Below, piece by piece: positions 1 through 64,000 of a stretch of 64,000 nt of DNA (positions are counted from its first letter, which is position 1; each line of letters begins with the position of its first letter). The position numbers and the translations under genes were made by a program. Origin of the DNA: Chloroflexota bacterium (GTDB lineage Bacteria > Chloroflexota > Dehalococcoidia > Bin125); assembly GCA_028875225.1 (NCBI GenBank), contig JAPPFB010000005.1, forward strand, positions 1-64,000, written 5' to 3'. A model generated the notes under the pieces. That model had not been told where the DNA came from. It made no database searches and saw only the letters and a list, made by a program, of their open reading frames with translations.

Positions 1-110
1 CCCCCCCCCAACCCCCCCCCCCACGTTTTTCACCCCTCCCCCGGGGTTTTCCACCCCCCCCCCCCCAAACCCACAAACCCCCCCCCCCCGCCGGGGGGGG
101 CCGCGCCGCC
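1..110. other. Low-complexity poly-C/poly-G contig edge, probable sequencing or assembly artefact
   Basis: Long runs of C with short A/T/G interruptions, unlike the rest of the window. Confidence 0.75.
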
Positions 111-309
111 CGTTGACGAATCCCCCGACGAAGACGATGACCCCTTGTAACCAGCCCCCCAACCCGTCCCGTTTTTTCTTTTTCCTGCGAGGCCCCTCCC
201 CTTCAGCCCCGCCGTGCCCGTCGCTCATTTCCCGCCGGAGAGGATCAACTCCGACACCCCATCCGATATCGTTCGAGATGACATTCCGTCAACTCACTGG
301 AGCCGAACC

Positions 310-1545
310 ATGGTCCGAATGGACGACCTGCACCCAGACATGGCCAACAACCTGCTCAACCTGCCCTTGCCGGAGATTGAGCCGCAGCCATGGATTACGC
401 CCAGGCCGCTGGCCGAATCGACGATCGCCATTGTCACGACCGCCGGCTTGCACCCGTCCGGCGACCGGCCGTTTAATCCAGGGTCGAATGAGTATCGGTT
501 GATTCCCGGTGAGATCGACTACGCCGATCTGCGCATGTCTCATCTGTCGGTCAACTTCGACCGCTCCGGCTTCCAGCAGGACATCAATACCGTGTTCCCG
601 CTCGAACGTCTCCGCGAACTGAAGAACGATGGCGTAGTCGGCGATGTCAGTCGCTATCACTACTCGTTCATGGGCGCGCAGGGCGATCCCACCAACCTCG
701 AGTCAACCGGCGAAGAGATCGGCCGGCTGCTCGCCGAGGACGGCGTGGACTCGGCCTTCCTGACACCCGTTTGACCGTTCTGCACGCGCTCCGTGTGTGC
801 GCTCAGCCACTACATCGAACGCGGCAGTGAAGGCCGCGTGGCGACGACTGGAATCTCACTGATTCGCAAACATCCCGAAGGGATGAAACCGCCCCGCTCG
901 CTCTGGGTGCCGTTCCCGCTGGGCCGACCGCTCGGCGCTCCGGATCAGCCCGAGTTCCAGCGCAACGTGTTGCTCTCGGCGCTCCGGCTCCTGGAATCCG
1001 CGACCGCGACGACGATCGCCGACTACCCGCACGACGCGCCGATCTCCGGAGACGATCCCTGGGCCTGCGCGATCATGATCACGCCTCCGGAGCCGGCCAA
1101 TGAGACCGAAGCGCTACGCGGCCAGTTGATCGAGGAAGTCCGCCAGCTGGAGCCGTGGCACAACGAGTCGCGCAAGCGGCGCGGCCGAACCACGGTCGGC
1201 ATCTCGGGCGCATCGTTGGAACAGGTCGAGTCCCTCGCGGCGCTATTGGCTGACTTCGCAACCGGCGCGGAATCAAGCGACGGAGAGATTGACTGGAATC
1301 ATCCGATGCCCATGCGGCTCAAGTTCGCCAGCGACGACTTGCGAGCGTTCTATCACGAGGCGGCAACCGCTCAACCGGACGCCAGCTATCCGACCGACGC
1401 CGACCTCAACGACTGGCTGTTCAACCAGACGTTGCTGGGGACAGTGCTCCGTCAGATCGTTGGTCGCATGCGCGAAAGCGACGATCGCCGCCTGTCGGGC
1501 ATGGTGCTGGGCATGATCCCGGCCGGCTTCGCGCGAGCGCGCTAG
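310..1545 (+). CDS. GrdB/PrdB-like (glycine/sarcosine/betaine/D-proline reductase selenoprotein B family) protein with in-frame TGA (772-774) read as selenocysteine
   Basis: ORFs 214-774 and 793-1545 are in the same frame, separated only by TGA; joined translation ...DGVDSAFLTPV-U-PFCTRSVCALSHYIERG... gives a UxxC motif; start MVRMDDL at 310. Confidence 0.85.
775..801 (+). promoter_or_regulatory. Candidate bacterial SECIS hairpin immediately 3' of UGA
   Basis: GCACGC (782-787) pairs with GTGTGC (795-800), one G-U pair, 7-nt loop GCUCCGU starting 14 nt after the UGA. Confidence 0.6.
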
Positions 1546-3170
1546 GCTCCGGGACGAAGCGGATCGTCCTCATCGAATGGATCGGTGAACCTGGTCCCGA
1601 CGAGCGACAGGTCCCCCTGCAGATCGTCACCGGCGGGCGCCAACCCGAATGAAAGCCAACTGACGATCCTGGTGAATGCGCTCAACGCCTCCCGCTCCGA
1701 GAATGTGCAGTGCCCGGCGCGCCGTACCGTCTGCACCACCAGGTTCGAGTCCCAGCCAGACTCCTGCAGCATGACCTGGTAGTCGCGATCCAGATGAATC
1801 GGAGTGAACAGGTCGCCGGTCGTCTTCATGGCCAGCAAGGGGACGCGCAAAGTTCCGGTGGGAATGCCAACTCCGGGATCATGTCGACGGTCTGAGTCCG
1901 ATGCGAAGCGGATCACCTCCTCATTCAGACGCTGCAGATCAATGCCCGCCGCCGGATCGGCAGAATAGATGTGCTCTCTCGTATCCGCCGGCGGCAACTC
2001 TCGGGAGACGGGAATCACCGCGCCGAGATCGGAAGGGCCGGCGGCGACAATGTCGGGCCAGATCGTCACTCCCAGACCGAAGGCGATGTCCCACTGCTGA
2101 CGCAGGCCGTCTGCGAATCCCCAGCGCTCGCCGCCGGTGAAGTCCTCAATCAGCGCCGCAAACTGTTCCCCCAGGGGCGAGAGCGACAGACGCGAAACAT
2201 CGGCCGTTCCCAGCGCTTCGGCCCATTCGAGCATTCCGTCAACATCCATCTGCTCAGGCGGCTCACCAATCAACCAGTGCGCCAGCGCGTGCCAGGCGAC
2301 GGTGTAGTCGACCACCCAGACATTGCCCATCGCCGGACAGAAGGCGAGCGCGGCGGCGATCTCTTCGGGAAACTCCTGCGCCATCAGCTGCGCCGTCGCG
2401 CCACCCATCGAGCCGCCGGCGATGTACGTCCGTCGGGGCGGACGGGCCAGCTCGGCGAACCGATCCTTGACCCGGAGCAGATCGTCAACGCCCACTCCGG
2501 GCACGCAGCCATTGACGCGATACGTCGAGGTCGCCCAACCGAAGCCCTGTCCGATGATCACGTCACGGGCGGGAATGTCGTCGAACGTCAGCCGCCGACT
2601 GATTCCTGTGCCCTCGTCGTCCAGACCGCGAAAGCCATGCGCCCAGAGCACGAGCTCGCCGTTCCACTCCTCCGGCAACTCGATCCGGTAACCACCGCCA
2701 TCGATCTCGCCGAAGTCGACGCGGGCGCCCGAGATCGGTTCAAAGGCCGGATCCTGCAGCTCATGGTCTCCACGGACCACATCAGGGACGAGCAGCCTGC
2801 GTTCGGCCGGAGGTTCGCGCCTGGCCGGCTGCGGACTGGCACGCTCCTGTTTCTGCGCCTGCGCGGCTGGCTGTTCGACTCCAGCCTGTTGCACGGACGA
2901 GTGGGTCTCACTCGCCTGCTCGACCTGTTCTGCCGAATCTGGATCCGGACGCTCACGCTGTGGTGCGATCTGCTGTTGCGTCTGCGGTTGGACGGGTTGT
3001 GGATTCGGTCCTGGCTGCTCGGCGGTCTGTGTCGGCGGCAACTGCGGCCGGTCGACCTGTTCGTCCTCGGCACAGCCGACGAGGGCCGCGGCGACGGCCC
3101 CTCCGGCCAGCCAGCCGGAGCGTTTGACGAACTGCCGCCTGCTCAGTGTCACGCGCAATTGCCCCACCAA
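1542..3170 (-). CDS. Tat-exported alpha/beta-hydrolase-like lipoprotein
   Basis: N-terminal SRRQFVKRSGWLAGGAVAAALVGC (twin-arginine plus lipobox), GGSMGG nucleophile elbow, Pro/Gln-rich linker. Confidence 0.75.
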   Translation of the reverse strand: MVGQLRVTLSRRQFVKRSGWLAGGAVAAALVGCAEDEQVDRPQLPPTQTAEQPGPNPQPVQPQTQQQIAPQRERPDPDSAEQVEQASETHSSVQQAGVEQPAAQAQKQERASPQPARREPPAERRLLVPDVVRGDHELQDPAFEPISGARVDFGEIDGGGYRIELPEEWNGELVLWAHGFRGLDDEGTGISRRLTFDDIPARDVIIGQGFGWATSTYRVNGCVPGVGVDDLLRVKDRFAELARPPRRTYIAGGSMGGATAQLMAQEFPEEIAAALAFCPAMGNVWVVDYTVAWHALAHWLIGEPPEQMDVDGMLEWAEALGTADVSRLSLSPLGEQFAALIEDFTGGERWGFADGLRQQWDIAFGLGVTIWPDIVAAGPSDLGAVIPVSRELPPADTREHIYSADPAAGIDLQRLNEEVIRFASDSDRRHDPGVGIPTGTLRVPLLAMKTTGDLFTPIHLDRDYQVMLQESGWDSNLVVQTVRRAGHCTFSEREALSAFTRIVSWLSFGLAPAGDDLQGDLSLVGTRFTDPFDEDDPLRPGA

Positions 3171-3241
3171 CTGGCCGCAGCTATGTTCGATACCGACAGT
3201 ACCCGACCACCCCTTCAGCAGAGACCATCCGGCTGGCGAAG

Positions 3242-4531
3242 ATGAACATTCACGAATATCAGGCCAAGCAACTGTTCAAATCTCACGGCGTTCCCGTCCC
3301 CGGCGGCGGAGCGGCCACCACGGAGCGAGAGGCCCGCGCCCTGGTCAACGAACACGGCCCGGACGTGGTGATCAAGGCCCAGGTTCACGCTGGTGGCCGG
3401 GGCAAAGGACGGATCGTCAAGCGCGATCGCACGAGCCGAATGTACAACGACTTGCGCCGTGACCCGGAACGCTATGAAGGACAGATCAGCGGGCGTCGCC
3501 GCGGCGGCGTGCGACTGGCCAGCGGCGTCGAAGAGGCGCTCAAGGAGTTCCGGCCGCTGATGGACAAGGACAGCAGACTGGTCAGCGTGCAGACCGGGCC
3601 CGACGGCGCGCCGATCTCAGCCGCGTTGATTGAACAGCAGACGTCGATCGCGAAGGAGTTCTACTTCTCGATCCAGGTTGATGGCGCCAATGGCCAACCG
3701 CTGATTGTCGCCTCGGCCGAGGGCGGACAGTCGATTGAAGAGGTCAACCGAACCAATCCGCGCGCAGTGCTGCGTGTTCCGGTCGATCCCGTTGAGGGCT
3801 TTCCCTCCTTCCGTGGACGTTCATTGGCCAGCAGACTCGGACTTCCGTCCTCCGCCATTCGACCGGCTGGTGAGATGTTCGCCAACCTCTACCGCGTCTT
3901 CATCGACATGGACGCGTCGCTGGTCGAGGTCAATCCGTTCGTGCTCACGAGCGAAGGGACCGTTGTCGCAATCGACGGCAAGGTCGGTCTCGACGACAAC
4001 GCCTCCTACCGTCACGGCGGCTACGAAGAGTGGCGCGATCGATCGCAGGAGAACCCGACCGAGATCGAGGCCGAGGAAGCCAACATCGGCTCCTACATCA
4101 AGCTCGACGGCGACATCGGTTGCGTGGTCAACGGGGCCGGGCTGGCCATGGCGACGATGGACACGCTGAAACTGCACGGCGGCGAGCCGGCCAACTTCCT
4201 CGACATCGGCACGGTCAACCGTAAGGACCGTGTGATTGAGGCATTGCGGATCATCGTTAACGACCCAGACGTGAAGACGATCTTCATCAACATCTTCGGC
4301 GGCCTGGCGCGTGTCGACATCGTTGCCGAGGGCGTCGTCGACGCGGTCAAGGAACTCAACATCCAACAGCCGCTGGTCGTCCGCCTGAACGGCTCCAACG
4401 TCGAAGAAGGCCGGCGGGTGCTGCATGACTCCGGGATCGCCGTGCAGACCGCGGACGAACTGGGCGACGCGGCGGAACTGGCCGTCAACGCGGCGGCCTC
4501 CGGCAAACGGCGTCCCCGTTCAACCGGATAG
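3242..4531 (+). CDS. sucC: Succinate-CoA ligase (ADP-forming) subunit beta
   Basis: [52 protein letters not shown]. Confidence 0.95.
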
Positions 4532-4539
4532 CGTCGGGG

Positions 4540-4589
4540 CTCGAAACGGCCGAACACAACCGAACGAAACCGAACAACTCCGAACAAGG
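4540..4589 (+). repeat. 10-bp-periodic direct repeats (CCGAACACAA/CCGAACGAAA/CCGAACAACT/CCGAACAAGG) in sucD leader
   Basis: Four exact-phase CCGAAC units at 4550, 4560, 4570, 4580; a degenerate fifth unit upstream. Confidence 0.85.
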
Positions 4590-4598
4590 ATCCGGCTC

Positions 4599-5522
4599 AT
4601 GAGCATCCTCCTCAACAACCGCACCCGATTGCTGATCCAGGGACTCGGCAATGAGGGACAGAACCAGATTCGCCGCTCGCTGGACTACGGCACCAGAGTC
4701 GTGGCGGGCGTACACCCCGGCTTCCGCGGCGGCGACAGCTTTAGCCACGGCAATCACAGCTTCCCCGTCTTTGCCACCGTCTCTGAAGCGGTCGAGGAGA
4801 CCCAGGCGAACTGCACGATCATCTACGTCCCTGCGCCCGGCGCCGCCGACGCGATCCTCGAAAACATCGCCGCGGAAGTGCCATTGATCGTCTGCATCAC
4901 CGAGGGCGTGCCGGTCCACGACATGATTCGCGTCCGAACCGCGTTGGCCGACTCGAAGAGCAGACTGATCGGCCCCAACTGTCCGGGAATCATCCAGCCG
5001 GCATCCAACTGTCGCGTCGGGATCCATCCGCCCGACGTGTTCATGCCCGGCAACGTCGGTGTCGTCTCCCGCTCGGGAACGCTCGTGTATGAGGCGGTCG
5101 ACCAGCTCACCCGCGCGGGCATCGGCCAATCAACCTGCGTCGGCGTCGGTGGCGATCCGATCATTGGCGAGCAGCAGCAAGCGATCCTGCGCCGCTTCAA
5201 CAGCGACCCTGACACCGATGCGGTCGTGCTGATCGGAGAGATCGGCGGGTCGGCCGAGCAGGCGGCGGCCGCCTACATCAAGCGCAGCATGAACAAGCCG
5301 GTCGTCGCCTTCATCGCCGGCGCAACGGCGCCGCCAGGTCGGCGCATGGGCCATGCCGGCGCCATTATCGAGGGCGAGGCGGGTACGGCCGAAGCCAAGA
5401 TTGCGGCGCTCGAAGAGGCTGGGGCGGTGATTTCGCGCAGTCCGGCCGAAATCGGATCGACCATGCGCCGCGTGCTCGAAGAAGCCGGCAAGTATCAACC
5501 GCCCGGCGGGTCCGCCGAGTAA
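4599..5522 (+). CDS. sucD: Succinate-CoA ligase subunit alpha
   Basis: [49 protein letters not shown]. Confidence 0.93.
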
Positions 5523-5545
5523 CCTGCTCGAGCGAGGATGAGCTG

Positions 5546-5749
5546 ATGAGTGATGAATCGCTGAGCCCGAAGCAACAGGGTCAGATTGCCACGCTGGCGG
5601 GATTCATTGCTCCGCTGATCGGAATTCTGCTGATGGTGGTCCTCGGGCTCGTGGTCGACGTGGTCGTCGGGATCATTGTCGGCGCCGTCGCCGTGCTCGT
5701 GCTCGTCCCGTTGACCCAGCGAATTCTCAAGCGCCGCGCCGGATCCTGA
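5546..5749 (+). CDS. Small two-TM membrane protein of unknown function
   Basis: 67 aa, two hydrophobic segments, GATGAGCTG just upstream of the ATG. Confidence 0.5.
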   Translation: MSDESLSPKQQGQIATLAGFIAPLIGILLMVVLGLVVDVVVGIIVGAVAVLVLVPLTQRILKRRAGS

Positions 5750-5780
5750 TTTCCGAGTGCTTGATGCGTTTCCGACGGCT

Positions 5781-6767
5781 TTAGTCGGCCGACTCTTCCT
5801 GTTCATCGTTCTCGTCGTCATTGGGCGGCCAGCACTCGTCGTCCGGGTCGGCGCCGGGCGCGAGATTGTGCATCTCTTTTCCGGTAATGCCATGCGGATC
5901 GGCGAGGAAATCAAGGACTTCAGCCACGGCGTCCGGCCCGATCTCCTCGTCGTCGAGGATCTCGGTGCCGTGAAGGTCGGTCTCGTAGAGCACGAAGCGG
6001 ACCGGTTCACCAGCACGCTGGAAGTAGCGATTTGACTGCCAGTACGAGCACTGATTGCGCGCACCAGCGATGTACAGCTTGGGCACCTGGATGTCGGCGA
6101 CCGTGCTCAGGCCATCGAGCTTGTCGAATCCGTCTTCGTCCGCGCGATCGGAGTCCTTGGGCGGTTTGTTGGGGAAGATATTGGGACTCGAGATCGCGCT
6201 GACGGCGACGAACTCGTCGCGATAGGCGGCCACTTGCATCAGGCTAGTGCCGCCCATGCTGACGCCGATGCCGTAGATCTTCTCCGCCCCTTCATCGACC
6301 GCGTAGTCGATCGCTGCCTCCCACTCCAGATAGATCTCGGGCACGTCCTCGATGGGCCGCTTGCTAAAGACGCAAGGCGTATCCCCATGGCAACGGAAGT
6401 CCCAGCGCAGCACCCGATACCCCTCGGCCACGAGCCGGTCGGCGAACTTGTCCCAGATCCCGCGGTGCGTCGGCTTGGTCCGCTTGGTCGGGAACATATG
6501 GCCGAGCAGTACCCAGGTATCGCCGTCGCCGTTGACCTCGGCGACGAACCGCGCGCCATCGGCCGAGCGCAGCACAAACGGATCGTTTTGGTCGCTCTTG
6601 GTGGCAAGCGCCAGGGGCACGACGATGGCCAGGGCCAAGCCGATCGCCACGATCGCGCCGATGAACGGCATCCAGTGATTGGCGGCCAACTGCTGCAATC
6701 GTTGTGGACTGGGCGGGGCCAGGTTGAGCAGGGCGCGGTCAAAGAGATCCAGGAGTCGTTCGCGCAT
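5781..6767 (-). CDS. Alpha/beta hydrolase with N-terminal TM anchor
   Basis: Hydrophobic N-terminus, WDFRCHGDT, GIGVSMGGTSLM elbow. Confidence 0.75.
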   Translation of the reverse strand: MRERLLDLFDRALLNLAPPSPQRLQQLAANHWMPFIGAIVAIGLALAIVVPLALATKSDQNDPFVLRSADGARFVAEVNGDGDTWVLLGHMFPTKRTKPTHRGIWDKFADRLVAEGYRVLRWDFRCHGDTPCVFSKRPIEDVPEIYLEWEAAIDYAVDEGAEKIYGIGVSMGGTSLMQVAAYRDEFVAVSAISSPNIFPNKPPKDSDRADEDGFDKLDGLSTVADIQVPKLYIAGARNQCSYWQSNRYFQRAGEPVRFVLYETDLHGTEILDDEEIGPDAVAEVLDFLADPHGITGKEMHNLAPGADPDDECWPPNDDENDEQEESAD

Positions 6768-6846
6768 CGTCAGGCCGCCGATCGTGCCCTCTGCAGTGTG
6801 CAATCTCCGCGCAGCATATGGCCCTCCCGCTGCTAATCTCGTACGT

Positions 6847-6936
6847 GGAGGGTTCGCATAGTGGCCTAGTGCGCCCGCCTGCTAAGCGGGTTCGGGGGAG
6901 ACTCCGTCGAGGGTTCGAATCCCTCACCCTCCGCCA
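6847..6936 (+). tRNA. tRNA-Ser (anticodon GCT)
   Basis: Acceptor GGAGGGT/ACCCTCC, T-arm GAGGG-TTCGAAT-CCCTC, anticodon stem CCCGC-CTGCTAA-GCGGG (GCT at 6881-6883), long variable arm, encoded CCA. Confidence 0.95.
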
Positions 6937-6950
6937 CGCCACTCTCCCCT

Positions 6951-6973
6951 CTCCCCCCGCTGCGCGGGGGGAG
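6951..6973. repeat. C-rich intergenic hairpin repeat, family A
   Basis: CTCCCCCCGC-TGC-GCGGGGGGAG; flank GATGCCGAAGGCAGAG recurs inverted at 38719-38752. Confidence 0.7.
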
Positions 6974-7008
6974 ATGCCGAAGGCAGAGCGGGGCTTCAGG
7001 AACGATTC

Positions 7009-8403
7009 ATGCCGCAGTATCACATCTGGACCGTCGGTTGCCAGGTCAACACGGCCGATTCGGCCAAGCTGGCCGCGGGCCTGCGACGGTTGGGCATGGA
7101 TCCCACCGACCAGCCGCGCGACGCCGACCTGATCGTGCTCAACACCTGTGCCGTGCGCCAGCACGCTGAAGACAAGGCGCAGGCCAAGCTCGGATCACTC
7201 AAGCATCTCAAACGGACAAATCCCAACCTCAGAATCGCCGTCATGGGCTGCATGGTCGGACCGCGCACCGCCCGCGGCGACGACCCGATTACGAAGCGTT
7301 TCTCCTTCGTCGACACGTGGGCGCAGCCGCAACGCTTCGACCAGGTCGTCAACCTGCTCGATCTGCCGGGCATTCCCGAACCCGAGGATGACGGCGGCGA
7401 ATTCTGGCCGGAGATCTTCCCGGACGAGACGCGGCCAACCGCGTTCGTGCCGGTGATCGAGGGCTGCGACAAGTTCTGTACCTACTGCATCGTGCCGCTG
7501 CGGCGCGGCCGCGAGCGCTCGCGCCCGATCGACGAGATTGCGCGAGAGATTGAAGCGCACACGCAGCGCGGAGTGCGCGAAGTGACACTGCTCGGCCAGA
7601 CGGTCGAGGCGTACGGGAAAGACCAACCACCCGTCGATCCGGTCACCGACCACGCCGACCTCTCCGACCTGATGCGAGCAATTCACGAGTTGCCCAACCT
7701 GCGCCGCATCCGCCAGCTGACCAGCTATCCACCCGACATGACCGACCGCATCCTGGAAGGGATGGCCGAGCTGCCCAAGGTTTGCGAGGCCTTCTCGTTG
7801 CCGGTGCAGGCCGGATCGGACGATGTCTTGACCAACATGCGCCGCGGGTACAGCGTCGCGCAGTTTCGCGAGCGAGTGGACAAGGTTCGCTCGCTCTGGC
7901 CCGATGTCAGCATCTCGACCGATGTCATCGTCGGTTTCCCGGGCGAGTCGGAATCAGAATTCCAGGACACTTTCGACCTGCTCGAAGACATGCGCTTCGA
8001 CAAAGTCCATGTTGCGGCATACAGCCCGCGGACCGGTACCTTCGCCGAACGCAACCAGCCCGACGATGTCCCGCACGAAGTCAAGATGGAACGGTTGCAC
8101 CGCATCGAAGAACTGCAACGCGATATCTCGTTCCAGATCAACAACCGCTACCTGCTCACAGATGTCGAAGTCCTGCTCGAGTCGACCAAACCCTCCGAAA
8201 CGGGAGGCGTGGAGCGTCACACCGGCCGCACGCGGACGATGAAGCTGGTCCACTTCGACGCTCCGGTTGGCAAGTACCAGCCCGGTGACATGCTGGACGT
8301 ATCGATCACGCGAGTCGGCGCATGGAGCTTGCAGGGACAGCCGTCCCTGGGGAGCTTGCAGGGACAGCCGTCCCTGGGGAGCCTGCAGGGCCAGCCGGCG
8401 TGA
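7009..8403 (+). CDS. miaB: tRNA-2-methylthio-N6-dimethylallyladenosine synthase
   Basis: N-terminal VGCQVNTADS, radical-SAM CDKFCTYCIVPLRRGRERSR, C-terminal TRAM-like region. Confidence 0.92.
   Translation: MPQYHIWTVGCQVNTADSAKLAAGLRRLGMDPTDQPRDADLIVLNTCAVRQHAEDKAQAKLGSLKHLKRTNPNLRIAVMGCMVGPRTARGDDPITKRFSFVDTWAQPQRFDQVVNLLDLPGIPEPEDDGGEFWPEIFPDETRPTAFVPVIEGCDKFCTYCIVPLRRGRERSRPIDEIAREIEAHTQRGVREVTLLGQTVEAYGKDQPPVDPVTDHADLSDLMRAIHELPNLRRIRQLTSYPPDMTDRILEGMAELPKVCEAFSLPVQAGSDDVLTNMRRGYSVAQFRERVDKVRSLWPDVSISTDVIVGFPGESESEFQDTFDLLEDMRFDKVHVAAYSPRTGTFAERNQPDDVPHEVKMERLHRIEELQRDISFQINNRYLLTDVEVLLESTKPSETGGVERHTGRTRTMKLVHFDAPVGKYQPGDMLDVSITRVGAWSLQGQPSLGSLQGQPSLGSLQGQPA
8324..8403 (+). repeat. 27-bp tandem repeat, about 3 copies, at 3' end of miaB
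   Basis: GGAGCTTGCAGGGACAGCCGTCCCTGG at 8324 and 8351, degenerate copy at 8378; each contains CAGGGAC-AGCC-GTCCCTG. Confidence 0.95.
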
Positions 8404-8407
8404 TCCG

Positions 8408-9082
8408 ATGACGACCGAGATCAGCCACGCGCCCGTCGCCAGGACCACAGCAGCGCGCCGTCCGAGTGTCGCGGTCCTGGTGGTGATCTTCACTGTCGTC
8501 GACGGTGCGCTACAGGTGTTGTTGATCGAACGCTCCGCGCCGCCGGCCGAAGGGCAGTGGGCGATTCCCGGTGGGGCCGTGCAGCACGGCGAGACCATGG
8601 ACGAAGCCGCCGTGCGCAAGCTCGCCGAAGAGACCGGCGTCACCGACGTCTTTCTCGAGCAGCTCTACACCTTTGGCGACCTCGATCCATCGCCCGAAGA
8701 AGGCAGCGTTGGCGTGGCCTGGTTCGCGCTCGTTGAACGCGCTTCGGTCCGCATGGCCCAGCGGACGGCGTGGCGTCCCGAATGGTGGAACCTGGACGAT
8801 CTCCCCCCTCTCGCGTTTGACAACGAGCAGGTGATCGACGTGGCGCGGACTCGGCTGATCAACAAGCTGCAGTACACCGACGCGGCCTACTCGCTGCTGC
8901 CGCCCCATTTCACCATGCGCGAACTGCAAGAGGTGTACGAGGCAATCCTCGGTCGGCCACTGGACAAGCGGAACTTCCGTCGCCGACTGCTGGCGACCGA
9001 CTTCATCGCGGCGACGACCGAACAACGCAAGGAAGGCCGACATCGCCCCGCCCGGCTGTACCGCTTTGTCGGGCGCTCCTAG
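8408..9082 (+). CDS. nrtR: NrtR-like Nudix-domain transcriptional regulator of NAD metabolism
   Basis: Nudix domain plus C-terminal wHTH ...FTMRELQEVYEAILGRPLDKRNFRRRLL...RPARLYRF; lies close to nadABC. Confidence 0.85.
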   Translation: MTTEISHAPVARTTAARRPSVAVLVVIFTVVDGALQVLLIERSAPPAEGQWAIPGGAVQHGETMDEAAVRKLAEETGVTDVFLEQLYTFGDLDPSPEEGSVGVAWFALVERASVRMAQRTAWRPEWWNLDDLPPLAFDNEQVIDVARTRLINKLQYTDAAYSLLPPHFTMRELQEVYEAILGRPLDKRNFRRRLLATDFIAATTEQRKEGRHRPARLYRFVGRS

Positions 9083-9102
9083 AGAGGCGTCGCTACGCGC
9101 GG

Positions 9103-9852
9103 CTACTCGACCACCACTCCGCGCTCGGACAATCCGGCGACGACGGCGTCGTAGATCGCCTGCGCCATTTCGATACCCCAGGCCGCCGTAGGGTCGGTGA
9201 ACTCCTCGTAGCCGAAGGAGTAGCGTGACTTGTCGGCCCAATTCCCGATCTGCTTCAGTTCGTCGTCGGAGCCGGGAATGTTCCAACCCTCGGGGAGCAG
9301 CGCTCGCAACTCAATCAGGTAATGGATCCTCGGCGGATCGATCCTCTCCGCCACCAATGCCGCCTTGAGCGATTTCTCGGCGGACTGCTGCACGTGAAAG
9401 CAAGCCAGCGCCGGCTCCGTTGGATCTGCAGCCATCAGAATCCGCGCCGCGCGCAGATCCATTCGGGACAAGTCCAGCCACTGCAGCACCGATTCAGCCA
9501 CCGGGTCTCCTCTGCCACGGACGTGGAGCGTCTTGCCCTCGACCAATGCCGCGCGCTCGATAGTACCGACAACCGTCGCCTTCCGCACCACTTCCGACGG
9601 TGTGGCGAGCTTGATATCCCGCGGGGTCCTCGTGCATGCCAGCGCGCTGTGGATGGCCAGTTGTTGCTTCGAGTAGCTCTCCACCTCGTCCAGGACGACC
9701 AGGAGGTCGACGTCGCTATCGTCGTGGAAATCTCCCCGCGCCCGCGAGCCGAACAGGATGACCTGCACCGGGTCCCAACCGTCCACGATGATCTCCACCA
9801 TTTGCTTGATGGCGGCATCAACGTCGGGTTGCTGAGTGACCGGCTGGGTCAT
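9103..9852 (-). CDS. Fused MNT nucleotidyltransferase-HEPN domain protein
   Basis: N-terminal GSRARGDFHDDSDVDLLV; C-terminal HEPN-like CFHVQQSAEKSLKAALVAERIDPPRIHYLIEL. Confidence 0.8.
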   Translation of the reverse strand: MTQPVTQQPDVDAAIKQMVEIIVDGWDPVQVILFGSRARGDFHDDSDVDLLVVLDEVESYSKQQLAIHSALACTRTPRDIKLATPSEVVRKATVVGTIERAALVEGKTLHVRGRGDPVAESVLQWLDLSRMDLRAARILMAADPTEPALACFHVQQSAEKSLKAALVAERIDPPRIHYLIELRALLPEGWNIPGSDDELKQIGNWADKSRYSFGYEEFTDPTAAWGIEMAQAIYDAVVAGLSERGVVVE

Positions 9853-9900
9853 GCATCAATCGTACTGATCTCAGTCCGGTGAAAATCGATCAGCGATCCC

Positions 9901-9929
9901 TTGACAACGTCCACTTGATTTGCAACAAT
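9901..9929 (+). promoter_or_regulatory. Sigma70-type promoter for nadABC
   Basis: TTGACA (9901-9906), 17-bp spacer, AACAAT (9924-9929). Confidence 0.55.
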
Positions 9930-9941
9930 GTTTCGGATTGA

Positions 9942-9960
9942 TAGTGTCAATCTGACACTA
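9942..9960. promoter_or_regulatory. Perfect inverted repeat TAGTGTCA-ATC-TGACACTA, candidate NrtR operator
   Basis: 8-3-8 palindrome between the predicted promoter and nadA start. Confidence 0.65.
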
Positions 9961-9979
9961 AGTGATGGGTTTGAGAGTC

Positions 9980-11197
9980 ATGTCTGAAGCCGTCGTTGTC
10001 GAAACCAGCTACGTTCCCGAGACCCTGCCACCTGACCTGCCGGATGAGGCATGTGAGACCGACATCGCCACCATCCCGCTGGTGTCTGAACCGCACCTGC
10101 CGGACTGGCAGCCGGAGATTCCGCAGGAGTATCTCAAGCTCTCGGGTGATGAGCTGCGCGAACGCATCCGCGCCGCCCGTTCTGAGCTGGGCGAGCGGCT
10201 GCTGATCCTCGGTCACCACTACCAACGCGACGACATCATTGAGTTCGCCGACTTCCGCGGCGACTCGTTCAAGCTGGCCCAGCAAGCGGCCGAGAACTCC
10301 GAGGCCGACTACATCGTCTTCTGCGGCGTCCATTTCATGGCCGAGAGCGCCGACATTCTGACCACGCCGCAACAAACTGTCATCCTTCCCAACCTCGCTG
10401 CCGGCTGCTCGATGGCCGACATGGCCCAGCCGGAAGACGTCTACGACGCATGGGAAGACCTTGGTGAGGTCGTCGATACCGACGGCGTCATTCCGATTAC
10501 GTACATGAACTCGGCCGCCTCGCTGAAGGCGTTCGTGGGCAAGAACGGCGGCGCGGTTTGCACGTCGTCCAATGCGACCGCAGTGCTCGAGTGGGCCTTC
10601 GAGCAGGGTGACCAGGTGCTGTTCTTCCCCGACCAGCATCTCGGACGCAACACCGGCAAGCGATTAGGTATCGACCCGCGGACAGAGACCGCCGTGTGGA
10701 GTCCTCGCAAGTTGAACGGCGGTCTGCGTGAAGAGCGGATCGAGCAGAGCAAGATCCTGCTGTGGCAGGGACACTGCTCCGTTCACATCCGATTCCGCGT
10801 CGACCAGATCGAGCGGGCCCGCGAGGAGCATCCTGGAGTTCGCGTGGTCGTGCATCCAGAGTGCACTCAACAGGTCGTCGACGCGGCCGACGCCGACGGC
10901 TCGACCGAGTTCATCATCAACTACGTTCGCAACGGTCCTCCTGGCACCTACGCCGTGGGTACCGAGATCAATCTGGTCCACCGGCTCAATGAAGAGGTCG
11001 CCCACGAGGGCAAGACGGCGTTCTGTCTCGACCCGGTGGTTTGCCCCTGTGCGACGATGTACCGGATTCACCCTGCCTATCTGGCCTGGGTGACCGAGGC
11101 TCTGGTCGAGGACCGTGTGGTCAATCCGATCACGGTCGACGATGACACGCGCACATGGGCGCGCGTCGCGCTCGACCGCATGCTGGCGATCACCTAG
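9980..11197 (+). CDS. nadA: Quinolinate synthase (upstream alternative start at 9962)
   Basis: LGHHYQRDDIIEFADFRGDSFKLA, GVHFMAESADIL, HPECTQQVVDAAD. Confidence 0.95.
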   Translation: MSEAVVVETSYVPETLPPDLPDEACETDIATIPLVSEPHLPDWQPEIPQEYLKLSGDELRERIRAARSELGERLLILGHHYQRDDIIEFADFRGDSFKLAQQAAENSEADYIVFCGVHFMAESADILTTPQQTVILPNLAAGCSMADMAQPEDVYDAWEDLGEVVDTDGVIPITYMNSAASLKAFVGKNGGAVCTSSNATAVLEWAFEQGDQVLFFPDQHLGRNTGKRLGIDPRTETAVWSPRKLNGGLREERIEQSKILLWQGHCSVHIRFRVDQIERAREEHPGVRVVVHPECTQQVVDAADADGSTEFIINYVRNGPPGTYAVGTEINLVHRLNEEVAHEGKTAFCLDPVVCPCATMYRIHPAYLAWVTEALVEDRVVNPITVDDDTRTWARVALDRMLAIT

Positions 11198-11217
11198 ACA
11201 CAGCGGTACGCGCAGCC

Positions 11218-12714
11218 ATGCACGTCCTGGTCATCGGAAGCGGACTGGCCGGCATCAACGCCGCGCTCCTGGCGTCGGAGTTTGCCGACGTCACGTTGCT
11301 GAGCAAGTCCGACTTGCAGGAAACCAACACGCAGCGGGCCCAGGGCGGAATCGCCGCCGCTGTCGCGGCGCTGGACGATCCCGCACTCCACGCCGAGGAC
11401 ACAATCCGGGCCGGCGCGGGACTTTGCGATCCGGCAGCAGTTCACGCGCTGACCATCGGCGGCGCGAGCGCGATTGAGCGACTCTTGCAGCTCGGCGTCG
11501 ACTTCGACCGCGGCGGCGATGGCGAACTGGCGCTGGCGACGGAAGGCGCGCACTCCACGCCTCGCGTGTTACACGCGGGCGGAGACCGGACGGGTCTGCA
11601 TATCCAGTCGGCGCTCATCGAGCGCCTGGCGGCGGCCAACGTGGACGTTCGAATCGGCGTTGCGGTGACTCATCTCGCGGTCGAGGCCGGTCGCTGCGTC
11701 GGCGCAACGACCGGCGGCGGAGAGACGATCCTCGCCGACGCCGTGATGCTCGCCACAGGCGGGGCCGGGGCGCTCTATCAGACCTCGACCAACCCGGGCA
11801 ATGCAACCGGCGACGGGGTCGCGCTGGCCTTCCGGGCGGGGGCGGTGGTTCGCGACCCGGAGTTCGTCCAGTTCCATCCGACGGCGCTGGTTGGCAGCGA
11901 CAGCGCGTTCCTGATCTCCGAGGCGCTGCGCGGCGAGGGCGCCGTGCTGTTGAACGCCGCCGGCGACCGATTCATGACCGATATTCATGCCGACGCCGAG
12001 TTAGCTCCGCGTTCGGTCGTCGCGCAGGCAATGACGGAGACAATGCGTCGCGACGGCTCCGACCACGTGTCGCTCGATATCTCGCACCGCGACTCGGACT
12101 TCCTGCGCGAGCGCTTTCCAGGGGTCTATCGAGGCGCGTTGCAACGCGGGTACGACATCACGGCCGGACCGATTCCGATCGCTCCTGCCGCGCATTACCA
12201 CATGGGCGGCGTCTACACAGATATCGACGGACGAACGACCGTCCAGGGGTTGTTCGCAGCCGGCGAGTGCGCCTCGACCGGAGCACACGGCGCGAACAGG
12301 GTGGCCTCCAACTCACTGCTCGAGGCGGCGGTGTTCTCCACCAGGGCCATCGCATCAGTCCGACGGCACGCAAGCCAGGCCGAGTTTCCTCACGGCGAAG
12401 TCACGGCGTTGCGGCTCCACCCTCAATTCGGCGCCCCTTCCTGGCGGGCATTGAAGCAAACAATGAATGAGTTCGTCGGCATTTCCCGAACCGAGGAAGA
12501 CCTCCGCTATGCCATGGGACGCTTCAACAGATGGTCGGAGCATCGGGAGGGTTTGATTGATCAATCTCTGGCGCTAGCCACGCTGACCGCAAGACTGATC
12601 GCGGACGCGGCATTGCAGCGGACCGAGACGAGAGGTTCACATCTCCGCCTCGACTACCCAAACGCCAACCCTGACTGGCAGCGCCACAGCCTCTGGCAAC
12701 TGGCCCGCGAATGA
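11218..12714 (+). CDS. nadB: L-aspartate oxidase
   Basis: MHVLVIGSGLAGINAAL FAD motif, TQRAQGGIAAA, HYHMGGVYTDIDGRTTVQGLFAAGECA. Confidence 0.95.
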   Translation: MHVLVIGSGLAGINAALLASEFADVTLLSKSDLQETNTQRAQGGIAAAVAALDDPALHAEDTIRAGAGLCDPAAVHALTIGGASAIERLLQLGVDFDRGGDGELALATEGAHSTPRVLHAGGDRTGLHIQSALIERLAAANVDVRIGVAVTHLAVEAGRCVGATTGGGETILADAVMLATGGAGALYQTSTNPGNATGDGVALAFRAGAVVRDPEFVQFHPTALVGSDSAFLISEALRGEGAVLLNAAGDRFMTDIHADAELAPRSVVAQAMTETMRRDGSDHVSLDISHRDSDFLRERFPGVYRGALQRGYDITAGPIPIAPAAHYHMGGVYTDIDGRTTVQGLFAAGECASTGAHGANRVASNSLLEAAVFSTRAIASVRRHASQAEFPHGEVTALRLHPQFGAPSWRALKQTMNEFVGISRTEEDLRYAMGRFNRWSEHREGLIDQSLALATLTARLIADAALQRTETRGSHLRLDYPNANPDWQRHSLWQLARE

Positions 12715-13586
12715 GCGCTCTTGACCTTGCCATTGTCCAGCGGCTCGTCGACGCCACGTTGGCCGAAGATCGGGCCGATCTTGACGTGACGACCGGCTCG
12801 CTGAGTAAGTGGATCGACTGGCGTCAGGGCAACGCCCTGCTCATGGCGCGAGCCGACGGCGTCGTCTGCGGCCTCGATTTCGCTCTCGCCGCGTTTGCCG
12901 CGCTCGATCCGGACGTCCGCTTCTTGCCCGAAGTCAGCGATGGCGACCGAGTATCGACCGGGCAGCAGATCGCGGTCGTGGGCGGTCAGCTCGACCCGCT
13001 GCTGCGGGCAGAGCGGACGGCGCTCAACTGGCTACAGCGGCTGAGCGGCACGGCCACGTTGACCGCCCAAGCGGTCGACGCAGCAGGTTCAAGGACGAAG
13101 ATCCTCGACACCCGCAAAACCACGCCGGGACTGCGTCCGGCCGAGCGCTACGCCGTCCGCTGCGGCGGCGGACTCAATCATCGCGACTCGCTGGCCGCCG
13201 GGGTGTTGATCAAGGACAATCACATCGCCGCCGTGCGCCAGGCAGGCGGCAGCCTCGCCGAGGCTGTCTCGGCGGCCATAGCCAATGTCGGACCGGCCAC
13301 AGGCGTCGAAGTGGAAGTGACCAACCTCGATGAGGCGCGCGAAGCGCTCGAAGCCGGCGCCAACGCGCTGTTGCTGGACAACTTTGCCATAGACGATCTG
13401 GTCCCAGCCGTGGAAATCGCCCGCGTCTACCACGCCAGGACAGAGGCCAGCGGCGGTATCACGCTGGCACAGATCCCCCAGATTGCCCGAGCGGGCGTGG
13501 ACTACATCTCTCTGGGAGCGCTGACTCACTCAGCCCCGTCGCTCGATATCGCGCTGGACATCGCCCTCGAACTGCCGCCGGACTGA
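12711..13586 (+). CDS. nadC: Nicotinate-nucleotide diphosphorylase (carboxylating)
   Basis: ILDTRKTTPGLRPAERYAVRCGGGLNHR, VLIKDNHI, ISLGALTHSAPSLDIALDI; 4-bp overlap with nadB. Confidence 0.95.
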   Translation: MSALDLAIVQRLVDATLAEDRADLDVTTGSLSKWIDWRQGNALLMARADGVVCGLDFALAAFAALDPDVRFLPEVSDGDRVSTGQQIAVVGGQLDPLLRAERTALNWLQRLSGTATLTAQAVDAAGSRTKILDTRKTTPGLRPAERYAVRCGGGLNHRDSLAAGVLIKDNHIAAVRQAGGSLAEAVSAAIANVGPATGVEVEVTNLDEAREALEAGANALLLDNFAIDDLVPAVEIARVYHARTEASGGITLAQIPQIARAGVDYISLGALTHSAPSLDIALDIALELPPD

Positions 13587-13650
13587 TGCATTTCCGTTGC
13601 GCCCCTCCGATGCCCCACGCTTGACGCAGGGCGGTGCTGACGACCGGTAC

Positions 13651-14115
13651 TTAGCCCCTCCGAGGCCGCTCCAGGTCGGCCGAGTCGATGATCACGGTGA
13701 AGGGGCCGTCGTTGACCAGCTCAACCGACATCATCGCGCCAAACTCTCCGGATTGAACCGGGACTCCCAGGGCTCGCAGCGAGTCGACGAAGTGGTCGAA
13801 CAGGGGCTCGGCCAGCTCTGGGCGCGCCGCACTGGTGAAGCTGGGGCGGCGACCCTTGCGGACGTCGGCATGCAGTGTGAACTGGCTGATGACCAGGGCT
13901 GCGCCGCCGACATCGAGCAGGCTGTCGTTGAAGCGACCCTCGGAATCGGCGAAGATCCGCAGTCTCGAGACCTTGCGCGCCAGCGTCTCAGCCTGCGCCC
14001 GGGTGTCTCCATCGGCGACGCCAACCAGGATCAGCAGGCCACCATCAATGGCGCCAACAACAGCGTCGTCGACGGACACCGACGCCCGGCTGACGCGCTG
14101 GAGCACGACCCTCAT
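13651..14115 (-). CDS. dtd: D-aminoacyl-tRNA deacylase
   Basis: [33 protein letters not shown]. Confidence 0.93.
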
Positions 14116-14151
14116 TGCTTGCTGCTCGTTGGAGAGGAGTTCAGGAACAGA

Positions 14152-14466
14152 TCAGTCGGCCGCGGCGGCAGAGGTTTCGAGTTCGCCTGAGTCGGAACCA
14201 TCGGACGACGCGCCATCTGCGGATGCGCCGTTGGACTCGGGTCCGCCTTCGCTGTCGCGATCTTCGTCGCGCCGCGACTTCCAGTTGCTCTTCTTGCTAT
14301 CGGTCGAGTACCAGCCGGATCCCTTGAAGACGATCGCCGGAGCGCTGGGGATGCGCTGCAGCGTGTGCTCGCACTCCGTGCAGGGTTGCTGCGCGGGCGC
14401 GCTCCAGCCTTCCAGCTTCTCGACCGTGTGGCCGCACTCGAAACACTCGTAGACGTAGCGGGGCAC
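14152..14466 (-). CDS. FmdB-family zinc-ribbon protein (GTG start)
   Basis: VPRYVYECFECGHTVEKLE...PCTECEHTLQRIPSAPAIVFKGSGWY. Confidence 0.85.
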   Translation of the reverse strand: MPRYVYECFECGHTVEKLEGWSAPAQQPCTECEHTLQRIPSAPAIVFKGSGWYSTDSKKSNWKSRRDEDRDSEGGPESNGASADGASSDGSDSGELETSAAAAD

Positions 14467-14620
14467 GTACTTCCTCCGCGCGGAAACCAGACAACATGCG
14501 TAAGTTATCACGAGTCCCGATTCAGTGCGCGTATCGCCGGCACATGCATATACTCGATCCAGTTGCCCGCCTCAGGGACGGGTCCGACGTGACTTGAAGC
14601 CAGATCATCTGAGGAGCCGG

Positions 14621-15376
14621 ATGACGACAACGATCTCAATGCGCGACCTGTTGGAGGCCGGAGTCCATTTCGGTCATCAGACCGGACGCTGGAATCCCAA
14701 AATGGCGCCATTCATCTACGGCGCGCGCAACGGCGTACACATTCTCGATCTGGCCCAGACTGTCACTCGACTGGAAGATGCCACCGAATTCGTCCGTGAG
14801 CTTTCGGGGTCCGGACAGCAAATCCTGTTCGTCGGCACCAAACGGCAGGCCCAGGACGTGATTCGCAACGAGGCCGACCGGGCCAACATGCCCTACGTCG
14901 TCACCCGATGGTTGGGCGGAACCCTGACCAATTTCCAGACCATCCGTCAGCGCGTTGACTACATGATCGAGCTCGAGCGGCGCGAAGAAGCCGGCCAGCT
15001 TGATCTGCTGCCCAAGAAGGAAGCGCTGAAACTGCGCGACAAGCTGACACGACTCCATCGCTATCTCCGTGGTCTGCGCGATATGACCTCGCTGCCCGGC
15101 GCGCTCTTCGTGGTCGACGTCCCACGCGAACACATCGCCGTCGCCGAAGCGCGACGACTGAATATCCCGATCATCGCGGTCTGCGATACCAACTCAGACC
15201 CGAACCTCGTTGATTTCCCGATCCCTTCCAATGACGACGCCATTCGAGCGGTCCGCCTGCTCACTGCACAGATCGCCGACGCCGCGCAAGAGGGCGGGAT
15301 GATGTTGCAGAGCGCCGTCGAGTCCGAGGAACCTTACGAAGCGGCCGAGACCGCCGAGCCAGTTGCCGTCGACTGA
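14621..15376 (+). CDS. rpsB: 30S ribosomal protein S2
   Basis: MRDLLEAGVHFGHQTGRWNPKMAPFIYGARNGVHILDL. Confidence 0.97.
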   Translation: MTTTISMRDLLEAGVHFGHQTGRWNPKMAPFIYGARNGVHILDLAQTVTRLEDATEFVRELSGSGQQILFVGTKRQAQDVIRNEADRANMPYVVTRWLGGTLTNFQTIRQRVDYMIELERREEAGQLDLLPKKEALKLRDKLTRLHRYLRGLRDMTSLPGALFVVDVPREHIAVAEARRLNIPIIAVCDTNSDPNLVDFPIPSNDDAIRAVRLLTAQIADAAQEGGMMLQSAVESEEPYEAAETAEPVAVD

Positions 15377-15447
15377 ACCACGTCGTCCACCGGGGCGGAT
15401 CGACAACCCGCCAACCCACACAGCCAACGACCAGAGGAGCCACCAAC

Positions 15448-15942
15448 GTGCCCGTAACGATTGACCAGATCAAGGCCCTGCGCGCCGAGACCGGCGCGGG
15501 GGTGATGGATTGTCGCCAGGCGTTGACCGAAGCCAATGGCGACATCGACCAAGCTCGGCTCGTGCTCCGCGAGAAAGGCATCGCCACGGCCAGCAAACGA
15601 GCCGACAAGGCCACGGGTCAGGGTCTGATTCACAGCTACATCCATGGTGGACGCATCGGCGTCCTGGTCGACCTGCGTTGCGAGACGGACTTCGTCGCCA
15701 AGACCGAGCCGTTCAAGGAGCTCGCTCACGACATCGCCATGCAGATCGCCTCAATGAACCCTGTTGCGGTCAGCGCCGACGACATTCCCGGCGACGCCGA
15801 CGCCGACGCGGTGGCGCTGCTCGACCAGGAGTTCATCAAGGACGGATCGCAGACCATCAACGACCGGATCAACGACGTCATCGCATCCATTGGTGAGCGC
15901 ATCGAGGTTGCCCGCTTCACTCGCTACGAAATGGGCGAGTAG
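15448..15942 (+). CDS. tsf: Elongation factor Ts (short form)
   Basis: IKALRAETGAGVMDCRQALTEANGDIDQARLVLREKG, VDLRCETDFVAKTEPFKELAHDIAMQIA; GTG start. Confidence 0.95.
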   Translation: MPVTIDQIKALRAETGAGVMDCRQALTEANGDIDQARLVLREKGIATASKRADKATGQGLIHSYIHGGRIGVLVDLRCETDFVAKTEPFKELAHDIAMQIASMNPVAVSADDIPGDADADAVALLDQEFIKDGSQTINDRINDVIASIGERIEVARFTRYEMGE

Positions 15943-15980
15943 CCGTACGCGATCGAACTCGCCGGTATTGCGCACGTCTC

Positions 15981-16739
15981 GTGACCGACCAGCCGACCAC
16001 TCCCCGCGTTGTTCTCAAAGTTTCCGGCGAGTCGCTGCAGGGACAACGAGGCTCTGGCATCGATTCCGCCGCGCTCAACGACATCGCCCGCCAGATCGTC
16101 GAGTGCCGAAACCGAGGCGTCGATATTGGCGTGGTCGTCGGCGGCGGGAACCTGTTTCGCGGGCGACTGGCATCCGAGCTGGGCATGACCCAGGCGACGG
16201 CTCACTACGCCGGAATGCTGGCGACGGTGATCAATGGTCTCGCGCTGCAGGACGCGATCGAAGCGGCCGGCGGCGAGGTTCGCACGATGTCGGCGCTGCA
16301 CGTTCGTCAGGTGTCTGAGATCTTCATCCGCCGACGCGCTATCCGCCATTTGCAGAAAGGCCGGGTCGTCCTCTGCGTCGGTGGAACCGGCAATCCCTAC
16401 GTCACCACCGACACTGCCGCCGCACTGCGCGGCATCGAGCTTGACGCCGACCAACTTCTGATGGGCAAGCACGGAACCGATGGCGTCTACACCGCCGATC
16501 CGGCGCATCATCCCGACGCCCGTCGATACTCACGGCTCAACTATCGCGAGGCGCTGCAGCAGAATCTCGGGGTCCTGATGGACGCCTCGGCGCTTGCGCT
16601 GTGCGAGGAGCATTCGCTGCCGATCGTGGTGTTCAACATCGAAGCGCCTGACGCTATCGTGAGCACTGTGATCGACGGTCCCAATCTGGAGCTGGCCGGT
16701 ACTCGGGTCGATCACGGGGCTACGGTCCTCGCCGACTGA
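15981..16739 (+). CDS. pyrH: UMP kinase
   Basis: VVLKVSGESLQGQRGSGID, VGGGNLFRG, VGGTGNPYVTTDTAAALR; GTG start. Confidence 0.95.
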   Translation: MTDQPTTPRVVLKVSGESLQGQRGSGIDSAALNDIARQIVECRNRGVDIGVVVGGGNLFRGRLASELGMTQATAHYAGMLATVINGLALQDAIEAAGGEVRTMSALHVRQVSEIFIRRRAIRHLQKGRVVLCVGGTGNPYVTTDTAAALRGIELDADQLLMGKHGTDGVYTADPAHHPDARRYSRLNYREALQQNLGVLMDASALALCEEHSLPIVVFNIEAPDAIVSTVIDGPNLELAGTRVDHGATVLAD

Positions 16740-16783
16740 GGCCAGCCGACCACGTTTGGCCGAAGACTGGCCGGGAGCGGGAC

Positions 16784-17356
16784 ATGTCCGACAACGAGCT
16801 CCTCGACCTTGCATTCGAAGATGCCGATTCCCGCATGAACGGCGCCGTCAGCGCGCTGGAGCGTGACCTTATGGCGGTGCGCACCGGTCGGGCGCACACG
16901 TCGTTGGTCGACCAGCTGCGCGTCGACTATTACGGCACCACCATGGCGCTCAACCAGCTGGCCACGATCTCCACGCCGGAAGCTCGCCTGATCGCCATTC
17001 AGCCCTGGGACAAGAACGCCTTCGACCCGATCACCAAGGCCATCCAGACCTCCGACATTGGCATCAATCCACAATCGGACGGCATCCTGATCCGGCTCGC
17101 GCTGCCCGAGCTGACCGAAGAGCGTCGCCGCGACCTGGTCAAGCTGGTCCACCAGAAGGCCGAGTCCGCCCGCGTCGCCATCCGCAACGTGCGACGGCAC
17201 ATCCACGACGACCTTCGTCACATGCAGCGCGACGGCGATCTCTCGCAGGACGAGGAACGCCGGGCGGAAACCCAACTCGATACGCTAACCGGCCAATTCA
17301 TCGCTAAAGTTGATGCTGCGGGCAATCAGAAGGAGCGCGAGCTCCTCGAGGTCTAG
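16784..17356 (+). CDS. frr: Ribosome recycling factor
   Basis: RTGRAHTSLVDQLRVDYYGTTMALNQLATISTPEARLIAIQPWDK. Confidence 0.97.
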   Translation: MSDNELLDLAFEDADSRMNGAVSALERDLMAVRTGRAHTSLVDQLRVDYYGTTMALNQLATISTPEARLIAIQPWDKNAFDPITKAIQTSDIGINPQSDGILIRLALPELTEERRRDLVKLVHQKAESARVAIRNVRRHIHDDLRHMQRDGDLSQDEERRAETQLDTLTGQFIAKVDAAGNQKERELLEV

Positions 17357-17359
17357 CAC

Positions 17360-18151
17360 GTGCCAAGCCCATCCGCTTCGACCATCACGCCACCGACCAA
17401 TCACGCTGCGCTGCCCGTCAGGGCAAACGGCGTCCACCGCGTGGACGCCGCCGAAATTCCCCATCACGTCGCCGTGATCATGGACGGCAACGGACGCTGG
17501 GCCGCGCAACGTGGACTGCGGCCCACCGAGGGTCACCGAGCCGGGACCGAGAACATCCGCGCCGCCATCGAAGCGTTCGCCGAGCGCGGCGTGCGCTGCC
17601 TCACCCTCTTCGCCTTCTCGACCGAGAACTGGAAGCGTCCCCGACCCGAGGTGCGCGGCCTGATGCGCATCCTCTCCTCAACCATCGACCGCGAAGTGCA
17701 GCCCCTGCACGAAGCCGGGGTCCGATTGCGTTACATCGGACGGCTGGACGCCCTCGACACCCGCCTGAGGCGCAAGATCGATGACGCCATCAAGCTCACC
17801 CGCGACAACGACCGCATGACGGTCTGCGTGGCCTTCAACTACGGTTCCAGGGCCGAATTGGTCGATGCCGTGCGACGCATGGTCGCCGACGGCGTCAATC
17901 CTGACGATGTGACCGAACACAAGCTCTCGGACTACCTCTACACCCGCGAACTGCCCGACCCTGACCTGATCATCCGCACCGGCGGCGACCAGCGCGTTTC
18001 CAACTTCCTGCTCTGGCAGGCCGCCTACGCCGAGTACGTCTTTTCCGACACCTACTGGCCCGACTTCTGCGAGCAAGACGTCGACCAGGCCCTCGCCGCC
18101 TACGCCCAGAGAACCCGAAACTTCGGCGGACGACCCGCCAATGGACAGTAG
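17360..18151 (+). CDS. uppS: Isoprenyl (undecaprenyl) diphosphate synthase
   Basis: HVAVIMDGNGRWAAQRGLRPTEGHRAG, TLFAFSTENWKRP, DLIIRTGGDQRVSNFLLWQAAYAE. Confidence 0.95.
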   Translation: MPSPSASTITPPTNHAALPVRANGVHRVDAAEIPHHVAVIMDGNGRWAAQRGLRPTEGHRAGTENIRAAIEAFAERGVRCLTLFAFSTENWKRPRPEVRGLMRILSSTIDREVQPLHEAGVRLRYIGRLDALDTRLRRKIDDAIKLTRDNDRMTVCVAFNYGSRAELVDAVRRMVADGVNPDDVTEHKLSDYLYTRELPDPDLIIRTGGDQRVSNFLLWQAAYAEYVFSDTYWPDFCEQDVDQALAAYAQRTRNFGGRPANGQ

Positions 18152-18161
18152 CCACATAGCC

Positions 18162-18260
18162 CCGTCATACCCGCGCTTGCCGCGGGTATCTCGCCGAACC
18201 GAGTACGAACGCCAATACGCACCGAGGCGAGAACGCAGCGTCGGTGTGCGGCAATGACGG
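18162..18260. repeat. MITE-like repeat B, copy 1
   Basis: CCGTCATACCCGCGCTTGCCGCGGGTATCTCG ... GTGCGGCAATGACGG; terminal CCGTCAT/ATGACGG inverted repeats. Confidence 0.75.
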
Positions 18261-19114
18261 AGACTCAGGCGCTGCGCGAACGACTGCTGTCGGGCAATCT
18301 GGCGACCCGGTTGCTGACCGCCGCCGTCGGCATGCCGATCATCATCGCCGCCATCCTGGTCGGAGGACCGCTGTTCGCGGCCCTGATCGCGCTCAGCCTC
18401 GCCATCGCGCTTGGCGAGGTCGCTGTCATCGTCAAGCTGGAACCTCGCAGCGCGCTGTTCCTCGTCGCAGTCGCAGGGATTGGCTCGATCATCGCGGTAT
18501 CGACTCAACCGGACGTCCCGCTGCTGTGGCCAATCCTGGCCACAGGGCTGGGTATCGCCGGGGCAGCGACCATCACCGCAGTCCGCTCGGTTTCACAACC
18601 CGATCCGGCGCAGCTCAGGCCGATCCTCCTGGGCGGAACCACGATGCTCGGCGCTGTCGCCTATCTTGCCATTCCCGGCGCGACGTTCATCCTGGTCCGA
18701 GACTCGCATCAGGGCACTGACTGGGTCCTGCTCGCGGTGCTCGCCGTGATGTCCGCCGACGCGGCGGCCTACGCCGGCGGCCGACTACTGGGCCGTCACC
18801 AACTGGCGCCATCCGTCTCCCCCAACAAGACCATGGAAGGAGCCGTCGCCGGATGGCTCGGCGGCTTCGGTGCGACGCTCGCCCTCGACCAGATCCTCAA
18901 CCTCGACGTCGAGATCTGGCCCCTGGTGCTGCTCGCGCTGGTGCTGCCGATCGTCTCGCAGCTCGGCGACCTCGTTGAGTCCCTGTTCAAGCGCGCCATG
19001 GACGTCAAGGACTCCTCAAACCTCATCCCCGGACACGGCGGCGTGCTCGACCGGCTCGATTCGCTGCTCTTCGGCCTGCCCGTCGTATATTTCTTCTTGC
19101 AATGGACGACCTGA
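18254..19114 (+). CDS. cdsA: Phosphatidate cytidylyltransferase
   Basis: Multi-TM; C-terminal signature SLFKRAMDVKDSSNLIPGHGGVLDRLDSLLFGLPVVY. Confidence 0.93.
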   Translation: MTETQALRERLLSGNLATRLLTAAVGMPIIIAAILVGGPLFAALIALSLAIALGEVAVIVKLEPRSALFLVAVAGIGSIIAVSTQPDVPLLWPILATGLGIAGAATITAVRSVSQPDPAQLRPILLGGTTMLGAVAYLAIPGATFILVRDSHQGTDWVLLAVLAVMSADAAAYAGGRLLGRHQLAPSVSPNKTMEGAVAGWLGGFGATLALDQILNLDVEIWPLVLLALVLPIVSQLGDLVESLFKRAMDVKDSSNLIPGHGGVLDRLDSLLFGLPVVYFFLQWTT

Positions 19115-20265
19115 ATCACGCACCGATCAACCTCGTCCTGCTGGGTTCCACCGGCAGCATTGGACGGCAAACGCTCGACGTCGTCCGCGCCATGCCCGAT
19201 CGATTCAACATCCTCGGACTGGCCGCCGGACGCAACCTCGACGCCCTCGAAGCGCAGGCGCAGGAGTTTCGACCGAGATACATCTGGGCCGCCTCTGACG
19301 ACGAAGCGCGAATGGCAAGCATGGGACGGGACAGCGGCGCTTCAGTCGCGCCGATGGAAGAGATGGCAGCAGATCCGGACGGCGACGTCCTCGTCGTCGG
19401 TACCGCCGGTCGCGCCGGCCTCGAGCCGACGTTGACGGCGTTGGAGCGCGGCGGCGCCGTGGCGCTGGCCAACAAGGAAGTGGTGGTGATGGCGGGCCAA
19501 CTCGTCCGCGACGCCGTCGACCGCGGCGGCGGCCAGATGCGACCCGTCGATTCGGAGCACTCCGCCATCTGGCAGTGCCTGTGGGGCGAGGAGGACCACG
19601 AGATCCGCCGCATCCTGCTGACCGCATCCGGCGGCGCGTTGCGGCACCTCCCGGCCGAAGAACTCGCCGACGTGACGCCCGAGCAGGCGCTCAACCATCC
19701 CACCTGGAACATGGGCGACAAAATCACGATCGACAGCGCGACGCTGATGAACAAGGGCATGGAAACGATCGAGGCCAAGTGGCTGTTCGACGTACCCTAC
19801 GAGCGAGTCGAGATCGTCCAACACGCCGAGTCCATCGTGCACTCACTCGTCGAGTTCAGCGACGGCTCGGTGAAAGCTCAGCTTGGCTATCCCGACATGA
19901 AGTTGCCGATTCAGCTGGCGCTCGGATATCCGGCGCGACTCGAGCCCACGGTCGAGCCGCTCGACCTCGCCTCCGTCGGAACGCTCAACTTCTCCCGGCC
20001 CGATCTCGATCGCTATCCCTGCCTCAAGCTCGCTCAGCAGGCCGGCCGCGCAGGAGGCACATACCCGGCCGTGATGGCAGCCGCCGACGAAGTCGCGGTC
20101 GAAGCCTTCCTCGAGCGCCGCATCGCCTTCACCGAAATCGCCGACTACGTCAATCAGGCGATGGACGCCCATCGCAACGCGAGCAATCCCGATATCGAAG
20201 CCATCGACGCCGCCGACGCATGGGCCCGAGGCTTCACCACCGGACGAATCGCCGCCGCCGTCTAA
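19102..20265 (+). CDS. dxr: 1-deoxy-D-xylulose-5-phosphate reductoisomerase
   Basis: LLGSTGSIGRQTLDVVRAMPDRF, PVDSEHSAIWQCL, TWNMGDKITIDSATLMNKGMETIEAKWLFD. Confidence 0.97.
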   Translation: MDDLNHAPINLVLLGSTGSIGRQTLDVVRAMPDRFNILGLAAGRNLDALEAQAQEFRPRYIWAASDDEARMASMGRDSGASVAPMEEMAADPDGDVLVVGTAGRAGLEPTLTALERGGAVALANKEVVVMAGQLVRDAVDRGGGQMRPVDSEHSAIWQCLWGEEDHEIRRILLTASGGALRHLPAEELADVTPEQALNHPTWNMGDKITIDSATLMNKGMETIEAKWLFDVPYERVEIVQHAESIVHSLVEFSDGSVKAQLGYPDMKLPIQLALGYPARLEPTVEPLDLASVGTLNFSRPDLDRYPCLKLAQQAGRAGGTYPAVMAAADEVAVEAFLERRIAFTEIADYVNQAMDAHRNASNPDIEAIDAADAWARGFTTGRIAAAV

Positions 20266-20452
20266 CTCCGAGCCAAGACCTCCCCCGGTGGGGGAGGTGC
20301 CGCGTAGCGGCGGAGGGGGCCCGCCGAACGTTCCGCCTCCAACTCCCCTCTCCCGATGCCCCGCGCTCCGACGCGGGGCCCAGACCTCAGCCTCCGCAAT
20401 CACCACTCAAGTACCCCTCACCTCCAACGAACTTCGCTAGTACGCTGGCTCC

Positions 20453-22165
20453 ATGGTTCTGATCGATACAGTTCTACCCTTCGTCGGCATCCTGCTGGGA
20501 CTGGTCGTCCTGCACGAACTCGGTCACTTCGTCGCCGCCAAGCTGGCCGGCGTTCGGGTTGAAGAGTTTGGCGTCGGCCTGCCGCCGCGAATCGGCAAGG
20601 GCTGGCAATTCGGCGAGACGCTCTACTCCTTCAACTGGCTGCCCATTGGCGGCTTCGTCCGCCTGACCGGCGAGGAAGCGTCGGGGCTGCTCATCACCGC
20701 CGTCGACCAGGACTCGCGGATGAAGGACCACTTCGTCGCCGGCGACCGGATCCTCAAGGTCAACGGCAAGCGTGTCGTCACGCCGGATCAGTTCCTCGAC
20801 CGAATCTTCCGCACCCATGGCGAAGAGAAGCGCGAGTTCACCTACGACCACGTCGAGAGCGATGGCAGGAAAACCACGTGGAGCCTGACCCTGACGCCTC
20901 AGGGTGACCCGGACGAGGACGCCCCTGCGCCTCGCAACCTGATCACGACCGAACAACAACGGGCCGAGTTCATGAACGAGCGCGGCGAGGCCACGCTGAT
21001 GGGTCTGACAGTGGGGATCGACCCTCGCTCGCTCGGGTCCAAGTCGCGGTTGACCAGGATCCTGATCCTCGCCGCCGGTGCGATCGTCAACGCCATCCTG
21101 CCGATCATCCTCTTCGCCGTCGGCGCGCTGATCCCCGACAACGTCTCGGCCGGACCGGCTGTGGTGACCAGCACGATCGAGCAGGCGCCTGCGCACCAGG
21201 CCGGCATTCGCGCCGGCGACCGCATCGTGGCAATCGACGGAGAACCGATTCAAAACGCGGCCCAACTCTCCCGCGCCATCCAGCTCAATCTGGGCGAGAC
21301 CCTGCTGGTCTCGGTCGAACGCCCGCCCAGTGGTTCACTCACCGCGAGCCGCGCCTCTCGCGAGCCGGAGCGATTTGATGTGCTGGTGCACGCCCGTCTC
21401 GCGCCGCAACCGCTGACGCACGTGGTTCAGTCCGGAGACTCGGTCCACGACATCGCCGACCGGCTCGGCGTGCCGCCCGCCTCGGTGATCGCCGCCTGGG
21501 GGATCGAGACGGAGAAGCTGAAGGAAGGCCTGGAACTGGAACTTCCCGGCGGCATGACCTATGTGACCGAACAAGACGACACCATGCTCAGCATCGCCAT
21601 CGAAGAGAAAGTCAGGATGGCCTCGGTCTACGCCGCGCTGGACATCGATCCCGTTCATCCGCCGCCCGGAACTCAGATCGAAGTGCCACAGGGCGCCACT
21701 GGAATCAGCATTGCCGACGCCTCACGGTTGGTCGCTCGCGACAGCCCCTCAATCGGCGAGTCCATCGCCGCCGGCTGGACGCAGACACGTGACACCTTCA
21801 TCCTCGTCCGCAATCGGATCCGCTCCTGGATCGCCGGTGGCGAACCAATCGAGTTGTCGGGTCCGGTTGGAATTGCCCGAGTGACCGGCGAAGTCGTCGA
21901 CCGTGCCGGCTGGTCGCGACTGATCGAACTCGCCGCCCTGATCTCGTTGAACCTCGCCATCATCAACATCCTGCCGCTGCCGATGCTCGATGGAGGCCGG
22001 ATCATGTTCGTCCTGATTGAAATCGTTCGCCGCGGCAAGAAGATCAGCCCCGAGCGCGAAGGCCTCGTCCACATGGCCGGATTCGCCGCCCTGCTGATCT
22101 TCGTCGTCGTGATCAGCTACTTCGACATCATCAAGGCCGTCTCCGGCGAACCCGTCATCCCGTAG
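20453..22165 (+). CDS. rseP: RseP-type site-2 zinc metalloprotease with LysM-like insertion
   Basis: HELGHFVAAKLAGVRVEEFGVG, PDZ-like AGIRAGDRIVAIDGEPI, NLAIINILPLPMLDGGRI; two LysM-like segments after the PDZ. Confidence 0.9.
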   Translation: MVLIDTVLPFVGILLGLVVLHELGHFVAAKLAGVRVEEFGVGLPPRIGKGWQFGETLYSFNWLPIGGFVRLTGEEASGLLITAVDQDSRMKDHFVAGDRILKVNGKRVVTPDQFLDRIFRTHGEEKREFTYDHVESDGRKTTWSLTLTPQGDPDEDAPAPRNLITTEQQRAEFMNERGEATLMGLTVGIDPRSLGSKSRLTRILILAAGAIVNAILPIILFAVGALIPDNVSAGPAVVTSTIEQAPAHQAGIRAGDRIVAIDGEPIQNAAQLSRAIQLNLGETLLVSVERPPSGSLTASRASREPERFDVLVHARLAPQPLTHVVQSGDSVHDIADRLGVPPASVIAAWGIETEKLKEGLELELPGGMTYVTEQDDTMLSIAIEEKVRMASVYAALDIDPVHPPPGTQIEVPQGATGISIADASRLVARDSPSIGESIAAGWTQTRDTFILVRNRIRSWIAGGEPIELSGPVGIARVTGEVVDRAGWSRLIELAALISLNLAIINILPLPMLDGGRIMFVLIEIVRRGKKISPEREGLVHMAGFAALLIFVVVISYFDIIKAVSGEPVIP

Positions 22166-22237
22166 CAGTGTGACCATCTGTGGTCCCCGTTACACTGTTC
22201 ACAATCCAAATCCGCCTGCTGAACAAAAGGAGCACGC

Positions 22238-23437
22238 ATGGCGTTTGAGACCTTCATTGACGCCGACACGCACATCACCGAACCCGCCGACCTCTGGACT
22301 TCCCGCGTCTCCTCCAAGTGGGGCGACAAGGTGCTCCATGTCAAACAGGACAACAAGGGCATCAACTCCTGGTTCGTCGGTGACGAGAAAGTGGCGGCCG
22401 CGCCCTCGGGCGTCTTCGCCGGCTGGAAGGGCAAGTTCCCCAGCTCGCCGCCGACCTATGAAGAGGCCCACCCCGCGTCGTTCGACGTCCACGAGCGACT
22501 CAAGCTGATGGACGAGACTGGCGTATACGCCCAGGTCCTCTATCCCAACGTGGCCGGCTTCGCTTCACAGCGATTCCTCTCGCTCAAGGATCCCGAGCTG
22601 ATGCTTGAGTGCGTCCGCGCCTGGAACGACTTCCAGCTCGACTGGATCTCCGTCGCGCCTGAGCGCTTCGTGGCCAACATCTCGATCCCGTTCTGGGACG
22701 TCGAAGCCTCGGTCAAGGAGATCGAGCGCGTCGCCCCGAAGGGCATGCGCGGCATCCTCTTCACCGGCGACCCCCAATCGCACGGCGAGCCGTTCCTCGG
22801 CGACCACCACTGGGACCCGCTCTGGAACATCGCCTCCGACGCCGGTCTGCCGATCTCGTTCCACATCGGCTCCGGCGACTTCACCGACGGGTTCACGCCG
22901 GAGCGACTCGCAGTCGACGGCCCGGAAGTCACCTACGCCCGCACATCGACCGTTCTGTTCATGGCCAACGGCCTGCAGATGACCGACCTGCTGCTCTCCG
23001 GCGTGCTGCCGCGCTTCCCCGACCTGAAGTTCATCTCGGTCGAGTCCGGCATCGGCTGGGTGCCGTTCTGTCTCGAGAGCTGCGACTACCACTTCATGGC
23101 CGCCGATATCCGCAAGGCGCGCCCCGAGTTCGAGATGATGCCATCGGACTACTTCCGCCGCCAGGTCTACGCCTGCTACTGGTTCGAGAAAGTCGCCCCG
23201 CGCAAGCTGATCGACGACATCGGCGCCGACAACATCCTCTTCGAAACCGACTTCCCGCACCCGACCTGCCTCTACGGCAACGTGCAGGAGACGATCGAGG
23301 ACGGCCTCGAAGGCCAATCGGAAGAGGTGCGACGCAAGATCCTCTGGGAGAACTCGGCCAAGCTCTACAACATCGACATCCCCGAGGTCATGCCCGCCGG
23401 CCTCGCCGCCGCAGCCGCCGCCGGCGGCGGTGGCTAA
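22238..23437 (+). CDS. Amidohydrolase family (amidohydrolase-2) protein
   Basis: FIDADTHITEPADLW, FHIGSGDF, ILFETDFPHPTC. Confidence 0.85.
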   Translation: MAFETFIDADTHITEPADLWTSRVSSKWGDKVLHVKQDNKGINSWFVGDEKVAAAPSGVFAGWKGKFPSSPPTYEEAHPASFDVHERLKLMDETGVYAQVLYPNVAGFASQRFLSLKDPELMLECVRAWNDFQLDWISVAPERFVANISIPFWDVEASVKEIERVAPKGMRGILFTGDPQSHGEPFLGDHHWDPLWNIASDAGLPISFHIGSGDFTDGFTPERLAVDGPEVTYARTSTVLFMANGLQMTDLLLSGVLPRFPDLKFISVESGIGWVPFCLESCDYHFMAADIRKARPEFEMMPSDYFRRQVYACYWFEKVAPRKLIDDIGADNILFETDFPHPTCLYGNVQETIEDGLEGQSEEVRRKILWENSAKLYNIDIPEVMPAGLAAAAAAGGGG

Positions 23438-23501
23438 GCCGCCGCGGTTCGCCTGCGGAACGACCCAATAGGGGCGCCATTCGCGGGCGCCCGCCTACTC
23501 G

Positions 23502-23598
23502 CCGTCATACCCGCGCTTGCCGCGGGTATCTCGCGGCGCCGGGCACGAACGTCGTAGTGAGATCAGCGAGATTGCCGCGGCAAGCGCGGCAATGACGG
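23502..23598. repeat. MITE-like repeat B, copy 2
   Basis: 24-bp terminal inverted repeats CCGTCATACCCGCGCTTGCCGCGG / CCGCGGCAAGCGCGGCAATGACGG (22/24 match). Confidence 0.85.
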
Positions 23599-23605
23599 AG
23601 TTGAG

Positions 23606-24367
23606 ATGGACATCAACGGCAAGGTCGCAGTCGTCACCGGATCATCCTCAGGCGTCGGCGAGGCGACGGCGAAGCTCCTCGCATCCATGGGTGCTTCGGT
23701 CGTCGTCAACTACTTCCGCGGCGCCGAGGCCGGACAGCGGGTCGTCGACGAGATCCACGCCGCCGGCGGCTCCGCCATCGCCGTCCAGGCCGACACGCGC
23801 TCAGACACCGACTGCCGTTCGCTGATCCAGGCCGCCGTCGACGAATACGGCCACCTGGAGATCCTCGTCAACAACGCCGGCATGACTCACTTCATTGCCC
23901 ACGACGACCTCGAAGCGGTCACCGACGATGTGTGGGACGACATCATCGGCGCCAACTTGCGCGGCGTCTTCAACTGCACCCGCGCCGCCGCGCCGCACAT
24001 GCGAGCCACCGGCGAGGGCGCAGTCGTCAACGTCAGCAGCGTCGCCGGAGCCGGAGGCGGCGGCTCCTGCATCCCCTACGCCGCCAGCAAAGCGGGGGTC
24101 AACGTGATCACCAAGTCCCTGGCCAGGGTCCTCGGCCCGGAAATCCGGATCAACACCATCGCCCCGGGATTCATCGAGGGCCGCTGGCTCCGAGGCGGCC
24201 TCGGCGACGACACCTACGAGGCGGGCCGCAAGCGACTCGGAGAGACCGCACCGCTACGCGGGGTCGCGAAGCCGGAGACCTGCGCCGACGCGATCGTGGC
24301 ACTGATTGAGCGAAACGTCTTCGTCACCGGCCAGACCATCACCGTCGACGGCGGCGCGACGCTGTAG
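23606..24367 (+). CDS. SDR-family oxidoreductase
   Basis: VAVVTGSSSGVGEATAKLLASMGA, NNAGMT, SSVAGAGGGGSCIPYAASKAGV. Confidence 0.9.
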   Translation: MDINGKVAVVTGSSSGVGEATAKLLASMGASVVVNYFRGAEAGQRVVDEIHAAGGSAIAVQADTRSDTDCRSLIQAAVDEYGHLEILVNNAGMTHFIAHDDLEAVTDDVWDDIIGANLRGVFNCTRAAAPHMRATGEGAVVNVSSVAGAGGGGSCIPYAASKAGVNVITKSLARVLGPEIRINTIAPGFIEGRWLRGGLGDDTYEAGRKRLGETAPLRGVAKPETCADAIVALIERNVFVTGQTITVDGGATL

Positions 24368-24379
24368 GCCCAGCCCCCA

Positions 24380-24400
24380 GTTCCCGTTTCACACGGGAAC
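24380..24400. terminator. Hairpin between convergent SDR and P450 genes
   Basis: GTTCCCGT-TTCAC-ACGGGAAC perfect 8-bp stem. Confidence 0.5.
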
Positions 24401-24452
24401 CCGCTCCCTCCCGGCATCAGAGCGCTCGAGCGCGGCAGGGACTTGGACGACT

Positions 24453-25727
24453 CTACGACCGCACCGCGTACGACACCGGCAGGCGCTTGATTCCGCCGAT
24501 CAGGCCGGAGGAGAGGCGCTCGACTTCACCGCTCAGCTGGAAGTTGTCCAGTTTCTGGATCAGGTGGCGGAAGACGGAGCGCATCTCCAACCTCGCCAGG
24601 TTGGCGCCGAGACAGAAGTGCTCTCCGAAGCCTCCGAATGCCAGATGATCGTTGGGGGTGCGGCCGATGTCGAAGACATCAGGATGCTCGAACACATCCT
24701 CGTCGCGGTTGGCCGACGGATACCACATGGCCAGGGTCTCGCCCGCCTTGATCGGGACGCCGCGGATTTCAGTGTCTGCCGTGACGGTGCGAGCGAAGTG
24801 GACAACCGGTGAGGTCCAGCGCAGCATCTCTTCAACCGCGCTGTTGAGCAGATCGGGCTGACCGCGGAGCAATTCGAACTGGTCGGGATGCTCGATCAGC
24901 GCCTGCATGCCGCCCGAGGTGGCATTCCGAGTGGTCTCGTTGCCGGCCAGGATCAGCAAAATCGCGTAGGAAAGAATCTCGTTATCGGGCATCGGTTCGC
25001 CGTCGATCTCGGCCTGGACGAGCGTGGTCATGACACTGTGGTCTGGGTTGCGTCGTTTGCGTTCGATGTGGGCGCTGAAGTAACCCTGCAGCCCGCGCAT
25101 ACCGGCCTGCCATGTCTCCCGACGCGTGCGCCCCTGCTGGTACTCGGGATCTTCGGAGCCAATGAACTCGTTGGTCCAGCGGAAGATGTCCTCCCAGGAG
25201 TCGCGGTCGACGGCCAGCAGCTCGCAGATCGCGGCCATCGGCATCCTGGCGGCCACGTCGCGGACGAACTCGGCCTCACTGCGGTTGGTCAGTTGATTGA
25301 CCAAGTGAGCGGCGGCCTCATCGATCACGTCTTCGGCGATCTCGTCGATGCGATCCTCCAGCAGCCGCATTCCGCGTGGGGAAAAGCGGCGGCTCGTGGC
25401 GTTGCGGTACTTGCCGTGTTCGGGCGGGTCCATGTTGATCAGGTTGGGCACGGTCAGCGAGGGGTCATTCGCGCCGCCGTCGCCGGAGCCCGCCGACCGG
25501 ATCACGAGCCGCTGGCTGCTGATGAACGTCTCCGGATCGCGCGAGATCTGCTGAATGTCGTCGTACTTCGTGATCGCCCAGAACGGCGTGACGCCCGGTC
25601 GGTCATACCAGTAGACCGGCGCTTCATGTCGCAGTAGCGCCCAGTCATTCCATGGATAGCCGCGCTCGGCGTACCGTTCCGGCGTGACGAGGTCAATCTG
25701 ATCGAGGCCGCTGGTCATCGTCGTCAT
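24453..25727 (-). CDS. Cytochrome P450
   Basis: LAGNETTRNATSGG I-helix; heme loop FGGFGEHFCLGANLARLEMR. Confidence 0.95.
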   Translation of the reverse strand: MTTMTSGLDQIDLVTPERYAERGYPWNDWALLRHEAPVYWYDRPGVTPFWAITKYDDIQQISRDPETFISSQRLVIRSAGSGDGGANDPSLTVPNLINMDPPEHGKYRNATSRRFSPRGMRLLEDRIDEIAEDVIDEAAAHLVNQLTNRSEAEFVRDVAARMPMAAICELLAVDRDSWEDIFRWTNEFIGSEDPEYQQGRTRRETWQAGMRGLQGYFSAHIERKRRNPDHSVMTTLVQAEIDGEPMPDNEILSYAILLILAGNETTRNATSGGMQALIEHPDQFELLRGQPDLLNSAVEEMLRWTSPVVHFARTVTADTEIRGVPIKAGETLAMWYPSANRDEDVFEHPDVFDIGRTPNDHLAFGGFGEHFCLGANLARLEMRSVFRHLIQKLDNFQLSGEVERLSSGLIGGIKRLPVSYAVRS

Positions 25728-25817
25728 GATCCGCTCCGTTCGCCAGCATGCGCGGCGTATCCTCTTGCTGAGCGTATCAATCCAGACCGCGGCGGACACG
25801 CTGATTCGGGGAGTGTC

Positions 25818-27716
25818 ATGACGGACAAACGATCACTCTTGGGCGTCTACGAGGGTTACACGGAACAGGTCGCAAACGGGTACGAGCGCGAATCGCTGTA
25901 TCTGCCGATGCGCGACGGCTGCCGGATCGCGATCGATGTGTTGCATCCGACGAAGGGCGGCGCGGTGATCGGCGGCCAGACGCCGACCGTGCTGCACACC
26001 ACGCCATACCGCCGCTCCTTCGAGATCTCGGGCCAGGCCGGCACCGCGGCTCGATATGCGGAGCAGTTGCGCAGCATGGAGCCGGGCGAACTCGTGACTC
26101 AGTACGAGGAACGTCCGATTGCTCGCGACCTGATTCATCACGGGTACCGCTTCGTCTCGGTCGACATTCGCGGCACCGGCGCCTCATTCGGCGCCGAATA
26201 CGGCGACTCCTGGCTGGCCGGACACGACGTGGCCGCTGTGATCGATTGGATCTGCGAACAACCCTGGTCGTCGGGACGGGTCGGGATGGTCGGCATTTCC
26301 TATGAAGGGATGATGCAGTTCTTCACGGCCGCGCACCGACCGGCCGGGCTCAAGTGCATCGCACCGCAGTACCCCGGCCTGCCGCACTGTTATGTCGACG
26401 GCGGACTCGCGATCAGCAGCTTCGCCCGCGTCTGGGAGTCCTTGCACAAAGGCATGTCGGAGAATGAACCGGCCGCGCCGGTCGATGGTCCAGACGGTGA
26501 ACGGCTGCGTGCGGAGGCCGAGTCGGAGCGCTCGCCCGACCGCTACCGCTGGGTCGAGACCTTCTCCGAGATGGACCCGCGAGACGTAACCCGAATGTCG
26601 TCGTTCGACGGACTCCAGCGCAGGCGGCCGAGGCCCGACCTCGGCCTCGGAGAGGTCGCGAGCGGCTGGTTCGACTCCTGCGACCTGATCAATGAGAGCG
26701 GCGTGCCTACGTATCTTGTCACCGGCTGGTGGGATCTGACCTTCCCCGGCTACCTGATCGACGCCTTCAATCGCCTTGACGTTCCCAAGAAGCTGATCGT
26801 CGGGCCATGGAATCACGGACAGGGCGGCGATCCAGAGCTGCTGCGCTGGTTCGACTACTGGCTAAAGGACATCGACAACGGCGTGATGGACGAACCGGTC
26901 GTTCACTATGGCGCCAGCGAACCGTCGGGTGCGACCGTCTGGAAGTCCGCGCCGCGTCTGCCGCTGCCCGAAGCGCAGGACCACAGCCGCTGGCTCACGC
27001 TGGACGGACAGCTCTCAGAATCGCAGCCGCAGGAAAGAGGGGCACTCGCCTACGAAATCGACCACGACGTCAGTTTGGGCGAGATGACGCGGCACAGCTA
27101 CTACATCGAGGATCTGTACATCAACACGACCGACCTCAACGCGAGGGCTCAGCAATGCCTGGCCTTCACGACCGAACCGCTCGAGGCGGACATTGAGATC
27201 ACGGGTTGGCCGGCCGTCCAGCTCGAACTGTCAACGACATCGGACAGAGGCGCGATCGAGGTCACCCTCGAGCAGATCGGCCAGGACGGTTCTGCGGCTT
27301 ACCTGTCGGAGGGCTTTCTCAACTTCGCGCACCGCCGGGTCAAGGCCGATCCCGGCGGTCACGAGGGTCCGGTCTGGCACAGCTGGAGCAAGGCCGATCT
27401 CGCTCCGGTTGCGCCCGGCGAGCCGATGGACCTCCAGGTCGAGATGTATCCGATCTCCAGCATCGTCCGGGCGGGCGAGCGTCTGCGACTCACCATTGCC
27501 GCCGCCGACGCCGACAATCTCGTCGTGCCCACCCAGGGCGACGAGGCGACCCTGACCATCACCATCGGCGGCGAACGAGCCGCCAGGCTGGACCTGCCGA
27601 TTGTGAACGAATCGGTGATCCCGACGGCCCAGGTCGTCGAGGGAGGCTTCGACGGCGACTCAGGCGGCTTCGCCTTCCGCCGGCCTGTGGACCCACCAAT
27701 GGTGCGCTCCCGCTAG
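25818..27716 (+). CDS. CocE/NonD family hydrolase (X-Pro dipeptidyl-peptidase-like)
   Basis: DIRGTGASFGAEYGDSWLAGHD, GRVGMVGISYEGMMQ, C-terminal jelly-roll-like region. Confidence 0.9.
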   Translation: MTDKRSLLGVYEGYTEQVANGYERESLYLPMRDGCRIAIDVLHPTKGGAVIGGQTPTVLHTTPYRRSFEISGQAGTAARYAEQLRSMEPGELVTQYEERPIARDLIHHGYRFVSVDIRGTGASFGAEYGDSWLAGHDVAAVIDWICEQPWSSGRVGMVGISYEGMMQFFTAAHRPAGLKCIAPQYPGLPHCYVDGGLAISSFARVWESLHKGMSENEPAAPVDGPDGERLRAEAESERSPDRYRWVETFSEMDPRDVTRMSSFDGLQRRRPRPDLGLGEVASGWFDSCDLINESGVPTYLVTGWWDLTFPGYLIDAFNRLDVPKKLIVGPWNHGQGGDPELLRWFDYWLKDIDNGVMDEPVVHYGASEPSGATVWKSAPRLPLPEAQDHSRWLTLDGQLSESQPQERGALAYEIDHDVSLGEMTRHSYYIEDLYINTTDLNARAQQCLAFTTEPLEADIEITGWPAVQLELSTTSDRGAIEVTLEQIGQDGSAAYLSEGFLNFAHRRVKADPGGHEGPVWHSWSKADLAPVAPGEPMDLQVEMYPISSIVRAGERLRLTIAAADADNLVVPTQGDEATLTITIGGERAARLDLPIVNESVIPTAQVVEGGFDGDSGGFAFRRPVDPPMVRSR

Positions 27717-27722
27717 CCGTCG

Positions 27723-28484
27723 CTACTCCCCGACGAATGCCGGGGGACGGCGCTCGAAGAGCGCGCGGATTCCCTCTTTGGCGTCGTTTGAATTTCTGGC
27801 GGCGGCGACGAGTTCGTCCACATCCTCGTGCGGGATGTGATCGCGGAAATCCATCTCTCGGACAATCAGCGCCTTCATCGCCCTGAGGCTGAGCGGCGCG
27901 TTCTTACTCAGCCGGTCGATGACCGCCTCGGCTGCTTCCTCGAGTTCTTCAGCGTTGGCCACACGGGCAATCACGCCCCACTCATGCATTCGCCAAGCGG
28001 GGATCCGGTCGCCCAGCAGCAGGATTTCGCGGGTCGCGACGGGTCCGGCCACCTCGAGCAGCTTCTTCGCCAGGAACCAGGACGGCGCGAGACCGATCTG
28101 CGCCAGCGACATGCCGAACCTGGCGTCAATGCTCGCGACGACGAAGTCGCAGTGCAGCGCCAGTTCGTTACCGCCCGCAATGGCATCGCCCTGGACGACA
28201 GCCACAACCGGCAACGGCCAGTGCTGAATCGCGTCGAGCATTTGCTCAATCGAGACCTCGCCGCCCGGCAGGCCCTCCTCGCGTTCGCGCAGGTCGAGTC
28301 CGGCGCAGAACACGGGACCATTCGCCCGAATCACGGCAACCCGCTCTTCCGCTGACGGCTCGCCGGCGAACGCGGAATGAAGCTCCGTGAGCATCTCGCT
28401 ATTGAGCGCGTTGCGCTTCTCCGGTCGGTTGAGCGTCACGGTTCGCACAGCGCCGTCCACGCCCACTTCAATGATCTCGCTCAT
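27723..28484 (-). CDS. Enoyl-CoA hydratase/isomerase family protein
   Basis: VRTVTLNRPEKRNALNSEML, FCAGLDLRE, GDAIAGGNELALHCDF. Confidence 0.92.
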   Translation of the reverse strand: MSEIIEVGVDGAVRTVTLNRPEKRNALNSEMLTELHSAFAGEPSAEERVAVIRANGPVFCAGLDLREREEGLPGGEVSIEQMLDAIQHWPLPVVAVVQGDAIAGGNELALHCDFVVASIDARFGMSLAQIGLAPSWFLAKKLLEVAGPVATREILLLGDRIPAWRMHEWGVIARVANAEELEEAAEAVIDRLSKNAPLSLRAMKALIVREMDFRDHIPHEDVDELVAAARNSNDAKEGIRALFERRPPAFVGE

Positions 28485-28567
28485 GTTGGAATCCGTTTCA
28501 TGCTCGTCTAGCGGTCGGCGGGCAGCCGGCCCTCACCCTAACCCTCTCCCAGGGGGAGAGGGGATGA

Positions 28568-29737
28568 TCACCCGCTGCTGCCACGGCCCAGTAGGTCGCG
28601 GGCCATGATGATCCGTTGCACTTCGGACGGGCCCTCTCCGATTCGGCGGATGCGCATTTCCCGATACCACCGTTCCAGCGGCAGGTCCTTGGTCACGCCA
28701 ATGCCGCCATGAATCTGGATGGCGCGGTCGACCACGCGGCTCGCGCCCTCGGTCGAGGTCAGCTTGGCCATCGCTGCCTCGAAGCGGAATGGTTCGCCCT
28801 GTTCCGCCTTCTCGGCCGCCGCCAGATACATCATTCGGCCGGTGCGGATATCGATCTCGTTGTCGACGATCATCCACTGGATCGCCTGTCGCGAAGCGAG
28901 CGCCGCGCCAAACGTTTCGCGCTGTTGCGAATACGCGATTGCCATTTCCTGTGCCGCCACCGCGATCCCGACGCAGGTCGCGGAATAGGGAATCCGCTGC
29001 CTGGTCAGGTTGTTGTTGGCCAGTGCGAACCCGCCGCCTTCCTCTCCGACCAGATTGGCTGCCGGCACGCGGACGTCGTCGAACGAGAGCTCGGTGCCAT
29101 AGTTCGCCGAACGCAATGTGTGCACTACGCGCCGCACCTCAAATCCGGGCGAGTCGGTGTCGACGAGAAATGCGGAGATGCCACGGCGCCCTTTCTCCGG
29201 ATCGGTGCGGGCGAAGACCAACCCAAAATCGGCCCGGTCAGCGCCCGAGCTGAACAGCTTCGATCCATTGAGGATCCAGTCGTCGCCGTCCTTGACCGCT
29301 CGGGTCTGTATGGCGCGGGCCGGATCGGAGCCGCCGGAGGGCTCTGTCAGACCGAAGAAGGCTCGCTTCTCTCCGCGCAGCATGGGGTAGAGATAGCGAT
29401 CCTTCTGATCGTCGGAGGCCACATAGAGCTGGGCCAGACCAGCCGACCCGAATGCGCCGTAGCACGGCAGATAGAGACCGGCGCGATGCTGGGACATCTC
29501 TTCGGCGACCAGCCCCCGCGTCGTCAGGGGTAGTCCGGGCCCGCCGTAGTCCTCGGGGACGTCGATGTGGTACAGACCCATCTGCTGCACGATGCCCTTG
29601 AGCCGCTCCAGTTCGCCCGGCGGCAGTTCCACCGCGTCCGGGTCGAGATCGCGTTCCAGCGGCTGAACCTCCTCGCGCACGAACCGCTTGACGGCCTGCG
29701 TAATCATCCGCTGTTCTTCCGACATCAGCGTTTCCAT
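28568..29737 (-). CDS. Acyl-CoA dehydrogenase
   Basis: FGLTEPSGGSDPA, ETFGAALASRQAIQWMIVDNEID, QIHGGIGVTKDLPLERWYREMRI. Confidence 0.95.
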   Translation of the reverse strand: METLMSEEQRMITQAVKRFVREEVQPLERDLDPDAVELPPGELERLKGIVQQMGLYHIDVPEDYGGPGLPLTTRGLVAEEMSQHRAGLYLPCYGAFGSAGLAQLYVASDDQKDRYLYPMLRGEKRAFFGLTEPSGGSDPARAIQTRAVKDGDDWILNGSKLFSSGADRADFGLVFARTDPEKGRRGISAFLVDTDSPGFEVRRVVHTLRSANYGTELSFDDVRVPAANLVGEEGGGFALANNNLTRQRIPYSATCVGIAVAAQEMAIAYSQQRETFGAALASRQAIQWMIVDNEIDIRTGRMMYLAAAEKAEQGEPFRFEAAMAKLTSTEGASRVVDRAIQIHGGIGVTKDLPLERWYREMRIRRIGEGPSEVQRIIMARDLLGRGSSG

Positions 29738-29749
29738 CAGATTCCTCCC

Positions 29750-30136
29750 TCAACCGCTCGAACGCTGGATGGACTGAGAGCGTCGCAGCCGTCCTAGCTG
29801 CGGCGTGTCACGCCAGTCGCCGGCGGGATGCGCCGGCGGCCACTCGACGCCTACGTCCCGCTGGAACTGCATCAGCATCTCCAGTCGCTTCGTCGTGTAC
29901 TGCTGGTTCGCCTCCCAGCGAAACTGGGCGGCACGCGCTCGCAACACCGGATTCGGATCGTCGTCGCCAAAGTGCAGGGCAATCCGGGTGCGCAGGCCAA
30001 ACGGCTCGCGGCCGCCGGCCTGGCCGATGTAGAGCAGGTTGCCCTCGGCATCGGCGATTTCATAGACGCCGACGACCGCGGGAATGTCGCGAATCGACTC
30101 CGGCGTGGGAAGCATCCAGGGTTTGCGGATCGGCAT
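29750..30136 (-). CDS. GIY-YIG-like domain protein
   Basis: VGVYEIADAEGNLLYIGQAGGREPFGLRTRIALHF; start MPIRKPWML. Confidence 0.65.
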   Translation of the reverse strand: MPIRKPWMLPTPESIRDIPAVVGVYEIADAEGNLLYIGQAGGREPFGLRTRIALHFGDDDPNPVLRARAAQFRWEANQQYTTKRLEMLMQFQRDVGVEWPPAHPAGDWRDTPQLGRLRRSQSIQRSSG

Positions 30137-30158
30137 CGTCACCTCATTCTCAACGGGA

Positions 30159-31445
30159 TCAGCGATCGCGCAGCCGGTCGCTGGCCGCGCCCGATGCCAG
30201 CAGATTGGCGATCTGTTCTTCCGAGTATCCCAAGATGTCGCGGAGTACGGGAATCGTGTCGGCGGCGAAGAGTGGCCCCGCGCTCTTCGGCGGTGACGGA
30301 GTCTGCGACAGCCGGAACGCAGCCTGGGGCGCCGGCGACCACCCGACCTGTGGATGTGGGAGCCCGCCGACCGAGTGGCGCGCATGGACATGCTCGTCTC
30401 GCAACAGTGATCTCGCGCCCATCACCGGTGACGCCGGAACACCGGCGTCTTGCAGCCGGTTGGCCAGTACGACCGGATCCTGATCCGATGTAAACGAGCC
30501 CAGCAGGCAGTCAAGCTTGGACCGGTGCTTCCAACGTCTCAAGCCGGTCGCGAAACGACGGTCGCACGCGACCGAAGGATTGTCCCAGACTCGCAGCAGC
30601 GCATGCCATTCATCGTCGTCGCGGCAGGCGATCGCGATCCAGGAGTCGGGATCGTCAAGGAGCGGAGCGGCCGGATAGACGCCGTGCGGCGCCGCCGACG
30701 AGTGCTGATTGCCGATTCGCGTCGGTTCTCGCCCCGTGAGCTGTTGCCCAATGATGGCGTCTCCGATGAGCTGCAGCTCACCTTCCAGCATGGCCAGTTC
30801 AACCGCCTGCCCACCGACTCGATCCCGTGCGATCAGAGCCGCAACGGTCGACAGGGCGGCGCTCAGGCCGGCGTTCTGATCGCAATAGAAGTTTCCTGGC
30901 TTGAGCGGTGATCCGTCCGCGTAGCCCGTCAGCCAGGACATGCCGCTCATCGCGTCGATGCCCGGTCCATAGGAGATTCGGTCACGCCAGGGCCCCGACT
31001 TGCCGAAGGCGGGCATCGAGACGTGGATGATCTCAGGGTTGCGATCGCAAAGCGCATCCCATTCCAGTCCGAAGTTGCCCATCACGCGGGGCGAGTAGTT
31101 TTCGAGCACGACATCCGATCGCTCAACGAGATCGAGAAACACATCGCGCCCGGCCTCGGTCGTCAAGTTGAGGGCGATGGAACGTTTGCTGTGTGCCAGC
31201 TCGTTCTGGCGAGGTTCTCGGTTCCACGGTTCGTCCGGCCCTTCGCCGCGGTACGGCAGCGCTGACGCCGGGCTGCGAGGTTTGGCCCAGGGGGTCTCGA
31301 TTCGTAGCACTTCGGCGCCGAGCGCGCCCAACAGCGTGGTGGCGACGGGCCCCGCGACTGCCGTGGTCAGGTCAAGCACGCGTACGCCGTCGAGTGGACG
31401 ACAGTCGACCCGTGGATATGGATTGAGTCGAGCCTCAGGCAACAC
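30159..31445 (-). CDS. CaiB/BaiF family CoA-transferase
   Basis: PLDGVRVLDLTTAVAGPVATTLLGALGAEVLRIETP, NLTTEAGRDVFLDLVERSDVVLENYSP; GTG start inferred. Confidence 0.9.
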   Translation of the reverse strand: MLPEARLNPYPRVDCRPLDGVRVLDLTTAVAGPVATTLLGALGAEVLRIETPWAKPRSPASALPYRGEGPDEPWNREPRQNELAHSKRSIALNLTTEAGRDVFLDLVERSDVVLENYSPRVMGNFGLEWDALCDRNPEIIHVSMPAFGKSGPWRDRISYGPGIDAMSGMSWLTGYADGSPLKPGNFYCDQNAGLSAALSTVAALIARDRVGGQAVELAMLEGELQLIGDAIIGQQLTGREPTRIGNQHSSAAPHGVYPAAPLLDDPDSWIAIACRDDDEWHALLRVWDNPSVACDRRFATGLRRWKHRSKLDCLLGSFTSDQDPVVLANRLQDAGVPASPVMGARSLLRDEHVHARHSVGGLPHPQVGWSPAPQAAFRLSQTPSPPKSAGPLFAADTIPVLRDILGYSEEQIANLLASGAASDRLRDR

Positions 31446-32637
31446 CGGCGCGCCTCCACTGGACCCGTTGCTTCGGTGTGCCAAGCCGCCCATTGTGCTC
31501 ACCCAGTCGCGGCGCCACACCGTCAACCCATGCGGTTCGACCGAGTCGCAGCGCCGGACCGGGCGCGAGGACATCGCCGCCACGGGGATGGGGCGTCGTC
31601 TGCCAGAAGTCGCGTGCGGCATGATGACCGTCGTCATCGGCCAACACTTCGGACGGCGCCAGCACTTCGGTGAAGGGAATGCGGAGTTCCTGAGCACGAC
31701 GCACGATCTCGCGCCGAGGGGTCGCCGCCAGCACCGGTTCCATCAGCTCGTCCACCTCGTCTGCACGGCCCATCAGACTGGCCAACAGATCAGGCGCGGC
31801 CAATTGGGGCTGGTCAAAGAGGACCGCCATGGCCTCCGGATACCGGTTGTTGCAATGAGCGTGGACCCAGCCGTCCTGGCAGGGCCTGATCGTCGAGGGA
31901 TACAGGTGGCCCGGGCCGAAGCCGACCAGGCGAGCGCCGTTGCGAACCGGCTCGCGGTCGAAGAACCAGGCGTGCTGATGGCCGCCGCCGAGCAAGAACG
32001 CGACCGCCTCGAATATGGCGGTGTCGATCAGCTGGCCGCCGGCCTGGGCGTACAGCGCGGTGACAATGCCTAGCGCCGCATGCAGACCTGCCTGCATGTG
32101 TCCCTGCTCACCCCAGGCCTTGACCGGCTCGCGCTCTGGTTCCCCGCCAATCCGCAGGTATCCGCCGGCGGCGTACAGGGTCAACTCGGAACCGCGCCAA
32201 TCCGACCTGGGGCCTTCCGTGCCGAACGGCGTGATCGTGCAGACCTGAAGATCGGGATGCCGATCAATGACTGCTTCCGGTTGCAACCCGAGATCTTGCC
32301 AGCGACGCCGATCGACGTCGATGATGAGCACGTCGGCTTTTGACAGATGCTGGTCGAGCATTCTGCGACCAGCCCCGCTCGCGACATTCAAGCGAATCGA
32401 CTGCTTGTGCCGTTGTAGATGAAGATGGCTCGCTCCACCTTCGCGATCGGGGACGTCGGCGCGAAATGGACCGCTGCGCCGCATCGGGTGGCCCAATGGG
32501 GGTTCAATCAACGTCACACTGGCGCCCAGTCCGGCCAGTAGCCGCCCGCAGTATGCGCCGGCTGACGTCTCGGAACACTCAATCACCCGGACACCGTCCA
32601 GCGCGCCTGCGGCTTGATCCGGGTCTTGTTCAGTCAC
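31435..32637 (-). CDS. CaiB/BaiF family CoA-transferase (second copy)
   Basis: LDGVRVIECSETSAGAYCGRLLAGLGASVTLIEPPLGHPMRR, CTITPFGTEGPRSDWRGSEL; start inferred. Confidence 0.88.
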   Translation of the reverse strand: MTEQDPDQAAGALDGVRVIECSETSAGAYCGRLLAGLGASVTLIEPPLGHPMRRSGPFRADVPDREGGASHLHLQRHKQSIRLNVASGAGRRMLDQHLSKADVLIIDVDRRRWQDLGLQPEAVIDRHPDLQVCTITPFGTEGPRSDWRGSELTLYAAGGYLRIGGEPEREPVKAWGEQGHMQAGLHAALGIVTALYAQAGGQLIDTAIFEAVAFLLGGGHQHAWFFDREPVRNGARLVGFGPGHLYPSTIRPCQDGWVHAHCNNRYPEAMAVLFDQPQLAAPDLLASLMGRADEVDELMEPVLAATPRREIVRRAQELRIPFTEVLAPSEVLADDDGHHAARDFWQTTPHPRGGDVLAPGPALRLGRTAWVDGVAPRLGEHNGRLGTPKQRVQWRRAGVA

Positions 32638-32721
32638 CGAGGCAGGATACCGCTGAGTCGCCGTTAGGCTGCGCGGCAGGGTTTCGCCTCCGGTCAACCA
32701 GGAATCAAGCAGGAGTGGCAT

Positions 32722-33600
32722 ATGTCGGACGTGGGATTCATCGGCGTTGGCAAGATCGGCAATCCGATGTGCGCGAATGTGATCAAGGGCGGACACCGGG
32801 TCGTGGTTCACGATCTGGTCGAAGAACACGCGGCCAATCTGATCGAGCTGGGAGCGATCTGGGCCGAGTCGCCTGCGGCAGTCGCCTCTCAGTCGGAAGT
32901 GGTCCTGACGTCGCTGCCCGGTCCGCCCGAGGTGACCGCCGTCCTCCGCGGCGCGGACGGAATCCTGGAGGGCGCGGAACCGGGGCTGGTCTGCTTCGAC
33001 CTCTCCACCAACCTGCCGTCGACGGTCAAGATGCTGGCCGAGCGAGCCGCGGAACGCGGCGTGGTCTTTCACGACTCTCCGGTTTCCAACGGCGTCCAGG
33101 GAGCAATCGACGCGACGCTTGCCGTCATGGTTGGCGGCGATCAAGCGTCGTTTGAGAAGTACAGGCCGGTGCTCGAGTGCATCGGCAACAACGTCTTCCA
33201 CATGGGCGAACTGGGGATGGGCGCCCTGACGAAGATCACGAACAACATGGTCAGCATCAGCTCAATCCAGCTGCTCGTTGAGGCAACGGTGATCGCCGAG
33301 GCGGCCGGCCTTGACGCGCACAAGGCGTATGAGGTGATGAGCGTCGCTTCGGCCCAGAACTACGTGCAGAACATGCCGACGCTGCTCGAGCGCGAGTTCG
33401 ACGATCCGTCCTTCTTCCTCAAGTGGGCCGCCAAGGACGTTTCGCTCGCTGTGCAAGTGGCACGGGAGCAAGGAGTGCCCTCGCCGATGGCGTCGGCGGC
33501 CAGCGACATGCTCAACCGCGCCAAGAATCGCGGCTACGACCTGCTGTCTCCGATGGCCACGTTGCTCTCGGCCGAGGAGGACGCGGGAGTCTCACATTAG
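32722..33600 (+). CDS. NAD(P)-dependent beta-hydroxyacid dehydrogenase (3-hydroxyisobutyrate dehydrogenase-like)
   Basis: VGFIGVGKIGNPMCANVIKGGH, DSPVSNGVQGAIDATLAVMVGG, KITNNM. Confidence 0.92.
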   Translation: MSDVGFIGVGKIGNPMCANVIKGGHRVVVHDLVEEHAANLIELGAIWAESPAAVASQSEVVLTSLPGPPEVTAVLRGADGILEGAEPGLVCFDLSTNLPSTVKMLAERAAERGVVFHDSPVSNGVQGAIDATLAVMVGGDQASFEKYRPVLECIGNNVFHMGELGMGALTKITNNMVSISSIQLLVEATVIAEAAGLDAHKAYEVMSVASAQNYVQNMPTLLEREFDDPSFFLKWAAKDVSLAVQVAREQGVPSPMASAASDMLNRAKNRGYDLLSPMATLLSAEEDAGVSH

Positions 33601-33668
33601 TTCCGGCAGCGGCTCCGGCAGCAGTTCCGGCAGCCTCCTCGCGTTCAATCCTGGCGTACACTTACCAC

Positions 33669-34508
33669 ATGTCGATAGCCACGGGAACCGTCGGGGAGGG
33701 CCAGAACACCGCTCGACGAGTGGTATTCCTCCATGCGGCTGCGTTTGTGCTGGGATTCAGCGTGGTCTTCGTCGCGCTGGGCGCGCTGCTGGGGGCGCTC
33801 GGGTCCGCGTTCCAGAACGAACTGATCTGGTTTCAGCGCGTGGCCGGCGTGCTCCTGGTGATTCTTGGCCTGCATCTTGCCGAGGTCATCACGATCCCGC
33901 TGTTGTACCGCAGCTTCCAGGTCGGCGGACCGGGCGGATCATCGACGGCCGCGTCTGCGGCTGAACCGTCACGCGCTCGCGCAGCAGCCGACTACGGGCG
34001 ATCGCTCGTCGTTGGCGTCGCATTCTCCGTCGGTTGGACGCCGTGCGTAGGGCCGATACTCGCCGGCATCCTGGTGCTGGCACTCGACTCGGCGTCGCTC
34101 ATCCAGGCCATCATTCTGCTGATCTGCTACGCCGCCGGACTGGGAATCCCATTCCTGATCGTCGGCGCTACCTTTGGCGCCTCAACCCAATTCCTGCGCA
34201 AGTTGAATCGCTGGATGCCGCTGATCGGCGTCGTGTCGGGCGTTTTGCTGGTGTTCGTCGGAATGCTGATCGCCCTGGATCGAGTCGTCGTGCTCAACGA
34301 AGCGCTGGGCAGCTTCGGCGTCGATGTGCTCGCCGGTTCTGACGGATCCTCGACGCAGATGCTCGACCTCAATGCCGGTTCCGCGGCGATTGCATTCGCC
34401 GGCGGGTTCGTCAGTTTCATCAGCCCCTGCGTGTTGCCGCTCGTGCCCATCTACCTCGGCCATCTGGCCGGAATCGGTTCCGAGCAAGCATCGATCCGCG
34501 CTGCCTAA
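33669..34508 (+). CDS. CcdA/DsbD-type cytochrome c biogenesis membrane protein with apparently permuted topology
   Basis: FLHAAAFVLGFSVVFVALGA, GWTPCVGPILAGIL, and FVSFISPCVLPLVPIYLGHLAG near the C-terminus. Confidence 0.85.
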   Translation: MSIATGTVGEGQNTARRVVFLHAAAFVLGFSVVFVALGALLGALGSAFQNELIWFQRVAGVLLVILGLHLAEVITIPLLYRSFQVGGPGGSSTAASAAEPSRARAAADYGRSLVVGVAFSVGWTPCVGPILAGILVLALDSASLIQAIILLICYAAGLGIPFLIVGATFGASTQFLRKLNRWMPLIGVVSGVLLVFVGMLIALDRVVVLNEALGSFGVDVLAGSDGSSTQMLDLNAGSAAIAFAGGFVSFISPCVLPLVPIYLGHLAGIGSEQASIRAA

Positions 34509-36439
34509 AACTCCGTCTCGAACTTCCGCGTGGTTCGCACGTCAACGAACCAGCGGTTGCGCTTCCGCTCCTGGAATCGATTGCTCATCAGGGCCACCGC
34601 CGTCGGTTCGCCGGCCAGGGTCAGGCGGTCGTGAAGGAATATCGTTGTATCGCCCGACGCGACCGAGGAATCGCCGTCACGCATCACGACGAGCACGCGC
34701 ACGTCCCCTTCAAAATCGATCTCACTCAGGGTCTGACCGTCAAACTCCCGGTTGAGGACCTCGACCTCCACGAGTCCGGATTCGGGGTCGCTGCGCGCTG
34801 CGTGCAGGCCCGGGCGGAGCACCGCCTCTTCGAGCGCCAGCGCGGTGACGTCGGAGAGCGAGTAGGCTTCGATGTTCATGTGCTCGAGCTGAGAGTCCGG
34901 ATCGGAGGTCCAGGTGACCACCCGGAGCGTGGGGTGAATGCGCCGCATCGACCTCGCGTAGTCAACCACCTGGTCTGGATGGTCGAAGTCGACCAGAACC
35001 GCGACCTCCGTTTGCAGGAGCCGCACACTGATCAGGGTCAGGGAATCGAGCGGATCTCCAACCACGCCCTCGACGCCAACCGCGCCCCATTTCGCGGGAG
35101 CGTCGGGATCGCGGTCGAGGACAATGACTCGCCGGCCTCCGGCCATGAGTCGTTCGACCAGCGTTCTGGCCAGATCGCCGCCGCCCACGATCAGCGTGTG
35201 CCCATCTTCCTGTTCCGGCGCGCGCCCGGCGATGGTCGAGAACATGAGCGGAGCCAACACCGTGGTCAACAGGGCCATGAGCAACAGCGCGCCGTGCAAT
35301 CCGTCGTCGATCAGACCGAGGTCGGCCGCGATCGCTCCGGCGGCGAGGACCAGCGACAGGTTGGCGCTGAGCAGCGAGCCGCCCGCCAGCCCCGGACGAA
35401 TCCCCCAGGCGGGAACCAGTCCGAGCAATGATGGGACCATCTTTGCTCCAAACGCCACCAACAGCAGGGCCGGGACAAGGATCAGCGATTCGGCGGAGTC
35501 GAAGACCGCGCCGAGGTCGAGCGTCGCGCCGGCGTGAATGAAGAAGATCGGCACGAAGAAGCCGTAGCCCAACGCGTCCAGCTTGCCCCGCAGCGAAGAC
35601 CCGTGGCGCGGAGAGACGACGGTCACCGCCAGTCCGGCAACGAACGCGCCGAGGACCATTTCCGTACCGGCAACCTGGGACAGCGCGACAAAGATGACCA
35701 GCAAAGCCAGCGAGGCGCGAATCTTCAGCTGCGACGATGTCTGAGCCAGCTCATGCATGGTTCGGGGGATGATGGGGAATCTGCCGCTGCCATACCGCGA
35801 GAGCCAGACCAGGATCACGAGGGCTGAGGGAACCGCAAGAATCAGCGCGATCTTCCAGCTGATGCCTTCCCGCTCCAGCGCCGCCACCACGCCAACGCCA
35901 AGGATCGCCACGAATTCGAGCAGAAATCCTCCAACCAGCAATGCTTGCCCCATCCTGCCGAGATCGGGGCGGTCCTTGAGCACCGGCACAATCACGCCGA
36001 CCGCGGTCGCGATCAGGATGAAGAGCAGCATCGGAATCTGCGCCGTGCTGATCAGCCCGACCGTGCTCATCAGTCGCAGTCCGACGAACGTCGCGACCAC
36101 GACAAGCACCAGGAGCACGGTGCCGGAGATCAGCGGGTGCCGCAAAGCGACGCCGGGAATGTACCAGCGCCGGCCCGGGGACTGTCCGAGCAAGCTGAGG
36201 TTGATTTCGAGACCTGAGAGGAACATCAGGTAGGCGAAGCCGAACAGGCCGAGGAAGGTCAGCCACTCATTGTGGTGCGTGATGATGCCGAGGACCGGCT
36301 CGCCGAAGAGGATCCCGACCAGTACCTCGCCAACCACGGCCGGTACGAGGCCGCCGGTCAGTCGCCAGGCGACGAACGGCACCAGGACCGCCAGCACGCT
36401 GACCAGGAGCAGGGGAGTGAAGTCCAGTGTCTCTTCCAC
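34505..36439 (-). CDS. CPA2-family cation:proton antiporter with RCK-type C-terminus
   Basis: About 12 TM, EINLSLLG, LIVGGGDLARTLVERLMAGGRRVIVLDRD RCK N-domain, TrkA-C-like tail. Confidence 0.88.
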   Translation of the reverse strand: MEETLDFTPLLLVSVLAVLVPFVAWRLTGGLVPAVVGEVLVGILFGEPVLGIITHHNEWLTFLGLFGFAYLMFLSGLEINLSLLGQSPGRRWYIPGVALRHPLISGTVLLVLVVVATFVGLRLMSTVGLISTAQIPMLLFILIATAVGVIVPVLKDRPDLGRMGQALLVGGFLLEFVAILGVGVVAALEREGISWKIALILAVPSALVILVWLSRYGSGRFPIIPRTMHELAQTSSQLKIRASLALLVIFVALSQVAGTEMVLGAFVAGLAVTVVSPRHGSSLRGKLDALGYGFFVPIFFIHAGATLDLGAVFDSAESLILVPALLLVAFGAKMVPSLLGLVPAWGIRPGLAGGSLLSANLSLVLAAGAIAADLGLIDDGLHGALLLMALLTTVLAPLMFSTIAGRAPEQEDGHTLIVGGGDLARTLVERLMAGGRRVIVLDRDPDAPAKWGAVGVEGVVGDPLDSLTLISVRLLQTEVAVLVDFDHPDQVVDYARSMRRIHPTLRVVTWTSDPDSQLEHMNIEAYSLSDVTALALEEAVLRPGLHAARSDPESGLVEVEVLNREFDGQTLSEIDFEGDVRVLVVMRDGDSSVASGDTTIFLHDRLTLAGEPTAVALMSNRFQERKRNRWFVDVRTTRKFETEF

Positions 36440-36465
36440 TGTTCACTCCTTGTACCAGATACGCG

Positions 36466-37260
36466 CTATTGGTACCGATTGAGAAACTCTATTGCGATCC
36501 TATTGAAATCGTCACACGCGCTGATGTTCACGGCGTGGGTTGCGGAGACACGCTCCACACGGAAATTGCCGGCGTGCTCCTCGACCCATTGGCGCGCCGC
36601 GGTGAACGCCTCTTCACGGTCGCCCGCGACCAGCAGCGTCTCGACCGGATTGGTTGGCAGCCGATGGCGAAGCGGCGTATGCGGCGAGGTGTACATCATG
36701 GTTCGGGCGATGCCTGTGGCGTTGCTGAGCAACATGGCGTCGTCGAAGCTGGCCCGCTGGGCATCGCTGAAGGCCCGCGCTCGGCGCGGATTGAGCGGAT
36801 GACGCATGACGGCGTCGATCCCGCCGTCAATCATCTGTTGCGCGCGTTCCCGTGCGGAGGCGGGGTTGCGAATGCGGTCGAGCTCGCCAAAGGCCGAGTG
36901 GGAATTGGTCACGACGTGGGCGATCACTTCGTCCGGGCGCGACATGGCATAGTTGAGCGTCAGCGCCGCTCCCAGGGATTGGCCCACCACGAACCATCGG
37001 TCGGCGTCAACCAGTTCGCGCAGCGCGCTGAACCGGTCGACATAGCGGTCGGGATGGTAGGCGGCTTCATCCTCGGGAGACGGCGACGCGCCGTGCCCGA
37101 GCAGATCGACCGTGATGCTCCTGAATCCGGCCTCGTGGAACGCGGGCAGGTTGAGCAGCCAGTGCGCGTGGCAGGTGAGAATTCCATGGACGAAGAGCAC
37201 CGGCCGACCATCGACCGGCCCATCAATGACGTAGTTGAGGTCGATTTCGGGCGGCGTCAC
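36466..37260 (-). CDS. Alpha/beta hydrolase
   Basis: PVLFVHGILTCHAHWL, DLLGHGASPSP, VGQSLGAALTL. Confidence 0.88.
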   Translation of the reverse strand: MTPPEIDLNYVIDGPVDGRPVLFVHGILTCHAHWLLNLPAFHEAGFRSITVDLLGHGASPSPEDEAAYHPDRYVDRFSALRELVDADRWFVVGQSLGAALTLNYAMSRPDEVIAHVVTNSHSAFGELDRIRNPASARERAQQMIDGGIDAVMRHPLNPRRARAFSDAQRASFDDAMLLSNATGIARTMMYTSPHTPLRHRLPTNPVETLLVAGDREEAFTAARQWVEEHAGNFRVERVSATHAVNISACDDFNRIAIEFLNRYQ

Positions 37261-37309
37261 GACAACATCGTCAGGCCATGCACCGTGCGGAGCCGCGGCG
37301 ACAGTTCAG

Positions 37310-38584
37310 CTAGTTCCGATCGGTCGCGGTCGTGCCGGCGGCAGCGCCTTCAGTCAGCGCCTCGGGATTAAGCGCCTTGAGCAGCGGATCCTGGGTCACC
37401 AGCCCAAGGATGCTGGCCGTTTGACCGATGCGATCGAATCCGTGCTCGTGCAGGCGATGCAGGTAGTCGTGGTACTGCTTCTCGCGCAGCTTGCGCAGCG
37501 ATTCGACGCCGGCGTCCAGCCGCTCGACGCCGTCGGCGTAGAGCACGGCCAGTGCTTCACGCTCGAGCGGCGACTGGGCCAGTTCGGAGGAGAGTCCGCC
37601 CTCGGCCTTGATGAAGAAGATCGGCAGTTCGAGTTCGGCGCGCTCGGCGTAGCGGTTGTACCACTCAAGGTGCTTGAGGCCGTACTCGAGGTGCCGCTTG
37701 CTGTCTTCGGCCAGGCGAGCGAAGAGGTCGCGGTCAAAGTCGGAACGGGCCCAGTCGGTCGCGCACTCGAACGTGGTCAGCTCGTAGGACTTGTAAACCA
37801 CGTCGAGCGCGATGATCATGTCGGTGAACGTCAGCGCGTTGTACCAGCTCTCTGAGACATCCGAGAGCGGAGCCTTGCCGACGATGCCCTGGCCATGCAG
37901 CGCCCGCTTGCGCAGCGCCTCGACCTTGCGACCGGCGTCGTAGACCTGGGTCGCCAGGAAGAGCTTGACCTCGTGGAAGCCGTAGGAGATTTCCTCCAGC
38001 CACTTGGAGATGATCTTCTGCTCGGCGATGCCATAGGTGGAGTAGACGGCGCACAGCTGACCGGTCGCGCGCTCGACTTCGGGTGACAGTTCCTCGCGGT
38101 TCTCCCAGTCCAGGTCGGTCGCGGGAATCCAGCGGTCGCGAATCGCGTCTTCGTAGAGATCGGCAACGCCGTCGGCCCAGACCTCGGTGCGGTCGTAGAT
38201 CGCATACCCGGCGGGCATGTACATGCCGGGCACGGGTCGCGTCCCGCGGGGGAGGTCGTTGCGGTAGTTCCAGACGTCGGGCACGTGCCCGTAGGAACCG
38301 ATATCAACGTCGCTGAGACGCATCCCGTCCGCCGACGGCGTCGGCTTGAGTCCGGTCTCTCCGCCGTCCTCAAACATGATGAACTGCGCACCCGCGGAGG
38401 GATGATCCGGGTTCGACTCCATGAAGTCCAGCCACTTGGCGATCCGGTCTGGCTCGATCGACACGTTGAGGATGTTGTCGATTTGCTTGCCGGAGGCGGT
38501 GGACTGTTCGGCGCGTTCAATCAGTTCGGTGGACCAACCGCGCACCTGCGCGCGCATTTTCTGGGCGGGAGAGAGTGCCGGCAT
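37310..38584 (-). CDS. Ferritin-like diiron-family protein, metal-ligand-depleted paralogue (A)
   Basis: LFLATQVYDAGRKVEALRKRAL and LAEDSKRHLEYGLKH align with paralogue B at 38767-39801; start MPALSPAQKM. Confidence 0.7.
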   Translation of the reverse strand: MPALSPAQKMRAQVRGWSTELIERAEQSTASGKQIDNILNVSIEPDRIAKWLDFMESNPDHPSAGAQFIMFEDGGETGLKPTPSADGMRLSDVDIGSYGHVPDVWNYRNDLPRGTRPVPGMYMPAGYAIYDRTEVWADGVADLYEDAIRDRWIPATDLDWENREELSPEVERATGQLCAVYSTYGIAEQKIISKWLEEISYGFHEVKLFLATQVYDAGRKVEALRKRALHGQGIVGKAPLSDVSESWYNALTFTDMIIALDVVYKSYELTTFECATDWARSDFDRDLFARLAEDSKRHLEYGLKHLEWYNRYAERAELELPIFFIKAEGGLSSELAQSPLEREALAVLYADGVERLDAGVESLRKLREKQYHDYLHRLHEHGFDRIGQTASILGLVTQDPLLKALNPEALTEGAAAGTTATDRN

Positions 38585-38620
38585 GAATTTCCAGTCCTTT
38601 GCGGGCGATCCGTGCGGATT

Positions 38621-38710
38621 CTTGCTCGAACCTGTTCGGTCTTGTTCGGTTTTGTGCGGCTGTTGTTCGAACCGGTTCGGTGTCGTGAGGACTGGTTCGA
38701 TTGTGTGCGA
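38621..38710. repeat. 10-bp-periodic TTGTTCGGT array (reverse complement ACCGAACAA) in leader of 37310-38584
   Basis: CTTGCTCGAA CCTGTTCGGT CTTGTTCGGT TTTGTGCGGC TGTTGTTCGA ACCGGTTCGG TGTCGTGAGG ACTGGTTCGA TTGTGTGCGA. Confidence 0.85.
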
Positions 38711-38718
38711 GCCGCCCC

Positions 38719-38755
38719 CCTCTGCCTTTGGCATCTCCCCCCGCTTCGCGGGGGG
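38719..38755. repeat. C-rich intergenic hairpin repeat, family A (inverted relative to 6951)
   Basis: CTGCCTTTGGCATCTCCCCCCGCTTCGCGGGGGGAGATG. Confidence 0.7.
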
Positions 38756-38766
38756 AGATGGGAAGG

Positions 38767-39801
38767 CTAGACCGTGATCAGTTCGCGCATGTCGGGCGAC
38801 ATGCGGTCGAGCCGGTCGCCGAGGCCGACCACCTGGAGGCGGTGGTAGTACTCGTTGATCTGCTTCTTGCGCATCAGCATGACGAGGTTGTAGCCCTCGT
38901 CGAGGTACTCGATGCCGCCGCCGGCGAGCACGGCCAGGGCCTCGCCGGTGATCGGGTTGGTGGTCAGGCCGGCCTGGGTGTTCTGCACGGTCTCGTTGAT
39001 GTCGAGGTAGTGGTGCAGTTCTTCCTTGCGCCAGGGCTGCGTCTCGACGGTGTACTTGGTGTGCGTGACGCCGAAGGCGAGGTGACGCGACTCGTCCTGG
39101 GCGGAGAGTCGGAACATGCGCTTCTCAGCCTCGTTCTGACCGATGAGTTCGCCCATGCGGAAGAGCGACTGGACGAGACCCTCGGCGAAGAGGTGGAGGA
39201 TCGCGGTCATCTCGGTGAAGTCGTCGATGGCAAGCAGGCCAACCGCGCCGAGGCCTGCCGGCGACATGCCGCCGCCGTTGACCAGGACACGCTTGCGGAA
39301 GACATCGAGGTGTCGGGCTTCGTCCATCAACTGGGTGCCGAGGAAGAGCTGGGACTCGAAGAAGTCGGGGTGGACCGACTCGAGGAAGCGGCCGGGCACA
39401 TCGCCGGCGATGAACTCGACCTGAGTCAGGAACGTGCACAGGGTGCACATCGCCTTCTCGATGTCGTCGGGCTGGTCGCCGATCGTGTCCCAGGGGATGT
39501 CGCGGGCCGAGGACCACTGGCGCTGGAGGGCCTCTTCGTAGAGCAACATGGCCGACTCGGACCAGACATCGCCCTTGTCACGGTACTGGCGGGCGTGGGC
39601 GTTGGAGCGCGGGTCGGCCTCGATGCCGCGCGGCGCAAACGAGCGCCAGTCGGCCTGGTCTACGCCTTCGACACCAGCCATTCGCTGGTTAATCGACTGC
39701 AGAGTGACACCCTTGCGGCCGGTCTTGATGTCGAACTCGTCGTCGGTTTCGAGGTTCAGCCAGTCCAGGTTGAGCCCTGGATTCTCAATCGCCGTGACCA
39801 T
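38767..39801 (-). CDS. Ferritin-like diiron (RNR R2-like) protein, ligand-complete paralogue (B)
   Basis: YEEAL, QVEFIAGD, DEARHLDVF, FAEGLVQSL, DESRHLAFG. Confidence 0.8.
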   Translation of the reverse strand: MVTAIENPGLNLDWLNLETDDEFDIKTGRKGVTLQSINQRMAGVEGVDQADWRSFAPRGIEADPRSNAHARQYRDKGDVWSESAMLLYEEALQRQWSSARDIPWDTIGDQPDDIEKAMCTLCTFLTQVEFIAGDVPGRFLESVHPDFFESQLFLGTQLMDEARHLDVFRKRVLVNGGGMSPAGLGAVGLLAIDDFTEMTAILHLFAEGLVQSLFRMGELIGQNEAEKRMFRLSAQDESRHLAFGVTHTKYTVETQPWRKEELHHYLDINETVQNTQAGLTTNPITGEALAVLAGGGIEYLDEGYNLVMLMRKKQINEYYHRLQVVGLGDRLDRMSPDMRELITV

Positions 39802-39972
39802 GTTGACTTCCTGTCATGCGTCCATCCTCGTGAGTCACCTGCAGCGTATCAGGGGACAGATGATCGTTGGAATCTGCTTCGGCTCGCTGAAGCATTTCGA
39901 ACAAACGGCGAGGCCGCACTGACACTCTGTGACGTTCCCTGCGCCCAGCTGCGGACAGATTGCCGTGACCGG

Positions 39973-42171
39973 TTACTGCGCGCCAATCGGATCGAAGCTC
40001 GCCCTGAGAAAGTTGACCAGATCCCAACGCTCGTGGTCGGACAGTTGCGGCGACCACGCGGGCATCCCGGTGCCTCGGATGCCATCGGTGATCCAGGCGA
40101 ATAACACGCCGTCGGGGTGAAATGGCACGTGGACGGTGAAGTTGGCCGGCGGGGCCGGCAGCGAATCGGCCAGCGGCCCGTCGCCAGCGCCGGTCTCGCC
40201 GTGGCAGGAGGCGCAGTTGGCCGCGAACAGCACGGCGCCCTGTTCGACCGACTCTGCCGTCCGCTCGATGGGATTCTCCAACGTTCGGCCCGGCTCAACG
40301 TGCAGTCCGGTCAGCAAGACGACGGCCACGATCAGACCGAGGAGTCCGGCGACGAACGAAGCATCACCACCGCGTGGTCCCCAGCTGCGGCGAATGTGCG
40401 GTCGATTGAACCAGGCCAGACCGCCGAGCGTGAAGGCCCAGAGCGCCCCGACGCCGTTCCAGTCCATCTGGGTGAGGGGCAATCCCAGCGCGCCGCCGCT
40501 GTCGGTGGCGAAGGGAGACGCCTGATAACCCGATTCGACGTCGGTCCGAACGGCCATGAGCAAGTCGTCACCCGAAGCACGGCGCAACTCCATCTCGACC
40601 GTCCATTCGCCGGGCAGGCCGAAGTAGGCGCCTTCGAGCTGGAACTGACCGTCAGCAATCGGAGTGGTCGGCACGGTGACCGGTCCGACGCTGGGATCCT
40701 CGTAGCGGAAGCGCAACAGCAGCGCTTCCACGGGGTTCTCGTCGTCGCCGCGAATCGTTGCGGTCCAGGCGTTGAATCCGACCAGGTTGGGTGAGATCTC
40801 TAGCGAAACGACGATCTCCCCTCGAGCGACCGTCTCGACGACCGTATTGTCCTTCTGCTCGATCTCGGGTTGCGCGCTGGCCGGGGAGGGCAGCTGGGTG
40901 AGGATCGCGGACGCCGTGATGACGGCCAAGCCCAGCGCCGCCTCGATCCGCATCATGCGGCCGAAGCGGCGGACGAGCTGGTGATCGTGTCCGTCCGCCG
41001 CCACGTCGCGTGGCCGGAGGAAGAAGGCGTTGGCGCCGGCTGTTGCAAACAGGGCGACGAGGATCACCAACTTGACGATGAATGCGAGACCCCAGTCGGT
41101 TTCGACGATGCCGTTGACGTTCGGGATCTGCACCAGCGCGGAGAGCAATCCGGCCGCGACGAGGATGGGTACTGAGACGGCCGCCGCGATCGAGAATCGC
41201 CGCACCGATTCGATTCTCGCCTCGGTCCGCACTCGAATCGTGAGGATCAGGCTGATCAATCCGCCAATCCACAGCGCCACAGCCACCAGGTGCAGGGCGT
41301 CGAACAACGTTCCCCAGATCCAGCCGGAACCGATCGCGGCGCCGTGCGAAATCGCGGCGGTCGACGCCAACCAGGCAACGGCAAGCAGGGCGAGAACGGA
41401 AAGAGCCAACCGATCCGAAACGAACATGGGCCTGAGCAGTCGCACGCTGACCAAGAGTCCGGCGACGATCAGGGCGTACCAGCGTTGCTGCAGCCAGAGG
41501 CCGTTGCGGGTATCGAACAGGACGTCGCCGAGGAAGCCGATATCGCCCAGCCGCAATGCGCCGGCGATGGACTCGTAACCGGTTGCGGCGATGCCGACGA
41601 CCACCGTCCCTGCGATCAACGGCGTGAGCATCGTGATCGGTGACGGCCGGAGCAGGCATGAGATGAAGACGGCGCCGACGAACAGGACCAGCGCAGCCAA
41701 TCCGACGGCCTTGACCGCGGCGTCGGCGGACACGGGCGGACCGGGCCGGTCGAGGTCGATCTCGAACGCGCTGCCGGCAGGCGCCGATCCGTCGGGGTTC
41801 AGGACGGAGAACACGTACGAGCCGGTCCAGGTGTGCCCGTCTACCTCGGAGAGCGTCTCCCAGGCGACCGTGTAGACGCCGGGCTCCAGCTTGAGTGTGC
41901 GGACGCTCATCTGCGTCGGAACGGCGTCGGAGAACTCGGTCTCGCCGATGTCTCGGCGTTGTCCGGCGCTATCGAGGACCTGGACCGAGCTGTGGCTGCG
42001 CTGCAACTGCTCGGTCATGAACAGCGTGATCGTGGTTGGCGACTCGCGCAGCGAAGCGTTGATCGGCGGGTCGGCGCGCGCGAGCAGCGCGTGCGCGCTT
42101 GCCTCATCGGGCCAGAGGGCGACTCCGATGAGAGCCGCGAGGGCCAGCAACCCCGCGAGTATCCGTCTCAT
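39973..42171 (-). CDS. CopC-CopD-(YtkA/FixH-like)-cytochrome c fusion protein
   Basis: Signal peptide then HALLARADPPINASL CopC domain; multi-TM CopD; beta domain; C-terminal CASCHGETGAGDGPLA heme-binding motif. Confidence 0.85.
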   Translation of the reverse strand: MRRILAGLLALAALIGVALWPDEASAHALLARADPPINASLRESPTTITLFMTEQLQRSHSSVQVLDSAGQRRDIGETEFSDAVPTQMSVRTLKLEPGVYTVAWETLSEVDGHTWTGSYVFSVLNPDGSAPAGSAFEIDLDRPGPPVSADAAVKAVGLAALVLFVGAVFISCLLRPSPITMLTPLIAGTVVVGIAATGYESIAGALRLGDIGFLGDVLFDTRNGLWLQQRWYALIVAGLLVSVRLLRPMFVSDRLALSVLALLAVAWLASTAAISHGAAIGSGWIWGTLFDALHLVAVALWIGGLISLILTIRVRTEARIESVRRFSIAAAVSVPILVAAGLLSALVQIPNVNGIVETDWGLAFIVKLVILVALFATAGANAFFLRPRDVAADGHDHQLVRRFGRMMRIEAALGLAVITASAILTQLPSPASAQPEIEQKDNTVVETVARGEIVVSLEISPNLVGFNAWTATIRGDDENPVEALLLRFRYEDPSVGPVTVPTTPIADGQFQLEGAYFGLPGEWTVEMELRRASGDDLLMAVRTDVESGYQASPFATDSGGALGLPLTQMDWNGVGALWAFTLGGLAWFNRPHIRRSWGPRGGDASFVAGLLGLIVAVVLLTGLHVEPGRTLENPIERTAESVEQGAVLFAANCASCHGETGAGDGPLADSLPAPPANFTVHVPFHPDGVLFAWITDGIRGTGMPAWSPQLSDHERWDLVNFLRASFDPIGAQ

Positions 42172-43172
42172 TGCGAGGAGTCCGCGATGTCGTAGACCGA
42201 GTTTCGGACATCCTCCCACTCGGATTCGCTGACGCTGCCGATCCAGTCCAGGCTGCCGTGGAACTCGCCCGGTGCGATCGCAAAGGGCGGATCGGAGGGC
42301 GGATTGGCGACCAGATAGACGCCGAACGCGCCGAAGATCAGCACGTGACGGCCGTCGTCGGAGACCGCGAAGTCTGGCTGGTCTTCGCCAATCGCAGCCA
42401 GCTGGATCAGCTCGCCGGTTGTCAGGCTGAAGCTCCAGATGTCTTCAGGTCCGTTCAACCCGAGCGCGCGGCCGGACGCCTGGGGCAGGAACTGCCCAGC
42501 CGCGAAGACCACGGAGTCGCCATCGGCGGAGAACCGGGGAATGCGGAAGGGTCGTGGTTCCCATTTTCGTTCTGGATCGAGAACCTGTTCTGTATCGTCA
42601 TCCAAATCGCGGATCACGAGGTGAGGATCACCGCCATACGGTTCGTTGACGAACACGATGCGTGAACCGTCGGGCGAGATATCGGCGTCACGGGCATCCT
42701 CTCGCAGGACCTCGACCTCGCGCCGATCGAGGTGCAGACGAACGACGCGGATCATCAGTGATCCCGGTTCGTGGGTGAACATCAGAGATTCGCCGTCGGC
42801 CGTCCAGCGAGGGGTCCAGACGAACTCGGCTTGACGGGAGTGCTGGACCAGGATCTGTTGCCTGGGGTCGTCGATGTTGGCGATGGCCAGGTCGGTGCCG
42901 ATCGTGGCGTCGTCGGACTGGGTGAGCTGGAAGACGATGTAGGCCACCTGCGTGCCATCAGGTGAAATCGCCGGCTGCAGGAGTTGCTGGTCCTGCTCGG
43001 CTGCGAGCAGGAGCCGGGCGCCGTTCTCGTCCTGGATCCAAAGGTCGACGCCTGAGGTGAACACGAATGTGCCGGGCGCGGGGATCCGGCGCTCGGCCGG
43101 CTCAATCGCTCCTCCGCAGCCGACGACCAGGACGGCCAACGTTACGGCAGCCAGCGCGATGACCGTTCGCAT
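42168..43172 (-). CDS. WD40/TolB-like beta-propeller lipoprotein
   Basis: MRTVIALAAVTLAVLVVGCGG lipobox; repeated ISPDGTQVAY/WTADGESLMF/ISPDGSRIVF/FSADGDSVVF blades. Confidence 0.8.
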   Translation of the reverse strand: MRTVIALAAVTLAVLVVGCGGAIEPAERRIPAPGTFVFTSGVDLWIQDENGARLLLAAEQDQQLLQPAISPDGTQVAYIVFQLTQSDDATIGTDLAIANIDDPRQQILVQHSRQAEFVWTPRWTADGESLMFTHEPGSLMIRVVRLHLDRREVEVLREDARDADISPDGSRIVFVNEPYGGDPHLVIRDLDDDTEQVLDPERKWEPRPFRIPRFSADGDSVVFAAGQFLPQASGRALGLNGPEDIWSFSLTTGELIQLAAIGEDQPDFAVSDDGRHVLIFGAFGVYLVANPPSDPPFAIAPGEFHGSLDWIGSVSESEWEDVRNSVYDIADSSQ

Positions 43173-43852
43173 CACCCTGCCCGTCCTCGGCGACCAAGGC
43201 GATACCCGAGTGCGGCGACGACGACCATTGCGGCGAGCGCGCCCAGCGCGAGCCAGATAATCGGTCCGACGCCGAGTGAGATCTCGGAATCGGCTTCGGC
43301 CGTTCGGACGACTGTCGGTGTCGCAGTGGCCGGAGCGTCGGCGGCGCTCGGGTCTTCTTCCGTATCGCCGGGGTATGCAATCAAGAGCTCCTGCGCGATC
43401 TTGCGATCCTCCTGGATTTGCCAGGGCTCTGGATCGGCGCTCACGTAGAAGATCAGCCAGCCGGAGTCTTCGTCGCCGTCCTCGGCGGAAAGATTGGACC
43501 ACAGGACCGCATAGCGACCTGGGGGGAGCTCGACATTGATGTGTGCGGTCATGACCTTGCGATCGTCGTTGCTGATCTGCACCGGTCCGATCTCGTATAC
43601 GTCAAGCAAATCCGAGCTCGTGGTCCGGGCCAATTCCATGGTGTTGGCGCCCTCGCGGCGGAAGAGCTCCTGGGTGAAACGGATCGTGATCTTGGTCGGC
43701 GATTCGCTCAGTTGCTCGGCGAAGGCCGGGCTCGAGGACTCGTAGGCGGCGTGCGCGGACGTCGGTGAACTGTGAAGCCAGGAGGCCGCTGCAGCCAGGA
43801 TCAGGGCGAGCAGCAGTCGCCGACTATTCGCCGTGAGCGTCGTGTTCGCCAT
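43172..43852 (-). CDS. CopC-domain protein with C-terminal TM anchor
   Basis: Signal peptide; AHAAYESSSPAFAEQLSESPTKITIRFTQEL; C-terminal TM helix. Confidence 0.8.
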   Translation of the reverse strand: MANTTLTANSRRLLLALILAAAASWLHSSPTSAHAAYESSSPAFAEQLSESPTKITIRFTQELFRREGANTMELARTTSSDLLDVYEIGPVQISNDDRKVMTAHINVELPPGRYAVLWSNLSAEDGDEDSGWLIFYVSADPEPWQIQEDRKIAQELLIAYPGDTEEDPSAADAPATATPTVVRTAEADSEISLGVGPIIWLALGALAAMVVVAALGYRLGRRGRAG

Positions 43853-44372
43853 CGTTACTCTGGCCGCCGTGGCTCTCGTCGTGCATCGGAGGTTCGAGAC
43901 CGGCCAGTTGCGGCACGGCCGGCAGCGATTCGTTGCTCAACCATGCCTCCAGCGTCGCCTCGAACGTGTGCGCCAGGGCATGGACAATCCTGGACGGTTC
44001 GGCCGCCGCGTGGGCGTCGTCGTTGCGGAATGCGGCCAGGAGTGAATCGAGCCACTCGGCGTACTGCTCCACGTGGCCATCCAGCTCGGCCGGCCAGTCG
44101 GTCCAATCAAGCACTTCTCGGGCGCGTCGCGCCCAGATCACAGCGTCGGCGGGGATTCGCTGTTCGTCGCGCACGACTGCGTCGAGATGGTGGTAGCGCA
44201 GTGGATTGAGCGGCTCGAGCGCCGCCAGCACCTGCGCGCGATGCGCGGCTTCCCGGGCCTGCGCAGCGTCGACTTCGATATCGTCGATGTCGTTGACATT
44301 GGGCACCCGACATGCGCTCAAGCTCAACGCCAGCATGATGGCTATCGCAGAGAGTGCGGTGAGGCGTCTCAT
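43824..44372 (-). CDS. Lipoprotein with His/acid-rich C-terminus
   Basis: MRRLTALSAIAIMLALSLSAC lipobox; tail MHDESHGGQSNDGEHDAHGE. Confidence 0.7.
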   Translation of the reverse strand: MRRLTALSAIAIMLALSLSACRVPNVNDIDDIEVDAAQAREAAHRAQVLAALEPLNPLRYHHLDAVVRDEQRIPADAVIWARRAREVLDWTDWPAELDGHVEQYAEWLDSLLAAFRNDDAHAAAEPSRIVHALAHTFEATLEAWLSNESLPAVPQLAGLEPPMHDESHGGQSNDGEHDAHGE

Positions 44373-44465
44373 CTACACTGAGCTTACGCGCAGTCCCGTC
44401 GAGCGGGGCGCGGCTCAGACTCAAACCACCTTCAGTCAACCTCATCGGGTAATGCGAGGCGATCG

Positions 44466-44825
44466 ATGTACCTGGCCATGAACCGCTTCAGTGTGAATGT
44501 CGAACGCGAGGTGGAGTGGGAAGAAATCTGGAGGAATCGCGAGACGTATCTGCAGGAGGTGCCCGGGTTTGTGCAGTTCATGTTGCTGCGCGGCGCAGAG
44601 CCGGGCGACTACATCTCATACTCGGTGTGGGAGGATCAGGCGGCGTTTCACGCCTGGACGCAGTCGGAGGCGTTCCGCAAGGGTCACGCCCAGGGGACGG
44701 TCGCCGGCGTGCTGACTGGTCCGCCGCAACTGGGTCTGTACGAGCCGGTGATCAACGAAACGGCGACCTCGCGGGAGCTGATTGACACGGCGCCCGATCC
44801 GAATCGTCGCGGTCCTCGACACTGA
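44466..44825 (+). CDS. Antibiotic biosynthesis monooxygenase (ABM)-family protein
   Basis: MYLAMNRFSVNVEREVEWEEIWRNRETYLQEVPGFVQFMLLRG...SVWEDQAAFHAWTQSEAFRKGH. Confidence 0.88.
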   Translation: MYLAMNRFSVNVEREVEWEEIWRNRETYLQEVPGFVQFMLLRGAEPGDYISYSVWEDQAAFHAWTQSEAFRKGHAQGTVAGVLTGPPQLGLYEPVINETATSRELIDTAPDPNRRGPRH

Positions 44826-44858
44826 CGAACATTTCGGACTTTGCCGCAAGCCCAACTT

Positions 44859-44952
44859 CGTCATGGCCGCGCCCTGTGGCGGCAATCTCGGTGACAGGGC
44901 GAAGGCCGAGTTCATCACTGCGAGAAACCCGCGGCAAGCGCGGGTATGACGA
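44859..44952. repeat. MITE-like repeat B, copy 3 (diverged, inverted)
   Basis: CGTCATGGCCGCGCC...GGCAATCTCGG...CGAGAAACCCGCGGCAAGCGCGGGTATGACG. Confidence 0.65.
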
Positions 44953-45056
44953 CATCGGGACGGAAGCTACCGAGCCTCGGTGGTAGCCTGTGCCCACCTG
45001 TGAAATTTTTCCCGCAAGCCGGACGTGACGGTGTGGCGGGCTGAGAGGAAACACAC

Positions 45057-45962
45057 ATGGGAATGCTTGATGGCCGGGTGGCGATCGTCACCGGCGCGGG
45101 TCGTGGGATTGGCGCCGAAACGGCCAAGCTGTTCGCCTCCGAAGGCGCCAAAGTCGTGGTCAACGATCTCGGCGGCGCGGTCGACGGCTCCGGCGCGGCC
45201 GCTGCTCCGGCGGATGAAGTCGTGGCGGCGATCCGCGACGCGGGCGGCGAAGCGGTCGCCAACTACTCCTCAGTCGCCGACTACAACGCGGCCGAGGGCA
45301 TCGTCAAGGACGCGCTGGACAACTTCGGCGACCTCGACATCGTGGTCAACACCGCCGGCATCCTCCGCGACCGGATGGTCTTCAACATGACCGAGGCCGA
45401 GTGGGACGCCGTGCTCGACGTCCATCTCAAGGGTCACTTCAACCTGACCAAGTACGCCTCGATCCACTGGCGCTCTGAGCGCAAGGGCCACTACCGGCTG
45501 ATCAACTTCTCCTCGGTCTCCGGCATCTTCGGCGCGCCCGGCCAGCCCAACTACGCAGCGGCCAAGATGGGTATCGTCGGCTTCACTTACAGCTGCGCGA
45601 ACGCGCTGGGACGCTACGGCGCGACCGCCAATGCAATCTCGCCGGGCGCGTCAACTCGCATGACCGACACCGTGCCGGAAGAGCGACGTCGCGCAGGCAG
45701 CGACATCGGCGACTCCTCGGAAGAGGATCCACAGCGCTCACCGGCCAACGTCGCCGTGCCGCTGGTCTACATCGCGTCGGAGGAGTCGGACTGGCTGAAC
45801 GGTCAGATCGTTGGCGCATCGGGCTACGAGCTACAGCTCTTCAACAAGCCTGCCGTGATCCGCCAGGTGCGAGGCACCGAGCGCTGGACGACCGCGGGCG
45901 CAGCCCAGCAAATCGAAGAACTGTTCAAGCCGGCCGTCGGCGGCGGCGGCTTCTACGGTTAG
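45057..45962 (+). CDS. SDR-family oxidoreductase (MFE-2/17beta-HSD4-like)
   Basis: GRVAIVTGAGRGIGAETAKLFASEGAKVVVNDLGGAVDG, NTAGILRDRMVFNM, YAAAKMG. Confidence 0.93.
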   Translation: MGMLDGRVAIVTGAGRGIGAETAKLFASEGAKVVVNDLGGAVDGSGAAAAPADEVVAAIRDAGGEAVANYSSVADYNAAEGIVKDALDNFGDLDIVVNTAGILRDRMVFNMTEAEWDAVLDVHLKGHFNLTKYASIHWRSERKGHYRLINFSSVSGIFGAPGQPNYAAAKMGIVGFTYSCANALGRYGATANAISPGASTRMTDTVPEERRRAGSDIGDSSEEDPQRSPANVAVPLVYIASEESDWLNGQIVGASGYELQLFNKPAVIRQVRGTERWTTAGAAQQIEELFKPAVGGGGFYG

Positions 45963-46025
45963 CCCCCTCCGTCACTTCGTGACACCTCCCCCAGAGGGGG
46001 AGGTCCGGAACAAGGGAGAGACATC

Positions 46026-46931
46026 ATGGGAATGCTTGATAATCGCGTCGCGATCGTGACCGGCGCGGGACGCGGTATTGGCGCCGAGGTCTCCAAGCTG
46101 TTCGCCGCCAACGGCGCCAGCGTGGTCGTCAACGACCTCGGCGGCGCGGTCGACGGTACCGGCGGCGAATCCGGACCAGCCGACGAGACCGTCGCCACCA
46201 TCCGCGACGCCGGCGGCAACGCCGTCGCCAACTACACCTCAGTCGCCGACTACAACGGCGCGGAGGGCATCATCCAGCAGGCGCTGGACGAGTACGGCCG
46301 CCTCGACATTCTGGTCAATGTCGCCGGGAACCTGCGCGACCGGATGGTCTTCAACATGACCGAAGAGGAATGGGACGCGGTCGTCGCGGTGCACATGAAG
46401 GGCACCTTCAACACGACCAAGTACGCCTCGATCTACTGGCGCGCCAACCGCGAGGGTCATTACCGGCTGATCAACTTCACTTCTGGTTCCGGCCTGCACG
46501 GCGCTCCCGGACAGCCGAATTACGCCGCCGCGAAGCTGGGCATTGTCGGCTTCACTTATAGCTGCGCGAACGCGCTGGGACGCTACGGCGTGACTTCCAA
46601 CGCGATCGGCCCGGGCGCCTCGACGCGGATGACCGACACCGTGCCGACGGAGCGACGCTCGCGGGGCTTCGACGAGGATTCCGAGACCACCGTCGATCCG
46701 CGCCGCTCGCCGGCCAACGTCGCCGTGCCGATTGTCTATATCGCCTCCGAGGCTTCCGACTGGCTCAACGGCCAGGTGATCCAGGCCATGGGCTACGACA
46801 TCGGCCTCTACAACCAGTACGAGATCATCCGCAATCTCTCCAGCAACGAGGGCTGGAGCGTCGAGCGCGCAGCCGAGGAGATTGAGCGGGTCTTCAAGCC
46901 GGCGATCGAGGGCAGCCGCCTGTTCGGCTAA
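46026..46931 (+). CDS. SDR-family oxidoreductase, tandem paralogue
   Basis: NRVAIVTGAGRGIGAEVSKLFAANGASVVVNDLGGAVDG; near-parallel to 45057-45962. Confidence 0.93.
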   Translation: MGMLDNRVAIVTGAGRGIGAEVSKLFAANGASVVVNDLGGAVDGTGGESGPADETVATIRDAGGNAVANYTSVADYNGAEGIIQQALDEYGRLDILVNVAGNLRDRMVFNMTEEEWDAVVAVHMKGTFNTTKYASIYWRANREGHYRLINFTSGSGLHGAPGQPNYAAAKLGIVGFTYSCANALGRYGVTSNAIGPGASTRMTDTVPTERRSRGFDEDSETTVDPRRSPANVAVPIVYIASEASDWLNGQVIQAMGYDIGLYNQYEIIRNLSSNEGWSVERAAEEIERVFKPAIEGSRLFG

Positions 46932-47013
46932 CCCACCTTCACGGTTCGTTACGCTCAAGCGGCGGCTCGATCGGGCCGCCGCTTCGCGTTTCCAGCGCCT
47001 GAAAGGGCGAACC

Positions 47014-47529
47014 ATGACCGACGACCTGATCATTCGCGCGGCTGTTGACGAAGATGTGCCTCAACTCGCAGATCTCTACAACCACTACATCATCAACACG
47101 CCGGCCACCTTCGACCTCGAACCGCACACGGTTCCGGAAAAACGAGCGTGGTTCGCTAAGTTCTCTGATTCAGGTCCCTACCGCGTGATGGTTGCCGTCG
47201 AGCCAAGCGGCAAGATTGTGGGCCACTCCTATTCCAGTGAGCTCTATCCGAAGGCCGCCTACGACAGCAGTGTCGCGACCAGCGTCTACCTCTTGCCGGG
47301 CGAGGTCGGGCGAGGCGTTGGCACGCGCCTCTGGTATGCGCTCTACGACGAGTTGCTCAAGGTTGACGAGCTCCACCAGATCTTCGCGCTGATCACATTG
47401 CCGAACGAAGCGTCGGTCGGCATGACGGAGAAGGTCGGCTACACGCTCTCGGGAATCTGGAAGGAGTGCGGTCGCAAGTTCGACCAGTACTGGGACGTGG
47501 GCATCTGGCAGCGGCCGATGCGTCCCTGA
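47014..47529 (+). CDS. GNAT-family N-acetyltransferase (phosphinothricin acetyltransferase-like)
   Basis: IRAAVDEDVPQLADLYNHYIINTPATFDLEPHT, SVYLLPGEVGRGVGTRLW. Confidence 0.9.
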   Translation: MTDDLIIRAAVDEDVPQLADLYNHYIINTPATFDLEPHTVPEKRAWFAKFSDSGPYRVMVAVEPSGKIVGHSYSSELYPKAAYDSSVATSVYLLPGEVGRGVGTRLWYALYDELLKVDELHQIFALITLPNEASVGMTEKVGYTLSGIWKECGRKFDQYWDVGIWQRPMRP

Positions 47530-47589
47530 GTATCCGATCTCAGCCACAATCGCAGCGTCCCCGGTAGGATTGAGCCAAGGGAGTCTGTC

Positions 47590-47805
47590 ATGGCCACCTT
47601 TGCCGATATCACGAGGCCGGTCCGACAGCTCATCGGCGTACCGCGCCTGTTGCGGCGCAGGCCTCGGGATCCTCGCATGCCCAAGCCCGGCACGCCCGAG
47701 TGGTCGCGGGAGGCGCGTCGGCAGGCCGCGCACCTTGCGGCAAGCCCCGGCGAAACAGAAGACATTGCCTTTGTCGACAGCCTCTACGAGCCAGAAGACG
47801 AATGA
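47590..47805 (+). CDS. MazE-like (DUF3018-type) antitoxin
   Basis: PGTPEWSREARRQAAHLAASPGETEDIAFVDSLYE; stop overlaps start of downstream MazF. Confidence 0.65.
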   Translation: MATFADITRPVRQLIGVPRLLRRRPRDPRMPKPGTPEWSREARRQAAHLAASPGETEDIAFVDSLYEPEDE

Positions 47806-48197
47806 CCGAGCTGGTCTGCGGTGATATCTGGTTTGTCGAAGGCGGCGGAGATTATCTGAACAAAGGGCGTCCCGCCGTCGTTCTGCACAACAACGAGTTT
47901 CGGTCTGTTCGGTCGGTCACCGTTTGTCTGCTGACCAGCAACACAGACTCTGCTTCCGATCCGCTGTTGCGAGTTCCGATTCGGCCATCGCTCAAGAACG
48001 GCCTTGAGCGCCCAAGCTGGCTCATGGTCGACAAGATCCAGACAGTCCGCCGCTCACGGCTCAAGCAGCGAATCGGAGAAGCTGAGACGGACGTAATCGA
48101 CGCCGCTATCGAACTTGCGACGCCGTTTCTCAATTGCCAGTCCGGGAGTCTCACGACCTGGCGGCGATTGCGTCGGCTGTTGCGGATTAGTGGTTGA
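47802..48197 (+). CDS. MazF/PemK-family endoribonuclease toxin
   Basis: CGDIWFVEGGGDYLNKGRPAVVLHNNEF, LLTSN, WLMVDKIQTVRRSRL. Confidence 0.82.
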   Translation: MTELVCGDIWFVEGGGDYLNKGRPAVVLHNNEFRSVRSVTVCLLTSNTDSASDPLLRVPIRPSLKNGLERPSWLMVDKIQTVRRSRLKQRIGEAETDVIDAAIELATPFLNCQSGSLTTWRRLRRLLRISG

Positions 48198-48282
48198 GGC
48201 GCGGACTATCCTACGGATACGGGCTGCTACTCAACGTTTAGGCTGATCGACTGAGAACTCTGACGCGACGGAGGAACCGACG

Positions 48283-49206
48283 ATGAGCGACCGGATCGGG
48301 ATGGGACTGGCCAACTTTCCGTTCTCCGACGTGGAGACGATGTGGCGATGGATTGACCTGTGTGAAGAGCATGACGTCGATTCGATCTGGCAGACCGACC
48401 GCCTGATTTCTCGGGAGCCGATCCTCGAGTCGATGACCTTCATGGCGGCCCTGGCGGCACGCACCGAGAAGCTCAAGTTCGGCATGAACGTGGTCGTGGT
48501 CGGCTTCCGCGACCCGCTGGTGCTGGCCAAGCAGTGCGCGACGATCGACTTCCTCTCCAACGGCCGAATGCTGCCCGCCTTCGGCGTTGGCGGCGCGTTC
48601 GCGCCCGAGTGGAACGTCACTCATCGTCAGCTGCGAGGCCGCGCGCCGATCGCCGACGAGATACTGGACATCATCCACGGACTCTGGAACGAGGACTCGT
48701 TTACCTACCACGGCGAGCACTTCACCTACGACAACGCCACCATCTCGCCGAGGCCGGTCCAGGACCCGCTGCCGCTCTGGATTGGCGGGCATAGCAAGGC
48801 GGCGATCCGGCGCACGGCACGGATCGGCACGGGCTGGGTCGCGGGTGTCCAGTCGGCGCACGAGGTGGGACCAATCATCCAGCAGATCAAGGCAGCGCTT
48901 GCCGAGGCGGGGCGCACGGATTACGAACCGGATCACTTTGGCGCCGGCTTCGCCTACCACTTCGGCTCGTGGGACGACGCGGATGTTCAAGACAGCATCA
49001 CCGCGATCAAGCGACGACTGCCCGACGTCGATCCTGCCACCTTCTATTCGGTGGGGACCGCAGACGACATCCTGCGCCGCGTTGACGAATACCGCGCTGC
49101 AGGCGTGAGCAAGTTCATCATGCGCCCGGTCGCGCGCGGCGACGACGCGATCATGTATCAGTCTCAACGCCTGTTCGACGAGGTGCTGCCCGTCGTGCAT
49201 GCCTGA
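48283..49206 (+). CDS. LLM-class (luciferase-like) flavin-dependent oxidoreductase
   Basis: GLANFPFSDVETMWRWIDLCEEHDVDSIWQTDRL, LAKQCATIDFLSNGRMLPAFGVG, WIGGHSKAAIRRTARIGTGW. Confidence 0.92.
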   Translation: MSDRIGMGLANFPFSDVETMWRWIDLCEEHDVDSIWQTDRLISREPILESMTFMAALAARTEKLKFGMNVVVVGFRDPLVLAKQCATIDFLSNGRMLPAFGVGGAFAPEWNVTHRQLRGRAPIADEILDIIHGLWNEDSFTYHGEHFTYDNATISPRPVQDPLPLWIGGHSKAAIRRTARIGTGWVAGVQSAHEVGPIIQQIKAALAEAGRTDYEPDHFGAGFAYHFGSWDDADVQDSITAIKRRLPDVDPATFYSVGTADDILRRVDEYRAAGVSKFIMRPVARGDDAIMYQSQRLFDEVLPVVHA

Positions 49207-49218
49207 CCGCCGGAACGG

Positions 49219-50217
49219 CTAGGGGTACGACGGCAATGGCAGATTCGGGAACGCCCGCTTGACGCCCTTCACGGCGGCGCGCTTGGCCGTCGCGGCGACG
49301 CTCTGTTCCTTCTTCAGGTCGGACGCCGAGCTGGGCAACACCGAGGCGTCTCCGGCAACGAGCGGATCGCTCCAGGCGCGTAGCTTGGACATGGTGATCG
49401 GTCCGTCGACACGATCGCAGAAATGCGTGAATGGCCGCCATCCAGCATCTGTTCGCCTCGGCTTCGTGTAGACCGCACGGCCGGCAGCGAGACACAGCGC
49501 AATCCCGCCGGCGACGTCCCAGATCCGGGATCCCTCGAACAGCGCCATCTGGACCGAGCCTTCGGCCGCCAGCGCCAGTTCGGTCGCGGTGCTGCCGAAC
49601 GTTCGGGCGATTCCGAAGCGGCGGCCTGCGGGGCCGGTGACGCCGCCGGTCCCGGCCGGCACCGTGCTCAATCGCGAGGCCGCCTGCAATGCCGGAGCAC
49701 CGCAATCGACTTCCTCGCCGTTGAACATCAGCCCCTGACCCGTGGTGGCGTGGTACACACCCGGGGAGAGAAAGCGATTTGACGGCAGCCACATCGCGCC
49801 GGCGATCGGCGTTCCTCGATGGAGAATGCCGATCGAGCAGGCAAACATACCGATCCCGTTGATGAAGTTCGAGGTGCCGTCGAGCGGATCGACCACCCAG
49901 ACGATGTCCGCATCGCTCGGACCGCCGTTGTCTCGTTCTTCGCCCAGCACGCCATGAGTCGGAAACTGGCGGTGAACCTCCTCACGGATCAGGTCCTCGA
50001 TCGCGTGATCGACCTCTGTCACCGGATCGTGGGCGTTCTGGCCTTTGAACGAGATCTCAATGGTTGCGTGGAAGCCATCCATGAGCGTCTCTCCGCCGCG
50101 TTCCGCCAGCGATCGAGCGACTTCTCCCAGATGAGCTAGCTCATCTGCCGAAAGTTCATCAGGGTCGGATTGAACGGATTTGTCGATGCTTGAATCTGTA
50201 TCAGTCATGTTGCTCAT
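49219..50217 (-). CDS. Inositol monophosphatase family protein
   Basis: GVLGEERDNGG, WVVDPLDGTSNFINGIGMFACSIGI, IWDVAGGIALCLAAGR. Confidence 0.9.
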   Translation of the reverse strand: MSNMTDTDSSIDKSVQSDPDELSADELAHLGEVARSLAERGGETLMDGFHATIEISFKGQNAHDPVTEVDHAIEDLIREEVHRQFPTHGVLGEERDNGGPSDADIVWVVDPLDGTSNFINGIGMFACSIGILHRGTPIAGAMWLPSNRFLSPGVYHATTGQGLMFNGEEVDCGAPALQAASRLSTVPAGTGGVTGPAGRRFGIARTFGSTATELALAAEGSVQMALFEGSRIWDVAGGIALCLAAGRAVYTKPRRTDAGWRPFTHFCDRVDGPITMSKLRAWSDPLVAGDASVLPSSASDLKKEQSVAATAKRAAVKGVKRAFPNLPLPSYP

Positions 50218-50273
50218 ATCAGCAGGTTACCCTTTGGTTTGCTACCCGCACCCTCGGCGAAGGACTTACTCAA

Positions 50274-51518
50274 ATGTCTAACCAACCCGCAACATCGGAT
50301 GACACGATCCGTCGCTCGAGTGGTCCCGGCCAAGCTACCGTGCAGACGTCGACGGCCGGCGCATCAGCCGCAGTGGGGTTCGAGGCCGAGTGGGAGGCAG
50401 CGTGCGACTCGGCCCTGAACGGCCTGGACCTCAACGGGCCGCCAGACCTGCTGATGGTCTTTGTCGATTCCCGCTACGCCGCACACTATGACGAGATCAT
50501 CACTCGCTTGCGAGAGCAGACCGGCGCCCGACAACTGATTGGCGCCTCAGGGCAGAGCGTGATTGGGTCATCGCTGGAAGCGGAAGAGGGCTCCGCCATC
50601 GCCGTGCTGGGCGTTCACTTGCCCGAGGCCGAACTGACGCCGATCGCGATCGACCCCCAGTCGATGTCCGATGACGTCTTTGCGCCGCTGCAGGACGGCC
50701 CCGACGTGTGGCTCTTCTTCAGCAATCCATTCACGATCATGACCGACCAGCTCGTTGCGCATCTGCAACAGCTGCGACCGGAGATCACGCTGCTGGGCGG
50801 GATGGCGTCGTCACACCGTCAGCAACAAGGCTGCGCGGTGTTCATCGATCACCAGGTTCTCATGGGCGGCGCGGTGATGATGGGACTGAGCGGCGTCTCG
50901 GTCAAACCGGTGGTCGCCCAGGGCGCTGAGCCGCTGGGCCAGCCCTGGATCGTGACCGAATGCGAAGCCAACACGGTCAAGTCGCTTGGTTCCCGGCCCG
51001 CCCTGGAGGTCCTGCAGGAGACGCTCTGGGAGCTGGACGAATCGACGCGCGACCGCGCCGCGCGAAACCTGCTCGTCGGACTGGCCATGAACGAGTACCA
51101 GGAGAGCCACGAACGCGGCGATTTTCTGATCCGCAACGTGATGGGCGCCGACCGTGAGTCGGGCACGGTCGCGATCAACGCCATCCCCAGGGTTGGGCAG
51201 ACGTTCCAGTTCCAGTTCCGCGACGCCCAGGCGGCCGACGACGACCTGCGCACGCGCCTGTCGGACCTGCGCGACGCGCTGGAGCCCGACGAGGAAGTGC
51301 TCGGAGCACTGCTCTGTTCCTGCAACGGCCGTGGACGCGGTCTCTTCGGCGAGCCGGACCACGACGCGTCAGCGCTGTCCGAGATCTTCGGCCCAGTCCC
51401 CACGGCTGGGTTCTTCTGTAACGGAGAAATCGGCCCGGTCGGAGGCGAGAACTACCTCCACGGCTTCACCGCATCGATCGCGGTGCTGACCGCGCTCTCG
51501 CGTAGCTCGACCGGCTAA
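50274..51518 (+). CDS. FIST-domain sensory protein
   Basis: FIST_N-like DLLMVFVDSRYAAHYDEII...LIGASGQSVIG; FIST_C-like LGALLCSCNGRGRGLFGEPDHDASALSEIFGPVPTAGFFCNGEIGPVGG. Confidence 0.85.
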   Translation: MSNQPATSDDTIRRSSGPGQATVQTSTAGASAAVGFEAEWEAACDSALNGLDLNGPPDLLMVFVDSRYAAHYDEIITRLREQTGARQLIGASGQSVIGSSLEAEEGSAIAVLGVHLPEAELTPIAIDPQSMSDDVFAPLQDGPDVWLFFSNPFTIMTDQLVAHLQQLRPEITLLGGMASSHRQQQGCAVFIDHQVLMGGAVMMGLSGVSVKPVVAQGAEPLGQPWIVTECEANTVKSLGSRPALEVLQETLWELDESTRDRAARNLLVGLAMNEYQESHERGDFLIRNVMGADRESGTVAINAIPRVGQTFQFQFRDAQAADDDLRTRLSDLRDALEPDEEVLGALLCSCNGRGRGLFGEPDHDASALSEIFGPVPTAGFFCNGEIGPVGGENYLHGFTASIAVLTALSRSSTG

Positions 51519-51543
51519 CGTTGCAGGAGAAGCGAGCGCCCGA

Positions 51544-51789
51544 ATGTCGAAACCACCGTTTGCGTTTAGCTGGTACATGCCCAACTGGGAAGAAATCGAC
51601 GCCCACCGTAAGCAGGGACTGCGACCTGTCGTTCTCTGGCTTCCCAAGAGTGACGATCCAAACTTTGCCTCCGAAGCTCGACGCCAACTGACCGAGTTGC
51701 AGTACGACGAAGCGCATGAGGCAGAAGATGTCGAAAAGTGGATCGAGTCTCACGTTGATGAGGTGTTGTTCGGCGAAGACTCACAGTGA
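51544..51789 (+). CDS. MazE-like (DUF3018-type) antitoxin
   Basis: GLRPVVLWLPKSDDPNFASEARRQLTEL; 4-bp overlap with downstream MazF. Confidence 0.7.
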   Translation: MSKPPFAFSWYMPNWEEIDAHRKQGLRPVVLWLPKSDDPNFASEARRQLTELQYDEAHEAEDVEKWIESHVDEVLFGEDSQ

Positions 51790-52112
51790 AACGAGGCGAG
51801 CTTTGGACGGTCGCCGGTGGAGGCGACTTCCTGTCAAAGCCGCGTCCGGCCCTGATCATTCAATCCGACGCACACCAAGCGGACCACTCCGTAGTGATCG
51901 TTCCATTGACCTCCGACTTGAATCTGGGCCCTGCGCTCAGGCCAATCGTACGACCGCAGCACGGCAATGGTCTGCGTTTTGATTCTGAGATCATGGTCGA
52001 TCAGACTACAACCGTGCGACCGCAAAGAATGGGTCGATACGTCGGCGTCTTAAGCGAGGATGATCTCGGTGAGGTCTCACAAGCGATTCGAGAGTTCCTG
52101 GATCTCGACTAA
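51786..52112 (+). CDS. MazF/PemK-family endoribonuclease toxin
   Basis: MKRGELWTVAGGGDFLSKPRPALIIQSD, VIVPLTSD, SEIMVDQTTTVRPQRMG. Confidence 0.9.
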   Translation: MKRGELWTVAGGGDFLSKPRPALIIQSDAHQADHSVVIVPLTSDLNLGPALRPIVRPQHGNGLRFDSEIMVDQTTTVRPQRMGRYVGVLSEDDLGEVSQAIREFLDLD

Positions 52113-52378
52113 CTCTCACCGCCGCTGATTTGTGGGACGATTGCGATTTCGGCGCCTTCGGGGACGCGGGTGATCAGGCCGGTCGAGACGACGTCTCCGT
52201 TGATGGCCAGGGAGATGCCTCGACCAATCCGGCTGCCGTCGATGAGACGATCGGCGAGTTCGGGATAGCGCGGGGCCAGATCTCGAATGACGGCTCGGAT
52301 GTTGTGACCGTCAGCCGTCAGGACGGACTCACCGTTGGTGAGGGTCCTGAGCGGCTGCGGGATCAGGACGGTAACCAT
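52109..52378 (-). CDS. MoaD/ThiS-family ubiquitin-like protein
   Basis: MVTVLIPQPLRTLTNGESVL...GAEIAIVPQISGGES; C-terminal GG near end. Confidence 0.75.
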   Translation of the reverse strand: MVTVLIPQPLRTLTNGESVLTADGHNIRAVIRDLAPRYPELADRLIDGSRIGRGISLAINGDVVSTGLITRVPEGAEIAIVPQISGGES

Positions 52379-52456
52379 CAGTGCCCTCACCCCCCCGCCT
52401 TCGCGGGGCAGGCTCTTTCCCTCTCCCGGAAGGAGAGGGAAAGAGGGGAAGGCGGA

Positions 52457-54760
52457 CTAGTCGCCGCCGAGGACGGTGGCGTCGAGGATCGCGCGCGGGG
52501 ACATCGGCAGCTCGTTCATGTGCACGCCGATGGCGTTGGCGATCGCCGCACGGACTGCCGGGGCCGGCGGAATGATCGGCACTTCGCCGACGCCGCGGAC
52601 GCCGTATGGATGCCCGGGATTCGGGACCTCGACGATGATCGAGTCGATCATCGGCAAGTCGAGCGCCGTTGGCATGCGGTAGTCAAGCAGGCTGGCATTC
52701 TTGAGGTCGCCGGAGTCGTCGTAGTAGTACTCCTCGTTGAGCGCCATCCCGACGCCCTGCGCGACGCCGCCCTGCATCTGTCCTTCGACGTAGGCCGGGT
52801 GAATCGCGGTACCGGCGTCCTGGACGGCGGTGTAGCGGAGCACGTCGACCTTGCCCGTGTCGGGGTCGACCTCGACGTCGACGATGTGGGTCGCGAAGGC
52901 GGGGCCGCTGGAGGTTTTGTTCACGTCGGCGCGACCGACGATGTGTCCGCCGGAAGTGACGAGCTGAGCGGCGAGCTCCTTGAACGTGAACTGCTGGTCG
53001 TTGCCGTCCTCATTCGCCGGCCCGCGAATGATCGCGTCGTCGCCGTAAGAGACGTCGGATGCGTCGCACTCCCAGATCTGGGCGGCGCGCTCTTCCATCT
53101 GGCGGCGAATGTCCATGGCGCACTCGTACGCGGCCCAGCCGCCGGCGAAGGTCGTCCGGCTGCCGCCGGTGACCTGCGTGTAGCCGACCGAGTTGGTGTC
53201 GACGACGTGCGGGTGAACGTCTTCGGCGGAGATGCCCAGCGTCTCGGCGAGCTGCATCGCGATTGAGGCGCGGGTGCCGCCGATGTCGGTCGAGCCGAGC
53301 ACCAGCGGAACGCTGCCGTCTCCGTTGACCTGTGCGTAGGCCGAAGACTCGAAACCAATGTTGAACCAGAAACCCTGCGCGATCCCGCGGCCTCGGTTCG
53401 GTCCTTCAAGCTCCGACTGCCAGTGCGGCGACTCCTTCGCCGCCTGCAGACAGTCGACGTTGCCGATGATGCCATAGGTGAATCCGTCGGCGCGCTGCGC
53501 GCCCTCTTCACAGGCGTTCTGCAGGCGCATCTCGAGCGGGTCGAGGCCAAGCTCTTCGGCGAGTTCGTTCAGTACCGACTCAGTCGCAAACTCGGACTGC
53601 GGCGCGCCGGGCGCCCGGTAGGCAGCGGTCTTTGGCTTGTTGACGACCACGTCGTAGCCGTCGATTCGCTGGTTGGGAATGTCGTAGGGAGCCAGGGCGC
53701 ACATTGCGCCGGCGCCGACCGGTGAGCCGGGATAGGCGCCGGCCTCGAAGGCGAGGTGGACGTCGGCGGCCGTGATTGTCCCGTCTCGCTTGGCCCCCAT
53801 CCGCACGCGCATGTACGTGCCCGACGTGGGACCGGTGGCGAGCAGCACTTCCTCGCGGTTCATGGTCAGTTTCACCGGCCGACCGGTCCTCTGCGAGAGC
53901 AGCGCCGCGAGTGGCTCGAGGTAGACGGGGATCTTGCCGCCGAATCCGCCGCCGATTTCCATCGGCGTGACTTTCACCTGCGACGGTGAGAGCTGCAGCA
54001 ATGGCGCGACGGAGTCGCGAACGACGAACGCGCCCTGGGTCGATGTGTAAATGTCGAGGGTGCCGTCGGCGCGGTAGTAGGCCGTGCCGTTGTGCGGCTC
54101 GATGTAACCCTGGTGCGCCATCGAGGTCTCGAACTCACGCTCGATGACCACGTCTGCGTCGGCGAATCCGGCGTCGAGGTCGCCCTTGGTGAACTGCAGG
54201 TGAGAGGCGGTGTTGCTCGGGTTGTCGCTCTTCGAGCCGTCCATCTCACCGGTGTGCAGGCTGTCGTGCAGGAGCGGTGAGCCGTCGACCATCGCGTCGC
54301 GAACGTCCAGGACCGGGGTCAGGACGTCGTACTCGACCTCAATCAGCTCAACTGCGTCTTCGGCGATGTGATGATCGGTTGCTGCGACGGCGGCCACAGC
54401 GTGACCCTTGTAGAGCACCTTGTCCGAGGCGATCACGTTGTCCAGCACCCAGTTGAGCTGTGCGGTGCCCTCACCGGTGTCGATCACCTCATCCGAAGCG
54501 CGCGGGAAGTCGGCGTTCGTGATCACCGCAAGCACGCCCTCAAGAGCCTCAGCCTTGGACGTGTCGATGCTCACGATCCGTGCGTGCGCGTGCGGACTGC
54601 GCAGAACGCGGCCGGCGAGCATGCCGGGCAGGCTGATGTCGGCGCCGTACTGCGCCGCGCCGGTCACCTTGTCGACGCCGTCATGGCGAATCGGTCGGGT
54701 ACCGATCACGTTGTACTGTTCGGTCTCTTTCGACTGTGGTTGCGATTGTGCGGTAACCAT
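52457..54760 (-). CDS. Xanthine dehydrogenase/CoxL family molybdopterin-binding subunit
   Basis: VIGTRPIRHDGVDKVTGAAQYGADISLPGML, EIGGGFGGKIPVYLEPLAALLSQRTGRPVK, AYRAPGAPQSEF active-site loop. Confidence 0.93.
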   Translation of the reverse strand: MVTAQSQPQSKETEQYNVIGTRPIRHDGVDKVTGAAQYGADISLPGMLAGRVLRSPHAHARIVSIDTSKAEALEGVLAVITNADFPRASDEVIDTGEGTAQLNWVLDNVIASDKVLYKGHAVAAVAATDHHIAEDAVELIEVEYDVLTPVLDVRDAMVDGSPLLHDSLHTGEMDGSKSDNPSNTASHLQFTKGDLDAGFADADVVIEREFETSMAHQGYIEPHNGTAYYRADGTLDIYTSTQGAFVVRDSVAPLLQLSPSQVKVTPMEIGGGFGGKIPVYLEPLAALLSQRTGRPVKLTMNREEVLLATGPTSGTYMRVRMGAKRDGTITAADVHLAFEAGAYPGSPVGAGAMCALAPYDIPNQRIDGYDVVVNKPKTAAYRAPGAPQSEFATESVLNELAEELGLDPLEMRLQNACEEGAQRADGFTYGIIGNVDCLQAAKESPHWQSELEGPNRGRGIAQGFWFNIGFESSAYAQVNGDGSVPLVLGSTDIGGTRASIAMQLAETLGISAEDVHPHVVDTNSVGYTQVTGGSRTTFAGGWAAYECAMDIRRQMEERAAQIWECDASDVSYGDDAIIRGPANEDGNDQQFTFKELAAQLVTSGGHIVGRADVNKTSSGPAFATHIVDVEVDPDTGKVDVLRYTAVQDAGTAIHPAYVEGQMQGGVAQGVGMALNEEYYYDDSGDLKNASLLDYRMPTALDLPMIDSIIVEVPNPGHPYGVRGVGEVPIIPPAPAVRAAIANAIGVHMNELPMSPRAILDATVLGGD
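54715..54760. repeat. 10-bp-periodic TTCGG/TTCGA array (reverse complement CCGAACA) in first codons of CoxL-like gene
   Basis: ACTGTTCGGTCTCTTTCGACTGTGGTTGCGATTGTGCGGT. Confidence 0.6.
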
Positions 54761-54796
54761 GCGAAGAATCCTCTCTGCTGCGGCTGGGTGGTGTCG

Positions 54797-55276
54797 TTAG
54801 ACGACGCTCTGACCGGCGGCTTGCTGAACCGCCTTGATGATTTTGTCGTAACCGGTGCAGCGGCAGAGGTTGCCGGCCAACCAGTAGCGAATCTCGTGCT
54901 CGCTCGGATCCGGATTCTGTTCGAGCAGCGCTTCCGCCGCCACCAGGAAACCGGGCGTGCAGATGCCGCACTGGAGCGCGGCCTGCTCGAGGAACGCGTT
55001 TTGCAGCGGAGAGAGCTGGTCGCCGGAAGCGAGACCCTCCACGGTGCGGACCTCGGCGCCCTCGCACTCAGCCGCCATGACCAGGCAACTGTTGACAATC
55101 CGGCCGTCCATGTTGACGCAACAGGCGCCGCAGTTGCCGTTGTTGCAACCTTCCTTGGCGCCGGTCAGGCCGATGCGGTCTCGCAACGCCTCGAGCAGAG
55201 AATCGCGCTCGTTGGCGAGGAAGGTGGTCTGTTCGCCGTTGATCGTGCAGTTGACGACGATGTGTTCGGTGGCCAT
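54797..55276 (-). CDS. 2Fe-2S subunit of molybdenum hydroxylase (CoxS-like)
   Basis: CNNGNCGACCVNMDGR, QCGICTPGFLVAAEALLEQNP, WLAGNLCRCTGYDKI. Confidence 0.96.
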   Translation of the reverse strand: MATEHIVVNCTINGEQTTFLANERDSLLEALRDRIGLTGAKEGCNNGNCGACCVNMDGRIVNSCLVMAAECEGAEVRTVEGLASGDQLSPLQNAFLEQAALQCGICTPGFLVAAEALLEQNPDPSEHEIRYWLAGNLCRCTGYDKIIKAVQQAAGQSVV

Positions 55277-55315
55277 TGATTACCTGTCCTTAGTCGTTGC
55301 TTCAAACTGGCTCGA

Positions 55316-56260
55316 TCAGGCAGCCCGCTCGGCGGCCTGGCGGATGGTGCGCTCGGTCAGCACGCCGGCGAGGTGGACTCGCTGGCGAATGCTGCCGCGC
55401 ATGTCGGTGATTGGATTGGCCGCCGCGCTTGAGGCAGCTGCGGCCGCAGCGATCGAGTCCTCGCTCAACGGTTGGCCGACGATCGCTGCCGCGGCGTCCG
55501 CGACGAGCAGCGGGGTCGGCGCGACGGCGCCAACCGAAATTCGCGCCCAGGTCACGTTGCCGTCGCCGTCGAGGCGAAGCTGCGTGGCGGCATTGGTGAC
55601 CGCGATGTCCATCTCGTTCCGAGGGATGAACCGAATGAAGCGAGCGCCGGAGCCGGCGGCCGGGGCCGGAAAATGCAGCTTGACGACGAACTCGCCGCTG
55701 TCAAGCACGTTCTGACCCGGTCCCGTGCAGAAGTCTTCCACCGCCACCGTGCGGCGGCCGTTCGGGCCTGCGATCTCGACCTGCGCCTCAAGCACGATCA
55801 GCGACGGGATGCCATCGGCCGCCGGCGAGGAGTTGCACAGGTTTCCGCCGAGCGAGGCCCGGCCCTGGATCGCGGTACCGCCGATCAGCGAGGTCGAGTC
55901 GACCAGAATCGGAAATTTCTCGGCAATCGAATCGTCGCCGTAGATCTCGTAACACGGCGTTGCCGCGCCGATCGTCAGACTGCCGTCGTTGCCATGCTCG
56001 ATCGCGACCACTTCGGCAATGTGCTTGATGTCGACGAACAGGTCGATGTCGCGGGTCCGCTCTCGGGCCTGGACGATGACGTCGGTGCCACCGGCCAGCG
56101 GCCGGGCTCCGGCGCCGCCATCTTGCAGCAGGCTGACCGCCTCTTCCACGCTCTCGGCGCGGGCATATTTCACCGCTTGCACGTATTCCGCCTCCTCAAG
56201 ATTTGCGCCTCCGGAGCGCCCGAATCCAGTTATCTGATCGAATGGACACCACGCCTGCAC
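55316..56260 (-). CDS. FAD-binding medium subunit of molybdenum hydroxylase (CoxM-like)
   Basis: RPLAGGTDVIVQARERTRD, TIGAATPCYEI, GTAIQGRASLGGNLCNSSPAADGIPSLIVLEA. Confidence 0.93.
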   Translation of the reverse strand: MQAWCPFDQITGFGRSGGANLEEAEYVQAVKYARAESVEEAVSLLQDGGAGARPLAGGTDVIVQARERTRDIDLFVDIKHIAEVVAIEHGNDGSLTIGAATPCYEIYGDDSIAEKFPILVDSTSLIGGTAIQGRASLGGNLCNSSPAADGIPSLIVLEAQVEIAGPNGRRTVAVEDFCTGPGQNVLDSGEFVVKLHFPAPAAGSGARFIRFIPRNEMDIAVTNAATQLRLDGDGNVTWARISVGAVAPTPLLVADAAAAIVGQPLSEDSIAAAAAASSAAANPITDMRGSIRQRVHLAGVLTERTIRQAAERAA

Positions 56261-56321
56261 ACGCGGGAACGGTGCTCAACCGCAAGAAGTGTAGCGCACA
56301 CCCTCACTGCGAACGGACCAT

Positions 56322-57674
56322 TCAGTAGCGCGGCCTCACCCAGCGGAGCATGGCGAATCCCAGCACTGCCGCGACGATCGACGCGGCGAAGATGCCGATC
56401 TTTGCGCCCTCGAGCAGTTCCGACTCCCCCGACGCGAAGCTCAGATTGGCGATGAATATGGCCACCGTAAAGCCGATGCCCGCCAGTAGCGCCGCGCCGC
56501 CGAGATGGGACCATCGCAGCTGCTCGGGTTTGAACGCGATCCCGAGGCGGATGGCCAGTGCCGAGGCTCCGACGATTCCGACGAACTTGCCCAGCAACAG
56601 GCCAATGAAGATCCCCCAGGCAATGTTGGAGCTCAATGCGGCGTCGATGCTGTCTCCGGTGATGTGGATGCCGGCGTTGGCCAGAGCGAAGATCGGGACG
56701 ACCACGAAGGCGGAAATCGGCGCCATGTTCTCCTCGAGGCGCTCCAGCGGGCTCAACCCCTCTCGGGCGACATGCTCGACGTTGCGCAGCGCTTCGTGAG
56801 AGTCGTGCTCCCGAACCGCGGGATCGGGATCCTCCTGGACATAGCGCAGACGCTGCAACAGATAGTCGATCCGTCGCGTAATGCCCTTGTCGTCGTACAG
56901 CGCATCGGCCGGGACGATCAGTCCCAGGATCACCCCGGCGAGCGTGGCGTGAACTCCCGCTTCCCAGAGCGTGAGCCAGAGGAACACTCCGCCAATGGCG
57001 TGAATGCCGGAATGCCGGAACCCGGCGCGCTTGAGCAGGAGCAGGAAGGCGATCGCCCCGACCATGCCCAGGATCCACTCGATCTGGATCGAATCCGAGT
57101 AGAAGATCGCAATGATCAGAATGCCGCCGACATCGTCGGCCACCGCCAGGGTGAGCAGAAACACTTTGAGTTGGACCGGGACACCGCGTCCGACGAGCGC
57201 CAACACGCCGAGCGCAAAAGCGATGTCGGTTGCAACCGGAATCCCCCAGCCCGAGGAGCCTTCGCCGCCCGCGTTGAGTGCGGCGTAGAGCGCCGCCGGC
57301 ACAATCATCCCGCCCAGCGCCGCCACGATCGGCAACGCCGCCAGTCGAGGGTTGCGCAGCTCGCCGTGAGTGAACTCTCGTTTGATCTCGGCGCCGACGA
57401 CCAGGAAGAACACAACCATCAAGACATCGTTGATGACGTGCTGCAGCGACTGATCGAACGACCAGATCGACAGGTCGATGCTGATGTGCGTATGCCAGAA
57501 CGAGTCGTAGGACGCAATGTCGAGGTTGGCCCAGAGGATCGCCACGGCCGCAGCCACGACCAGCACAATGCCGCCGGCCGCTTCGATCTCCACGAACCGC
57601 AACGTCGTCTGCACGACGATGCGGCGGAACGGGTCGTCTCCTTCACGCCAGCGCGGTCGGAAGAGGTCAGCCAT
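56322..57674 (-). CDS. nhaA: Na+/H+ antiporter NhaA
   Basis: VINDVLMVVFFLVVGAEIKREFTHGEL, GWGIPVATDIAFALGVLAL, FALANAGI. Confidence 0.95.
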   Translation of the reverse strand: MADLFRPRWREGDDPFRRIVVQTTLRFVEIEAAGGIVLVVAAAVAILWANLDIASYDSFWHTHISIDLSIWSFDQSLQHVINDVLMVVFFLVVGAEIKREFTHGELRNPRLAALPIVAALGGMIVPAALYAALNAGGEGSSGWGIPVATDIAFALGVLALVGRGVPVQLKVFLLTLAVADDVGGILIIAIFYSDSIQIEWILGMVGAIAFLLLLKRAGFRHSGIHAIGGVFLWLTLWEAGVHATLAGVILGLIVPADALYDDKGITRRIDYLLQRLRYVQEDPDPAVREHDSHEALRNVEHVAREGLSPLERLEENMAPISAFVVVPIFALANAGIHITGDSIDAALSSNIAWGIFIGLLLGKFVGIVGASALAIRLGIAFKPEQLRWSHLGGAALLAGIGFTVAIFIANLSFASGESELLEGAKIGIFAASIVAAVLGFAMLRWVRPRY

Positions 57675-57760
57675 GCGACGCCATCGTCTTCACCCTCTGT
57701 GACTCTGCCTGTTCCAAATCACCAGAGCGCAGCCTACCGCCCAGCACGGATAGCGGCCGA

Positions 57761-60700
57761 TTAGATGCTGAAGTACCGAGCCTCGGGATGGTGAACGATC
57801 AGCGCCGATGTCGACTGCTCGGGATGCATCTGGAACTCGTCGCTCAGGGTCACGCCGATTCGCTCGGGTTGCAGCAGATGCCAGAGTTTCGCCTGATCTT
57901 CCAGGTTTGGACAGGCGGGATAGCCGAACGAGTAACGCGCGCCCTGGTAGCTGGTCTTGATCAGTTCCTCAGGCGTCGCGCCGTCCGCGACGTCGATCTT
58001 CAGTTCCTGGCGAATCCGGCGGTGCCAGTACTCGGCCAACGCTTCGGCAATCTCAACGCCGAAGCCGTGCCAGTAGAGATAATCCTGGTATCGGTTGTCG
58101 GCGTACAGCTCCTGGGCGTACTCGCCTACGCGCGATCCCATTGTCACGACGTGGAAGCCGACTACATCCATCTCGCCCGACTCGACCGAGCGGAAGTAGT
58201 CGGCAAGGCAGCGTCCCTGCTTGCCTTCCTGGCGGGGGAACGTAAACCGAATCGCCTCTGCCTCTGAGCCGTCGGGGTGATAGATAACCAGATCGTCGCC
58301 GTCGGACTGGGCCGGGTAGTAGCCATAGACCACTGACGGCTCGAGGATCCCGTCGCGCAGAGCCTGTTGCTGGATTTGCGAGAGCGCCAGTTCCGCTCGG
58401 GCCGCCGTCTCGGCGTCGCGGCCCTTGAACCCCCACTGGCCGCGCAACAATGCGGTGCGATTGAGGTAGGGGAACACGTCTGTGAGCGGCAGACCGCGGA
58501 TCACGCGGGCGCCCAGGAACGGCGCGTTCGGGATGGTTGAAGCAGGAGCCAGGGTTGGACGGACTGCGGTCGCGGTCACCGTCGAAGACGAACTCGTTGG
58601 CGCGGCCACCGGCTCGGTCGGCGAACTGTCCAGCTCAATCCCGTCGCTCAGTGCATTCATGATGCGCAGACCATCAAAGGCATCCTGACCGTAGAAAACG
58701 TCGCCGTGGAATGTGTTGCGCAGGTCCCACTCGACGTACTTGCGCGTCAGGGCGGCGCCACCGAGCAGCACCGGCCAGCGATCAGCCAGTTCGCGCCGGT
58801 TGAGTTCCTCCAGGTCCTCTTTCATCACCAGCGTCGACTTGACCAGCAGCCCCGACAGTCCGATCGCATCGGCATTGTGCTCCAGGGCGGCCTCGATCAC
58901 GTTGGCGATCGGCTGCTTGATGCCCAGGTTGATCGTCGTGAAGCCGTTGTTGGAGAGGATGATCTCGACCAGGTTCTTGCCAATGTCGTGCACGTCGCCG
59001 CGCACTGTGGCCAGCACGATTGAGCCTTTGCTGGTCGATTCCAGCCGGTCCATGTGCGGCTCAAGATGCGCAACTGCCTTCTTCATGGTCTCGGCCGACT
59101 GCAGCACAAAGGGCAGCTGCATGTCGCCCGCGCCGAACAGGTCGCCGACCTCCTGCATGGCGGGCAGCAGCAGATCATTGATGATCGGAATCGCCTCTCG
59201 CTTGACCAACGCGTCGTCGAGATCCGATTCCAGGCCCTCGCGCTGGCCATCCACGATGCGTCGATGCAAGCGCTCCTCCAGCGGCAGGTCGTCGAGGCTC
59301 TCGCGCTGTTGCGTCGCAGCCTGCAGGTCCTCGAACAGCGCCATGAACGCGGGTAGAGGATCGACAGGTCCGTCTGCGCCTTCGGCCCACTCGTCAAAGA
59401 TCAGTCGGCGCGCAGCCTCGAGTTGCTCGTCGGGAATTCGATTGATCGGCAGGATCTGTGCCGCGTGCACGATGGCGGCCTTGAGCCCGCGCTCGACCGC
59501 ATCGTGGAGGAAGACGGAATTGAGCACTTGCCGCGCGGCGGGATTGAGTCCGAATGAGATGTTGGAGATGCCGAGAATCGTCTGGGCTCGCGGAAACTCC
59601 TGTGTGATCGCTTCGACGGCGTCTAGTGTTTCGAGCCCGTCGCGGCGCAGGTCCTCCTGACCGGTGCTGACCGGCAAGGTGAGCGCGTCGAAGAACAGAT
59701 CCTCGGGCGCGAGACCATACTCCTCGGTGGCGATTCGGTAGAGCCGGCGAGCAATTTCCAACTTCCGCTCGCAGGTTCGGGCCTGGCCTTCCTCGTCAAT
59801 CACTAGCGCGACGACGCCGGCGCCAAAGCGAATCGCGGAAGACAGCGTCTGATCCAGCCGCGTGCCGCCGTCCTCCAGGTTGATCGAGTTCACGATCGCC
59901 TTGCCGCCGAGTTGCTTGAGTCCCGCCTCAAGCACTGCCGGCTCGGTTGAATCGAGCATCAGCGGCAGCGTCGAGAGTCCGCGGGCGCGTTGAACCAGCT
60001 CAGCCATGTCGGGAGTGCCGTCGCGGCCAACGAAGTCGACGCAGACGTCCGCGATATGCGCGCCCTCTGCCGCCTGGTCGCGGATGACATTCGCCATCTG
60101 TTCCCATTCCTCGTTCTGCAGCAGACGCTTGAAGCGTCGCGAGCCGTTGGCGTTGGCTCGCTCGCCGACAATCAGAAAAGAGGCGTCCTGCCGGTACGGG
60201 GTCGAGACGAACAGCGACGCCGCCGCAGCTTCGGGTTGAGGAGTTCGCTTGATCGGTTGCAGGCCGTTCATGGCCTCGCGCATCGCGCGGACGTGTTCGG
60301 GCGTCGTGCCGCAGCACCCTCCGACGATCCCCACGCCGTATTCGCTCACGAATGTGCGGTGCGCGTCGGCCAGCTCCGAAGGTTGCAGGTCATAGATCAT
60401 CTGCCCGTCTTCGGTCCGGGGCAGACCCGCGTTGGGCGAGCAGAGCAGCGTCGTCTCGGAATTTCCCGCGAGGTAGCGCAGCGGCTCGTGCATCAGGTCG
60501 GGACCGGTCGCGCAGTTCAGCCCGATTCCGTCCAGACCGAGCGGAGCCAGGGCCGTGAAGGCGGCGCCGATTTCGCTGCCGACCAGCATCTGCCCGGTCG
60601 TCTCGATCGTCACCGTCGCGAACAGCGGCGTGTCGCTCCTGAACTCCGCCAGAGCGTCCTTGCAGGCCAGGATCGCGGCCTTGCCCTGCAGCAAGTCGTA

Positions 60701-61183
60701 GACCGTCTCCACCAGCAGCGCGTCAACGCCGCCATCAAGCAGGCCTCGAGCCTGTTCCAGATACGCGGCATGCAACTCGTCGAAGCCGATGTGTCCGAGA
60801 GAGGGCAGCTTGGTCCCGGGACCGAGTGAGCCGATCACGAAGCGTGGGCGTTCCCCGGTCGAGAATCGGTCGGTGACGGTGCGGGCAATCAGCGCCGACT
60901 CGCGATTGATCTCGCGGGTCCGCTCGGACAGGTCATATTCGCCGAGTGTGATCGATGAGCCGCCGAAGGTGTTGGTCAACACGGCGTCGGCGCCGGCTTC
61001 GAGATACGACTCGTGCAACGCCGCCACCGCGTCGGGACGCGAGACATTGAGAATCTCGTTGCACCCCTCAAGACCGTCGAAGTCCGAGAGCGACAGATCG
61101 AGCAGCTGCAGGCCTGTGCCCGTCGCGCCGTCGAGCACGATTACTCGCTCAGCAGCAGCCGCACGCAGGTCAGGACGTTGCAT
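57761..61183 (-). CDS. metH: Cobalamin-dependent methionine synthase
   Basis: Hcy domain GGCCGTTPEHVRAM; pterin domain; B12-binding VRGDVHDIGKNLVEIILSNNGF; C-terminal activation-domain signature. Confidence 0.95.
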   Translation of the reverse strand: MQRPDLRAAAAERVIVLDGATGTGLQLLDLSLSDFDGLEGCNEILNVSRPDAVAALHESYLEAGADAVLTNTFGGSSITLGEYDLSERTREINRESALIARTVTDRFSTGERPRFVIGSLGPGTKLPSLGHIGFDELHAAYLEQARGLLDGGVDALLVETVYDLLQGKAAILACKDALAEFRSDTPLFATVTIETTGQMLVGSEIGAAFTALAPLGLDGIGLNCATGPDLMHEPLRYLAGNSETTLLCSPNAGLPRTEDGQMIYDLQPSELADAHRTFVSEYGVGIVGGCCGTTPEHVRAMREAMNGLQPIKRTPQPEAAAASLFVSTPYRQDASFLIVGERANANGSRRFKRLLQNEEWEQMANVIRDQAAEGAHIADVCVDFVGRDGTPDMAELVQRARGLSTLPLMLDSTEPAVLEAGLKQLGGKAIVNSINLEDGGTRLDQTLSSAIRFGAGVVALVIDEEGQARTCERKLEIARRLYRIATEEYGLAPEDLFFDALTLPVSTGQEDLRRDGLETLDAVEAITQEFPRAQTILGISNISFGLNPAARQVLNSVFLHDAVERGLKAAIVHAAQILPINRIPDEQLEAARRLIFDEWAEGADGPVDPLPAFMALFEDLQAATQQRESLDDLPLEERLHRRIVDGQREGLESDLDDALVKREAIPIINDLLLPAMQEVGDLFGAGDMQLPFVLQSAETMKKAVAHLEPHMDRLESTSKGSIVLATVRGDVHDIGKNLVEIILSNNGFTTINLGIKQPIANVIEAALEHNADAIGLSGLLVKSTLVMKEDLEELNRRELADRWPVLLGGAALTRKYVEWDLRNTFHGDVFYGQDAFDGLRIMNALSDGIELDSSPTEPVAAPTSSSSTVTATAVRPTLAPASTIPNAPFLGARVIRGLPLTDVFPYLNRTALLRGQWGFKGRDAETAARAELALSQIQQQALRDGILEPSVVYGYYPAQSDGDDLVIYHPDGSEAEAIRFTFPRQEGKQGRCLADYFRSVESGEMDVVGFHVVTMGSRVGEYAQELYADNRYQDYLYWHGFGVEIAEALAEYWHRRIRQELKIDVADGATPEELIKTSYQGARYSFGYPACPNLEDQAKLWHLLQPERIGVTLSDEFQMHPEQSTSALIVHHPEARYFSI

Positions 61184-61250
61184 CCGTTGATCGTATCCAG
61201 CAACGAACAGCCCGGCAGTATTGCGGGAACAATCCGCCCGGTCGAGACGG

Positions 61251-61877
61251 CTATCCGCGTATTCGACGCCGCAGAGCGCCGCCAATTCCGCCACGGGCCG
61301 CTTCCAGCTCCGACTCTAACTGCTCAACCTGCTTCTGCAGACGCTCATTCTCCCGGCTCAGCCGATTGCGCTCCTGACGAAACTCCTCGTGTCGAGCGTC
61401 AAGCGTCGCCTCCAGCTCCGAAGCCTGGCGCTCCGCCTCCGCCTGGGCAGCCGAAGCAGCAGCCAGCGATGACGACGCCTCCTTGGCCGCCTGCTCGTAG
61501 AACGTGGACTTCTCCGTCAGCGCCTGCTGCTCGTTGCGCAGCCGATCCCGCTCCTGCTCCGCCGTTTCGGCTCGCGTCCGCAGTTGGGCGATCTGCGCGG
61601 CTGCAGTCTCGGCGGACGTCGCCGCCGATTCAGCCGTCTGGCGCAGCGATTCCAGTTCGGATCTGGCGTCGCGTAACTCGTGGCGCAGCGGGTCGATCTC
61701 TTCGCCGGACTTAGCCAGTCGCTCGGCCAGCCGATCGAGATGAGCACGCAGATCCCGTGACTGCTTTTCCGCGCGTTTGGCGCGATCCTCCAGCGAGTTG
61801 GCCCGTTCGACCGCGGCCTTGCGGCCCGCCTCGGCACGCTCCGCTCGGGCGCGTTCCACTCGAAGCTGGTCGGCCAT
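61251..61877 (-). CDS. Coiled-coil protein of unknown function
   Basis: 208 aa dominated by E/R/A heptad-like repeats. Confidence 0.65.
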   Translation of the reverse strand: MADQLRVERARAERAEAGRKAAVERANSLEDRAKRAEKQSRDLRAHLDRLAERLAKSGEEIDPLRHELRDARSELESLRQTAESAATSAETAAAQIAQLRTRAETAEQERDRLRNEQQALTEKSTFYEQAAKEASSSLAAASAAQAEAERQASELEATLDARHEEFRQERNRLSRENERLQKQVEQLESELEAARGGIGGALRRRIRG

Positions 61878-61885
61878 TGCTTGAC

Positions 61886-63106
61886 CTATGACCCCGCGCG
61901 GACAGCCTCGATGGCCGTCGTCCAGCGATCGTCCAGGGTGGAATCGTTGACCGTCGCCAGGACGTAATCACCGAATGCCGCCGTGGTGGCGCCGGTGTCT
62001 CGGCCGGTCATGACGAGCTCTTTCTCGTACTGGCCGCAGAGATCCATTGCCTTGTCCAGCTTGCCGCCGAGCTCCGGGAAGCCAATGTGAGAGAGCATCA
62101 TCGCCCCTGCGCGCAGCATCGAAGAGGGGTCGGCGTAGATGTCGCGGCCCTCGCGCACCATCCGCGGCGCCGAGCCGTGGATCGCTTCGAACATCGCCGT
62201 CTTGGTGCCGATGTTGCCCGCGCCCGCCGTGCCGACGCCGCCCTGGAACTCGGCCGCCTCGTCGGTCAGGATGTCGCCGTACAGGTTGGGCAGAGCGAAG
62301 ACCTGGAAGTTGGTCCGACGCTTGGGGTCGACCAGCTTCGCCGTCATGATGTCGATGTACCAGCCCTCCCACTCGATCCCTTCGTAGTCCTCCGCCACTT
62401 TGCGCGCTGCGTCGAGGAACGCGCCGTCGGTCGTCTTGACGACGTTCGCCTTGGTCACAATCGTGACCGAGTCCTTGCCGTTGGTCTTGGCATATTCGAA
62501 GGCGGCGCGGATGATTCGCTCGGAGCCCGGGTTAGAGAGAATCTTGAAGTCGATGTTCAGGTCGCCCAGCGAGAATCCCTCTGAACCCACGGCGTAGAGG
62601 TCCTCCGTGTTCTCACGGAAGAATGTCCAGTCGATCCCCTCGGCCGGCACTCGCACCGGCCTGACGTTGGCGTAGAGGTCGAGCACCTTGCGCATCGCCA
62701 CATTCGCCGACTCGATGTTCGGCCAGCCGTCGCCCTGTTCCGGCGTGGTGGTCGGACCCTTGAGCGTGACGTCGCACTCGTGGATCTCCTTGAGCACGCC
62801 CTCGGGAATGGCCGCCATTTCTTCGGCGCGCCGCTCGATCGTGAGGCCATCGATGGTGCGGAAGCTGACCCGGCCTGATCCGACCTGATCTTCGAGCAGC
62901 GCTTCGAGCACGCGCTGCGACTCGTGGGCGATCGACGGGCCAATCCCGTCGCCGCCGAGCACACCAATCTCGATGTGGTCGAGCGCGGTGAAGTCGGTCG
63001 GCTCACCCTCTGCCTTGATTGCGTCCACCCGTGTCTGTTGAGCCTCAAGCAGTTCGCCAAACCGCTGTTTGGCCTGCTCGATGGATCCGATGTCGGGCAT
63101 GTTCAT
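61886..63106 (-). CDS. Isocitrate/isopropylmalate dehydrogenase family protein
   Basis: IGVLGGDGIGPSIAHES, TFFRENTEDLYAVG, ALPNLYGDILTDEAAEFQGGVGTAGAGNIG, EAIHGSAP. Confidence 0.92.
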   Translation of the reverse strand: MNMPDIGSIEQAKQRFGELLEAQQTRVDAIKAEGEPTDFTALDHIEIGVLGGDGIGPSIAHESQRVLEALLEDQVGSGRVSFRTIDGLTIERRAEEMAAIPEGVLKEIHECDVTLKGPTTTPEQGDGWPNIESANVAMRKVLDLYANVRPVRVPAEGIDWTFFRENTEDLYAVGSEGFSLGDLNIDFKILSNPGSERIIRAAFEYAKTNGKDSVTIVTKANVVKTTDGAFLDAARKVAEDYEGIEWEGWYIDIMTAKLVDPKRRTNFQVFALPNLYGDILTDEAAEFQGGVGTAGAGNIGTKTAMFEAIHGSAPRMVREGRDIYADPSSMLRAGAMMLSHIGFPELGGKLDKAMDLCGQYEKELVMTGRDTGATTAAFGDYVLATVNDSTLDDRWTTAIEAVRAGS

Positions 63107-63194
63107 TCTCCTCGCCGAAGCTTCTGCGTCGCGCTACCGTCGGCAGTGTACCTGCTGCGCAGATCGGGGTTGGCCCGGTTCGGACGGGGACAGA

Positions 63195-64000
63195 TTACGT
63201 CGCGAGACCCAGCTCGCGCAGAAACGCGTCCGCGTTCGGTTCCCGACCGAGAAAGCGATGGATGAGCTGGTCCGCATCCGCTGTGCCGCCCGGCTCGAGG
63301 ATGTGCCGCCGATACTCCGCGCCCACACTCGACACCGAAGCTCCCGGCGCTTCGAAGCGGGTAAACATGTCGTCGCCGAAGACCCTCGACCAGAGATATC
63401 CGTAGTAGCCCGCGTCGTATCCGAAGAGGTGTCCGAATCCGGCCTGGAAGTGCGTGTCCTCGGGAAACGGGAACCCGGTAATCGGGTGCAGCTCGCGGGC
63501 AATCTCGTCGGTGCTGCGTCCCGACTCTGTGTGATAGGCAAGATCGAGCCGAGAGAAGTAGACCTGCCGCAGCGTCGCAATCGCCGAAGACGTGTGCCTG
63601 GCCTCGATCATCCGGTTGATCAGCGACTTCGGCAGCGGATCGCCGCTCTCGTAGTGACGGCTGAAGCTGCTCAGCATGTTCGGCTGCCAGCACCAGTGTT
63701 CCAGCATCTGCGAGGGCGCCTCGACAAAGTCGCGTTCCACCCGTGTACCGCTGAATCGCGTGTATCGCGAGTTGGTCAGCGTCTGGTGCAAGATGTGACC
63801 GAACTCGTGGAACAGCGTCACCACCTCCGTATGCCGAAGCAACGAGGGCGATGATTCCGTCGGTTTGGTGAAGTTAGCTACGATTGCCGAGATCGGCCGC
63901 TGATAGCCGTCATCGCCGAGCCGTCGTCCGCCGCGCAGCGTGAACGCCGCCGCGTGTCCGAACTTACCCGGCCGCGGGTAGAGGTCCATGTAGAACCGCG
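63195..64000 (-). CDS. M3-family oligopeptidase, C-terminal part (truncated by window end)
   Basis: VVTLFHEFGHILHQTLTN zinc motif; DLYPRPGKFGHAAAF; ORF open toward 64000. Confidence 0.92.
   Translation of the reverse strand, partial: RFYMDLYPRPGKFGHAAAFTLRGGRRLGDDGYQRPISAIVANFTKPTESSPSLLRHTEVVTLFHEFGHILHQTLTNSRYTRFSGTRVERDFVEAPSQMLEHWCWQPNMLSSFSRHYESGDPLPKSLINRMIEARHTSSAIATLRQVYFSRLDLAYHTESGRSTDEIARELHPITGFPFPEDTHFQAGFGHLFGYDAGYYGYLWSRVFGDDMFTRFEAPGASVSSVGAEYRRHILEPGGTADADQLIHRFLGREPNADAFLRELGLAT

Follow-up and report, generated by a model that had tools for sequence, protein, structure and literature searches.

A circularly permuted CcdA homologue in a family of Dehalococcoidia and its permuted relatives

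Results

The locus

The window analyzed here is a stretch of 64,000 nucleotides from a Chloroflexota bacterium of the class Dehalococcoidia (contig JAPPFB010000005.1). It contains an open reading frame for a CcdA homologue that starts with ATG, ends with TAA and is listed with its parts in Table 1. The gene before it ends at 33600. Read by eye, two successive ORFs on the reverse strand (30159-33201) resemble CaiB/BaiF-type CoA-transferases.

An earlier note on this DNA had described the protein as a circularly permuted CcdA that begins at the equivalent of TM2 and ends with the SPC helix, and both parts of this description hold. Three module HMMs (TM1, TM2-3 and TM4-6), which were run on the six-frame ORFs of every locus fetched, match the window ORF in the order TM2-3, TM4-6, TM1, with scores that, as sequence matches, are well beyond chance. 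The motif GWTPCVGPILA occupies residues 122-132, and SFISPCVLPLVP follows at residues 249-260. In a phmmer comparison with the solved CcdA (PDB 5VKV), query residues 240-269 align with chain residues 6-35, residues 20-71 with 40-91, and residues 113-210 with 114-207. As these blocks stand in rotated order, the window protein is a circular permutation of CcdA. The Pfam model PF02683 (DsbD_TM) recognizes the protein with 61.6 bits at a cut-off of 27.1, its match being split into two out-of-order stretches. The linear TM1-to-TM6 order with an N-terminal SPC helix is absent; going by its sequence, the protein is not a canonical CcdA in terms of order, but its homology to CcdA stands. None of the NCBIfam models that would fit reached its cut-off, and matches to TAL effectors in a sequence search of the PDB were discarded as noise due to repeat composition.

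Table 1. Features of the permuted ccdA gene, with positions in the window
Feature	Position	Strand	Basis
Permuted ccdA CDS (TM2-3-4-5-6-1)	33669..34508	+	279 aa; module HMMs, 5VKV alignment, 20/20 family genomes
TGGCGTACACT, extended -10-like box, probable leaderless promoter	33652..33662	+	7 nt before ATG; consensus match only
TM2-TM3 module, residues 16-85	33714..33923	+	module HMM 105 bits (locus L003); dN/dS 0.045
Variable cytoplasmic TM3/TM4 loop, residues 86-106	33924..33986	+	dN/dS 0.26; AF2 low confidence
TM4-TM6 module, residues 107-212	33987..34304	+	module HMM 168 bits; dN/dS 0.028
Cys126, active-site cysteine, GWTPC helix (TM4)	34044..34046	+	invariant in A2; motif in 68/68 permuted proteins
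TM6-TM1 linker, residues 213-239, predicted outside, acidic	34305..34385	+	charge count; length about that of canonical C-tail plus N-tail
TM1 module at C-terminus, residues 240-270	34386..34478	+	module HMM 75 bits; matches 5VKV residues 6-35
Cys254, active-site cysteine, SPCVLP helix (TM1)	34428..34430	+	invariant in A2; motif in 68/68 permuted proteins

The reading frame is open upstream to 33423, and other starts are possible, with an extension that is not conserved in relatives. In most members of the genus (L069-L079), a box of the type TGGCG-TACACT/TAGACT ends about 6-8 nt upstream of the ATG, in DNA that otherwise varies. The retention of this box at a fixed spot amid variable neighboring DNA makes it probable that translation begins at the ATG at 33669 of a leaderless message, and the consensus match suggests that transcription would start exactly at this ATG. 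The module HMMs detected no TM1-like ORF within 1 kb upstream, in keeping with the earlier statement that no copy of the first helix precedes the gene. A missed N-terminal helix, a frameshift and a longer two-domain homologue truncated in the window were all looked for, and none was found.

Conservation in the family

Among 60 relatives searched, 14 genomes of the same genus and a further 5 of the family each gave a single uninterrupted permuted match, with identities down to 58%. All 20 surveyed genomes of the family, which are independent assemblies, have the gene as one open frame in the order TM2-6-1, and their upstream sequences are unrelated. The records are Chloroflexota and Dehalococcoidia MAGs of different projects, and their contigs include SPAdes-style, megahit-style and very long ones (one of 1.29 Mb); from the isolate names, we read them as sponge or marine-type bacteria.

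The window gene is the only PF02683 gene in its genome, and a search of the genome with PF13386 gave no match. Across 13 sequences (the genus and one confamilial relative, L080), we estimated a dN/dS of 0.073 for the gene as a whole and of 0.028-0.045 for the helix modules; as dS is near saturation, these values are approximate. By this estimate, the gene is under strong purifying selection. The SPCxLP and WTPCxG contexts of the two cysteines are likewise kept in every permuted protein (Table 1).

Predicted fold and topology

AF2 modeling from 16 permuted proteins alone was useless (pLDDT 40.7), whereas addition of canonical fragments, with TM2-6 and TM1 as separate rows, gave a model with a mean pLDDT of 73.5 and a pTM of 0.68. 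The model has helices at residues 12-47, 49-70, 102-140, 144-171 and 173-202 and a broken helix at 234-251/258-278, that is, six transmembrane helices predicted with moderate confidence. Its best Foldseek match in the PDB is CcdA 5VKV (probability 1.00, E 0.014, TM 0.41/0.50, rmsd 8.6), in a sequential alignment in which the moved helix is not superposable. The poor superposition is due in part to the fact that the alignment has to follow sequence order. According to the positive-inside rule, the charge distribution predicts that the N- and C-termini are inside and the acidic linker is outside. From model and charges, we infer that the permutant would adopt the CcdA fold and have its two termini on the cytoplasmic side.

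Two permuted orders among relatives

Only three module orders were found at the fetched loci: the canonical one, TM2-6 followed by TM1 (CP1, the order of the window gene), and TM4-6, TM1, TM2-3 (CP2, a half swap to TM4-5-6-1-2-3). In a class-wide search of 294 genomes, reading of the loci confirmed 21 CP1 and 23 CP2 genomes, which we assign to Dehalococcoidia from the record titles. The phylum-wide search added CP1 genes in seven further families of Chloroflexota, including complete chromosomes and multi-copy cases. Homologues with the same order as the window gene, for which the earlier note had asked to search, occur in all surveyed genomes of its family, in other Chloroflexota families and, in one genome, in another phylum.

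Outside the Chloroflexota, 399 genomes were drawn around Petroclostridium (Bacillota), of which 180 had homologues. Among the loci fetched, one was CP1 (G757) and the others were canonical. The CP1 gene of G757 (L229 / L267) groups with Chloroflexota CP1 genes with support 100/95, and probably reflects transfer or a mis-binned contig. In the phylum around a deltaproteobacterial record (395 genomes), G1322 has a CP1 gene (L265), known from one assembly, that nests within the canonical genes of its own phylum (100/95) and is 60% identical to one of them (L264).

Genomes of group f90 have two or three CP1 ccdA copies (L211 and L212; L213-L215), and G589 has a CP1 copy (L209) as well as a canonical one (L228). 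In G757, a TlpA-like gene lies beside the CP1 ccdA on the opposite strand. A 715-aa protein (L226:1092-3236) combines a canonical CcdA with a C-terminal TlpA-like domain (WGTWCGPC). Long hydrophobic insertions between TM3 and TM4, probably extra helices, occur in canonical (L186, L187, L193) as well as CP1 proteins (L180, L181).

Origin of the permuted order

In permutants, the distance from the TM6 anchor to the SPC motif is 53-68 residues, compared with canonical medians of 32 for the C-tail and 20 for the N-tail. In the alignment of L265 with L264, the linker looks like the whole C-tail followed by the N-tail, and the L049/L155 junction alignment also counts for tandem fusion. Such a linker suggests that tandem copies were fused end to start and trimmed later. 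The earlier suggestion of tandem duplication and trimming is therefore favored as far as the linker is concerned, but no intermediate with 7 to 12 transmembrane helices accompanies it: among the loci examined with the module HMMs, there were no tandem pairs, four-module ORFs, 7- to 12-TM forms or split halves.

Tandem duplication, fusion and trimming is most likely the origin of the window permutant. Tandem ccdA copies would have fused in frame, and the fused gene would then have lost the front TM1 and the rear TM2-6. The former cytoplasmic connection between TM1 and TM2 would have provided the new termini, while a periplasmic linker would have taken the place of the old ones. Events of this kind would have recurred and would also have given the half-swapped order. 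Fission of ccdA into separate genes and their re-fusion in a different order is an unlikely alternative route. CcdA consists of two 3-TM repeats, according to PMC4608589, and each half might in principle form a gene of its own, with which the half swap in CP2 would be compatible. However, no split or half gene turned up among the loci examined, the CP1 break falls inside a repeat, and the linkers contain whole C- and N-tails.

For the trees, modules were put back in canonical order, concatenated and analyzed with IQ-TREE. In the 100-row tree, the order labels need 8 changes. The clade of the window gene was placed differently in the first and second trees, and we rely only on the AU tests, for which groups were named by module order independently of the tree, and on the starred branches. 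Neither the CP2 genes (p=1e-9) nor the CP1 genes (p=0.002) nor all permuted genes together (p=3e-9) are compatible with a single clade in the AU tests.

Circular permutation is further supported by pairs of relatives with different orders. In family f50, the CP2 gene of G087 and the canonical gene of G128 are 61-63% identical per half, with the halves swapped. The CP2 gene L029 and the canonical gene L085 are 54-62% identical over the halves, and in both cases an overlapping TlpA-like gene comes next (the two TlpA-like proteins are 42% identical). This common neighbor indicates that the gene pair persisted through the change in module order.

A single ancient permutation, with horizontal transfer and a return to the canonical order behind the mixed orders, would account for the finding that nearly all permuted genes found are in Chloroflexota, and G757 is evidence of transfer or of bin contamination. 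We regard this scenario as quite improbable. One clade is rejected for each permuted group and for their sum, L265 sits among the canonical genes of another phylum, and reversion would itself be another permutation. As the AU tests reject a single origin, each permutation appears to have arisen more than once, although transfer and reversion are not fully separable from repeated gain.

Discussion

Together, our data show that the window gene encodes a genuine natural permutant of CcdA, a thiol-electron transporter with six membrane helices, and that this permutant would very probably still be a working electron transporter. It most likely feeds the reduction of apocytochrome c or of other thiols. 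In this reading, the Cys126-Cys254 pair would receive electrons from cytoplasmic thioredoxin, move by the postulated TM1/TM4 elevator and then reduce outer thioredoxins of the TlpA/ResA type, mainly for the maturation of cytochrome c by System II. Genes for a CcsA-type protein, for ResB and for two TlpA-like thioredoxins that have a hydrophobic stretch at the N-terminus are present in the genome. In System II, CcsA-type, ResB and TlpA-like proteins are the users of CcdA electrons.

It is conceivable that the permuted protein has given up electron transport for a new role, for example as a LysE-type transporter of metals or small molecules. No thioredoxin partner adjoins the window gene, and the LysE transporter superfamily includes CcdA/DsbD, according to PMC4608589. 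Nevertheless, this reading is improbable. Both catalytic cysteines are invariant together with their contexts, the gene is the sole ccdA of a genome that also encodes ResB and CcsA-type proteins, and the CP2 gene L029 is in an operon with a TlpA-like gene. The idea that a frameshift, a missed N-terminal helix or a collapsed tandem repeat mimics permutation in a normal CcdA, which could be raised for any MAG sequence and for a frame that is open upstream, is already refuted by conservation, as the order is identical in 20/20 genomes of different assembly styles despite unrelated upstream DNA, no orphan TM1 is nearby and a promoter-like box immediately precedes the ATG.

On balance, we favor the view that a working electron transporter of the CcdA type tolerates permutation: it appears to have been opened at at least two cytoplasmic loops, several times independently, and to remain functional, as the sole copy in the family of the window genome. 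If this is true, the elevator motion would not require the TM1-TM2 and TM3-TM4 connections, and the tether of the mobile TM1 could lie on either side of the membrane. Permutants that cut different loops and tether TM1 on the opposite side are a natural test of which connections this motion needs. The open-access literature searched yielded no report of a natural permuted CcdA or DsbD core, and none of a natural permutation that recurs in any polytopic inner-membrane protein, so that the novelty of the permuted CcdA is provisional. Domain matches that are not ordered in family annotation conceal rearranged membrane proteins.

A review (PMC7329351) presents CcdA, from limited structural evidence, as the smallest elevator protein, in which TM1 and TM4 move together within an O-shaped scaffold. 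With the Thermus thermophilus CcdA (PDB 5VKV), the window protein has in common the six helices, the SPCVLPLVP and GWTPC motifs and the size. It differs in that TM1 is C-terminal, the termini are predicted inside instead of outside, and a new periplasmic linker joins TM6 to TM1. Compared with DsbD, it corresponds to the transmembrane domain (PF02683), without the periplasmic alpha or gamma domains. The LysE superfamily of 3+3 TMS transporters, in which CcdA/DsbD is a member with two 3-TMS repeats, is described in the portion of PMC4608589 used here with the tandem 1-3/4-6 order only and with extra N- or C-terminal helices; that portion does not mention permutation. A further parallel is provided by the CP2 proteins of Dehalococcoidia (e.g., L029 and L049), which, like the window protein, are natural permutants in which a fusion linker joins TM6 to TM1 and both cysteines are kept. 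They are opened at the TM3-TM4 loop, whereas the window protein is opened at the TM1-TM2 loop, and the tree suggests that the two have separate origins.
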